A stretch of DNA of 64,000 nucleotides from assembly GCA_015064415.1 (NCBI GenBank), contig SVSG01000004.1, positions 1 through 64,000 of the forward strand, given 5' to 3'. The stretch is from Oscillospiraceae bacterium (GTDB lineage Bacteria > Bacillota > Clostridia > Oscillospirales > CAG-272). Both the position numbers and the translations under genes were made by a program. The notes below the pieces were generated by a model. The model saw nothing but the letters and a program-made list of their open reading frames with translations, was not told where the DNA came from and did no database searches. This document shows, one piece after another, positions 1-64,000 of the stretch. Position 1 is the stretch's first letter. The number at the start of each line of letters is the position of its first letter.

Positions 1-887
1 GATGTAGTTGACAAATTTAGCTGTTGATTTCTGCCTATTTCTTTTGCTTTATTGAACCAATCATCACTTGTCAACATATTTACATATGAATCGGTTGCGT
101 GCCATATCTCATTGCTACAAGGATACACATATCCCCAAGGAGATATAAAATAAAAAGATTGCATCGCAGGACACGGTGCGTAAAAATCAATGTGGGAAAA
201 TAGTGTTTCTCTTAACAAATCAAAATAGAACTTGCTTGGAAATAAAATGTTACAGTTTTTTCTATATGTTTCAAGCTTAGCACAAAATCTATTGTACTGT
301 TCAAGGGACAGAGAATCATTACCGTGCATTGGATTTATGGAAACATAATCAACACCCAACTCTATCATTTTAGAGATATAGTCATCGAATGTATCAAGCG
401 TATATTTTGACAACACTACCGCTGTTCCCAGAAGTGTATTAGGGGATTTATTATTAGATATGAACTGTATGCGCTCTAAAATTTTAGATGCTGGGATGCC
501 ACGATTGTAACCGGATTCAAGTTGCTCATTCAAATTATTGTCAACGGAAACGATAATTCCTGATGGCTGCGCATTAAGAATGTTTTTTAAATTATGATCT
601 TTGGCTAATGAATTCGTGTTAATAACAACTTTCATTCCAGCTGAAGTTAGAATATCAACAATTTCCGCAAAAAAAGGGAGTACTGTGGGTTCACCGCCAG
701 TTAACCAAATTGCATCCGGTTTCCACGGACTATTGATAATTTTTGTTGCAATTGTTTTATAATCATTATAGGAAATATCTGGCATAGGTTGCTGATAGTC
801 TGCCAAATAACAATATTCACAGGATGCATTACATTTGTAGGTTAACGCCCACATTATGATTCGTTTTGGAGATGGGAGTTTATACAT
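1..887 (-). CDS. Radical SAM protein with SPASM-like C-terminal region (partial, runs off the window start)
   Basis: Minus-strand translation MYKLPSPKRIIMWALTYKCNASCEYCYLADYQQP...IWLTGGEPTVLPFF...FYFISPWGYVYPCSN: CxxxCxxC cluster motif, GGEP motif and an IxPxGxVxPC-like SPASM motif. Confidence 0.85.
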   Translation of the reverse strand, partial: MYKLPSPKRIIMWALTYKCNASCEYCYLADYQQPMPDISYNDYKTIATKIINSPWKPDAIWLTGGEPTVLPFFAEIVDILTSAGMKVVINTNSLAKDHNLKNILNAQPSGIIVSVDNNLNEQLESGYNRGIPASKILERIQFISNNKSPNTLLGTAVVLSKYTLDTFDDYISKMIELGVDYVSINPMHGNDSLSLEQYNRFCAKLETYRKNCNILFPSKFYFDLLRETLFSHIDFYAPCPAMQSFYFISPWGYVYPCSNEIWHATDSYVNMLTSDDWFNKAKEIGRNQQLNLSTT

Positions 888-1423
888 TTGAATACCTCGT
901 TGCACTGGAAAATTAAATCGTCCAATCCGCTATTGTTACATATGAAATAGTCAGCGTGAGAAATTGGTCCGCCTTTTTCGATATTTTCTATTTCTGCATA
1001 ATCACGTTTATCTACTTCCTCGGAGGTTAGTGGTCTAATTGTCCTTGTAGATAAGCGTAGTTTTCTAATTCTTAAATCACTTACAATTGAAACAACCAAT
1101 ATGCGATTGTTAAATCTTTCCTTCAAAAACTTATACTCCGACCATGAATACATACCGTCAATTACAACATTGCCAACAGATAACATTTGGTTGATTTGTG
1201 GCAATGCAAGTTTTGCATACGCATCTGGTCCGTGTTCTTTTCTTAGTTCTTCACGAATTTTTTTTTCATTAGATTCCGTTACGGGCAGGTTCCTTCTTTT
1301 TACTTCTATCATAGTGAAATCGCCAAAGTGTATTTGATAGTATCCATTATTGCAAAACCATTCTGTTACAACGGATTTTCCCGAGCCGCACATTCCAACA
1401 ATTGCAATGATATGATGTTGCAT
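854..1423 (-). CDS. P-loop nucleotide kinase-like protein (UPF0200 / dephospho-CoA-kinase-like)
   Basis: MQHHIIAIVGMCGSGKSVVTEWF...FGDF...EELRKEHGPDAYAKLALP...VVIDGMYSWSEYKFLKERF: Walker A and layout typical of UPF0200/AAA_17 kinases. RBS GGAGGT upstream of the ATG at 1423. Confidence 0.75.
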   Translation of the reverse strand: MQHHIIAIVGMCGSGKSVVTEWFCNNGYYQIHFGDFTMIEVKRRNLPVTESNEKKIREELRKEHGPDAYAKLALPQINQMLSVGNVVIDGMYSWSEYKFLKERFNNRILVVSIVSDLRIRKLRLSTRTIRPLTSEEVDKRDYAEIENIEKGGPISHADYFICNNSGLDDLIFQCNEVFKCINSHLQNES

Positions 1424-1424
1424 A

Positions 1425-2138
1425 TTAAAGACCTCCAAGAAAAGTGTTAAGTGACTGGGGATAATTTTTGGATACAAATTCACACACTACATTCCAATTA
1501 CTGCTATTGTAGGATTTCATAGCATCAAGTAACGAAAAATCAGCTAAAAGAGATTTTACAACAAAATGAAGACCATCTACGTCTCCTATTCTAATTATAG
1601 CATCCAATGCGATAACTCTATTATTGGAATTCAAATCATAATAACTATCAATAATAGAACTGGAATCTAAACATGTTTTGCTCAATGACAATCCAGCCCA
1701 AACTGCCACAGATGTTTCTGTATTTTTTAATCCATTCAGCAGATATGGAATTGTAGTTTGTGATTTTGTTTCTCCCATTGCATCATAAACAGCTATTAAT
1801 GTTTCTGAAGAAATATCTTCATCTAAAAGTGCTGTGAGATATGGGACTGACTCTTCCCCAAATTGACCGAGACTATACGCAGCAATCAAATGAAGTGAAG
1901 TACCCTCGAAAACGACATTGGGTAATTTTAACACCTCAATTATTGTAGATATTGACGGTAAATGTTTTTTTACACCAAGTTGTTTTATTGCCAACCATTT
2001 ACACATTGCGTATGGGCAATCTTTGACTACATCAATTAAAAATTCCATAGATTCGACATGCAGACCATATTCAACTAATTCAAATAAATAGCGATATTGT
2101 TCACTTTCACCTTTTGAAATAAAATCCCTGAAATTCAT
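1425..2138 (-). CDS. HEAT-repeat-like protein
   Basis: Repeated helical pairs (SLHLIAAYSLGQFGEESVPYLTALL, TLIAVYDAMGETKSQTTIPYLLNGL, SVAVWAGLSLSK). RBS AGGAGC upstream of the ATG. Confidence 0.7.
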   Translation of the reverse strand: MNFRDFISKGESEQYRYLFELVEYGLHVESMEFLIDVVKDCPYAMCKWLAIKQLGVKKHLPSISTIIEVLKLPNVVFEGTSLHLIAAYSLGQFGEESVPYLTALLDEDISSETLIAVYDAMGETKSQTTIPYLLNGLKNTETSVAVWAGLSLSKTCLDSSSIIDSYYDLNSNNRVIALDAIIRIGDVDGLHFVVKSLLADFSLLDAMKSYNSSNWNVVCEFVSKNYPQSLNTFLGGL

Positions 2139-2166
2139 CTCGATGCTCCTTTTTGTTTTTTGATTT

Positions 2167-2242
2167 TGGTCGGAGTGACAGGATTCGAACCTGCGGCATC
2201 GACGTCCCAAACGTCGCGCGCTACCAACTGCGCCACACCCCG
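2167..2242 (-). tRNA. tRNA-Pro (anticodon TGG), CCA encoded
   Basis: CGGGGTGTGGCGCAGTTGGTAGCGCGCGACGTTTGGGACGTCGATGCCGCAGGTTCGAATCCTGTCACTCCGACCA folds as a cloverleaf; anticodon loop TTTGGGA. Confidence 0.95.
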
Positions 2243-2285
2243 ATAATATTCGATTTTTTGTTTTTACTCGCAGTTGTCCGCGCTT

Positions 2286-2509
2286 CCTGTTGCCGTTACC
2301 GCATCATGCTTCACAAAAGTTTTTGCTCGCACTCTGCGACGGCTGCCACTCCTTTTTCCTCGCTTCATCCGCCACCGGCGGCGCTCGGAAACGTCCCCTG
2401 TTGCCGTTACCGCATCGTGCTTCACAAAAGTTTTTGCTCGCACTCTGCGACGGCTGCCACTCCTTTTTCCTCGCTTACTCACCCACTGGGTGCGCTCGGA
2501 AACGTCCCC
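2286..2509. repeat. Tandem duplication, period 111 bp
   Basis: cctgttgccgttaccgcatc(a/g)tgcttcacaaaagtttttgctcgcactctgcgacggctgccactcctttttcctcgctt occurs at 2286 and 2397, each copy ending in cgctcggaaacgtcccc. Confidence 0.95.
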
Positions 2510-2528
2510 AACTGCGCCACACCCCGAT
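2508..2528 (-). repeat. Truncated copy of the tRNA-Pro 5' end
   Basis: ccaactgcgccacaccccgat at 2508-2528 is identical to 2224-2244 inside and at the 5' end of tRNA-Pro. Confidence 0.95.
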
Positions 2529-2571
2529 GCTTTTGGTTGCGGCAGGCAGAGGCCTGCCGCACGCTTGCAAC

Positions 2572-2835
2572 TCAGTGATTTTGATTCTTTTTGGTCAAAA
2601 GGAAAATGATGCCCGCTATGATCGCGGAGGGGATGATGGAAAGGAATGCCGGCTGTTGGAGGAAGGTTGACATGATCACGCCGAAAAGGACGCTGATCGC
2701 AAATCCGACCACACCGAGCACGGCCTTCTTTTTCATGATTCCAACGATCAGGGAAAGCATGCCGCAAAGGGCACCGATCATCACGCCACCAATAATGGCG
2801 CCTACCATTTGGAAAACACCGTTGTTCAGTCCCAT
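2572..2835 (-). CDS. Small membrane protein
   Basis: MGLNNGVFQMVGAIIGGVMIGALCGMLSLIVGIMKKKAVLGVVGFAISVLF...: several hydrophobic helices. Confidence 0.6.
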   Translation of the reverse strand: MGLNNGVFQMVGAIIGGVMIGALCGMLSLIVGIMKKKAVLGVVGFAISVLFGVIMSTFLQQPAFLSIIPSAIIAGIIFLLTKKNQNH

Positions 2836-3035
2836 AGCTTCTCCTTTTCGCTCGGAAACGGCCAAAATCGTGCCACCCGATGCTTTTTGTCGCGGCACAG
2901 GGAGTTGCCTACCGCGTTATTATATCAAATCAGGCCCGATTTGTCAAGCCCCGTGTCCCTTGTGCAAGATTTTTTGAAGGGGCGCGGGGGAACTTTTTTG
3001 CAAAAAAGTTCCCCCCGCAAACACCCATACCTCAA

Positions 3036-4259
3036 TCAATGTTCGGTGCGCAGGATCTCTGCCAGAACGGGCAGGAACTCGGCGAAGGGCGCGCGGCGCG
3101 CAAGCATGTTGTAGAAGGTGCCGATCATCTCGGCGTCCTTCTCGTCGGTGATGTCGCTGTACTTGGCAAGGGCGGCGGCAAGGCCGTTCGCCTTCACGTA
3201 GTCGGTCAGCTCCACGGAGGTCGCGTCTGCCTCGTTACGGTACAGATACGCGGCGGCGATGCCGATGCCGATGTAGGCAGGGATCGCACCCGACTCCTTC
3301 ACCATCTTGAACGCACCGCCCAGGCGGTCGCTTGCGGCAACCTTGCGCTTGGGATCGCGACCCACGCGGTCCAGGGCGTCCATCAACAGACGGTTCTCAA
3401 AGCGCGGCACCAGCTCCTCGGCAAAGCGCACGCACTCGTCGCAGGAGGCGCCGTGACGCTTGGCAAGTCCGCGTGCGGCCTCAATGAGCGCGCGCATCAC
3501 GAAATACTTGATCTCGGCGTCGTCCGTGCCCTCGTGCACGTAGCTGTAATTTTTCAGCACGGCAAGGTACGCGGTCATGGCGTGGCCCATGTTGTGGATC
3601 AGCAGCTTGCGCTCGATATAGTACTCAAAGGGGGTAAAGGTCACAAGGCCCTTGATGGGGGGCAGCTCGCAGCCCACGGGGCGGAAGCCGACGGGGTTGG
3701 CGGGCAGCTCGCTGTACACGTCCGCGCACACGGCGGCGGGGTGCTTGGCGGAAAACTCTGCGGGCGTGGGGGGCACGGTGCGGCCGACCACCACGCTGAC
3801 AAAGCCGATGCTGTTTTCAAAATATTCCATGTCCTCGGCGGCGATGTGAGGCGCGACCAGATCGTGCAGGAACTTATCGGAGCCGATCAGGTTCTCGCAG
3901 ATCAGAATATTGAGGGGCTTGCCGTTTTCCTTCTTGCGGGCGGTGATCGCCTTGGCCATGAGGGGCGCCACGAAGGGGAGGATGTTGGCACCAAGTGCGG
4001 TTGCCATGATGTCGGCGGTGGCGATCTCCGCGATGGCGGCTGCCTCGTCGCGACCGTTGACGGCGCGTACGTTCTTGATCTGGGTGGGCACGTACTCGCT
4101 GCCCATCGTCACGTAGATGGGGTACTCGCGTGCCTCGTTGATGGCGTCCACCATCTGCGCATTGACGTCGATAAACACGGTCTCGTAACCGGAAAGGTAG
4201 AAGCGCTCGGCAATAAAGCCGCGGCCGATGTTGCCGGCACCGTACATGATTGCTTTCAT
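3036..4259 (-). CDS. mtlD: Mannitol-1-phosphate 5-dehydrogenase / mannitol dehydrogenase family
   Basis: MKAIMYGAGNIGRGFIAERFYLSGYETVFIDVNAQMVDAIN: MtlD-type N-terminal Rossmann motif; long C-terminal domain. Confidence 0.85.
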   Translation of the reverse strand: MKAIMYGAGNIGRGFIAERFYLSGYETVFIDVNAQMVDAINEAREYPIYVTMGSEYVPTQIKNVRAVNGRDEAAAIAEIATADIMATALGANILPFVAPLMAKAITARKKENGKPLNILICENLIGSDKFLHDLVAPHIAAEDMEYFENSIGFVSVVVGRTVPPTPAEFSAKHPAAVCADVYSELPANPVGFRPVGCELPPIKGLVTFTPFEYYIERKLLIHNMGHAMTAYLAVLKNYSYVHEGTDDAEIKYFVMRALIEAARGLAKRHGASCDECVRFAEELVPRFENRLLMDALDRVGRDPKRKVAASDRLGGAFKMVKESGAIPAYIGIGIAAAYLYRNEADATSVELTDYVKANGLAAALAKYSDITDEKDAEMIGTFYNMLARRAPFAEFLPVLAEILRTEH

Positions 4260-4286
4260 TTTAATACCTCTTTCTTTATGTTGATT

Positions 4287-4889
4287 TTATAATATTTCCT
4301 TCACGGCCGCAAGCACCTCGGCAGCGATCACCTCGGGCGCAGGAGCGGCGTTCACGATGGCCACGCGGTCGTTGAGCGTGGCGAACACACGGTGGAACGT
4401 GTCACGAAAAAGCGATAACGTATCCTCGTTTTCGTAAATTTCGGTGGCTTCGCCGCGCGCGGTGATGCGCGCGATCGCGTCCTTCGGCGCAAGGTCGAGG
4501 AAGACGCAAAGATCGGGGTGGCGAATGTCGGGGCAGGCGTAATTCATGTGGCGCACCCACTCGTAATCGCAAAGCGATCCTTGATAGGCAAGCGAGGAGT
4601 AATAGTAGCGGTCGCAGATCACGGTCTTGCCTGCGGCAAGCGCCTTTTCGATCTCCTTGTTGTGCGCGATGCGGTCCAGTACAAAAAGCGATGCCATTTC
4701 TGAGGCGGAGCGCTCGTCCTTGCCTGCCAGCGCCGCGCGCAGCATTTTGCCCGTCTGAAGGTCAGTGGGCTCGGCGGTCTGCCACACGGTGTGCCCCATT
4801 GCTTCCAATGCTTTTTTCAAAAGGGCGATCTGCGTGGATTTTCCCGCGCCGTCAATGCCCTCAAATACGATAAATTTTCCGTTTGCCAA
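4287..4889 (-). CDS. tmk: Thymidylate kinase
   Basis: (L/M)ANGKFIVFEGIDGAGKSTQIALLKKAL...EPTD...DRYYYSSLAYQG: TMK motifs. TTG start at 4889 preceded by GGGAGGTG. Confidence 0.92.
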   Translation of the reverse strand: MANGKFIVFEGIDGAGKSTQIALLKKALEAMGHTVWQTAEPTDLQTGKMLRAALAGKDERSASEMASLFVLDRIAHNKEIEKALAAGKTVICDRYYYSSLAYQGSLCDYEWVRHMNYACPDIRHPDLCVFLDLAPKDAIARITARGEATEIYENEDTLSLFRDTFHRVFATLNDRVAIVNAAPAPEVIAAEVLAAVKEIL

Positions 4890-5002
4890 ATCGTCACCTC
4901 CCGAAAATGATCCTATCTTTATTATTGTACCACGCGCGCGCGAGTTTGTCAATGTTTTAACAGGGGGAAGGTGCAATTTTTGCAACAGGGGAGGGTGGGA
5001 AG

Positions 5003-5271
5003 CCCCATTGTTTGTGGGAAAGCCATTGTACCGCACGGGCTGTCGAGGGCGCCAGCCCCTACCGGCTCGCGAAATGTCGCACCGTGTGGCGGGGAATTGC
5101 ACAAGCCCGTAATCCGCGATGCAAAAACGGGGCGTCCGGGAGGTCGCCCCCTACAAGATTTGCGGGTATCCCCATTGTTTGCGGGAAAGCCATTGTACCG
5201 CACGGGCTGTCGAGGGCGCCAGCCCCTACCGGTTCGCGAAACGTCGCACCGTTTGGCGGGGAATTGCACAA
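5003..5271. repeat. Intergenic direct repeat, two ~102-bp copies offset by 167 bp
   Basis: ccccattgtttgYgggaaagccattgtaccgcacgggctgtcgagggcgccagcccctaccgg... at 5003-5104 and 5170-5271. Confidence 0.95.
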
Positions 5272-5609
5272 AACGTCTACGCACAAATTTGTTTGCGACG
5301 GAGCATCCTCACCCGTCACCATACGGGTGCCACCCTCCCCCCTTGGGGAGGGACAAACAACGTTTTTGCTTTCTTCAATAGACGGTAAAATTTCACTTTT
5401 GTTTGAAATTTCCTAAAACGTTCCGTCTGTTGTGAAAAGAATGGATTACAGTAGTCCCTCCCCAAGGAGGGGAGGGTGGATCGCGAAGCGAGACGGGTGA
5501 GGATGCCCTCCACGATGCATAAACGGCTTCGCACAAAACCGTGGGGGAGACCCAGCTCGCAAAGCGAGGTGGATGGTCGCCCGCGATCCGCGACACGTAA
5601 TCACTTCGT

Positions 5610-5692
5610 CCGCGTTGTTCGCATTATCCACAAATGCCATAAAATCTTTTCAAAGGGGGTGTGGGGGATGCCTTTCGAAAAAGGCATCCCCC
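5610..5692 (+). repeat. 83-nt dispersed repeat copy A with terminal hairpin
   Basis: Reverse complement of 20754-20836, with no mismatch seen by eye. Confidence 0.95.
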
Positions 5693-5722
5693 GCCGCGTT
5701 CCCTACCTGCGCAAAATTTTTC

Positions 5723-5751
5723 TTGACATTTTTCACGCTTTGTGCTACAAT
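5723..5751 (+). promoter_or_regulatory. Sigma-A-like promoter for the fur-like operon
   Basis: TTGACA - 17 nt - TACAAT. Confidence 0.7.
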
Positions 5752-5752
5752 A

Positions 5753-5773
5753 TGAAAATAATTCTCATTTTCA
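5753..5773. promoter_or_regulatory. Fur-box-like palindromic operator
   Basis: TGAAAATAATTCTCATTTTCA (7-nt arms TGAAAAT/ATTTTCA) next to the -10 and 15 nt upstream of a Fur-family gene. Confidence 0.65.
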
Positions 5774-5788
5774 AAAAGGAACCGTAAA

Positions 5789-6220
5789 ATGGAACAAAAG
5801 CATTACAATACGGCGGGGCGGGCAAAGCTGGTGCAATATCTTGCCGCCAACGCCACCGAAACCCCAAGAAGCGCGGAGGACATCTACGCGGGGCTCTCCC
5901 GCGAGGAGGGCGCGCCCGGCTACAGCTCGGTCTACCGCCTGCTTTCCAAGCTGGCAAATGAGGGATGCGTGCGCCGCTTGCGCGCGCCCGCGCCGGCAAG
6001 GGGATATCTGTATCAATACACGGGCGCGCACGATTGCCGCGCGCACTTCCACCTGCATTGCCTTTCCTGCGGGTCGGTCACGCATCTGGAGTGCGACTGC
6101 GGCAACGAGATCGCGTCGCATCTGTTCTCGCGCCACGGCTTTGCCACCGACCCCGGCCGCAGCGTGCTTTACGGCACCTGCGCCGCCTGCCAAACGGCAA
6201 TTAAGGGGGAAACGGTATGA
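5789..6220 (+). CDS. Fur-family transcriptional regulator
   Basis: PRSAEDIYAGLS...GYSSVYRLLSKLANEGCVRR...HFHLHCLSCGSVTHLEC...CAAC: winged helix plus HxHxxCxxC and CxxC metal sites. Confidence 0.88.
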   Translation: MEQKHYNTAGRAKLVQYLAANATETPRSAEDIYAGLSREEGAPGYSSVYRLLSKLANEGCVRRLRAPAPARGYLYQYTGAHDCRAHFHLHCLSCGSVTHLECDCGNEIASHLFSRHGFATDPGRSVLYGTCAACQTAIKGETV

Positions 6221-7086
6221 GTTTTCACGAATTTTTGCACGTTTTGCTCCACGCGCTGCAGGACAGCGCCGTGGTGCTGCCCTTCCTTTTCCTCACCTAT
6301 CTTCTGATGGAGCTTTTGGAGCATAAGGCGGGGGACGGTGTGGAAAAAGCCATCAAAAGGGCGGGCAGAGTGGGCCCCCTTTGGGGCGGCGCACTCGGGC
6401 TTGTGCCGCAATGCGGATTTTCCGCGCTGGCGGCGGGCTTTTATGCGGGGCGCGTGGTCAGCGTCGGCACACTGCTCGCGGTGTTTCTGGCGACCTCGGA
6501 CGAAATGATCCCCGTCTTTCTCGGCGCACGCGTGTCGGTGAGCAAGATCCTGATCGTGTTGGGATTGAAGCTGATCGTCGCCGTTGCGGTCGGCTTTCTT
6601 TGCGACCTTTTGCTTCGTCACCGCGCCGCACCCTTGCACGTCGAGGGGCTGTGCGAGGAGGAGCATTGTCATTGTGAAAAAGGGGTGCTGCGTTCGAGTT
6701 TGCACCATACGGTACACGTTTTTTTGTTCATTTTGCTCGTGAACGTGGCGCTGGGCTTCGCGCTGGAGCTGCTGGGTGAGGCGCGCCTTGCCGCGTTTAT
6801 GCAGGATATTCCGGTGCTCGGTCAGCTGATCGCGGCGCTGGTGGGTCTGATCCCGAACTGCGCCGCCTCGGTGGCGGTCGCCACGCTGTACGTGAAGGGC
6901 GTGATCTCGGCGGGCGCCATGCTGGCGGGACTTCTCACGGGTGCCGGCGCGGGGCTCTTGGTGCTGTTCCGCACCAACCGTCACCTCAAGGAGAATTTGC
7001 AGATCGTGGTGATCCTTTTGCTCACGGGCGTGCTGTTCGGCACCTTGCTTGACCTCACGGGCCTTGCCGGCGCACTGGGGCTTTGA
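6217..7086 (+). CDS. Putative 10-TM heavy-metal exporter (ArsP_2-like / putative manganese transporter)
   Basis: MSFHEFLHVLLHALQDSAVVLPFLFLTYLLMELLEHKAG...GLVPQCGFSALAAGFYAGRVVSVGTLLAVFLATSDEM...GLIPNCAASVA; ATGA overlap with the fur-like gene. Confidence 0.82.
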   Translation: MSFHEFLHVLLHALQDSAVVLPFLFLTYLLMELLEHKAGDGVEKAIKRAGRVGPLWGGALGLVPQCGFSALAAGFYAGRVVSVGTLLAVFLATSDEMIPVFLGARVSVSKILIVLGLKLIVAVAVGFLCDLLLRHRAAPLHVEGLCEEEHCHCEKGVLRSSLHHTVHVFLFILLVNVALGFALELLGEARLAAFMQDIPVLGQLIAALVGLIPNCAASVAVATLYVKGVISAGAMLAGLLTGAGAGLLVLFRTNRHLKENLQIVVILLLTGVLFGTLLDLTGLAGALGL

Positions 7087-7332
7087 CGCGATATCTGTTT
7101 TATCATAAGGCTCCCTCCGGGAGGGAGCTGGCGGCGTAGCCGACTGAAGGAGCGTGCGGATCTTTGGCAAAGCAGTTGCGATATAGTGATTGCGAAAGCG
7201 GAGGTGACGCAGGCTCCTTCCGTCATTTTCTTGCGAAAATGCCACCTTCCTCTCGGAGGAAGGCGTTCGGGTGAACGAAAAAACGCTTATGATCAGATCT
7301 TTTTAAAGCCGCGGATTGTTTGTGAAAATCGC

Positions 7333-7361
7333 TTGACAAGCGCAGGAAGTTTTTGTATAAT
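7333..7361 (+). promoter_or_regulatory. Consensus sigma-A promoter for transketolase
   Basis: TTGACA - 17 nt - TATAAT, exact consensus. Confidence 0.85.
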
Positions 7362-7415
7362 ATAAGATGTAAAAGAATGTTAGCCCCACGGGGCGCATCA
7401 ATAGGAGGTAATACA

Positions 7416-8243
7416 ATGGATCAATCCACCAAGCGCGAGCTTGCCCTCAAGGCGGCGCAGGTTCGTCTGAACATCTTAGAGGCAGTCCATGCGGCTAAGT
7501 CCGGCCATCCGGGCGGCTCGCTTTCGATCGCCGAGGTCATCACCTACCTTTACAACAAGGAAATGAAGACCGACCCCAAGAACCCCAAGTGGGCAGACCG
7601 TGACCGTCTGGTGCTTTCCAAGGGCCACACCGCTCCCGCACTTTACGCCATCCTTGCCGAGCAGGGCTTCTTCTCCCGCGACGAGCTGAAGAATCTGCGT
7701 CAGGTCGACTCCTTCCTGCAGGGCCACCCCGACATGAAGGGCACCCCCGGTGTGGATATGACCACCGGTTCCCTCGGCCTTGGCATTTCCGCTGCTTGCG
7801 GCATGGCTCTTGCCGCCAAGATCGACAACAAGGACTACCGCACCTACGCCATCCTTGGCGACGGTGAGACCGAAGAGGGTCAGGTTTGGGAGGCAGCGAT
7901 GTTCGCCGCTCACTACAAGCTTGACAACCTTTGCGTGATCGTGGACTGGAACGGTCTGCAGATCGACGGCCCCATTGCCGAGGTTATGAATCCCGCTCCT
8001 CATGACAAGAAGTTCGAGGCATTCGGCTTCCACGTCATTTCCATCGACGCACACGACTTTGACCAGATCGAGGCCGCTTTGGCTGAGGCACGCGCCACCA
8101 AGGGTCAGCCCACCGCCATCATCATGACCTCTGTCAAGGGTAAGGGCGTTTCCTTTATGGAAAACCAGGTCGGCTGGCACGGCAACGCACCGAGCGACGA
8201 GCAGTACGAGCAGGCCGTAGCCGAGATCAAGGCCACGATGTAA
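7416..8243 (+). CDS. Transketolase N-terminal subunit
   Basis: MDQSTKRELALKAAQVRLNILEAVHAAKSGHPGGSLSIAEVI...DRLVLSKGHTAPALYA...GDGETEEGQVWEA; RBS AGGAGG. Confidence 0.95.
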   Translation: MDQSTKRELALKAAQVRLNILEAVHAAKSGHPGGSLSIAEVITYLYNKEMKTDPKNPKWADRDRLVLSKGHTAPALYAILAEQGFFSRDELKNLRQVDSFLQGHPDMKGTPGVDMTTGSLGLGISAACGMALAAKIDNKDYRTYAILGDGETEEGQVWEAAMFAAHYKLDNLCVIVDWNGLQIDGPIAEVMNPAPHDKKFEAFGFHVISIDAHDFDQIEAALAEARATKGQPTAIIMTSVKGKGVSFMENQVGWHGNAPSDEQYEQAVAEIKATM

Positions 8244-8256
8244 GGAGGACGAAACA

Positions 8257-9198
8257 ATGGCAGAAAAGATTGCAACCAGAGAAGCTTACGGCAACGCGCT
8301 TGCCGAGTTTGGCGAAAAATATGATTTTGTGGTCCTGGACGCTGACCTTGCGGCCGCTACCAAGACCGGTGTATTCAAGAAGAAGTTCCCCGAAAGATTT
8401 TTCGATTGCGGCATTGCCGAGGGCAATATGATGAGCGTGGCAGCAGGTCTTGCCGCCGCAGGCAAGGTTCCCTTTGCCTCCACCTTTGCCATGTTTGCCG
8501 CAGGCCGCGCCTTCGAGCAGATCCGTAACTCGATCGGCTATCCCCACCTGAACGTGAAGATCGGCGCCACGCACGCCGGCATCACCGTGGGCGAGGACGG
8601 TGCCACCCACCAGTGCCTGGAGGATATCGCCACGATGCGCTCCATCCCCGGCATGACCATCATCAACCCCGCCGACGCTGTTGAGGCACGCGCCGCTGTC
8701 GAGGCCGCTATTTTGCATAACGGTCCCGTGTATCTGCGCTTTGGCCGTCTTGCCGTGCCGGTGATCTATGACAAGGAGAGCTACAAGTTCGAGCTTGGTA
8801 AGGGCATCAAGATGACCGACGGTACCGACGTGACCATCGTGGCTACCGGTATCATGGTCGATATGGCACTCACCGCCGCCGAGCTGCTCAAGGCCGAGGG
8901 CATTTCCGCCCGCGTGGTGAACATCCACACCATCAAGCCCTTGGACAAGGAGATCATCATCGACTCCGCAAAGGCAACCGGTGCCATCGTTGTTGCTGAG
9001 GAGCACAACGTCATCGGCGGTCTTGGCTCCGCCGTGACCGAGGCCGTGTGCGAGGCTTGCCCCGTTCCCGTGACCCGCGTGGGTATCGAGGATCAGTTCG
9101 GTCGCTCCGGCAAGGTGCCTCCGCTGCTTGAGCTGTACGGTCTGACGCCCGCCAACATCGTGGCGAAGGCGAAGGCCGCTATCGCGCTGAAGAAGTAA
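8257..9198 (+). CDS. Transketolase C-terminal subunit
   Basis: VVLDADLAAATKTGVFKKKFPERFFDCGIAEGNMMSVAAGLA...FGRSGKVPPLLELYGL. Confidence 0.95.
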   Translation: MAEKIATREAYGNALAEFGEKYDFVVLDADLAAATKTGVFKKKFPERFFDCGIAEGNMMSVAAGLAAAGKVPFASTFAMFAAGRAFEQIRNSIGYPHLNVKIGATHAGITVGEDGATHQCLEDIATMRSIPGMTIINPADAVEARAAVEAAILHNGPVYLRFGRLAVPVIYDKESYKFELGKGIKMTDGTDVTIVATGIMVDMALTAAELLKAEGISARVVNIHTIKPLDKEIIIDSAKATGAIVVAEEHNVIGGLGSAVTEAVCEACPVPVTRVGIEDQFGRSGKVPPLLELYGLTPANIVAKAKAAIALKK

Positions 9199-9441
9199 GC
9201 AGACGCTGTCGCATTTGGCGCAGACCAAAAGCGCATAAAATAATAAAACCGCTTTTTCTATCCAATATCAAAATGGTAGAGAAAGCGGTTTTTAAGGTAG
9301 AAATTCTTGCAGAATTTCCATTTCTGTGCGCTTTTTAGGCGCGCTCTCGACACTCGCAGTATCGAATACAGCTACCGTGCCGAGATCACACCTTCTGCAT
9401 CCAAATCCAACAGCTTTATTCTGTTTCATTTTCAAAAAGAT

Positions 9442-9771
9442 ATGGAAGTAAAAAGATTTACGAAAAACGACGACAGCTTTATTTGCGCGCATTGCGGCAA
9501 GGAGGTCTTGCCGCTGGGCTACACCTCGCGCAACCATTGCCCGTTCTGCTTGTGGAGCTTACACGTGGACGTCAATCCGGGTGACCGTGCCAACACCTGC
9601 GGCGGGCCCTTGGAGCCGGTGTCGGCACTCCCCGACCCCAAGCGCGGGTATATCATCGTGCACCGCTGTCAGAAGTGCGGCGAGCTGCGCCGCAACAAGG
9701 CCGCACATGAGGCAAAGGTACAGCCGGACAATATGAAGCTGATCATCGCGCTGACGGCAAAGCAGCCCTGA
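9442..9771 (+). CDS. RNHCP-domain zinc-binding protein
   Basis: MEVKRFTKNDDSFICAHCGKEVLPLGYTSRNHCPFCLWSLHVDVNPGDRANTC: RNHCPFC motif. Confidence 0.85.
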   Translation: MEVKRFTKNDDSFICAHCGKEVLPLGYTSRNHCPFCLWSLHVDVNPGDRANTCGGPLEPVSALPDPKRGYIIVHRCQKCGELRRNKAAHEAKVQPDNMKLIIALTAKQP

Positions 9772-9796
9772 AAAACGCAGAAAGGTGGCAAACGGT

Positions 9797-10027
9797 ATGA
9801 GAAAATGCGTGATTTTGCTGTTGCTTGCGGCAACGTTTTTGCTCTCGGCGTGTGCCGCTGAGGGGGATCCCGTTCCTTACGAAAAGGAACACGAGCACGT
9901 CTATGGCTTTTGGTATGACGCCACTCCGGAGGAGGGCGAGGGTGCAAGCGCTACCAAGGTGCGCTACTGCAAGATCTGCCACGAGCCCCAGCTCAGCTCC
10001 GATGTCGGTGAGGGTGCCGACGGATAA
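9797..10027 (+). CDS. Small lipoprotein
   Basis: MRKCVILLLLAATFLLSACAAEGDP: lipobox LSAC. Confidence 0.55.
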   Translation: MRKCVILLLLAATFLLSACAAEGDPVPYEKEHEHVYGFWYDATPEEGEGASATKVRYCKICHEPQLSSDVGEGADG

Positions 10028-10070
10028 CGTTCTCAAAGGGAATGTTGTGCAAGCAATTACCCTAAAACGC

Positions 10071-10109
10071 AAAAATCCCCCGAAACGGTACGAGTTTCGG
10101 GGGATTTTT
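10071..10109. terminator. Bidirectional intrinsic terminator
   Basis: aaaaatcccccgaaacggtacgagtttcgggggattttt. Confidence 0.9.
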
Positions 10110-10115
10110 CACATA

Positions 10116-10802
10116 TCAGAAGGATTCTTCGTCATCGTTGCAAAGGGGCGTGGCACCCGCGATCGGGGCGGCGGGTCGTGTGCCCGTCGGCTTGTTTTGA
10201 TACTGCGTGGGGCGCGGGGGAACGGGTGCCGCGGGGGCGGCCTTGCCAAGGATCACGGCCTCCTCCTCAGAGGTATCGGCTTCGTTCTCATTTTCCTCGA
10301 CGGGTACGGGCTGAGTCACGGGTACGGGCTGAGCCACGGGCACGGGTTGCGCTACGGGAGCGGGCTGCGCCACGGGACGGCGAACGGGGGCGTTGGCGGC
10401 GGGTGCCTGCGCCGCAGGGGCCTGCGGTGCCTGCGCTTGCATATGTGTCAGCAGCTTGGCCTGCACTTGGCCTACCTTACGTGCCACCTCGTCGGAAAGC
10501 ATGCCGTCCGACAGCGCGGTCTGTAGCATTTCTCTTGTTTTTTGTGCATCCTGCGCCTGCTTTTGTGCCGAGATGACCAGCGTGCCGAAGCCGTACAGCA
10601 CAAGGCACAAAAAGGGAGAGATCAGTGCCGCAATAAAGCAAATGACGGTTGCCTGAATGCCTGCTTTCTGCAGCGCCTCTGTCACGCCGTCCGCAAAGGC
10701 GGCCACAAGGCAGAGCACACCGAGGACGATAAAGCCGACGAACAGCACTCCGGCCAGCGCAAATGCCATGATCTGCAGCGTTTTTCCAATATTCTTGAAC
10801 AT
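10116..10802 (-). CDS. Membrane protein with Pro/Val/Gln-rich repeats
   Basis: Two hydrophobic helices, then QPAPVAQPVPVAQPVPVTQPVPV. Confidence 0.65.
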   Translation of the reverse strand: MFKNIGKTLQIMAFALAGVLFVGFIVLGVLCLVAAFADGVTEALQKAGIQATVICFIAALISPFLCLVLYGFGTLVISAQKQAQDAQKTREMLQTALSDGMLSDEVARKVGQVQAKLLTHMQAQAPQAPAAQAPAANAPVRRPVAQPAPVAQPVPVAQPVPVTQPVPVEENENEADTSEEEAVILGKAAPAAPVPPRPTQYQNKPTGTRPAAPIAGATPLCNDDEESF

Positions 10803-11001
10803 AAGAAAGCTCCTTTTCCAAGTGACGTTACTTCCTATTTATTCTACACCGAAACCGCGTTTCTGTCAAGAGTGCGCGCGAAAATCTGTCGCGCGCGAGC
10901 GTGGCCACCTTGAAATCCGCTTATTTTTTGTGAAAAAACGCTGTAAATCAGAAAAAATAGAGCCCAAATTGGGAAATTTTTACCTAAAATAAAAAAAGCC
11001 C

Positions 11002-11031
11002 TTGACAAAAATCTTTCATTTAGTATATAAT
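11002..11031 (+). promoter_or_regulatory. rpmH promoter
   Basis: TTGACA - 18 nt - TATAAT. Confidence 0.75.
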
Positions 11032-11112
11032 ATATGTTGTCACTGTAAAAAAGCGTGCATTGTGTCTTGTGGCCGATACGCTTCCGATTACCAGAATTAA
11101 GGAGGTGCCATT

Positions 11113-11247
11113 ATGCTCAGAACTTACCAACCCAAAAAGCGTCAGAGAAAGAAAGAGCATGGTTTCAGAAAGAGAATGAAGACTGCCGACGGCAGAAACG
11201 TTCTGAAGAGAAGACGTGCAAAGGGCAGAAAGAGACTGACCTACTAA
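11113..11247 (+). CDS. rpmH: 50S ribosomal protein L34
   Basis: [44 protein letters not shown] (44 aa, absent from the ORF track because short); RBS GGAGG. Confidence 0.98.
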
Positions 11248-11325
11248 TCTTACTGTCACATAGCGATAATGACCGATGCTCTTATGACCATCGGTCATTT
11301 TTCCGCTTTTCTCGCGAAAAATAAG

Positions 11326-11514
11326 CTTCGTGATGCCGCGGTGCTCCTCGTCTGCGCCCTTGACGTAGGCAAACTACGCCTGCGGGTGTCGCCTTGCGGT
11401 CGCACTTCGAAGAAGTGACGTGCTCGGCAAAGCCGAGGACAGACGCCATTGCCTCACTCGTTTCTTTTCCGCGAGGGAGCTTTGCGAAATGACTTCGTGA
11501 TGCCGCGTTGCTCC
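11326..11514. repeat. Intergenic repeat element bounded by ~22-nt direct repeats
   Basis: cttcgtgatgccgcg(g/t)tgctcc at 11326-11347 and 11493-11514; core gacgtaggcaaactacgcctgcgggtgtcgccttgcggt shared with 14900-14940. Confidence 0.85.
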
Positions 11515-11640
11515 GACCGTTCTTCGGCGGGAAAAGGAGCGCTTGCAACTTTTCGCTTTTTGTTTTACGCGCGTGCGCGCGGAGTGCTATGTGAAAAAAT
11601 CGCAAAAACCATTTTATTTAACGGAAGCAGGTTACAGAAG

Positions 11641-12027
11641 ATGAAACTTTACGCCATCAAGGAACACCACCTTTACAACAAATGCTACGCCAAGGGCGAG
11701 CGCGCCGTGGGCAAGCTGGTTGCTGTCTACGTTCTGAAGGATTACGCCGCGCGCCGCTTGATGCTGCAGCATCCGCAAAAGCGGTATCTGAACCGTGTGG
11801 GACTGTCGGTTGGCAAAAAGATCGGCGGTGCCGTACAGCGCAACCGCGCCAAGCGTCTGTTGCGCGAGGGTTATCGCACCGTGGTGCAGGAGCGCGGCAT
11901 CAAAAAGGGCTTTCTGGTGGTGCTTGCCGCAAGGGAAGAGATCCGCGGCAAAAAGATGCAGGACGTGCAAAAGGAGCTTTACCGCGCCTTTTTGCGTCTG
12001 GGCCTTCTGGAAGGGAAGAGCTCTTGA
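11641..12027 (+). CDS. rnpA: Ribonuclease P protein component
   Basis: RVGLSVGKKIGGAVQRNRAKRLLREGYR: RnpA signature. Confidence 0.95.
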   Translation: MKLYAIKEHHLYNKCYAKGERAVGKLVAVYVLKDYAARRLMLQHPQKRYLNRVGLSVGKKIGGAVQRNRAKRLLREGYRTVVQERGIKKGFLVVLAAREEIRGKKMQDVQKELYRAFLRLGLLEGKSS

Positions 12028-12407
12028 AGCATCTTTGCATCCTGCTCGTACGCTTTTACAGAAAATTCCTGTCTCCCCTGAAAAGCAAGCCCTGTTGCCG
12101 CTTTTACCCCAGCTGCTCTGCCTACGCGATCGAGGCCTTTGAAAAACGCGGGTTTTTCGTGGGTCTGATCCTCAGTGTGTGGCGCATATTGCGCTGTAAT
12201 CCGTTTTGTGTGGGTGGCTACGATCCTGTCCCCGAAAAGGGACTGCGCTACAAGGGCACGCGGGAGATCCCGGATCCATGTGACACAGCTTGCTGTGAGA
12301 GCCACGGCGAGCCCCGTCGGGAAGACGACGACGGAGGTCATCAAGAGGCGCTTGATGACAAAGAGAGTGCGTCTTGCAAGAAGGAAAACGGGGCGCATAC
12401 CCCGTAA
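12024..12407 (+). CDS. yidD: Membrane protein insertion efficiency factor YidD
   Basis: LLVRFYRKFLSPLKSKPCCRFYPSCSAYAIEAFEKRGFFVGLILSVWRILRCNPFCVGGYDPVP; TTG start overlaps the rnpA stop. Confidence 0.93.
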   Translation: MKHLCILLVRFYRKFLSPLKSKPCCRFYPSCSAYAIEAFEKRGFFVGLILSVWRILRCNPFCVGGYDPVPEKGLRYKGTREIPDPCDTACCESHGEPRREDDDGGHQEALDDKESASCKKENGAHTP

Positions 12408-12439
12408 CGGTCCTTCGTCCATCGAAAGGATAAAAATCA

Positions 12440-14125
12440 ATGAAACAAAAGAAAATGATGAAACGGGTGCTGCTTTTCACTCTTTCCTTGCTTTTGCTGG
12501 TCGGTGCGCTGGTCTCCTGCGGGGGCGGCACAACGGTGCCGAATACCGACTGGGAGGTCAAGGATGGCGACGAGAATTGCCGCCACTACTTCGTGCGTAT
12601 TCTGACGCTGGGTGCGGCGCTGACAGAGGACGCCCGTGAGATGTTTGTGGCCGCCTCCTACGGCTACAATATGAAGGCAGAGGGCTTTGACGACGACAAC
12701 CTTGTCATCGACCCCGAGGCCGTGACCTTTGTGGATGCCGACGGCGTCACGCATACGGTCAGCATGGCGGGCGCAAAGGCCGCCATGAACAGCATCAAGC
12801 CCACGTCGGACGCGGCCGTGGCCAAGTTCGATGCACTGCTTGCCACCATGACCGAGGAGGACGTGTGTAAGATCGTGGACATGATGCGCACCGAAAAGGT
12901 GGATCTTTCCGGCAACTCCTTCCCCGGCATTATTCTGGAATGGATCGGTCTGTTCCTCGGGCTCCTCACCAACATCACGGGCGGTTACTACGTGCTGGCG
13001 CTGTTTATCTTCGCGCTGGTCGTGGAGCTGGCACTGCTTTACTTCGGTATCAAGCAGCAGAAGAACTCGATCAAGCAGGCAAAGCTTCGTCCCAAGGAAA
13101 TGGCCATCCGCAAAAAGTATGCAGGCCGCACGGACCAGAAGTCGCAGCAGGCCATGCAGCAGGAGCTGCAAAAGTTCTATCAGGATGAGGGCGCCAGCCC
13201 TTTGAGCGGCTGCTTGCCGTTGCTCATCCAGATCCCGATCGTGATCTCGCTTTATAACATCGTCATCAACCCCCTGCGCTACGTGCTGGGGAAGGGTGAG
13301 GGCGTTGTCAACGCGCTGACCAAGTACGCCACCACCGCACGCGCGGCAGGCGGTCTTGGCATCGACGTCGAGAATACCGGCAACACCATCGAGCTGCTTT
13401 CGCAGATCAAAGATCCCGCCCAGCTGGAGGGCATCAAGAATTTTGCTTGGTTCTCCAACTCTGCCGAGGTATCCGGCGAGCTGACCGACGTGGTCGGCAA
13501 TCTGCCCAACTTCAATCTGTTTGGTCTGAACATGGGTGCTACGCCCGCCTTCAACCCCGCCGACAAGGTATATCTGTGGCTGCTTCTGATCCCGTTGCTG
13601 ACCTTCGTGGCCTACTTCTTCAGCATGAAGCTGACCCGTAAGTTCACGTATCAGCCCGCCGCGCAGGACCCCCAGATGGGTTGCTCGAACAACATGATGG
13701 ATCTGATGATGCCCGCGATGAGCGTGTATATCACCTTCATCACGCCCGCCGCCGTGGGTGTGTACTGGATCTTCAAGTGCCTGATCACCACGCTCAAGCA
13801 GTTTATTTTGCACAAGGCCATGCCGATGCCCACCTTTACCGAGGAGGACTATAAGCGTGCCGAGCGTGAGATGAAGGGCAAGCTTCGCCCCGAGGAGCGC
13901 GAGCTCCCCGAGCGCACGGGCCCCGTCCGCTCGCTGCACCGCATCGACGAGGAGGACGATCTTCCCGCCCGCACCCGCGACGACGGCGAGGAGGAGGACT
14001 CGATCTACGAGCGCAGAGCCAAGGAGGCCGCCGCCGCACGCGAGAAGTCCCGTGAGGCAGCCGAGCAAAGACGGCTTGGCGGTGCCAAAATGAAGGAAGA
14101 CCGCAAGAACAACAAAAAGAAATGA
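12440..14125 (+). CDS. yidC: Membrane protein insertase YidC/Oxa1
   Basis: GASPLSGCLPLLIQIPIVISLYNIV...MDLMMPAMSVYITFITPAAVGVYWIFKCLI; operon context. Confidence 0.93.
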   Translation: MKQKKMMKRVLLFTLSLLLLVGALVSCGGGTTVPNTDWEVKDGDENCRHYFVRILTLGAALTEDAREMFVAASYGYNMKAEGFDDDNLVIDPEAVTFVDADGVTHTVSMAGAKAAMNSIKPTSDAAVAKFDALLATMTEEDVCKIVDMMRTEKVDLSGNSFPGIILEWIGLFLGLLTNITGGYYVLALFIFALVVELALLYFGIKQQKNSIKQAKLRPKEMAIRKKYAGRTDQKSQQAMQQELQKFYQDEGASPLSGCLPLLIQIPIVISLYNIVINPLRYVLGKGEGVVNALTKYATTARAAGGLGIDVENTGNTIELLSQIKDPAQLEGIKNFAWFSNSAEVSGELTDVVGNLPNFNLFGLNMGATPAFNPADKVYLWLLLIPLLTFVAYFFSMKLTRKFTYQPAAQDPQMGCSNNMMDLMMPAMSVYITFITPAAVGVYWIFKCLITTLKQFILHKAMPMPTFTEEDYKRAEREMKGKLRPEERELPERTGPVRSLHRIDEEDDLPARTRDDGEEEDSIYERRAKEAAAAREKSREAAEQRRLGGAKMKEDRKNNKKK

Positions 14126-14135
14126 GGATAAGACA

Positions 14136-14816
14136 TTGAAAAAGCAAACGATTCTTACCGCCAAGACCGTGGAGGAGGCCGTAGCCAAGGCAGTTCTTGA
14201 GCTTGGTGCCCCCAATGCCGAGGCGATCGTATATACCGTGCTGGAGGAGCCGAAGAAGGGCTTTCTCGGCCTTGGTGCCGTGCCCGCAAAGATCGAGGCG
14301 ACCTACACCCCCGCCGGTGCCGAGCTGGCACTGGAGTTCATCCGCAACCTGATCCGCGGCATGGGCCTTGACGCCACCGTGGAGATGACCGAGGATGGCG
14401 AGAACAAGCTGATCCGCGTGATGGGCGAGAGCGCAGGCGTGCTGATCGGCCATCACGGCGACACGCTGGATTCCCTGCAGTACCTTGCCAACCTTGCCGC
14501 CAACAAGAAGGTGGCAGGCGAGAAACGCGAGTTCTGCCGCATCACCGTGGACGTGGAGAACTACCGCGGCAAGCGCGAGGAGACGCTGCGTGCTCTTGCT
14601 CGCCGCACCGCTGAGAAGGTGCTTCGCTACAAGAAGAGCCAGACGCTGGAGCCCATGAACCCCTACGAGCGCCGCATCATCCATTCCGAGGTGCAGAAGG
14701 TCGAGGGTGTTTCCACCAACTCCATCGGCAGCGAGAACAACCGCCGCGTGGTGCTGTATCTGGAGGATACCGCGACCACCGCAAGCAGCTCCCGTTCCGA
14801 GGATTACGAATTTTAA
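14136..14816 (+). CDS. jag: Jag/KhpB RNA-binding protein (Jag-N, KH, R3H)
   Basis: TAKTVEEAVAKAVLELG...VLEEPKKGFLGLGAVPAKIEATY...GVLIGHHGDTLDSLQYLANLA...MNPYERRIIHSEVQKVEGVSTNSIG; track gives 14136 (TTG/ATG choice not resolved). Confidence 0.92.
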   Translation: MKKQTILTAKTVEEAVAKAVLELGAPNAEAIVYTVLEEPKKGFLGLGAVPAKIEATYTPAGAELALEFIRNLIRGMGLDATVEMTEDGENKLIRVMGESAGVLIGHHGDTLDSLQYLANLAANKKVAGEKREFCRITVDVENYRGKREETLRALARRTAEKVLRYKKSQTLEPMNPYERRIIHSEVQKVEGVSTNSIGSENNRRVVLYLEDTATTASSSRSEDYEF

Positions 14817-14818
14817 TT

Positions 14819-14852
14819 AAAAGGGGTAAGGGCCTTGCCCTTACCCCTTTTT
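14819..14852. terminator. Intrinsic terminator
   Basis: aaaaggggtaagggccttgcccttaccccttttt. Confidence 0.9.
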
Positions 14853-14858
14853 CGCAAA

Positions 14859-15015
14859 AAATAAACGGCGTCCTACTGCGTTGCTCCGCGGCTCAGCCCT
14901 CGACGTAGACGAACTACGCCTTCGGGTGTCGCCTTGCGGTGCGCCTTGTATGACTTGTTTCTTTTTTGCGAACGCTTGAGCAAATAAACGGCGTCCTACT
15001 GCGTTGCTCCGCGGC
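14859..15015. repeat. Intergenic repeat element bounded by a perfect 34-nt direct repeat
   Basis: aaataaacggcgtcctactgcgttgctccgcggc at 14859-14892 and 14982-15015. Confidence 0.95.
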
Positions 15016-15122
15016 CTATTTCCGTCTGCAATCTTTGTTCGCACTCACCTGAAATTGCCTAAAAGGTTTTGAAAGGGGTGTGGGGAAAACTTCCCTAAAA
15101 GTTTTCCCCACGACACATTCAT

Positions 15123-16493
15123 ATGCAAATTTTCGATACCATCGCCGCCGTGTCCACGCCGCGCGGGAAGGGCGGCATCGCCGTGCTGCGCATTTCGGGC
15201 GCGGACACGCGCGCCATCCTGCAAAAGGTGTTCCGTCCGTTTGCAAAAGGGGCGGATTTCTCACCCCGTTATGCCACTTATGGCGAAATTCTCGCCGCTG
15301 ACGGCAGCGTCATGGACGAGGGGATCGCCACCTTTTTCCAAACCCCCCGCTCCTTTACGGGCGAGGACGTGGCCGAGCTTTCCTGCCACGGGGGAGCCCT
15401 CTTAACCGAGCAGGTGCTCACCCGCGTGCTGGAGGCGGGCGCAAGGCCCGCCACGGCGGGGGAGTTCACCCGCCGCGCCGTGATGAACGGCAAAATGAAG
15501 CTTTCCTCCGCCGAGGCGCTGGGTGCGCTCCTGGAGGCGAAAACCGAGGGGCAACTGCACCTCGCGCGCGGCGGCATGGCGGGCAAGCTGTCGGACGCAC
15601 TGGCGCGCGCGTTCTCGCGTTTGTCGCTCTTGCTTGCCGACGTGTATGCCAAGATCGATTTCCCCGACGAAGACCTCAACAGTATGAGCCGTGAGGAGCT
15701 GATTGCGCAATTAGTGGCACAACGGGGCGAGTTATCCGCACTTTGTGACACCTACCGCGCGGGTCACGCCGTCGCGGAGGGAATCTCCACCGTGATCTGC
15801 GGCCCCGTCAACGCGGGCAAATCCACGCTCTATAACGCGATGGTCGGGCACGAGGCCGCTATCGTCACCGACGTGGCGGGCACCACCAGAGATATTTTGA
15901 GCGAAACGGTCGCCATGGGGCGGGTCACGCTTCGCCTTTTCGATACGGCGGGCTTGCGCGAGACCGCTGACACCGTTGAGGGCATCGGCGTGGCACGCGC
16001 GCGTGCCGCAATGGAGGAGGCCGAGCTCATCCTTTGTGTGCTCAACGCCTCGGCACCCGCAGACGCAGAGGTGCGATCCCTCCTTGCGGAAATGAAGCAA
16101 AAACAGGCACCCGTTGTGCTGATTTTGAATCAATGCGACCGCGGAGACCGCTTTCCTGCAGAGCTGCTTGCGGACTTTGCGCACGTGGTACGCGTGTCTG
16201 CCGCCACGGGCGAGATCGGGGAGCTGCGCACCCTCATCGAGGGGCTTTACCTCTCGGATGGGATCAATCTGCGCGACGATGCCATCGTCGCAAACGCGCG
16301 TCAGTATGCCGCGCTCTCCCGCGCCGTCGAGGCGCTTTCCGCCTCGATCGAGGCACTTTCCCTGGACGTGCCGCTGGATGCCGCCTGCGTGGATGCCGAG
16401 CTTGCCATGTCCGCGCTCGGCGAGGTGGACGGCCGCGCCGTGGACGAGCAGATCCTTACGGATATTTTTGCGAATTTTTGTGTAGGGAAATAA
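15123..16493 (+). CDS. mnmE: tRNA modification GTPase MnmE
   Basis: IFDTIAAVSTPRGKGGIAVLRISG...GPVNAGKSTLYNAMVGHEAAIVTDVAGTTRDILSE...ILTDIFANFCVGK. Confidence 0.97.
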   Translation: MQIFDTIAAVSTPRGKGGIAVLRISGADTRAILQKVFRPFAKGADFSPRYATYGEILAADGSVMDEGIATFFQTPRSFTGEDVAELSCHGGALLTEQVLTRVLEAGARPATAGEFTRRAVMNGKMKLSSAEALGALLEAKTEGQLHLARGGMAGKLSDALARAFSRLSLLLADVYAKIDFPDEDLNSMSREELIAQLVAQRGELSALCDTYRAGHAVAEGISTVICGPVNAGKSTLYNAMVGHEAAIVTDVAGTTRDILSETVAMGRVTLRLFDTAGLRETADTVEGIGVARARAAMEEAELILCVLNASAPADAEVRSLLAEMKQKQAPVVLILNQCDRGDRFPAELLADFAHVVRVSAATGEIGELRTLIEGLYLSDGINLRDDAIVANARQYAALSRAVEALSASIEALSLDVPLDAACVDAELAMSALGEVDGRAVDEQILTDIFANFCVGK

Positions 16494-16545
16494 GGTTAGG
16501 GGGAGCTTTTGCAAAAGCTCCCCCTAAGACCCCCGCAAAAACCTC
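16493..16545. repeat. Hairpin repeat after mnmE (terminator-like)
   Basis: gggggagcttttgcaaaagctcccccta. Confidence 0.8.
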
Positions 16546-16644
16546 AAAGCAAAGAGTGAGGTGCAAACAAGGCGAACAGCCGCATTATTTTTTCATATAA
16601 AAGCAAAAACGGCGCGTTTCAACGCGCCGTTTTTGTTATGTAGA

Positions 16645-16815
16645 TCAGTCGATATTGGGAGCGCCCACAGGGCAGACGCCCGCACAGACACCGCACTCGA
16701 TGCATTTGCTCTCGTCGATCATCATCTTGTTGTCCTTCAGATCAATGGCCTCTACGGGGCACATTCTGGCGCACGCGCCGCAGCCGACACACGCGTCGGA
16801 AATTTTGTATGACAT
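16645..16815 (-). CDS. 2x[4Fe-4S] ferredoxin
   Basis: MSYKISDACVGCGACARMCPVEAIDLKDNKMMIDESKCIECGVCAGVCPVGAPNID (56 aa, not in the ORF track). Confidence 0.95.
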   Translation of the reverse strand: MSYKISDACVGCGACARMCPVEAIDLKDNKMMIDESKCIECGVCAGVCPVGAPNID

Positions 16816-16974
16816 GGTATAGTACCTCCATCAGTTTTTAGCTTTCTCGGATGACACGCAAGGTGCAGAGAAAAATGGGGAATAGCGCAATTTGTTTGCA
16901 CTTTTCCCTTTCGTGAAAGGATTTTTGAAAGGGTTTTAGGGAAAACTTTTGCAAAAGTTTTCCCTAACGCATCC

Positions 16975-17919
16975 TCAATAAAACACCGCAAGCGGGTCGC
17001 GCGGCTCGCTGGTGAGGGCGGAATCAAGGGCGTAAAGCACGGGACCGTCGCCGCCGTACATCTTGTGCTTTTGCACGCGCAGCTCGGCGGTGACGATCAG
17101 CCATTCGCCGGTTTTGAAGGGTACGTCCCGCTTGAAATTGCACACCATGCCGCTGAAGGCAATGTCATCGGCACAGCAGGTCATCACGTGGCGGCCGATG
17201 ATGATGGCATTTTTGCCAAGCTGAGGATTGCGCGCGATCATGCCCTTGAACTTGACGGTGCGCCCATCCCATTCGGGCAGGGACTCGCCAAGATCACGGT
17301 AGAAAAAGGCGTAGTCGCGGTCCTCGATCGTCACCACGGGGGCGTTCACATCGAAGGGCAGGGGATCCTCGATGGTGTCATACTCCAGCTCATCCCCCAC
17401 GTCATAGGCGATCTGCGCGCGGCGGCTGACGGCGCGCACCAGCTTGTGCAGCTCGTTTCTGTCCACACCGTCCACGCGGTTGAACATGACGGTGTCGGCG
17501 TCCTTCAGCTTGTCAAACACAAGCGAGCGCATGTTCGCGTTGTAGGCAAGAATGCTGGAGGCATCCGCAAAGAAAAGCTGCTGGAAAATGAACCAGTTGC
17601 GCGGCAGCGCGGCGTAAAGCGTGTCCAGCTGCCACATCCCGTTGTACTCAATAACTACGCGGTCGATCACGTGCTTTTTCTCATACTCGGCCAGCAGCTC
17701 GGGTGTGAGGTCGCTCTCGTTTTCGATCACAAGCTGACGGACGTTCTGCCCGTAAAAGCGGGTGGGATCGTATTCCTCGATGCCCTCCTCGCAAACGATG
17801 AGCAGAATTTTGCACCCGTCGTTGAAATTTTGGTCCTCCAGCGTTTCCTGGATCATTTTGGTTTTGCCGGATTCCAGAAAGCCGGTGAAAAGATAGATCG
17901 GCGTTTGTTCCTTGTTCAT
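16975..17919 (-). CDS. G3E/CobW-like GTPase
   Basis: PIYLFTGFLESGKTKMIQETL: CobW-type P-loop variant. Confidence 0.75.
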   Translation of the reverse strand: MNKEQTPIYLFTGFLESGKTKMIQETLEDQNFNDGCKILLIVCEEGIEEYDPTRFYGQNVRQLVIENESDLTPELLAEYEKKHVIDRVVIEYNGMWQLDTLYAALPRNWFIFQQLFFADASSILAYNANMRSLVFDKLKDADTVMFNRVDGVDRNELHKLVRAVSRRAQIAYDVGDELEYDTIEDPLPFDVNAPVVTIEDRDYAFFYRDLGESLPEWDGRTVKFKGMIARNPQLGKNAIIIGRHVMTCCADDIAFSGMVCNFKRDVPFKTGEWLIVTAELRVQKHKMYGGDGPVLYALDSALTSEPRDPLAVFY

Positions 17920-17928
17920 AACGGCTCC

Positions 17929-19140
17929 TTATTTCAGCTCGGCGCCGAAGAGGTCGGAAAGCGCCGCGCGGTCAAGGTCGGCACCGATCACGCAAAGGCG
18001 ACCGATGATGGCGGCGCTGCCCTCGCGCACGTCGGGCTCGCCGGGGACGTAGTCAAAGTGGAGCCAGCAGCCCTCGCCCTTGACGATGCCCTTGGCGCGC
18101 AGTACCGTACCGTATGCGGGGTTGGCAAGCGCGTGCAAAGCGGCATTTAGTGCCTCAACGGTATAAGTTTTAGCGGTTTCCGCACCGTAGCTGACGAATA
18201 CCTCGTCGGCGTGGTGATGGTGGTGATGATCGTGGTCATGATGATCGTGGTCATGATGATCGTGATCGTGATGATCGTGATCATGACAGCCGCAGGTGCA
18301 GTGCTCGTCATGCTCGTGATGATGTTCATGCTCATGATGATGTTCGTGCTCGTGGTGATGCTCATGCTCATGATGATGCTCCTCGTGATCATGGTCATGG
18401 TGGTGTTCATGATGCTCGTGCTCGTGATCGTGACAGCCGCAGGTACAGTGCTCGTCATGCTCGTGGTGATGCTCGTGCTCATGATGATGTTCATGCTCGT
18501 GGTGATGATGCTCATGCTCCAGGTGCTCCTTGGTGGCCTCCAGCGTGTCGCGGCGCTCAATGGCCTCCAACAGCTGTGCGCCCGTCAGCTCGTCCCAGTC
18601 GGTGGTGACGATCACGGCGTTTTCATTTTGCGCGCGGCAAAGCGCCACGGCGGCGTCCACCTTCTCGCCCGAAAGCTTGCCCGTGTGCGACAGCACAATG
18701 GTGCCCGCGTGTGCGATCTGATCGCCGAAAAATTCACCGAAGTTCTTCATATACATCTTGCATTTGCCCGCGTCCACCACGGTGACGAAGGAGGAAAGCG
18801 TCAGCTTGTCCTCGCCCACGTTTTTGACGGCGCGGATCACGTCGGAAAGCTTGCCGACGCCGGAGGGCTCGATCAGGATGCGGTCGGGGGCATACTCCTG
18901 CAGCACCTTGACCAGCGCCTTGCCAAAGTCACCCACAAGCGAGCAGCAGATGCACCCCGAGTTCATCTCGGTCACGTTGATGCCCGCGTCCGCCAGAAAG
19001 CCGCCGTCAATGCCGATCTCGCCGAACTCGTTTTCGATCAGCACCAGCTTCTCGCCGGCATAGGCCTCCCTTATCAGCTTCTTGATCAGCGTGGTCTTAC
19101 CCGCGCCGAGAAATCCGGAAAAAATATCAATTTTCGTCAT
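17929..19140 (-). CDS. CobW/G3E metal-chaperone GTPase with a long His-rich linker
   Basis: MTKIDIFSGFLGAGKTTLIKKLI...NSGCICCSLVGDF (CXCC) and two HEHDEHCTCGCHDH modules in a His/Glu/Asp-rich tract. Confidence 0.92.
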   Translation of the reverse strand: MTKIDIFSGFLGAGKTTLIKKLIREAYAGEKLVLIENEFGEIGIDGGFLADAGINVTEMNSGCICCSLVGDFGKALVKVLQEYAPDRILIEPSGVGKLSDVIRAVKNVGEDKLTLSSFVTVVDAGKCKMYMKNFGEFFGDQIAHAGTIVLSHTGKLSGEKVDAAVALCRAQNENAVIVTTDWDELTGAQLLEAIERRDTLEATKEHLEHEHHHHEHEHHHEHEHHHEHDEHCTCGCHDHEHEHHEHHHDHDHEEHHHEHEHHHEHEHHHEHEHHHEHDEHCTCGCHDHDHHDHDHHDHDHHDHDHHHHHHADEVFVSYGAETAKTYTVEALNAALHALANPAYGTVLRAKGIVKGEGCWLHFDYVPGEPDVREGSAAIIGRLCVIGADLDRAALSDLFGAELK

Positions 19141-19163
19141 ACGTATCTCCTTTTTTGTGTCAA

Positions 19164-20342
19164 TTAAAACTTCGCCTTGATGTAGAAGGTCTGCAACGTC
19201 TCCATCGCCGCGTCACAAAGCTCGGCGAAGGGGAGCTTGGCCTCCTGCTCCTCCACACGGGCGGGAACGGGGCGAGTTTTGGGGTGTCTGGGGGTGAAAA
19301 CGGTGCAGCAATCCTCAAAGGGGAGGATCGAGGTCTCAAAGGTGTCGATGCGGCGCGAGATCTGCACGATCTCGTCCTTGTCCATACCGATCAGAGGACG
19401 GAAAACGGGGTAACGTGCCATCATATTCGTGACCGCCAGCGCCTGCATCGTCTGCGACGCCACCTGCCCTAAGCTCTCACCCGTGATGAGTGCCTCGCAG
19501 GAGAATTTTTCCGCCACGCGGTTGGCAAGCTCCATCATATAGCGGCGCAAAAGGAGGGTGAAGTATTCCTCGTCGCACGCCTTCACCAATTTTTCCTGAA
19601 TGTCGGTAAGGGAAATGATATGTAGTTGCATGCTGCCGCTCCAGCGCGCGACAAGCGCCGCAAGATCCAACACCTTCTGGCGCGCCTGCTCGCTGGTGTA
19701 GGGCATGGACTCAAAGTAGAGTGCCTCCAATCTCACGCCGCGCTTGGCCATCATCCAGCCCGCCACGGGGGAGTCGATGCCGCCGGAGAGGAGCAACAGC
19801 CCCTTGCCGTTGGTGCCGACGGGGAGCCCCCCCGCGCCCTTGAACTGTCCCGCGTGCACGTAGGCCGCGCGATCGCGTACCTCCACGCGCACCGTGATCT
19901 CGGGATCGTGCACGTTCACGCGCATACGGGGGCAGGCAGAAAGCACCGCCGCGCCCGCCAGCTTGGAAATTTCGGGGGAGGAGAGCGGAAAGAGCTTATC
20001 CGAGCGCTTTGCCTCCACCTTGAAGGTCTTTTTACCCACCAAAAATTGCGGGATATAGCTTTTGACCGTTTCCAGAATGCTTTCCATGTTTTTCTCGGCC
20101 ACAGCGGCGCGTACCACGCCGGAAATGCCGAATACGCGGCACGCGGCCTCAAAGGCGCCGTCAAGATCGCAGAAATCGTCCAGCGGCTCAATGGTCATGG
20201 TGCTTTGCACGTTGCGCACCGAAAAGCTGCCGAAGGATTGCAGGCGGTACTTCATATCCTTGACCAGCGCGCTTTCAAATTGGCCGCGATTCGCACCCTT
20301 GAGCACGATCTCGCCGTATTTACAAAGAATAATTTCCTTCAT
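19164..20342 (-). CDS. thiI: tRNA 4-thiouridine synthase ThiI
   Basis: MKEIILCKYGEIVLKGANRGQFE...LLLLSGGIDSPVAGWMMAKRG...THUMP region; ends in LPFAELCDAAMET. Confidence 0.94.
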   Translation of the reverse strand: MKEIILCKYGEIVLKGANRGQFESALVKDMKYRLQSFGSFSVRNVQSTMTIEPLDDFCDLDGAFEAACRVFGISGVVRAAVAEKNMESILETVKSYIPQFLVGKKTFKVEAKRSDKLFPLSSPEISKLAGAAVLSACPRMRVNVHDPEITVRVEVRDRAAYVHAGQFKGAGGLPVGTNGKGLLLLSGGIDSPVAGWMMAKRGVRLEALYFESMPYTSEQARQKVLDLAALVARWSGSMQLHIISLTDIQEKLVKACDEEYFTLLLRRYMMELANRVAEKFSCEALITGESLGQVASQTMQALAVTNMMARYPVFRPLIGMDKDEIVQISRRIDTFETSILPFEDCCTVFTPRHPKTRPVPARVEEQEAKLPFAELCDAAMETLQTFYIKAKF

Positions 20343-20632
20343 TGTGCGTCCTCTCCGTCCTCGGCAATGCTGTCCACGTCAAAAAGCGACTCCATCAGCC
20401 CGTTTGCCTTTTCCAGATCGTCGGGGGCGACCAGAATGTCGGTGCCGTACATCGAATATCCCGTGATCAGGCGCACCGCGCCGCCGCTGCCGCGGTCCTT
20501 TTTCACAAACAGGATCCCCTCGTCGGCAAGCACCTCCTCGGCCATATTCACCGATACGTCATCGTGAAAGGTGCGAAGCAGTACAAGATCCTCGTCGTGT
20601 GCGGGTTTGTCCAGACCAAAAAGCTTATCCAT
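20339..20632 (-). CDS. DUF2007-like putative signal transducing protein
   Basis: MDKLFGLDKPAHDEDLVLLRTFHDDVSVNMAEEVLADEGILFVKKDRGSGG. Confidence 0.6.
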   Translation of the reverse strand: MDKLFGLDKPAHDEDLVLLRTFHDDVSVNMAEEVLADEGILFVKKDRGSGGAVRLITGYSMYGTDILVAPDDLEKANGLMESLFDVDSIAEDGEDAQ

Positions 20633-20753
20633 CGTAAATTCCTCCCGGAAAATAAGTTTCATCTTATTATTGTAACACAAAGTGCGGAAAAATACAAGAG
20701 CCACGCGCACAAAAGGGGCGCGCCGTGGGAAATTTTGCATAGGCGGAGACGGT

Positions 20754-20836
20754 GGGGGATGCCTTTTTCGAAAGGCATCCCCCACACCCCCTTTGAAAAG
20801 ATTTTATGGCATTTGTGGATAATGCGAACAACGCGG
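20754..20836 (-). repeat. 83-nt dispersed repeat copy B
   Basis: Inverted copy of 5610-5692. Confidence 0.95.
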
Positions 20837-20988
20837 TGATACCGTCCTACGGTTTTTGAAAATTCCCGCCGAACGGTGCGGCGCTTCGCGAACATTGTAG
20901 GGACCGGCCTCCCGGACGGTCCGTTTATGTATCGCGGATTGCGGGTTTGTGCGCTATTTTCAGAAAAGCAAAAAGTTTTTTCTTTTTT

Positions 20989-21205
20989 GTGTCATCCTGA
21001 GCGAGCGAACAAACGCGAGCCGAAGGATCTCGCCCGCGCAAAGCAAGCGCGGGCGCGGTGTGTACGCACCAAACTCCTCTGCAAATGTTACTTTGCGTGC
21101 ATGGAACTGCAACGCTTTTTCTTAGATCCCGCAACGGCTTCGCGTTGCGGTTTGCTCGTTTGCTTTGCTGCACCTCGCAAACTTCGACTGCGCTCAGGAT
21201 GACAC
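20989..21205. repeat. 217-bp intergenic element bounded by a 15-nt perfect inverted repeat
   Basis: gtgtcatcctgagcg ... cgctcaggatgacac. Confidence 0.85.
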
Positions 21206-21430
21206 GGACGGGAAAACATCGTGGATAGCGAGTCATTCGTGAATGACCCCCTACGGTCTTTGTGTAGCCGTTTCAGGTACAACGGTATGCCGTTTTTTCG
21301 ACATTCTTCGATTTTTTTGCATATACTGGAAATGAAAAAATCGGGCGAGATGACTAATCCCGCGCGATTTGGCAAAAAATAAGGGCAAACACATACTGCC
21401 GTCTTGTGCGGCGATCGGAGGAGAACGAAC

Positions 21431-21928
21431 ATGACAAACGCATACAAGCGCGGTGATATTTATTATGCGGACTTAAGCCCCGTAGTGGGCTCAGAGCAGG
21501 GGGGACTTCGCCCCGTGCTGATCATACAGAACGACGTGGGGAACAAATACAGCCCGACGGTGATCGCGGCGGCGATCACCTCGCGCATGGGCAAAACCAA
21601 ATTGCCCACGCACATTGACCTGCACGCGGAGCGTGCGGGGCTCTCGCGCGACTCGATCGTGCTGCTGGAGCAGCTGCGCACGCTGGATAAGCGGCGGCTG
21701 AAGGAGCGGATGGGGCATCTGGACGAGGAGACGATGCACGAGATCGATACGGCGATCGCCGTGAGCCTCGGGCTGGTGCCGCGCGAGACAGTGTACGCCG
21801 CGCGCGCCACGGCGCGGCGGGTGTCGGTTGCGGCAAGCACCGATTCGAGCGCGCAAGGGGTGGCGGAGTCCCCGCGCGAGCAGACGGTCGCCGCCGTAAC
21901 GGTGGAAAAGCCGGTAGGCACCACGTGA
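21431..21928 (+). CDS. MazF/PemK-family toxin-like endoribonuclease
   Basis: [60 protein letters not shown]...[17 protein letters not shown]. Confidence 0.92.
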
Positions 21929-22078
21929 AGCGGCAGGCGAGGGAGACGCTCAAAAACACGGCTCCAAGGGCAAGATACTCTATATTTACAATATATTTTT
22001 GTGAAAGGGCTTGATTTTTCTTTCATTATCTTGTAAAATATAAGGTGGTGAAAAAATTAACAAAAAGGAGAAATCAAA

Positions 22079-23038
22079 ATGGCTCTTGTTACAACCAAGG
22101 AAATGTTCAAAAAGGCCTACGAGGGCGGTTACGCCATCGGCGCTTTTAACATCAACAATATGGAGATCATCCAGGCAATTACCGAGGCAGCTGCCGAGGA
22201 AAAGTCCCCCGTTATCCTGCAGGTGTCTGCCGGCGCACGTAAGTACGCCAAGCACGCTTACCTGATGGCTCTTGCCAAGGCCGCTATCGAGGACAGCGGC
22301 ATCGACCTCGCGCTCCACCTGGACCACGGCGCAGATTTCGAGATCTGCAAGTCCTGCATCGACGGCGGCTTCACCTCCGTGATGATCGACGGCTCTCACC
22401 ATTCCTACGAGGATAACGTGGCGCTGACCAAGAAGGTCGTTGACTACGCACACGAACGTGGCGTAGTGGTCGAGGGCGAGCTGGGCGTGCTGGCAGGCGT
22501 TGAGGATGACGTCGTGGCCGAGCACTCCTCCTACACCCGTCCCGAGGAGGTTGAGGATTTCGTGACCCGCACGGGCGTGGACTCTCTTGCCATCTCCATC
22601 GGTACCTCTCACGGCGCTTACAAGTTCACCGCCAAGCAGTGCACCCGCAACGCTGACGGCATCCTTGTGCCCCCTCCGCTCCGCTTCGATATTCTGGAGG
22701 AGATTGAAAAGAGACTTCCCGGCTTCCCGATCGTTCTGCACGGTGCCTCCTCTGTTTCTCAGGCACACGTCAAGGAGATCAACGAGCTCGGCGGTGCTCT
22801 GCCGGATGCCGTGGGCATTCCCGAAGAGCAGCTGAGAAAGGCCGCAGGTATGGCTGTTTGTAAGATCAACATCGACTCCGATATCCGTCTTGCCATGACC
22901 GCAGGCATCCGCCGCGTGTTCAGCGCAGAGCCCTCCGTATTCGACCCCCGCGGCTACCTCACCGTGGCACGCGCCGAGGTCAAGAAGATGGTTCAGCACA
23001 AGATCAAGAACGTGCTCGGCTCCTCCGGCACGCTTTAA
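22079..23038 (+). CDS. fba: Class II fructose-bisphosphate aldolase
   Basis: MALVTTKEMFKKAYEGGYAIGAFNINNMEIIQAI...HLDHGADFEICKSCIDGGFTSVMIDGSHHSYEDN. Confidence 0.95.
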   Translation: MALVTTKEMFKKAYEGGYAIGAFNINNMEIIQAITEAAAEEKSPVILQVSAGARKYAKHAYLMALAKAAIEDSGIDLALHLDHGADFEICKSCIDGGFTSVMIDGSHHSYEDNVALTKKVVDYAHERGVVVEGELGVLAGVEDDVVAEHSSYTRPEEVEDFVTRTGVDSLAISIGTSHGAYKFTAKQCTRNADGILVPPPLRFDILEEIEKRLPGFPIVLHGASSVSQAHVKEINELGGALPDAVGIPEEQLRKAAGMAVCKINIDSDIRLAMTAGIRRVFSAEPSVFDPRGYLTVARAEVKKMVQHKIKNVLGSSGTL

Positions 23039-23110
23039 TCCGTAGCATAGCCATTCGGGGCTGCTGCCGCTTGCAGCAGCCCCGTTTTTCATACCGTTTG
23101 GGGGGTAAAT

Positions 23111-23836
23111 ATGATTTATACCGAAAAATACACCGTGCGCTGGCACGATACCGATGCGCGGCGCGAGATGCGCCCCTCGGAGGTGCTGGCCTACATGCAG
23201 GAGACCGCCAACCACCAATTCCGCACCCATGCGCAAAGCTTGGACGAACTGCGCGACCGCGAGGGCGTGGGCTTTATTCTCTCACGCGTGGCGATCGATC
23301 TTCTCTCACCCGTCTATGCGTATGAGGAGATCGAGGTGCGCACCGCCACCTGCGCGGGGCACGGCCTTTGTTTCCCGCGTCGGTTTGAGGTGCTGCGCGA
23401 CGGCGAGGTCGTGGCGCGCGCCATGACGCAATGGGCGATGGTGCGCGTGGCGGACCGCACGCTGCTGCGCGTTAGCGAAGCGCCGCTTGCCTTCGGAGAT
23501 GAGGCGGAGATCGAAACGGAAATGCCGCTTCGCTTCCGCATACCGCGTGATCTTGCCTTTGAGGAGGTGGGCGAGCGCCGCATCCATTATGCGGATCTGG
23601 ATTACAACTTGCACATGAACAACACGAAATACCCCGACATGGTGGCGGGCTTTTTGCCCGATCCCCTTGGCACGCGCGTGACGGGAATGACGCTTTCCTA
23701 CCACCGTGAGGCCGCTTTCGGGGACACGCTGCTCATCGAGCGTGCCGCCGACGGGGCGGGAAATTTTTACGTCCGTACCAAAAAAGAGGGGGACGTATGC
23801 CTCGAAGCGATGCTTCGCACCGTACCGCGCACGTAA
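23111..23836 (+). CDS. Acyl-ACP thioesterase
   Basis: YTVRWHDTDARREMRPSEVLAYMQETANHQ...RIHYADLDYNLHMNNTKYPDMVAGFLP. Confidence 0.88.
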   Translation: MIYTEKYTVRWHDTDARREMRPSEVLAYMQETANHQFRTHAQSLDELRDREGVGFILSRVAIDLLSPVYAYEEIEVRTATCAGHGLCFPRRFEVLRDGEVVARAMTQWAMVRVADRTLLRVSEAPLAFGDEAEIETEMPLRFRIPRDLAFEEVGERRIHYADLDYNLHMNNTKYPDMVAGFLPDPLGTRVTGMTLSYHREAAFGDTLLIERAADGAGNFYVRTKKEGDVCLEAMLRTVPRT

Positions 23837-23921
23837 GAGCGTGACCGCATATTGACAATTACTTCCTTTTGCGGTATAATATTACTATGTATGTCCCCCA
23901 AAAAAGGAAAGGAGACAAAAA

Positions 23922-25094
23922 ATGGTAGAAGAAAAAGTGTTTTCGTTTACTCGCTTTGTCAAATATATGCTCTCTAAAATTCTGATCCTGGTGATCTGTG
24001 CGGTGCTGGGTGCCGGCGTCGGATTGCTTTTGACCGTTGGTGAGGAAAAGCAGAATTATGAAAAATATTCGGGCAGAATGTCCTTTGACATCGTGGAATA
24101 TGCCGCGCTCCTCAAACCGGAGGGCCACCTGTCCGAGGGTGATTTTTCCGCGATCGAGATCCATCTGACGCAGATCATCGAGTCCTGCCGCACCTCGGAT
24201 GTGATCGCCAAGACCTATGAGCAGGTCAAGGACCGCCTGTACCCGACTTGGGAGAGCGAAACTGCGCGCAATCAGGCGTTTTACGTGAACTTTTTGGTCA
24301 CCAACGGTACCAACGCCCTCAACATCATACATTACTATGACGTGCGCAATGACGAGGACCGCGCCTGCGCCGTTTTCGTGATCGATACGTATCTGCAAAC
24401 GGTGCGTGAGACACTGCAGGTGAAATATCCCGAGCTTGCGGGCGATGCCTACGATAAGGTGGTGACCGTCAGCGAGGTCGTGCAGGATCGCGCGTTCTCC
24501 GTCGAGCTGCAGACCAAGAATCAGCGCCAGTCTGTGCTGGCATATATCCTGATCGGTGCCGTGGCGGGTGCTGTGGTCGGCGGAGGAGTGATCCTTGCGC
24601 TGTACCTGTTCGGCACGCGCTTAAAAAGCACGGCAGACGTGCTTCCCGCAGATAAGGCGACGGTCATCCGAGCCGACGATGCGGGTGCCGTGGGTGCCTT
24701 CCTTGCCCGTGTGCAGGCGGCAAAGGCGCGCCGTATTGCGGTGCTGACGCTGCAAAAGGACGAAAAATACGAGGCGTGGGTAGCGAAGCTGCAGGACGCC
24801 TTGCAGAAATCCGGTGCCACGGTCAAGACCGTGACCTTCTGTGCCGAGGGCACGGAGTGGATCTCCTACTTCAAGGAGCGCGCCGTGCAGGAAAGCGATT
24901 ACGAGCTGTATCTTTACAACGACGATTCGGTTGAGATCGCCTCTTGCCTTGCGGGGCAGGCGGAGCTCAGTGCCTTCTTCTTCAATCAAAGCGAGGTCAA
25001 GGCAAAGAAGCTGGAGCAGGGCGTCGCGGGGATCTCGGGTGACAGCTACAGTTGTACGCTGATCCACAGCACGAACCGCAGTTACCTGGATTGA
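23922..25094 (+). CDS. Wzz-like chain-length-determinant membrane protein
   Basis: N- and C-terminal TM helices around a coiled region; cytoplasmic C-terminal alpha/beta segment without Walker motifs. Confidence 0.55.
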   Translation: MVEEKVFSFTRFVKYMLSKILILVICAVLGAGVGLLLTVGEEKQNYEKYSGRMSFDIVEYAALLKPEGHLSEGDFSAIEIHLTQIIESCRTSDVIAKTYEQVKDRLYPTWESETARNQAFYVNFLVTNGTNALNIIHYYDVRNDEDRACAVFVIDTYLQTVRETLQVKYPELAGDAYDKVVTVSEVVQDRAFSVELQTKNQRQSVLAYILIGAVAGAVVGGGVILALYLFGTRLKSTADVLPADKATVIRADDAGAVGAFLARVQAAKARRIAVLTLQKDEKYEAWVAKLQDALQKSGATVKTVTFCAEGTEWISYFKERAVQESDYELYLYNDDSVEIASCLAGQAELSAFFFNQSEVKAKKLEQGVAGISGDSYSCTLIHSTNRSYLD

Positions 25095-25273
25095 TCTGCA
25101 AATTTGGGGCATCCGTGTGCAAAAAATGCATACGGGTGCCCTTTTTGGCGTAAAATGTGACAAAACAGGCAGGAATGATGCTTGCAATGTATAGATAAAT
25201 GTGGTATAATAAACCATATAAGGTCGCAAGTTTTGCCATTTTCAAATCGCCTTGCGGCGGGAAGGGGTGTTAT

Positions 25274-26119
25274 ATGGAGCTTTCCAAGATTCGTATCGTG
25301 GTGGATTCCTCCGCCGACATTTTTCATTTCGATCAGGTAGAGGTGGCGGTCGCGCCGTTGAAGATCACCACGCAGACGGCGGAATATCCGGACACGCCCG
25401 CGCTGGACGTGTCTGCCATGACCGCGGCGCTGGCAAGCTATAAGGGCAAGTCGGGCACTGCGTGCCCCTCCTTCGGGGATTTCACCGACGCGTTCGGGGA
25501 GGCGGAATACATCTTTTGCATCACCATCACCTCTCAGCTTTCCGGCACCTATAACGTGGCTGTCTCCGCCGCGCGCAGCTATGAGGAGGAGCACCCCGAC
25601 CGCCGCGTGTGCGTGATCGATTCGCGCAATACGGGCCCCGGCATGCGCCTTTTGGCTGAGAAGATCGTGCAGCTGGCAAAAGAGGGGTTGGAATTTGACG
25701 AGATCTGCGAGAGGGTGCTGGCCTATCGCGCGCAAACCGAGCTTTTGTTCCTTTTGGAGTCGCTCAACAATCTGGCCAACAACGGCCGTGTCAGCCGCCC
25801 CGTGGCGGCGCTGGCGGGCTTTCTTGGCATTCGGATGCTGGGGCGCGCCGTGCAGGGTGTGATCAAGCCCATTGCCAAGCCGCGCGGCGAGCAGAAATCG
25901 CTGGATACCATGTACGCGCGGATGCGCGAGCTGGGGTATTGCGGCGGGAAATTGCGCATTTCCTACTGCGAAAAGGAGAGCGTTGCCGCAGGGCTTGCCG
26001 CGCGTGTGCGCGCGGATTTCCCCGAAGCGGATATCGACATTTACCCCGCACGTGCGCTTTGCAGCTTTTACGCCGAGCGCGGCGGCATCATCGCGGGCTT
26101 TGAAACAAACACCGAATAA
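25274..26119 (+). CDS. DegV family protein
   Basis: IRIVVDSSADI...VAPLKI...TACPSFGDFTDAF...ITITSQLSGTYNVAVSAA...LNNLANNGRVSR. Confidence 0.93.
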   Translation: MELSKIRIVVDSSADIFHFDQVEVAVAPLKITTQTAEYPDTPALDVSAMTAALASYKGKSGTACPSFGDFTDAFGEAEYIFCITITSQLSGTYNVAVSAARSYEEEHPDRRVCVIDSRNTGPGMRLLAEKIVQLAKEGLEFDEICERVLAYRAQTELLFLLESLNNLANNGRVSRPVAALAGFLGIRMLGRAVQGVIKPIAKPRGEQKSLDTMYARMRELGYCGGKLRISYCEKESVAAGLAARVRADFPEADIDIYPARALCSFYAERGGIIAGFETNTE

Positions 26120-26157
26120 CAAAAGCAGCCGACGGCCACGCCGTCGGCTGCTTTTTA
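26118..26157. terminator. Intrinsic terminator
   Basis: aacaaaagcagccgacggccacgccgtcggctgcttttta. Confidence 0.9.
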
Positions 26158-26280
26158 TGTCGCTCGGGGTGTCGTGCGCCGCCTGCCGCGCAAGTTTTTT
26201 ACGCGCCGCGCGCGCCTACTTTACAAAAACGCGATATTGTGATAAAATAAGGATATAGTTTCTCAAACACGAGGTGCGTT

Positions 26281-28077
26281 ATGAAAAAAAACGGAATACT
26301 TGCCCTTTTTCTTTGTCTTGCCATGCTGTTTTCCTTTGCGGCATGCCAGACCCCTCCCGCCGATAACGGCGACAACGCCGATCAGAACGGCTCCGCGCAA
26401 AATCTGAAGATGCAGGCGGCGCTTGTCTCCACGGCCAATTTCAAGGTCACGGCGGCGATGATGTCCTACATGGTCTATACCGAATATCAGAATCTGGTGC
26501 GCATGTACCAGCAATATTCGCAGCAAGTTGGCTTCAGCATCCCGATCTACGGCGGCGAGGGCGGCTCCGCACTGGACACAAATAAGTCCTTGCGCCAGCA
26601 GACCTACGCCACCAAGGACGAGGCGGGAAACACGCTTGCCACACCGATCACCTGGTTCGACCATTTTGCCGAGCTTGCCCTTGCCGATGTCAAGCAGATG
26701 CTTGTGCTTTGCGAGGGGGCGCGCGCCGAGGGCATGCAAATGACGGACGAGGATAAAAAGAGCGTGGACGCGGCCATAGAGAATATCGCCAAGTACGCCG
26801 AATATTACGGCTATACCACGGACGGCTATATCGCCGCCCTTTACGGCGAGGGCGTGGTCGAGGCCGACGTGCGCGCCATCATGGAGCTTTCCTACCTTGC
26901 CACCAAGTATAATGACAGCTTCTCTAAGGAGCTGTGGGAAAGTGTCACCGACGGGATGATCGTCGAGGAGTACGAGGCGCACAATTTCGGTGACGAGGAC
27001 AATAAGTACGACACGTTCGTGGACTACGTTTCCTACACCATTGAGGCGACCTTCACCCCCTCCAAGCAGACGGATAAGGAGCTTGCCGCCGTGGAAAATC
27101 AAGCGCTTGCCGCAGACTATGAGACGCGGAAAGCCCGTTACAGCGCGATGTGCAAGGAGCTTGAAAAGTGCGAAACGCCCGAGCAGTTTGCAGACAAGCT
27201 GCTCTCGCTGCTGCGCGATTTTTACGTGGAGGATGGCGCAACCCCCGAGGAGGCCGAAAAGGAGGCCCTTGAGGAGCTGGCAAGCATTTCGCACAGCAAC
27301 GTGAACGTGAGCGCAAGCACCACCGACGTGGAGTTCCGCGATTGGGTGACGGACAAGGAGACGCCCCGCGCGGCGGGCGACGTGTTCCGCGACGTGAGCG
27401 AATACGATGCCTTTGGCGAGGTCGGCGGTACAAGCGAGGCGGACGCGACGGAAAAGGAATATCGCAAATCAACCTCCACCTATACCGTATATCTCTTGAA
27501 AAGCGGACTGCACCGCGACGAGAGCGTGCTGCGCTCCGTCGGGCACATTCTTTTCAAAACCGATACGTACAAGGATAAGACCACGCTGACGGGCCTTGTC
27601 GGCCCTGTCAAAACACTGGCCGAGCGCGTGTTGCGCCGCGCGGGCGTGCTTTCTGCCAAGGAAATGGCCGCAGAGCTCTTCTTGCTGATGCAGGAGGAGG
27701 GCAAGCTGACCGCACATACCGAGGGCGACGTGACCTATTACACGATCGACAAGGCCGTGTTCGAGGCGTACGGCAAGCAGTATACCGAGGACGGTAACGT
27801 CTTTTACGAGGACGTGTACGTGGGGCAGATGGTGGCGACCTTTGAAAACTGGCTGTTCGACCCCGCCCGCGTGGTGGGCGAGATCTCCGAGCCCGCCGTG
27901 GAAAGCCCGTACGGTTATCACACGATGTTCTACGTCGGCAACGAAAAGCCCGTGTGGAAGGATACGGTGCGCTCGGCGTTGGCCGAGCAGGCATACGGAG
28001 CGATGATGGAGCAAATGGAGGCGGGGACCGATTTCACGTACGGTGAGGACTCGCTTTACGATCTGATCGCGGGCTGA
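26281..28077 (+). CDS. Lipoprotein, SurA/PrsA-like (parvulin-type PPIase candidate)
   Basis: Lipobox FAAC; SVLRSVGHILFKTDTY resembles a parvulin core start. Confidence 0.5.
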   Translation: MKKNGILALFLCLAMLFSFAACQTPPADNGDNADQNGSAQNLKMQAALVSTANFKVTAAMMSYMVYTEYQNLVRMYQQYSQQVGFSIPIYGGEGGSALDTNKSLRQQTYATKDEAGNTLATPITWFDHFAELALADVKQMLVLCEGARAEGMQMTDEDKKSVDAAIENIAKYAEYYGYTTDGYIAALYGEGVVEADVRAIMELSYLATKYNDSFSKELWESVTDGMIVEEYEAHNFGDEDNKYDTFVDYVSYTIEATFTPSKQTDKELAAVENQALAADYETRKARYSAMCKELEKCETPEQFADKLLSLLRDFYVEDGATPEEAEKEALEELASISHSNVNVSASTTDVEFRDWVTDKETPRAAGDVFRDVSEYDAFGEVGGTSEADATEKEYRKSTSTYTVYLLKSGLHRDESVLRSVGHILFKTDTYKDKTTLTGLVGPVKTLAERVLRRAGVLSAKEMAAELFLLMQEEGKLTAHTEGDVTYYTIDKAVFEAYGKQYTEDGNVFYEDVYVGQMVATFENWLFDPARVVGEISEPAVESPYGYHTMFYVGNEKPVWKDTVRSALAEQAYGAMMEQMEAGTDFTYGEDSLYDLIAG

Positions 28078-28176
28078 TGCAAAAACGCTGATTATATGAA
28101 AAAAGCCCCTTTACTTTTTCGCGCGGATGTGATATACTTACAGTTGTATTTTGATTTTCTGTAAACGGAGGCATAT

Positions 28177-29094
28177 ATGGCTTATTTTTTGATGATCGTG
28201 TGCGTCATCACCTGCACGATCCAGTCACCCCTCAAAAAGCTTTATCAGAATCAAAGCAAAAAGGGCACGTTTTTGTTCACCGCCCTCATTCAGCTTGTGG
28301 CCGCGTGCTTCTTTGGCGGCGCGTGTCTTGTCAGCGGCAGCTTCGCCTATGAGTGGGGCGTATTGCCCTATTCGCTGCTCTTTGCCGTGGCAACCTCCAC
28401 GTGCTGCATCACCAGCGTGCTTGCACTGCGCTACGGCTCGCTGGCGCTCACCTCGCTCATTTCCTCCTACTCGCTGATGCTGCCCACAATGTACGGATTT
28501 TTCCGTTTTCAAGAGTCCGTCTACGTCACACAGCTGATCGGCATTGCGCTTTTGCTTGTGTCGCTGTATCTGACCAACATGACCAAAAAGTCATCAAAAG
28601 AGGGGGACGTACCCGCCGAAAAGTCACATTTTTCGATGAAGTGGCTGGTGCTTGTCATCGTGATGGCGCTGACCAACGGTATGTGCGCCATCGTGCAAAA
28701 GGAAGAGCAGTACCGCTTTGCCGGTGCGTATAAAAACGAGTTTATGATGGTCGCACTGCTTGTTTCCTTCGGGGTGCTGACGGTGGTGGGATTGATCTTA
28801 GAGCGTCGCGACATCGGTGTTGTGATCAAAAAGGGCGCCATCCCCGCCGTGCTGACGGGTGCCGCCAACGGTGCCACCAATTTGCTTGTGATGGTGGTGA
28901 CCGCCACGATCGCCGCGTCCATTTTCTTCCCCGTCATCTCGGGCGGCGGCATGGTGCTGGCCTACATCCTCTCGGTGACCTTGTTCAAGGAAAAGTTCAC
29001 CACGGGGCAAAAGATCGGGATCTTGCTCGGCGTTGTTTCGCTGGTGTTCCTCAATCTGAATCTGGAGTGCTTCAAGATCGGAAGCTTTGCATAA
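28177..29094 (+). CDS. DMT-superfamily (EamA-like) transporter
   Basis: About ten hydrophobic helices in two internal halves. Confidence 0.7.
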   Translation: MAYFLMIVCVITCTIQSPLKKLYQNQSKKGTFLFTALIQLVAACFFGGACLVSGSFAYEWGVLPYSLLFAVATSTCCITSVLALRYGSLALTSLISSYSLMLPTMYGFFRFQESVYVTQLIGIALLLVSLYLTNMTKKSSKEGDVPAEKSHFSMKWLVLVIVMALTNGMCAIVQKEEQYRFAGAYKNEFMMVALLVSFGVLTVVGLILERRDIGVVIKKGAIPAVLTGAANGATNLLVMVVTATIAASIFFPVISGGGMVLAYILSVTLFKEKFTTGQKIGILLGVVSLVFLNLNLECFKIGSFA

Positions 29095-29198
29095 GAAAAA
29101 GGGTGGAGCGATCCACCCTTTTTCTTTGTATGGATTGAAAATCGGGGAAGAATGTGCTATACTTAACGTAATACATGCAAACAAAAGGAGGTGCCGTG

Positions 29199-30743
29199 AT
29201 GTTATCCACCGTACTCAGCGCGGGGCTTTGCGGTATTGACGGTTTTTTGGTCAGCGTCGAATGCGATGCGCAGGAATATATGTCCTCGTTTGAGATCGTG
29301 GGCCTGCCCGACCTTGCGGTACGCGAGGCGAAGGAGCGCGTGCGCACGGCGGCGAAAAACAGCGGTTTTCGCTTTCCCGCCCACGCCCTGACGGTCAATC
29401 TTGCGCCCGCCGACCGCAAAAAGGAGGGCTCGGGGTTTGACGTGGCCATTCTGTGCGGCATTTTGCGTTGCTGCGGTGCCATCCGTCGCACCGTTGATCT
29501 TTCTCGCACCTGCCTTGTGGGTGAGCTGTCGCTTTCGGGTGGCATCCGCCCCGTGCGCGGCGCGCTTTGCATGGCCGTTGCCGCCAAGGAGGCGGGACTT
29601 TCTGAAATTTTCGTTCCCGCTGAGAACGCGCGCGAGGCCGCCGCGGTGGAGGGGATCACCGTTTATCCGCTTTCCGATATGCCCTCGCTTGTGGCACACC
29701 TCAACGGAGAAAAGCTGCTCACGCCCGCCGCACGTAACGGTGAGGCGCTGCTGGAGGCGACGGGGCTGCCGATGCCCGATTTTTCTGACGTGCGCGGGCA
29801 GGCCATGGCCAAGCGCGCCATGGAGATCGCCGCCGCAGGCGGCCACAATATCCTGCTGATCGGCCCGCCCGGCACGGGCAAATCCATGCTGGCAAAGCGC
29901 TTGCCCGGCATCCTGCCGCCCCTTTCCTTTGACGAGGCGATCGAGACCACCAAGGTGCATTCGGTCTCGGGCACGTTGCCCCCGTCGGCGTCTCTGATCA
30001 CCGCCAGACCCTTCCGCGCGCCGCACCACACCATGTCGGCGGTCAGTCTGGTGGGCGGTGGGGCCAACCCCACCCCGGGCGAGGTCTCGCTTGCGCACAA
30101 CGGGGTGCTGTTTTTGGACGAGCTGCCCGAATTTCCCAAGACCGTGACGGACACACTCCGCCAGCCCTTGGAGGACAGACGCGTCACCATCACGCGCGCC
30201 AGCGGCCGCGTGACCTTCCCGTGCTCCTTTATGCTGGTGGGCGCGATGAATCCCTGCCGTTGCGGCTATTTCGGGCACCCGACCAAGCAATGCACCTGCT
30301 CCGCCAACGACGTGAAGCGCTACGTTTCCCGCATCAGCGGGCCGCTCTTGGACCGTATCGACATTGAGGTCGAGCTCCCTTCGCTTTCCTATGACGAGCT
30401 CTCCTCACGCGAGCCCACGGGTGAGAGCTCTGCCGTGATCCGTGCGCGCGTGCAAAAGGCGCGCGAGCGCGCCGCCGCCCGCATGGCAGGGGAGCGCGGC
30501 ATTTTCTGCAACGCACAGCTGGACGCGGCCGCCATTCGCAAATACTGTATTGCGGACGAGCAGGCGATGGCCGTGCTGCGCGGCGCATACGATAATATGG
30601 GGCTTTCCGCGCGCGGCTATGACCGCATCATGCGCGTGGCGCGCACCATCGCAGATCTTGCAGACAGCGACGTGATCCGCGCGCCCCACGTGGCGGAGGC
30701 CATCCAGCTGCGCAGTCTGGACCGCAAATACTGGCAAAACTGA
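29199..30743 (+). CDS. YifB/ComM family Mg-chelatase-like AAA ATPase
   Basis: EIVGLPDLAVREAKERVRTAAKNSGFRFP...ILLIGPPGTGKSMLAKRLPGILPPL...GAMNPCRCGYFGH. Confidence 0.96.
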   Translation: MLSTVLSAGLCGIDGFLVSVECDAQEYMSSFEIVGLPDLAVREAKERVRTAAKNSGFRFPAHALTVNLAPADRKKEGSGFDVAILCGILRCCGAIRRTVDLSRTCLVGELSLSGGIRPVRGALCMAVAAKEAGLSEIFVPAENAREAAAVEGITVYPLSDMPSLVAHLNGEKLLTPAARNGEALLEATGLPMPDFSDVRGQAMAKRAMEIAAAGGHNILLIGPPGTGKSMLAKRLPGILPPLSFDEAIETTKVHSVSGTLPPSASLITARPFRAPHHTMSAVSLVGGGANPTPGEVSLAHNGVLFLDELPEFPKTVTDTLRQPLEDRRVTITRASGRVTFPCSFMLVGAMNPCRCGYFGHPTKQCTCSANDVKRYVSRISGPLLDRIDIEVELPSLSYDELSSREPTGESSAVIRARVQKARERAAARMAGERGIFCNAQLDAAAIRKYCIADEQAMAVLRGAYDNMGLSARGYDRIMRVARTIADLADSDVIRAPHVAEAIQLRSLDRKYWQN

Positions 30744-30780
30744 TACCGTTTGGGCACTAAATTCAAAAAAGGAGGGGCAT

Positions 30781-32109
30781 ATGAAGCGCTATTTGTACGT
30801 GGAAGGCGTGCTTTTCACGCTGATCGTTACCTGGATCGCCAATGACTTTTGGATGTTTTATCGGCACCCTGCGCTTTTGTGGCTGTGCTTGCCCCTTGTG
30901 GTGGTGATCGTGGGCGTTGCGGGCTTTTTCAAGCGCGGGATCTATAACAGGCGCCTGCGCGTCTGCTATCACGGCGCCTGCCTGCTTGCCATGTTCGCGG
31001 CTTCCCTTGCTCTTTCCGTTATCTGGCAAATGCTGATGCTGCTGTTCTTTTTCGAAGGGAACGTGTGGCTCTTTTTGTGGAGCATCCTCTTCTGTGCCGC
31101 CATCGAGGCGTACGTGTTCTGGAACGGCATTCTGTGTGTCTATCTCACCTCGGCACAGCTCGGCATCCGTCGCCGCGTGCTGGGGATCCTGGTGGGAATG
31201 ATCCCGCCGCTCAATCTGATCATGCTGGGCAAGATCATTGCCGTGGCCTTTGCCGAGGTGCGCGTGGAGACCGAGAAGGCGCGGCTCAATGATGCGCGTC
31301 GCGAGGCACGCGTGTGCGCCACCAAATACCCCGTTCTGTTGGTGCACGGTCTGTTTTTCCGTGATTCGCGTCTGTTCAATTACTGGGGACGCATCCCCGC
31401 AGAGCTCAAGAAAAACGGGGCGCGTATTTTCTACGGCGAGCATGATTCGGCAAGAACGGTGGCAGAAAGCGCCGCCGAGCTTGCGGACAGGATCGAGTGG
31501 ATCCTGAAAAAAACGGGCGCCGAAAAGCTGAATGTCATCGCCCATTCCAAGGGTGGCCTTGACATGCGCTACGCCATCGCACATTTGGGGATGGGACCTT
31601 ACGTGGCCTCCCTTACAACGGTCAGTACCCCCCACAACGGGTGTGTTTTTGCCAACAAATTGCTCAAAAAGGTGCCCGATCGGCTGGCGCATCGTATTGC
31701 CAATGCCTATGACGCGATCGCCGAGCGGGCGGGGGATGAGCACCCCGACTTTCTGGCGGCGGTAAGAGACCTTACCGACGAGGCATGTGCCGCCCGTAAC
31801 GAAACGATGCCACCGCCTAAGGGCATCTTTTGCCAGAGCTTTGGTTCGCGCCTCAACCGCGCGGGTGGCGGGCGTTTCCCGCTGAACATCTCCTATCACG
31901 TGGTGCGCCATTACGACGGGCGCAACGATGGCCTGGTATCGGAGAGCTCCTTTGCCTTCGGCGAGCGCTTCCAACTGCTTACCGTCAAGGGCAGGCGCGG
32001 CATCTCGCACGCGGATATGGTGGATATGAATCGCGAAAATCTGCCCGAATTTGACGTGCGCGAGTTTTACGTACAGCTGCTAAGCGACCTGCGCGAGCGC
32101 GGGCTTTGA
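30781..32109 (+). CDS. Membrane-anchored alpha/beta hydrolase (triacylglycerol-lipase-like)
   Basis: VLLVHGLFFRDSRLFNYWGRI...NVIAHSKGGLDMRYAI...VSTPHNG. Confidence 0.8.
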   Translation: MKRYLYVEGVLFTLIVTWIANDFWMFYRHPALLWLCLPLVVVIVGVAGFFKRGIYNRRLRVCYHGACLLAMFAASLALSVIWQMLMLLFFFEGNVWLFLWSILFCAAIEAYVFWNGILCVYLTSAQLGIRRRVLGILVGMIPPLNLIMLGKIIAVAFAEVRVETEKARLNDARREARVCATKYPVLLVHGLFFRDSRLFNYWGRIPAELKKNGARIFYGEHDSARTVAESAAELADRIEWILKKTGAEKLNVIAHSKGGLDMRYAIAHLGMGPYVASLTTVSTPHNGCVFANKLLKKVPDRLAHRIANAYDAIAERAGDEHPDFLAAVRDLTDEACAARNETMPPPKGIFCQSFGSRLNRAGGGRFPLNISYHVVRHYDGRNDGLVSESSFAFGERFQLLTVKGRRGISHADMVDMNRENLPEFDVREFYVQLLSDLRERGL

Positions 32110-32118
32110 CACAAAAAC

Positions 32119-32160
32119 AAAATTACCCCCGAAACGGTACGCGTTTCGGGGGTAATTTTT
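32119..32160. terminator. Intrinsic terminator
   Basis: aaaattacccccgaaacggtacgcgtttcgggggtaattttt; same stem sequence as 10071-10109. Confidence 0.9.
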
Positions 32161-33301
32161 AGTAAAGGGCGTCAAGCACGTCCGCCAAGTGCGTGCCCGT
32201 GTAGCCGTGCTCGCAAAGGTACTTGGCGGGCTCCAGCACGCGTGCCTCGAAATCGGGGCGGTGGTTCTTGTAATCCTCATAAAAATACTGCTCGTGGATC
32301 ATAATGGAAACAAAGCCGCCGCAGTACGGGTCGGCCACAACTGCCTTGACGTCCTCCATCACCTCTTCCAGGGTGCCGATGTTGGTCACGCGGTCGATGC
32401 GGGAAAAGTGCATTCCCATTTGCGTGTCGGTCCAGAAATCGCGGTGGGTGACGTGCCCCACAAGCGAGGCGGGCGCGTAATAGGAGACGGACGGATTTCC
32501 GTGCTTGGTGAGGGTGAAATATCCCGCCAGCACGCGGTGGCCAAGATCGCGCAGTGCCGCGGTGCATTCCGCATTGGCAGAGCCCCAGTGCACGGTGGTG
32601 GCGGCCACCGAGAAGGTCGCCTCGCCCGCAAAGCGCAGTACCTCGCGGCGCACGTTGTGATAATCGGCGGTGATCTGCTCGGCCGTGGCGTTTACGTAGG
32701 GGTTATCGGGGTACTCGGCGTTCGCGTGGAAGGAGAGCTTCAGCCAGTCGGCGTTTGCCTCCCACTCGGCCTTGAATTTGTCGGTCACCATCGAAAGATC
32801 AAAGTCGGGGCGCTCCAACGAGAAGCGCTTGGCGGCCTCGCGGTCGAAGGCGTAAAACAGGTTCAGATGCACCTTGGCGCCGTAAAGATCGTGTGCCTTT
32901 TTGTATACGGCAAGGTAGGGATTGTCAAAAATAGAGGTATACGTATCCTTGTTTTTCGTGATATCGTAAAGGAAAAGGATGTTGTCATCCGAGGAGATGC
33001 GGTATTTGCCCGTCACACGGGTGGAGAAATACACAAGGGCGGTGGCCTCGGTGCCGTCGGTTTTGTTTTTGACGCTCAGCGTGTTTTTGCCTTCCTTCAC
33101 GCACACCGTCGCGCAGTAAAGGCCGTTTTCCTCCGTCGCGGGAACGCCGTTGACGGTTACTTTGCAGTTGGGGGCGGATCTCACCGTCGCGGTGAAATAG
33201 AGGGTGTCACCCTTTACGTTGCCGTCGCGCTCGTTGAGGTGGTCGCCGTCAATGGGAAACAAAAAGTGCGTGGGGGCATTTGTGTTCAGATAATCTCTCA
33301 T
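32159..33301 (-). CDS. Hypothetical protein, polysaccharide-deacetylase-like features
   Basis: LKLSFHANAEYPDNPY...VHWGSANAECTAALRDLGHRVLAGYF...SIMIHEQYFY. Confidence 0.45.
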   Translation of the reverse strand: MRDYLNTNAPTHFLFPIDGDHLNERDGNVKGDTLYFTATVRSAPNCKVTVNGVPATEENGLYCATVCVKEGKNTLSVKNKTDGTEATALVYFSTRVTGKYRISSDDNILFLYDITKNKDTYTSIFDNPYLAVYKKAHDLYGAKVHLNLFYAFDREAAKRFSLERPDFDLSMVTDKFKAEWEANADWLKLSFHANAEYPDNPYVNATAEQITADYHNVRREVLRFAGEATFSVAATTVHWGSANAECTAALRDLGHRVLAGYFTLTKHGNPSVSYYAPASLVGHVTHRDFWTDTQMGMHFSRIDRVTNIGTLEEVMEDVKAVVADPYCGGFVSIMIHEQYFYEDYKNHRPDFEARVLEPAKYLCEHGYTGTHLADVLDALY

Positions 33302-33396
33302 AGCAATACTCCTTTTTCCTCGGTGTCTTTATCATATCACATTTTGCGAAAAAACACCATAGAATATCGACTGCGTTTTTTATAAAATCGGAAAGA

Positions 33397-34299
33397 TCAA
33401 AGTGATTTCAGCCACTCATCAATGATGGCGGCGGTGAGATCGTATCCCGCGTTGGTCAGATGCTGACCGTCTCTGTACATAGAGACCTTCTGGTTTTCCT
33501 CGTCGGATTTATTCGGGTCGTACATATCGAGGCGCGTGGGGTCAAGCTCGCAGTCATCCCAGAGATTGAGGTAGGGGATATCCCACTTTTCGCAGATCTG
33601 CATAGCTGCTTCGAAATAGGCATAGCGATTGTTCGAGGTGGTGAGGTTGGTTCCCATCTTCTGCGCCACGATATAGCAGATCTTCTTGCCGGGCCAAAGC
33701 CGTTCCGCACGGTAGAAGATGCTTTCCAGTGCGCCGCAGAAGGTCTCGGGGTCATAGTTGCCGCTGAAATCGTCGGGGTCGAAGCTACCGAAGCGGGGGG
33801 GATACCACCCCTCGTTGATGCGGCCCAGCAGGTCGGCATCGTTGGTGCCGCCCTCGATGATGATATAATCCGCATCGGGGTATTCCTCATGCATTTTTTC
33901 CAGCGTGGCGCACACGGAGTGGCGATCCTTTCCGCTTTGATAGGGGGGCGCGTTCTCCACAATGGTGCCGCCGCCGACGCCGTAGTTCTTCCATGCCTTC
34001 AGATCGTTTTTGGCGGCGATGCGGTCAGCCCACGTGCCCGTGATCGTTGCACCCTGACAAATGGAATCTCCGTTCCAGATCACGGTCTTTCCCTTCAACT
34101 TGTCTTCCGCGCTCACCGTGGCATCCTCGTCCTCGGGGGGTGTGGTGGTGCCTTGGTCGGGATTGCCGCCGTCATCGGTCGCAGGGGGCGTGTTCGGCGT
34201 TTTCCCGGCGTCGGGGTCCGCGTCACATGCGGAAAGGGAAATGCAGGAAAAAAGCATAACGATGCACAAAAATGCAGACAAAAGCTTTGTTTTCTTCAT
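33397..34299 (-). CDS. SGNH/GDSL hydrolase, lipoprotein
   Basis: Lipobox LSAC; KTVIWNGDSICQG ... EGGTNDAD ... DGQHLTNAGY. Confidence 0.85.
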   Translation of the reverse strand: MKKTKLLSAFLCIVMLFSCISLSACDADPDAGKTPNTPPATDDGGNPDQGTTTPPEDEDATVSAEDKLKGKTVIWNGDSICQGATITGTWADRIAAKNDLKAWKNYGVGGGTIVENAPPYQSGKDRHSVCATLEKMHEEYPDADYIIIEGGTNDADLLGRINEGWYPPRFGSFDPDDFSGNYDPETFCGALESIFYRAERLWPGKKICYIVAQKMGTNLTTSNNRYAYFEAAMQICEKWDIPYLNLWDDCELDPTRLDMYDPNKSDEENQKVSMYRDGQHLTNAGYDLTAAIIDEWLKSL

Positions 34300-34444
34300 A
34301 TCAAAATTCCTCCTTGAAGGCGAAGCTGTTTTGTGCTTTTATTGTAGCACACGGTTCTTTGTTTGTCAAGCAATCCCATCAAAAGGGTGGTATCCTTTTA
34401 GGATAGCGATTGGGGTCGCTTGTCCGTCCTTTTGTGTTGTTGTA

Positions 34445-35164
34445 TCAAAGTGTTTTGAGCCAGCTGTCGATGATGTCGGCGGTGAGATCGTATCCCGCGG
34501 CGGTCAGATGCTGGCCGTCCTTATACATTGAGATCTGCTCGTTTTCCTCAATGGATCTCGTGGGGTCATACATGAAGGGCAGGCGGGGGTTGAGATAGCA
34601 CCCATCCCACAGATTCAGATAGGGGATGCCCCACTTGCGGCAGATCTGCATCGCCGCCTCAAAATAGGCGTAGCGATTCTTCACCGTGGGGAGGTTGAGC
34701 CCCATTTTCTGTGCCACGATAAAGCAGATCTTTTTCCCGCGCCAGAGCTTTGTCGCGCGGTAAAAGGTGCTTTCCAGCGCGCCGCAGAAGGTGTCGCGGT
34801 CATACTCACCCGCGTAATCGTCGGGGTCGATCTTGCCAAAGCGCGGGGCAATTGCGTCCCCCTCGATGCGCCCCAGCAGGTCGGCATCGTTGGTGCCGCC
34901 CTCTAAAATGATATAGTCCGCGTCGGGGTATTCCTCATGCATTTTTTCAAGGGAGCCGCTGACGGAGTGGCGCGCCTTGCCGCTTTGATGGCGGGGGGCG
35001 TTTTCCACGATGGTGCCGCCCCCGATGCCGTAATTTTTCCATGCCTTCAGTTCGTTTTTGGCGGCGATGCGGTCAGCCCACGAGCCCCAGCGCGACGAGC
35101 CCTGACAGATGGAATCTCCGTTCCAGATCACGGTCTTTCCGTGTAATTTGTTTTGTTCGTACAT
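34445..35164 (-). CDS. SGNH/GDSL hydrolase, no signal peptide (paralog of the previous)
   Basis: KTVIWNGDSICQG ... EGGTNDADLLGRI ... DGQHLTAAGYDLT. Confidence 0.85.
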   Translation of the reverse strand: MYEQNKLHGKTVIWNGDSICQGSSRWGSWADRIAAKNELKAWKNYGIGGGTIVENAPRHQSGKARHSVSGSLEKMHEEYPDADYIILEGGTNDADLLGRIEGDAIAPRFGKIDPDDYAGEYDRDTFCGALESTFYRATKLWRGKKICFIVAQKMGLNLPTVKNRYAYFEAAMQICRKWGIPYLNLWDGCYLNPRLPFMYDPTRSIEENEQISMYKDGQHLTAAGYDLTADIIDSWLKTL

Positions 35165-35175
35165 AGTGTGCCTCC

Positions 35176-35910
35176 TTATATTTCTACGGTCATGCCGTCA
35201 TGGGCGACCGCGGCGGGGAAGGGCAGTTTTGCAAGGGCGCTTTCGATGACGGGAAGGGGATTGCGATGCTCTGCCACGTGGTGCAGCAGCATCCTTGCGG
35301 TGTTGCTTTTGGCAAGTGTTTCGGCTACGTAGGGCTCGGCGTAGATCTGATGCGCCGCCTCCATGACAATCAGGTCAAGCGGTTCCTTGCCCGTGGCTGC
35401 GGCAGGGTAGTCGGAAAGGTCTTTTTTGAGATCCCCCGTGAAAAGGATACGCTTGCCCTCGGCCTCAAGCAAGAGGGCGTGCGAGTTCTGATAATGCATA
35501 GTGGGGATGACGCTTACCCTGAGGCGCTCGTCCTCAAAAATCACCCCGTTTCCGTACTTTTCAAAGGAAAGTCGACCCGTGATCTCGCGCGTGCCCCGCC
35601 AGAATTCAAACATGGCAAGGTAGGGGTCAAGGTCGGGAACAAGCACGGGGAAGCCCACGTCGAAAAAGCGCAGCTTGCTGTTGAGCGCGGCGGTCAGCAC
35701 GGGGAGCCCCGCGATGTGATCGATGTGCGAGTGCGTGATGAAAACGCCCTTAATGTCACAAAAGCGCAGATCGTTGCGCTCAAACAGGTCGAACACGGGC
35801 GCGCCCGCGTCAATGAGGTAATGCTTGCCCTCCAGCGTCAGAAGGGTGCAGGTGTGGTATCTGTTTTTTTCCGGCTTGCCGTGGCTGGTGCCCAGAAACG
35901 TGATCTTCAT
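35176..35910 (-). CDS. MBL-fold metallo-hydrolase (RNase Z-like)
   Basis: MKITFLGTSHGKPEKNRYHTCTLLTL...FITHSHIDHIAGLP. Confidence 0.88.
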   Translation of the reverse strand: MKITFLGTSHGKPEKNRYHTCTLLTLEGKHYLIDAGAPVFDLFERNDLRFCDIKGVFITHSHIDHIAGLPVLTAALNSKLRFFDVGFPVLVPDLDPYLAMFEFWRGTREITGRLSFEKYGNGVIFEDERLRVSVIPTMHYQNSHALLLEAEGKRILFTGDLKKDLSDYPAAATGKEPLDLIVMEAAHQIYAEPYVAETLAKSNTARMLLHHVAEHRNPLPVIESALAKLPFPAAVAHDGMTVEI

Positions 35911-35921
35911 GGTGCTCCTCC

Positions 35922-37286
35922 TTATCCTTTGTTGCGCAGACCCTTGGGGTAATGGTTTTTCAGCCGTCCCCCCACGGCCTTGCCACCGCCAAGCGCCGCG
36001 CCCTCGTAAAGCACAGCCGCAAAGCCGCTCGCGCCGTCAAGCTCGGGGGCGTCGATCTCCTCGCCGCGCAGGTATTGCAAAACGCGCGGATCGTCGGCAA
36101 AAAGGGGTAACGTATGCTTGAAAACCGTACCGTAGGCGGAAAAAAGCTGATGATGCGGGACGATGCGCCCCTTTTGCAGCGTGCCCACGCAAACGCCGGG
36201 GGCGAACACGCCGCGCGGCGGGATCGGCACGTCGGGCGCGAGATAGATCTCGTCGCGCAGCTGCAAAAGTCGCTTTTCGGGCAGGTCGCGGAGCGTGTCA
36301 CGCAGAAAATCCCGTACGACGGCCTCGGTCTTCTTGTCAAGCGGCTTCCATGCATCCGCACGCGCAGGCGTGGCGGGCGCGTCGGCGGATCTTTGCAGCA
36401 GAGCCACGAACTGCCCCTCACCGGGCGAGAGGTGCGGATAGAAGCGGCGGCAGGGGGGCATATCGTGGGAAAGACCTTCAAAACTCACCCCGTTTGCCGT
36501 GATATTGATGATTTCGGGGGTGACGGGCAGCAGGGAAAAGTCGGGGTGCTCGCAAAGGAAACGGTCGATCTGGAGTTCGTTTTCTTCGGGGGCGAAGGTG
36601 CAGGTGGAGTACAAAAGTCGCCCACCGGGCTTGACGCAGGCGGCGGCGTTTTGCAGGATCTCATGGCCGCGCGTGGCGCAAAGACGGATATTTTCCTCCG
36701 ACCATTCCTCAGCGGCGACCTCGTATTTGCGCAGCATCCCTTCGCCGGAGCAGGGAACGTCTGCGACCACAAGGTCAAAATAGGTGCCGTAAAAGTCGGC
36801 AAGCGCGTCGGTGGAAAGGTTGGTGATCACCGCGTCGCGACAGCCAAGGCGTTCGATATTGCCCTGCAAAATGCGGCAACGCGCAGGCACGTATTCGTTG
36901 GAAACAAGCACGCCGCGGGGGGCGATCGCCGCCGCCAGCTGGGTGGATTTTCCACCGGGCGCGGCGCAAAGATCCAATACCGTTATGCCACTTTTCGGTG
37001 CGGCGGCGCACACCGTGCTGATTGCGCCGGGGTCCTGCATGTAGAACATTCCCGCGTGGTGCGCGGGGAGCGCGCCCACCTTGTCGGCGGGGGCGTAGTA
37101 CGCATTTTCGCAAAAGGGCAACAAAGAGACGGAGAAGGGCAGGAGCGCCGACAGCGTCGCGGCGTCCGTCTTGAGGGTGTTCACGCGCAACGCGCGTACG
37201 GCGGGCGCGTCAAGAGCGGCCGAAAACGCTTCAAAATCAAGCTCCGGCATTTTGCGCATCCGCGCCAAAAAGCCCTCGGGAATCAT
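35922..37286 (-). CDS. RsmF/NOP2/Sun-family RNA cytosine-C5 methyltransferase
   Basis: MFYMQDPGAISTVCAAAPKSGITVLDLCAAPGGKSTQLA...VADVPCSGEGMLRK...YSTCTFAPEENE. Confidence 0.94.
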   Translation of the reverse strand: MIPEGFLARMRKMPELDFEAFSAALDAPAVRALRVNTLKTDAATLSALLPFSVSLLPFCENAYYAPADKVGALPAHHAGMFYMQDPGAISTVCAAAPKSGITVLDLCAAPGGKSTQLAAAIAPRGVLVSNEYVPARCRILQGNIERLGCRDAVITNLSTDALADFYGTYFDLVVADVPCSGEGMLRKYEVAAEEWSEENIRLCATRGHEILQNAAACVKPGGRLLYSTCTFAPEENELQIDRFLCEHPDFSLLPVTPEIINITANGVSFEGLSHDMPPCRRFYPHLSPGEGQFVALLQRSADAPATPARADAWKPLDKKTEAVVRDFLRDTLRDLPEKRLLQLRDEIYLAPDVPIPPRGVFAPGVCVGTLQKGRIVPHHQLFSAYGTVFKHTLPLFADDPRVLQYLRGEEIDAPELDGASGFAAVLYEGAALGGGKAVGGRLKNHYPKGLRNKG

Positions 37287-37381
37287 GCAAGCACCTCCTT
37301 TTTTGTTCCTTATATTCAAAGTATAACAACGCGGTCGCTTTTTGTCAATAACTTTATCCATAACTTTTTCAAAAAAGGGGC

Positions 37382-37410
37382 TTGACAATAACGCGGTTTT
37401 GTGCTATAAT
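37382..37410 (+). promoter_or_regulatory. tRNA operon promoter
   Basis: TTGACA - 17 nt - TATAAT. Confidence 0.85.
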
Positions 37411-37447
37411 AGCAAGGCAAGTGAAGCGGGACGCCCCCGCCCGGTAC

Positions 37448-37536
37448 GCCGGAGTGGTGGAATTGGCAGACACCCGGGACTTAAAATCCCGTGGAGAGTG
37501 ATCTCCGTGACGGTTCGACCCCGTTCTCCGGCACCA
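37448..37536 (+). tRNA. tRNA-Leu (TAA), CCA encoded
   Basis: gccggagtggtggaattggcagaca...cgggacttaaaatcccg...ggttcgaccccgttctccggcacca. Confidence 0.96.
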
Positions 37537-37544
37537 ATCCATAT

Positions 37545-37622
<78 letters not shown>

Positions 37623-37626
37623 AAAA

Positions 37627-37661
37627 AGAAAACACCCCCTCGTGGGGTGTTTTCTTTTTTG
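37627..37661 (+). terminator. Terminator downstream of tRNA-fMet
   Basis: agaaaacaccccctcgtggggtgttttcttttttg. Confidence 0.9.
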
Positions 37662-37892
37662 TTCGCAGAGGCGCGGCTTTCGCCGCGCGCTTTCGGGCTA
37701 TGAGACCGACGAGCGTAGCTCGTTGGGGGAGTGCGGTTGTGCGCTGCCGGTGGCAGATGAAGCACAATCGCACGAGTGGCAGCGGTCGCAGAGGTCAACC
37801 GAGCGCTGTCGAGGGCAGACCGATGCGGGCACCGCAACTGGGATATGTTCGCACGCGCTTTCCGTGTCAACATCCCACCTGTGCAACCAAAC

Positions 37893-37912
37893 AAGGGCTA
37901 TAAAAAAGATAT
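37893..37912 (+). repeat. Outer inverted repeat, left arm (20 nt)
   Basis: aagggctataaaaaagatat = reverse complement of 41179-41198. Confidence 0.97.
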
Positions 37913-37994
37913 AGCCGCGAAAAGCCTTGATTTTTCAAGGTTTTTTGTTTTTCTGCCCTTTTCTCACATAGTCACGAGAAAAAGATATTGAACA

Positions 37995-38010
37995 CTTACG
38001 GGATTTGAAC
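37995..38010 (+). repeat. Inner inverted repeat, left arm (16 nt, tRNA T-arm-like)
   Basis: cttacgggatttgaac = reverse complement of 41150-41165. Confidence 0.97.
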
Positions 38011-38076
38011 TTCCCGAAATTGAATACTACCCCCTTGTGCATAGGAGATCCCTATGCACCTTTTTGTTGAAATTTC

Positions 38077-38136
38077 TTGACAAAATATTCCTTATATGAT
38101 ATCATAGTATCAAGAAATCCTGATAGAATGATATCA
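38077..38136 (+). promoter_or_regulatory. RM-module promoter with candidate RHH operators
   Basis: TTGACA(38077)-17-TATCAT; palindrome ATGATATCAT 38096-38105 over the -10 and ATGATATCA 38128-38136. Confidence 0.6.
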
Positions 38137-38156
38137 CAAATAAAGGAGGCGGCATT

Positions 38157-38330
38157 GTGAAACAAGCGACTAAAAGTGACAGAACAAAACAAGTGCAATT
38201 TCGTATGCCAACCGTACTTCATAATCAACTAAGAAAAATATTGATTGATGATAATGTAAGTATGGCAGATTTATTCAACAAGGCGGCAGAAGAATATATC
38301 AAAAATAAAGAAAAGGAGAAAAGAAAATGA
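38157..38330 (+). CDS. Small ribbon-helix-helix (RHH)-like protein
   Basis: GTG start: MKQATKSDRTKQVQFRMPTVLHNQLRKILIDDNVSMADLFNKAAEEYIKNKEKEKRK (57 aa, not in the ORF track); RBS AAAGGAGG; ATGA overlap with the next gene. Confidence 0.75.
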   Translation: MKQATKSDRTKQVQFRMPTVLHNQLRKILIDDNVSMADLFNKAAEEYIKNKEKEKRK

Positions 38331-40144
38331 TTAGAGCTGATATGATTACAACTGTAGGAAGAACATATCTTACAAGCAACATAGAGAATGACGAGTATAG
38401 CTATCCCAAGGCTTTTACCGCGGCATCATTAACTTTTGTTCCTATTCGCAATAGTGCTGGTCGCGCATTTGAAAAGCTGGATATTCGTTTTGTTAAAGAC
38501 AATATTACTGTACTTATAGAAACCAAGCCTAACTTTACAAAATCCGATGAAGAACAGTTATCCGCATATGTAGAATACGAAAAAGCTCTTACTGGGAATA
38601 AAACGATAGCTATCCTAGCTAATACCGCAAATAATAACATAAAAGTTTGGAGAGGTGTCGTTTCTGAGGGCGACTATATGTCGAAGGAAACTGCGCTTCG
38701 TAGCATGGATGAATACGTTGATTTTTACACATCGAAAATTAACGATAAAGAAAAAGTAATGCAGAATACATATAAACTTAATGAGCTTCTACATCGCCAC
38801 AGTGTTCCCGAAAAACTTCGTAGCCAATTTGTTGGAACATGTCTGTTGGCACTTAAAAACGGACTTGAATATTCCACGCCGTCTTTAACAGCGGCACAAA
38901 TTCGAGCAAGAATAAAAGAGGTTTTGGAAGACCTTCTCAATTCGGATATAAACAAGGCAGAAAAGCTTGCTTTGTTGAATAGAAATGTTTTGGGAGATCA
39001 ATATATCCGCCAACTTACTATAGCGGCATTTAGAGAAATCCTTAAATTTATTGAAGATAATATTTTGCCTTTTATAAATGACAAAAGCACATCTGGGCAA
39101 GATCTGTTAAATTTATTCTTTGTTACCTTCAATAAGTATGTTGGCAAGGCTGATAAAAACCAAGCATTTACTCCCGACCACATTACCGATTTTATGTCAA
39201 AAATTACAGGCATTAACAAACACTCCGTTGTGCTTGATCCCTGTTGTGGTAGTGGTTCTTTCCTTGTTCGTGCTATGACTCAAGCACTTGATGATTGTGC
39301 TACTGCCGCTGAACAGGATAAAGTGAAAAAGAATCAAATATTTGGCATTGAGTTTGATGAAAATGTGTATGGTTTAGCTACAACCAATATGTTAATTCAT
39401 TCCGACGGAAATTCGAATATTCGTCAAGGAAGTTGCTTCGCTTTAGCAGATTGGATTAAAGAAGCAAAGCCTTCTATAATACTGATGAACCCACCGTACA
39501 ACGGTCAGCGTATACACTTGCCACAAACTTATGTATCGACTTGGGCCAGAGATAAGAAAGAAGATCCTTCAAAAGGGCTTTACTTTGTAAAATTTATTGC
39601 TGATACACTTAACTCTATAAATCATCAAGCAAAATTGGCGGTATTGTTGCCTGTTGCTTGTGCTATTGGAACAAGTGGTGAAATTTCAAGATTAAAAAAC
39701 GAAATTCTTGAGGAAAACACCCTTGATGCAGTGTTTACACTGCCTAGTGACGTGTTTCACCCAGGTGCAAGCGCTTCTGCATGTTGTATGGTGTTCAAAA
39801 TTGGTATTAAACATAGTGATGTTTCTAACCCCGATACTTTCTTTGGTTATTGTAGAGATGATGGATTTAAAAAGAAGAAGAATTTGGGACGTGTAGAGCA
39901 AATTGATCCTATTACCAATAAAAGCAGGTGGTCTGAAATAGAGAAAAGGTGGATTGATTTGTACCGAAATCGTCAAGCTAAGCCTGGAGAATCGGCAGTA
40001 CATAAAGTTAGCGGTGATGACGAATGGCTTTGTGAAGCTTATATGGAAACAGATTACACCAAACTAACAGAAGATGATTTTCAAAAAACAATAAACGATT
40101 ATCTTGCTTATCTCGTTCGGGAGGGGCGCACATATGAATCTTGA
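38327..40144 (+). CDS. Fused PD-(D/E)XK nuclease / N6-adenine DNA methyltransferase (BcgI-like RM subunit)
   Basis: N-terminal LDIRFVKDNITVLIETKPN (D...ExK); FTPDHITDFM...VLDPCCGSGSFLVRAM...ILMNPPYNGQ (motif IV NPPY). Confidence 0.85.
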   Translation: MIRADMITTVGRTYLTSNIENDEYSYPKAFTAASLTFVPIRNSAGRAFEKLDIRFVKDNITVLIETKPNFTKSDEEQLSAYVEYEKALTGNKTIAILANTANNNIKVWRGVVSEGDYMSKETALRSMDEYVDFYTSKINDKEKVMQNTYKLNELLHRHSVPEKLRSQFVGTCLLALKNGLEYSTPSLTAAQIRARIKEVLEDLLNSDINKAEKLALLNRNVLGDQYIRQLTIAAFREILKFIEDNILPFINDKSTSGQDLLNLFFVTFNKYVGKADKNQAFTPDHITDFMSKITGINKHSVVLDPCCGSGSFLVRAMTQALDDCATAAEQDKVKKNQIFGIEFDENVYGLATTNMLIHSDGNSNIRQGSCFALADWIKEAKPSIILMNPPYNGQRIHLPQTYVSTWARDKKEDPSKGLYFVKFIADTLNSINHQAKLAVLLPVACAIGTSGEISRLKNEILEENTLDAVFTLPSDVFHPGASASACCMVFKIGIKHSDVSNPDTFFGYCRDDGFKKKKNLGRVEQIDPITNKSRWSEIEKRWIDLYRNRQAKPGESAVHKVSGDDEWLCEAYMETDYTKLTEDDFQKTINDYLAYLVREGRTYES

Positions 40145-41141
40145 TGTAACCAAATGGGGACAATTCAAAATTGGTGATTTGTTTCCAATATTGCAAAACG
40201 GAAAAGCAAACCAAGGAATGTTAAGCGACGGTAATGATTGCTTTTATGTAGGAGCTAAAAAAGACGATAATGGTGTAATGTTACATTGCGCTTACGACGA
40301 AGAAATCATACAAAAAGGCAACTGTATCATTTTTATTTGCAATGGTCAAGGTTCTGTTGGATACGCTAACTATATGGACGTTGATTTTATAGGTACGACA
40401 GATATCGTTGCTGGGTACAATGAAAATCTCAATGAGTACAACGGACTATTTATTGCTACAATTCTTTGCCGAGAGCGCCCCAAATATTCCTTCGGAAGAA
40501 AATGGAAAACTCATTTAAGAGAAACAAAAATTAGATTGCCGCAAACGATTGACCAAAAACCGGACTGGGTCTTTATGGATGAATATATAAAGTCATTAAA
40601 GCGCAAGCCATTAACAACGTGTAATCGTAAAAGCGAAGTACTTTCATTAAATGTTGAAGAATGGGGAAACTTTCGCATTGGAGATTTGTTTAATATATAC
40701 AAAGGTAATTCTTTAACAACAGATGATAAAGATGCGTACGAAGGGGATATCCCCTGTGTAAACGGTACAGCCGAAAATAATGGAATTATGTGTTACCTAG
40801 ATAGAAGAATTACAGATAAAGGGTTTACATTTTTCAAGGCACCTTGTCTTACTCTCTCAAGGGTCGGTAATTCGGGAAAAACTTTTTTGCAATCAGCAGA
40901 TTTTTTCGTCGCCGATAATGCCTTTGCCTTACAATTAAAAGAAAGTAACAATAAATTTGTTTATTTATTTTTAAGTGCTATCTTAAATCAAGAAATTTTC
41001 AAATATTCATATGGTCGCACAGTTACAATTGAAAAATATTTGAATAAAAATATCCGATTACCTCAAAAAGCCGACGGCTCTCCGAATTATGAATATATGG
41101 AAAGTTATATAAAATCGTTATCGTACGGAGATAGAATTTAA
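40134..41141 (+). CDS. Type I/BcgI-like specificity (S) subunit with two target-recognition halves
   Basis: Half-repeats: WGQFKIGDLFPILQNGKA...IRLPQTIDQKPDWVFMDEYIKSL and WGNFRIGDLFNIYKGNS...IRLPQKADGSPNYEYMESYIKSL. Confidence 0.88.
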   Translation: MNLDVTKWGQFKIGDLFPILQNGKANQGMLSDGNDCFYVGAKKDDNGVMLHCAYDEEIIQKGNCIIFICNGQGSVGYANYMDVDFIGTTDIVAGYNENLNEYNGLFIATILCRERPKYSFGRKWKTHLRETKIRLPQTIDQKPDWVFMDEYIKSLKRKPLTTCNRKSEVLSLNVEEWGNFRIGDLFNIYKGNSLTTDDKDAYEGDIPCVNGTAENNGIMCYLDRRITDKGFTFFKAPCLTLSRVGNSGKTFLQSADFFVADNAFALQLKESNNKFVYLFLSAILNQEIFKYSYGRTVTIEKYLNKNIRLPQKADGSPNYEYMESYIKSLSYGDRI

Positions 41142-41149
41142 CCCGTCGA

Positions 41150-41165
41150 GTTCAAATCCCGTAAG
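41150..41165 (-). repeat. Inner inverted repeat, right arm (16 nt)
   Basis: gttcaaatcccgtaag. Confidence 0.97.
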
Positions 41166-41178
41166 CACTTTGCGAAAA

Positions 41179-41198
41179 ATATCTTTTTTATAGCCCTT
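41179..41198 (-). repeat. Outer inverted repeat, right arm (20 nt)
   Basis: atatcttttttatagccctt. Confidence 0.97.
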
Positions 41199-41569
41199 TC
41201 ACAACAAAAGAAAAGACCACCCGTGCGGGTGGTCTTTTCTTTTGCCGATTACGGGGGCTTGCGGTTTGAACCCTGCGGCGCGCAGTTGTTATGACGACTG
41301 CAAATATGATACCGCCGCAGAAAAGGTTGTCGTTTTTGAGAAGCAAAATGGTCGACCTTTAAGCGTGCGAAGCGCAGCGAGCAAAGCGGGGCAACAACCC
41401 ACCTGTGCAACCACATTATGTGACCGAAATAGATGCAGGTCACGAAACCCCAGACGCCACAAGGCTTCTGGGTTTTTTTCATGCCATTTTTCAGAGTGAA
41501 AATAAAAAGATGCATTTGCCGCTTTTCGCCGTGCGAGCGGGAATTGAACTTAAAAACAAAGATTTTAGG

Positions 41570-41610
41570 GGCAGGGATTTCACAAAATTTGTGAAATCCC
41601 TGCCTTTTTT
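41570..41610. terminator. Strong hairpin terminator
   Basis: gggcagggatttcacaaaatttgtgaaatccctgcctttttt. Confidence 0.9.
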
Positions 41611-41670
41611 TAGTTTTTAAATGTTAATTGTTTTAGGACATTTTGATTTGTGTTTTTCGATTTTTTAAGT

Positions 41671-42603
41671 TCAAATCGCCTCAAATTGTATTTTGTTTTC
41701 TTTGGCATACTCTGCTGCACGGCTTCCTTCTTTTGCAAAGATGGTCAAATTTTCGCAGCGAGAAAAGCAATGGTCACCCAAAGAAGTGACGGAATCAGGA
41801 ATTGTAATGTTTTTAAGGCTTGTGCAGTGGGTAAAGCAGTTTCTGCCCAAGGAGGTGACAGAATCGGGAATTGTGATACTTTCAAGATTTGTGCAGCAGG
41901 AGAAGCAATGGTCGCCCAAAAAAGTGACAGAATCGGGAATTGTGATGTTTTTAAGACTTGCGCAGTGGGTAAAGCAGCTTCTGCCCAAAGAGGTGACAGA
42001 CCCGTCATAGGGGATGACGCTGTCTTTACATCCTGCAATCAACGAACCGCTTTTCATTTCAATTAAACAATTTCCCGCGCTGCTATACACGGGATTTTTG
42101 CTGTCAACGGTGATGTTTTGAAGATTTATGCAGGAGTGGAAGCAGCCCTCTCCTAAATGGGTGACAGAATCAGGGATTGTGATGCTTTTGAGGTTTATGC
42201 AACCCGAGAAGCAGCCCTCTCCTAAATAGGTGACAGAATCAGGGATTGTGATGCTTTCAAGATTTATGCAGCGGGAAAAGCAGTTATCCCACAAAGAGAT
42301 GACGGAATCGGATATTGTGATGCTTTTAAGGCTCGTGCAGCAGGCGAAGCATCCCACCCGCAAAGAGGTGACGGAATTGGGAATAGTGATGCTTTCAAGA
42401 TTTGTGCAGCGAATGAAGCAGGATCGGCCTAAACGGATGACGGAATCGGGAATCGTGATGCTTTTAAGATTTGTGCAATGAGAGAAACAGCTATCTCCCA
42501 AATATCGAATCGAACCATCGTCTGGGATGATTACGTCGGCATTGTTGCCGGTGTATTTTATCAGCACGCCTTTTTCAATGATAAAATCTTGTATATTGCT
42601 CAT
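41671..42603 (-). CDS. BspA-type leucine-rich-repeat protein
   Basis: Tandem ~23-aa units LxSITIPDSVTxLGxxCFxxCxN, no signal peptide. Confidence 0.93.
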   Translation of the reverse strand: MSNIQDFIIEKGVLIKYTGNNADVIIPDDGSIRYLGDSCFSHCTNLKSITIPDSVIRLGRSCFIRCTNLESITIPNSVTSLRVGCFACCTSLKSITISDSVISLWDNCFSRCINLESITIPDSVTYLGEGCFSGCINLKSITIPDSVTHLGEGCFHSCINLQNITVDSKNPVYSSAGNCLIEMKSGSLIAGCKDSVIPYDGSVTSLGRSCFTHCASLKNITIPDSVTFLGDHCFSCCTNLESITIPDSVTSLGRNCFTHCTSLKNITIPDSVTSLGDHCFSRCENLTIFAKEGSRAAEYAKENKIQFEAI

Positions 42604-42616
42604 TTTAATGTCATGT

Positions 42617-43105
42617 TTATTTAGTGGTGCCTTTAATATGCGTCTGAACAGTCAGCAGCAATTTACCCCCATCGATCAGCAGATTTGCTTTTTTAATGGG
42701 CGTGGGCTTGTCACTGCCGACCACATAGCGATAACAACCCTTGATGCCGTCCTTCTTTTCCGAAAAGAAGCAATAGGCCTCGGTGAGGGCGCCGCTTTCG
42801 GTGAGCAGCTTGACGATCTCATCAGCGCTTTCTTTGCTGCCGTTTCGGTTGATAAGTAACTGTTGATCACGCAAAACCGTGGGCGTGGTGGACATCACGA
42901 CAAGATCGGCTTTTGTTGCAATCATATTGGGGTTGATGTCGCGCCAGATCGTTCCAAGCAGCTTGGGTTTTTGCTTCACGGCATCCCTTGCAAACGAAAA
43001 GCAGATGGTGAAGCTGCTATCAAATGCGGCTGCAATTTCCTCATTTGCGGGTGTTTGCTTCGATTTTTCAAAAAACACGGGCATCGCGCCTTTTTTCTCT
43101 TCCAT
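42617..43105 (-). CDS. Hypothetical protein
   Basis: Open frame with RBS aggacact-like region upstream; no recognised domain. Confidence 0.5.
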   Translation of the reverse strand: MEEKKGAMPVFFEKSKQTPANEEIAAAFDSSFTICFSFARDAVKQKPKLLGTIWRDINPNMIATKADLVVMSTTPTVLRDQQLLINRNGSKESADEIVKLLTESGALTEAYCFFSEKKDGIKGCYRYVVGSDKPTPIKKANLLIDGGKLLLTVQTHIKGTTK

Positions 43106-43260
43106 TTCTAGTGTCCTTTCATTATTTTATGGAAACAAAAAAACTTCATGGGAGCCAATATCGGTTCTTTTTTATTTAAGTGGTTTCCATATTTATTGCA
43201 TCATGCCTCATAATTTTCGTCAACCTTTGAGTTCGCAACGCTTTGCTCGATCGGAGAGTG

Positions 43261-44310
43261 TCAATAGATGATTTTGTAAATATCGGTTACACTGGCAAGG
43301 TGTTTTTCCTCCGCCTTGGAAAGCGGCGCTTTGACATTTAAAAGAATAGCATCCGTCCAACGCGGCATCGAGGAAAGAACGCGTCCGCCATATTTAATCT
43401 GATTGATAGGCGCTTCGCAGACGTGGCTTTTGATATGTTTTCCTAACAAATAGGAACGGATACAATGTTTGATGTAATCCTTGGCTGACGAAGTATCGTT
43501 TGATGTGGAATCGGGAACGCGCGTACGTTTCTCGTACACTTCCAGTACGATTTGCACGTTTTTATGATCGCAAATTTTGTTGTAAAGCTGTGTTACATCT
43601 TCTTTAGGAAAAGCGCTGAAAACCGTATTATCAAATTTGTCGGCCGAGGTTGCCTCATAGAAAGCCAAAGGCTTTTTGTCCTTTTTATCGCCAAACAACA
43701 AGTTTCCGCCTTCACGTGCAAAATTGTCGATGATGAAAACTCGTTCGGGGAAATGGAAATGAAGGAATTTTGAGGAAAACGACAGATGGTTGGAGCAAAA
43801 TACGTTATAGTTCTTGAAATTATGGTCAGAGGGAACTTTATCAAATGTTTCTATGGCATGGCTTAGGATGAGATTGAATTTCAAGACGGATAGGATCGAA
43901 TCTGTCAATTTTTGAAGATCGTTCTCCAAGCAGTCGTATTTGTATGCTTCGATTACATTGGTGCAGGTAGTAAAAAGATTGAGATAGTCCGAATCTTTGC
44001 ATAGTGTTTCGGCAAGCGCATCGAAAAATCCCTCGCGACCGTCATTGGCACTGCGCACCGGCCAAATCGGGTGGGTTTTAAGTGTTTCACCTGCTGCATT
44101 AACGTATCCTGCGTCTTCCTTGATGGTGCCGTAAGAGCGTCTTTGCGGGGAGGCGGCATAAGCCCTGCCGATGATCCAAAGTGCACCGGTCAATCGCTCT
44201 TGATTTGTTAAGAATTGAGGATCTGCCATCAAATACAGAATTTCATTGCCGTACTGGTAAGATTTTTTATTGATGATTTTGAGCTCGTTGTTGAATGCTG
44301 TGATGTTCAT
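43261..44310 (-). CDS. Hypothetical protein (350-aa class)
   Basis: MNITAFNNELKIINKKSYQYGNEILYLMADPQFL...; RBS AGGAG upstream; no recognised family. Confidence 0.6.
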   Translation of the reverse strand: MNITAFNNELKIINKKSYQYGNEILYLMADPQFLTNQERLTGALWIIGRAYAASPQRRSYGTIKEDAGYVNAAGETLKTHPIWPVRSANDGREGFFDALAETLCKDSDYLNLFTTCTNVIEAYKYDCLENDLQKLTDSILSVLKFNLILSHAIETFDKVPSDHNFKNYNVFCSNHLSFSSKFLHFHFPERVFIIDNFAREGGNLLFGDKKDKKPLAFYEATSADKFDNTVFSAFPKEDVTQLYNKICDHKNVQIVLEVYEKRTRVPDSTSNDTSSAKDYIKHCIRSYLLGKHIKSHVCEAPINQIKYGGRVLSSMPRWTDAILLNVKAPLSKAEEKHLASVTDIYKIIY

Positions 44311-44329
44311 GCTTTTTCTCCTTCTGATT

Positions 44330-45979
44330 TTATCGATTTAGTTTGTGGTTTGCATTGGGATCAAGATCCTTTTTGCGCCAAAGTGCATGGATAGCGCCGC
44401 GAGGTGTTTTGTAGGAAATGGTTTTGTTATACGCACCTTGCTTGATAGAAGCGCCAAAACGCTCATAAAGGTGCTTGTCGATCACCACGTGACGCAGCCA
44501 TTTCCCATCCTTTAAACCGTCGATATTTTGCAAGTGCTTGCCGCCGATGTAAAGAAAGCGCAGATGCGGCAAGCCCTTTAAAAAGTCCAGGTTTTGGAAT
44601 TCGCAACCGACGATCTCGAGTTTGTCAAGCTTTTTCCAGGTGGGGCAAACTTTTTTAAAATCTGTTTCATTAAAAGTTGCTCCAGAGAGATCCAGTCTTC
44701 TCAACAAAGGGCAATTTGCTAATTGAGTGATGTTGATGATCCTTGGAGTGACTTTTTTTGCCACATCCACGGATAGGGAGAGCTCTTCCAAAGCTTTAAA
44801 AATAGAAATGTCGGAAAGATCAATTTTATCTTGATTTAAGAAGCGAATGGTTCGTACGTTGGGATAATCATTGAATAACACACTCAAATCTCTCACTGCA
44901 ACGTCAATTGCGAGATGCTTTACGCAATGTGTTTTTCCTTTTTCTTCCAAGCGTTTTCTTGTTGCTCGGTCGCTTGCATAAAGTATGCCGTCGCCCCGAA
45001 GAACGGAATTGTAACGCTCACCTTGCTTGTCTTCTTCACTGGATAAATATTTCGATTGTATGGCAGCGGCGCGTGCGCGGATGAGGTCGCGAAGATCTTG
45101 CGGCGCGATGAGTTCTATTTGGGGTGCGTGCATAAGGGCAAAATTGATTAGCTCTTTTTCGTTTGTTTCAATTTGGAGAGTGACGGAAAAGCACGTTTCT
45201 TCAGGGGTGGTTGGCTGAACGCGCAGATTGTCTTCGCCCCAAGCGTCGTAAAGCTTCATTAAGCCCGGTTTTGTTGCAAAAAACTTGGCACCTTTAACTA
45301 CGTCCCCCGCTTGCAAGGAGGAGTCAGTGCTGCGAATCCATTCCGCTATGCTTTTTTCATCAGGGCGCTTTTTAAAGGAGATATCGCCTTCCACAACGTT
45401 TTCCATCAGATCAATACGATACGGCTGGAGGCAGTCGTTTTGATCTAGTGCCAATAAATAGTATCTTTCATCGTTGAAGTAAATATCAAGGGGAAGGACC
45501 TCATATACCACGCGGAGCGCTTCATCCATAAACTTTTGTGCTTGGAGTTGAAAGGTGACTGTTTTTGTATTTGCGCGTGCTCTGTATAAAACTTTAATAT
45601 GCTCAAAAAGAGTGTCGCGCACGACGTTCCTGCGGTGTGTCTTATAAGATTTGATGTGCGGCGGCTTGTCGAGCGTCTGATCTCTGGGAAGTAAGTCCCA
45701 TACTTTTTGAATCAGTGCCTCGCTTTCCTCGGGCGAAAGCAATTTAGATAGCAGAACGCCTTCGATCAAGGGCATAACATCTTCCTTGCTGAGTGCAGAC
45801 TGGATGAAAAAACCGTTTCTTTTTTTGTCAAATTGGATGTTGCAGTCTTTCATTTTATGAAAAGCGCGCGTGACGGCTCCTTCGCTCACACCGATGGCTT
45901 TGGCAATATTTTCACGCGTCGTACGTCCATTTTTTTGAAGGTACAAATAAATTAAAAGTTCACTCGGTAAGTGTGACAT
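44330..45979 (-). CDS. HTH-WYL transcriptional regulator with C-terminal leucine-rich repeats
   Basis: MSHLPSELLIYLYLQKNGRTTRENIAKAIGVSEGAVTRAFHKM (HTH); LDIYFNDERYYLLALDQNDCLQPYRIDLMENV (WYL-like); LEELSLSVDVAKK...CPLLRRLDLSGATF...LDKLEIVGCEF...LPHLRFLYIGG (LRR). Confidence 0.78.
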   Translation of the reverse strand: MSHLPSELLIYLYLQKNGRTTRENIAKAIGVSEGAVTRAFHKMKDCNIQFDKKRNGFFIQSALSKEDVMPLIEGVLLSKLLSPEESEALIQKVWDLLPRDQTLDKPPHIKSYKTHRRNVVRDTLFEHIKVLYRARANTKTVTFQLQAQKFMDEALRVVYEVLPLDIYFNDERYYLLALDQNDCLQPYRIDLMENVVEGDISFKKRPDEKSIAEWIRSTDSSLQAGDVVKGAKFFATKPGLMKLYDAWGEDNLRVQPTTPEETCFSVTLQIETNEKELINFALMHAPQIELIAPQDLRDLIRARAAAIQSKYLSSEEDKQGERYNSVLRGDGILYASDRATRKRLEEKGKTHCVKHLAIDVAVRDLSVLFNDYPNVRTIRFLNQDKIDLSDISIFKALEELSLSVDVAKKVTPRIINITQLANCPLLRRLDLSGATFNETDFKKVCPTWKKLDKLEIVGCEFQNLDFLKGLPHLRFLYIGGKHLQNIDGLKDGKWLRHVVIDKHLYERFGASIKQGAYNKTISYKTPRGAIHALWRKKDLDPNANHKLNR

Positions 45980-46010
45980 GTGTGTTCTCCTTCCGCTTTT
46001 TCTTGAGAAC

Positions 46011-46039
46011 ATTATAACACGGAAGCAGAGCGCTGTCAA
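46011..46039 (-). promoter_or_regulatory. Promoter for the WYL regulator
   Basis: Minus strand TTGACA - 17 nt - TATAAT, exact consensus. Confidence 0.8.
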
Positions 46040-46053
46040 TTCCAATTATGCTT

Positions 46054-46079
46054 GTTAAAGTTCAAATTCGCACTTTAAC
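46054..46079. promoter_or_regulatory. Candidate operator between divergent promoters
   Basis: gttaaagt-tcaaattcgc-actttaac: perfect 8-nt arms, 10-nt spacer. Confidence 0.6.
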
Positions 46080-46094
46080 CGCGAAAAATAAGCG

Positions 46095-46123
46095 TTGAAA
46101 AAACAATTTTGAAATGTTATGAT
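46095..46123 (+). promoter_or_regulatory. Promoter of the helicase/MoxR/ligase operon
   Basis: TTGAAA - 17 nt - TATGAT. Confidence 0.7.
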
Positions 46124-46199
46124 AATAGCACAAGCAGCCAAGCTTTTGCCACACAAATGTTTTTCCGCGATCACGATTATTATGAGGAGAAAAAATAAA

Positions 46200-46574
46200 A
46201 TGCTATTCCATATTTACGCCGATTATGCAAGCGAAGGGCTGATCAAAGCAATTGCGCCAAATTATTTTCCACACGAACCGGTTTTTGATCGTGCCATGAT
46301 TGCAGATGGCACTTGCGGCGAGTGCGAGCGCATGTTAAAGGGCTTTGCCGCCTTTCTCAATCGTGCCACACAAGCAGATGCCGAGCATGTGTTTGTGTTC
46401 GATCTGCTTGATCGCATTGATGAGGCAAAGGGAGGTGAGTTGCTGGAGCTTATGCAGGTGCTTTTCGAGAAAGGCGTTGAGATCCATGCAACAAGTTTTC
46501 ACCTCGAGGGCGCTGTTGTTCAAACGGTATTAGCCGCAGCAAAGCATGCAGGATACCGTACAATCGTTACCTAA
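46200..46574 (+). CDS. Hypothetical protein
   Basis: MLFHIYADYASEGLIKAIAPNYF... with GAGGAG RBS. Confidence 0.6.
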   Translation: MLFHIYADYASEGLIKAIAPNYFPHEPVFDRAMIADGTCGECERMLKGFAAFLNRATQADAEHVFVFDLLDRIDEAKGGELLELMQVLFEKGVEIHATSFHLEGAVVQTVLAAAKHAGYRTIVT

Positions 46575-46599
46575 AGCCAAACAAGGGGAGGGAAAAGTT

Positions 46600-47466
46600 G
46601 TGAATTACCTTGACTTTATCATTTCAAAAACTGTAAGAAAACACTTGAAAGAGATCGGCTATCAGCCGTCGGCACTCGAAACGGCGTGGCTGGTGTGGCA
46701 GTGCAAGAATGCGACGTTGCAGCAAAAGCACGATGCTTGGCATGAGATCATTGCAACAACAGAGGATTGCCCAATCCCCGCAGGAGATTGGTGCGGCACT
46801 TCGCCATCCTTGCATCGTCATCTTGAAAGGCATATGATGGTCGAGGCACGGATGATGAAGGATTTTTATAATAATGACGCGAGCAGGGGTATTTACAGCT
46901 ACGCACTTTGCTTTGAGGAGAAAGATTTTGATTGGCAGGATGACGATTGCCTGTTTTCCGATTTTGAAGCATGTTGGCAGGCGGCAACCGAGAAATTTGA
47001 TCTTGGTGTGAGGGCCGTGCGTGTGCAAAAGAGAATTCTGAACGAGGCGATCAGCTCGGTCTGGGTTGATTTTCTGCCGAGTCGAGAGGTCGTTGCAGTG
47101 TCCACGGAGAACGATGCGGCGTTTGCGGATAATCTGATCGACGAATGGCTTGATGGGTTGCATTTGCCGATCCCGACGCCGTTTGAAAAAGGCGACATTC
47201 TCATTCCCGCGGCGCGCAAGGCGGGGCCGCACAGCTCGTTTGAAGAGATTTGCGTTTTCGATGGGTTCAAGGACGGATGTGCCTACGGCTATTTTACAAA
47301 CGAGAACGGCGATCTGTGTTATGAGCAAATCATTCATCCCCTCAACCACGAATTGTTTCAAGGCACTCTTGCCGCCGGGGAGAAGGTGCTGTACCTGTTT
47401 TCGAGATATTTGAGGGGAGAGATTTCTCTTATGGAATTCCTGGATGCCAAGAAATTATCTTTTTAA
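46600..47466 (+). CDS. Hypothetical protein
   Basis: GTG start MNYLDFIISKTVRKHLKEIGYQPSALETAWLVWQ... with GGGGAGG RBS. Confidence 0.65.
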   Translation: MNYLDFIISKTVRKHLKEIGYQPSALETAWLVWQCKNATLQQKHDAWHEIIATTEDCPIPAGDWCGTSPSLHRHLERHMMVEARMMKDFYNNDASRGIYSYALCFEEKDFDWQDDDCLFSDFEACWQAATEKFDLGVRAVRVQKRILNEAISSVWVDFLPSREVVAVSTENDAAFADNLIDEWLDGLHLPIPTPFEKGDILIPAARKAGPHSSFEEICVFDGFKDGCAYGYFTNENGDLCYEQIIHPLNHELFQGTLAAGEKVLYLFSRYLRGEISLMEFLDAKKLSF

Positions 47467-47484
47467 ATTGTAAAGGAGAGTATC

Positions 47485-64000: not shown

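Follow-up and report, generated by a model that had tools for sequence, protein, structure and literature searches.

A WYL-family regulator with a C-terminal leucine-rich repeat domain in an acquired island of an Oscillospiraceae bacterium

Nucleotides or nucleic acids are the known or presumed ligands of WYL regulators. The closest described systems, BrxR, CapW and PafBC, are WYL regulators of defence or DNA damage (PMC9122589, PMC9122588, PMC6789036), and approximately two thirds of WYL proteins belong to the HTH-WYL-WCX class (class A) defined by Mueller et al. (2019), who display no architectures with fewer than 100 members (PMC6789036). Fusions of WYL to nucleases, helicases, AbiGII, BRCT and TerB were described by Makarova et al. 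(2014), the leucine-rich repeat (LRR) not being among them (PMC4012209), and the main texts of openly readable papers yielded no report of WYL together with LRR. Here we describe such a protein, encoded in a stretch of 64,000 nucleotides from an Oscillospiraceae bacterium (contig SVSG01000004.1), hereafter referred to as the window.

The WYL-LRR gene is read from the minus strand, from an ATG at 45979, preceded by the strong ribosome-binding site GGAAGGAG, to a stop at 44330. The gene and the domains of its product are as follows:

44330..45979, minus strand: WYL-LRR regulator of 549 aa, comprising HTH (residues 1-60), WYL (~120-200), WCX (~225-310), a linker and LRR (~345-505)
45797..45979, minus strand: N-terminal winged HTH, residues 1-61, Pfam HTH_24 above cut-off
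45050..45622, minus strand: WYL and WCX region, residues ~120-310, PADLOC WYL, Pfam WYL and WCX
44465..44947, minus strand: LRR region of the SDS22/internalin-like class, residues ~345-505, based on LRR_4, the profile comparison with the PDB and a low-confidence fold

The N-terminal domain is recognized by HTH_24 in the Pfam protein scan (residues 7-45, 26.2 bits against a cut-off of 21.9), while the PADLOC WYL model spans residues 119-307 with an E value of 2.7e-18. Pfam WYL aligns to residues 126-195 and scores 23.9 bits in the genome search, above its cut-off, and 19.6 bits in the scan of the full-length protein, below it. The Pfam WCX match at residues 273-307 is weak, slightly under the cut-off (20.4 against 23.9 bits); the assignment is backed by a colinear HHalign alignment with relatives from the genus g228, described below, of which four of the five tested pass the WCX cut-off. 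Carrying an HTH, a WYL domain and a WCX after the WYL, the protein is a member of the HTH-WYL-WCX class. The first-pass annotation had contrasted its repeat-bearing tail with the WCX in which WYL proteins usually end; the repeats do form the C-terminal end, but a WCX is present directly before them. The C-terminus is not itself an ordinary WCX, the LRRs coming after the retained one, and because WCX is kept upstream, the domain order identifies the LRRs as added to it rather than substituted for it.

On its own, the segment of residues 321-520 exceeds the LRR_4 gathering cut-off (33.5 against 27 bits); in the full-length Pfam scan, LRR_4 appears at residues 450-490, slightly under its cut-off. 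Visual inspection distinguishes about seven repeats between residues 353 and ~505. When the isolated piece is compared with PDB sequences, the best matches are mostly LRR proteins (internalins, ANP32, SDS22), each individually weak, with a best E value of 0.003, and a profile of all eleven WYL-LRR proteins matches internalin A over the LRR columns with an E value of 6.5e-36. This profile match and the spacing of ~22 residues correspond to the SDS22/internalin class. The LxxLxL count of the region, 11 against 6.3 in shuffled sequences (p 0.03), is only a modest excess, so the LRR claim is carried by the profile evidence. Single-sequence AlphaFold modeling of residues 321-520 produced a strand-helix alternation in which successive strands are spaced by 21-26 residues, at low confidence (pLDDT 55), and Foldseek ranked internalin B first for this low-confidence model (E 1.2e-4, TM 0.43); the full-length single-sequence model was uninformative (pLDDT 38.6). 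The Pfam and PADLOC domains, combined with LRR_4 on the isolated piece, bear out the earlier proposal that a WYL-family regulator is fused to a real LRR domain.

To characterize the WYL/WCX core, its residues were compared with those of 57 plain WYL proteins. R188 and D190, near-invariant in WYL, are retained, as is P293. Three other positions differ: residue 145 is leucine where 56 of the 57 have tyrosine, residue 191 is leucine where 53 of the 57 have arginine or lysine, and residue 221 is serine in place of the methionine kept in nearly all plain relatives. These alterations of near-invariant residues suggest that the usual WYL pocket has changed; the loss of Y145, the basic residue 191 and M221 is compatible with, though no proof of, a changed input.

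The distribution of the architecture was followed from near relatives to the whole class. Among 59 near relatives only ordinary WYL proteins were found, mostly in frames of 326-425 aa; the one longer frame (L008, 702 aa) contains a WYL gene of 381 aa. In the order (245 genomes), all but two of the ~160 best WYL matches listed have frames shorter than 425 aa, and the two exceptions (679 and 498 aa) lack an LRR, being ordinary WYL genes whose frames extend into open sequence upstream. When 196 genomes of the bacterium's own family were searched with the WYL-LRR family profile, the window gene was the only WYL match continuing past WCX into LRRs. In the class-wide search, two long WYL frames proved to be WYL-LRR proteins, and a search of their family, f67, a distant family of the same class, recovered WYL-LRR proteins in ten genomes, all of the genus g228. 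Nine of these are full-length proteins of ~740 aa, 47-50% identical to the query P0002 or identical to it, and carry a further ~225-aa C-terminal domain after the LRR; this domain, at residues ~515-740 of P0002 (L049:1972-4194) and P0003 (L048:970-3198), has no Pfam match. The tenth (L101, 513 aa) is shorter, at 40% identity, and stops after the LRR like the window protein. LRR_4 is above its cut-off in three of the five g228 proteins tested. Plasmids, phages and viral contigs contained no relatives of the window protein, and viral contigs no match to the g228 profile; one hit from a Dormibacterota MAG (L003), 35% identical over residues 332-391, is spurious, running antisense to an RseP-like gene. 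The architecture, predicted to be uncommon, occurs in one of 196 own-family genomes and was not seen to be common in the genomes searched. It is rare and not unique, since a second clade of ten proteins exists. The searches of f67 also returned WYL-WCX proteins with a sigma-70 region 2-like N-terminus (L102-L113; for example L102:1151-2629; Sigma70_r2 E 2e-4, slightly under cut-off), which form one well-supported clade of 12 and possibly represent a sigma-factor-like family of WYL regulators.

The two lineages share only 19-22% identity; nonetheless, HHalign aligns the window protein with the g228 clade in one colinear match (residues 62-501, 98.5%, E 2.2e-15), and similar stretches can be recognized, for example NLDFLKGL...LQNIDGL against NLDFLKGL...LENIDGI. 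The phylogeny of the WYL-WCX core unites the g228 proteins in one group (SH-aLRT 100) and does not place the window protein with them; its branch is very long and its position uncertain. A single fusion ancestral to both is the likely origin; alternatively, independent fusions may have arisen in the two lineages.

Three elements were identified in the region upstream of the gene:

46011..46039, minus strand: sigma-70 consensus promoter TTGACA-17-TATAAT of the WYL-LRR gene, 12 of 12 matches
46054..46079, no strand assigned: 26-bp palindrome GTTAAAGTTCAAATTCGCACTTTAAC with perfect 8-bp arms, candidate operator
46095..46123, plus strand: divergent promoter-like site, 10 of 12 matches

The palindrome is flanked by the two divergent promoters, between the WYL-LRR gene and a divergent gene annotated at 46119, which probably starts at 46201 judging from its ribosome-binding site. 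It is the sole exact match in the window, where 0.09 would be expected at three or fewer mismatches, and 294 kb of DNA scanned from the same genome contained no second exact match. In g228, a 24-bp palindrome (best copies AGATGTGACAAATCTGTCACATCT), similar in size and different in sequence, precedes the WYL-LRR start at every one of the ten loci except L098; its midpoints lie 23-98 bp upstream and about half of the copies are strongly symmetric. With the training sites, picked for their position upstream of WYL-LRR genes, excluded from the counts, the matrix derived from this palindrome matched 29 more sites across 347 kb of island DNA, compared with four across 235 kb of control loci. Twenty of the 29 are intergenic against 14% expected, with a binomial p of 2.3e-11 that is optimistic, some loci being overlapping or closely related. 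Because two plain WYL genes have the motif upstream as well, these sites may be read by the WYL-LRR protein, by a plain WYL protein or by both. Given that the g228 WYL-LRR genes have a conserved palindrome upstream and that the window gene is preceded by one of another sequence, autoregulation of WYL-LRR is likely. In the g228 islands (L063, L096-L101, L118-L131), many island genes, plain WYL genes among them, have the 24-bp palindrome, approximately GATG-n5-AAATTT-n5-CATC, at a distance of 40-100 bp upstream, a pattern that would correspond to an island-wide regulon.

The window gene and its g228 relatives are both located in accessory islands. The window stretch is acquired: the GC content falls from ~0.59 to 0.37 at the island start and then rises slowly to ~0.5. 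The main features of the island are the following:

37448..37622, plus strand: tRNA-Leu and tRNA-Met, island edge
38327..41141, plus strand: N6-methyltransferase (type IIG/I-like) and specificity subunit, from Pfam and PADLOC
41671..42603, minus strand: BspA-type LRR_5 protein, Pfam LRR_5 E 2.5e-69, no obvious signal peptide by eye
42617..43105, minus strand: 162-aa gene of no known family
43261..44310, minus strand: 349-aa gene of no known family, 20 bp downstream of the WYL-LRR gene
48816..54905, plus strand: cassette of SNF2 helicase, MoxR AAA and DUF2201/VWA genes (SNF2-MoxR-DUF2201/VWA-ligase)

The island also encodes a SUFU-domain protein. In the window, PADLOC reported WYL, restriction-modification parts and partial weak helicase matches for SNF2, and no described anti-phage gene set. 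For the genes at 38327-41141, near the island edge, it favors a type IIG-like enzyme, the N-terminus of which bears a nuclease-like ETK motif. The 349-aa gene is probably in the same operon as the WYL-LRR gene. Its product forms one family with L037:5015-5899 and L038:6224-6880, sharing an SK-LHFH-P...I-D motif, and the L037 member adjoins TIR-like proteins (by eye); a conserved pairing through the 257-aa neighbor of the G476 copy was rejected, HHalign giving a 0.2% probability that the two neighbors are of one family. Besides the WYL-LRR gene, Pfam recognizes a single WYL gene in the genome; it is of plain type and lies on this contig at a distance of 22 kb.

Orthologs of the SNF2-MoxR-VWA cassette adjoin WYL-LRR in three of the ten g228 loci (helicase 1,120-1,170 bits), and a fourth genome has the two on short contigs. 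Only matches of ~50-55% identity were accepted as SNF2 orthologs; those ~40% identical, in frames longer than 2,000 aa, presumably represent conjugative-element helicases. A helicase above 900 bits occurs in 4 of 10 genomes with WYL-LRR and in 5 of 15 without it; there being no association at the level of genomes, the link is a shared island and not an obligate pair. The bacterium's own genome holds a second SNF2-MoxR-VWA cassette (contig C29, 14831-18052; L115), with a helicase 50% identical to that of the window. At L116:9113-12700, an SNF2 helicase has a sce7726-family member fused to its N-terminus, and at L099:6050-6610 sce7726 is a separate gene beside WYL-LRR and SNF2, which suggests that sce7726 and the SNF2 helicase are a working pair.

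Based on these observations, our tentative proposal, to which we give slightly less than even confidence, is that WYL-LRR is a self-regulating transcription factor of its island whose LRR solenoid reads a protein partner. An intracellular solenoid of the SDS22/internalin class would have been added to the C-terminus of an HTH-WYL-WCX transcription factor, a dimer of which would bind the candidate palindrome in its own promoter region and control its own operon, and probably the divergent gene as well, within an acquired island containing restriction-modification-type genes. The LRR surface would serve as the input, binding a protein from an invading element or one encoded by the island; the bound protein would then change DNA binding via the adjoining WCX module, and would be read in place of, or besides, a nucleic-acid ligand. 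Palindrome binding by WYL-LRR, the direction of regulation and the sensor role of the LRR are what we infer in this scheme. Protein sensing is plausible by analogy with LRR biology in general, and the replacement of Y145 and of the basic residue 191 by leucine weakly helps it. If the LRR reads proteins, a defence-linked WYL switch can be rewired to a protein input, and the relatives with common promoter palindromes make the question of sensing accessible to ordinary binding and reporter assays. The broader generalization, in which one-component regulators use an intracellular LRR to recognize an invader-encoded protein and switch the transcription of a defence island, seems to us unlikely; if true, an invader-sensing WYL-LRR protein would be the transcriptional counterpart of LRR-based immune receptors.

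A different role for the repeats deserves some weight, although we consider it doubtful: the LRR may be a structural or recruiting module, either scaffolding dimers or multimers or tethering the regulator to an island protein or to RNA polymerase, with sensing left to the WYL/WCX core as in PafBC, BrxR and CapW. The presence of both WYL and WCX and the retention of the near-invariant R188 and D190 speak for such a module, and the domain that follows the LRR in nine relatives could mean that the tail is an assembly platform; the substitutions at positions 145, 191 and 221 suggest instead that the usual pocket is altered. It is also conceivable, at a probability we would place quite low, that the partner is encoded in the same island, whether an LRR-type protein (e.g., LRR_5) or another, so that the two would make up a built-in regulator pair instead of a sensor of invaders. 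The candidate partners in g228 are short LRR_5 proteins of ~195 aa with no obvious signal peptide, encoded 100-150 bp upstream of WYL-LRR on the same strand in five loci:

L063:9830-10414 and L096:6090-6686, also L070, L097 and L100: short LRR_5 gene upstream of WYL-LRR

Seven of the eight full-length copies in the ten genomes are on the WYL-LRR contig, and the window itself has its LRR_5 gene three genes downstream of WYL-LRR; however, the short LRR_5 is absent from four of the ten g228 genomes, and LRR_5 (BspA-type) has 104 matches in the bacterium's own 2.25-Mb draft genome, some in frames longer than 3,000 aa. The window copy may thus be there by chance, and LRR_5 is too abundant for this gene to be recognized as a partner. 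Finally, a WYL gene could have become joined to an adjacent LRR gene by chance or in assembly, with no joint function. The genome is a draft in 43 contigs and the gene lacks close relatives within the family of the bacterium, but the frame is uninterrupted with good start signals, and the recurrence of the same layout in ten other genomes, with a colinear match, largely refutes this explanation, which we hold to be very improbable. The tentatively preferred reading remains an island regulator with a protein-reading LRR.

In comparison with known systems, the window protein resembles the class A WYL regulators PafBC, BrxR and CapW in its order of winged HTH, WYL and WCX, in the location of its gene near defence-type genes and in the palindrome of its promoter region, and differs from the class in the LRR after WCX and in several changed near-invariant WYL/WCX residues. 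With the SDS22/internalin class (internalins A and B, PP1 regulatory subunit 7, Roco LRR), it shares the repeat type and, going by the profile and a low-confidence fold, probably the fold class; unlike these proteins, it is fused to a DNA-binding regulator, and no signal peptide or cell-wall anchor was seen. A pairing like that of the window is present on a mobile element, plasmid pRUMAL01 of Ruminococcus albus 7, where the WYL gene RUMAL_RS18645 is followed by the LRR_5 gene RS18650. There, in contrast, the two are separate genes and the LRR is BspA-type and not SDS22-like; the pairing may be due to chance, and its interpretation as a split fusion was discarded given the different LRR type. 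The nearest counterparts are the g228 WYL-LRR proteins, which have the same HTH-WYL-WCX-LRR layout, a colinear profile match and an accessory-island setting, and are distinguished by the ~225-aa extra C-terminal domain of nine members and by a promoter palindrome of different sequence. Within the literature searched, the window protein is a class A WYL regulator with a previously undescribed LRR addition.
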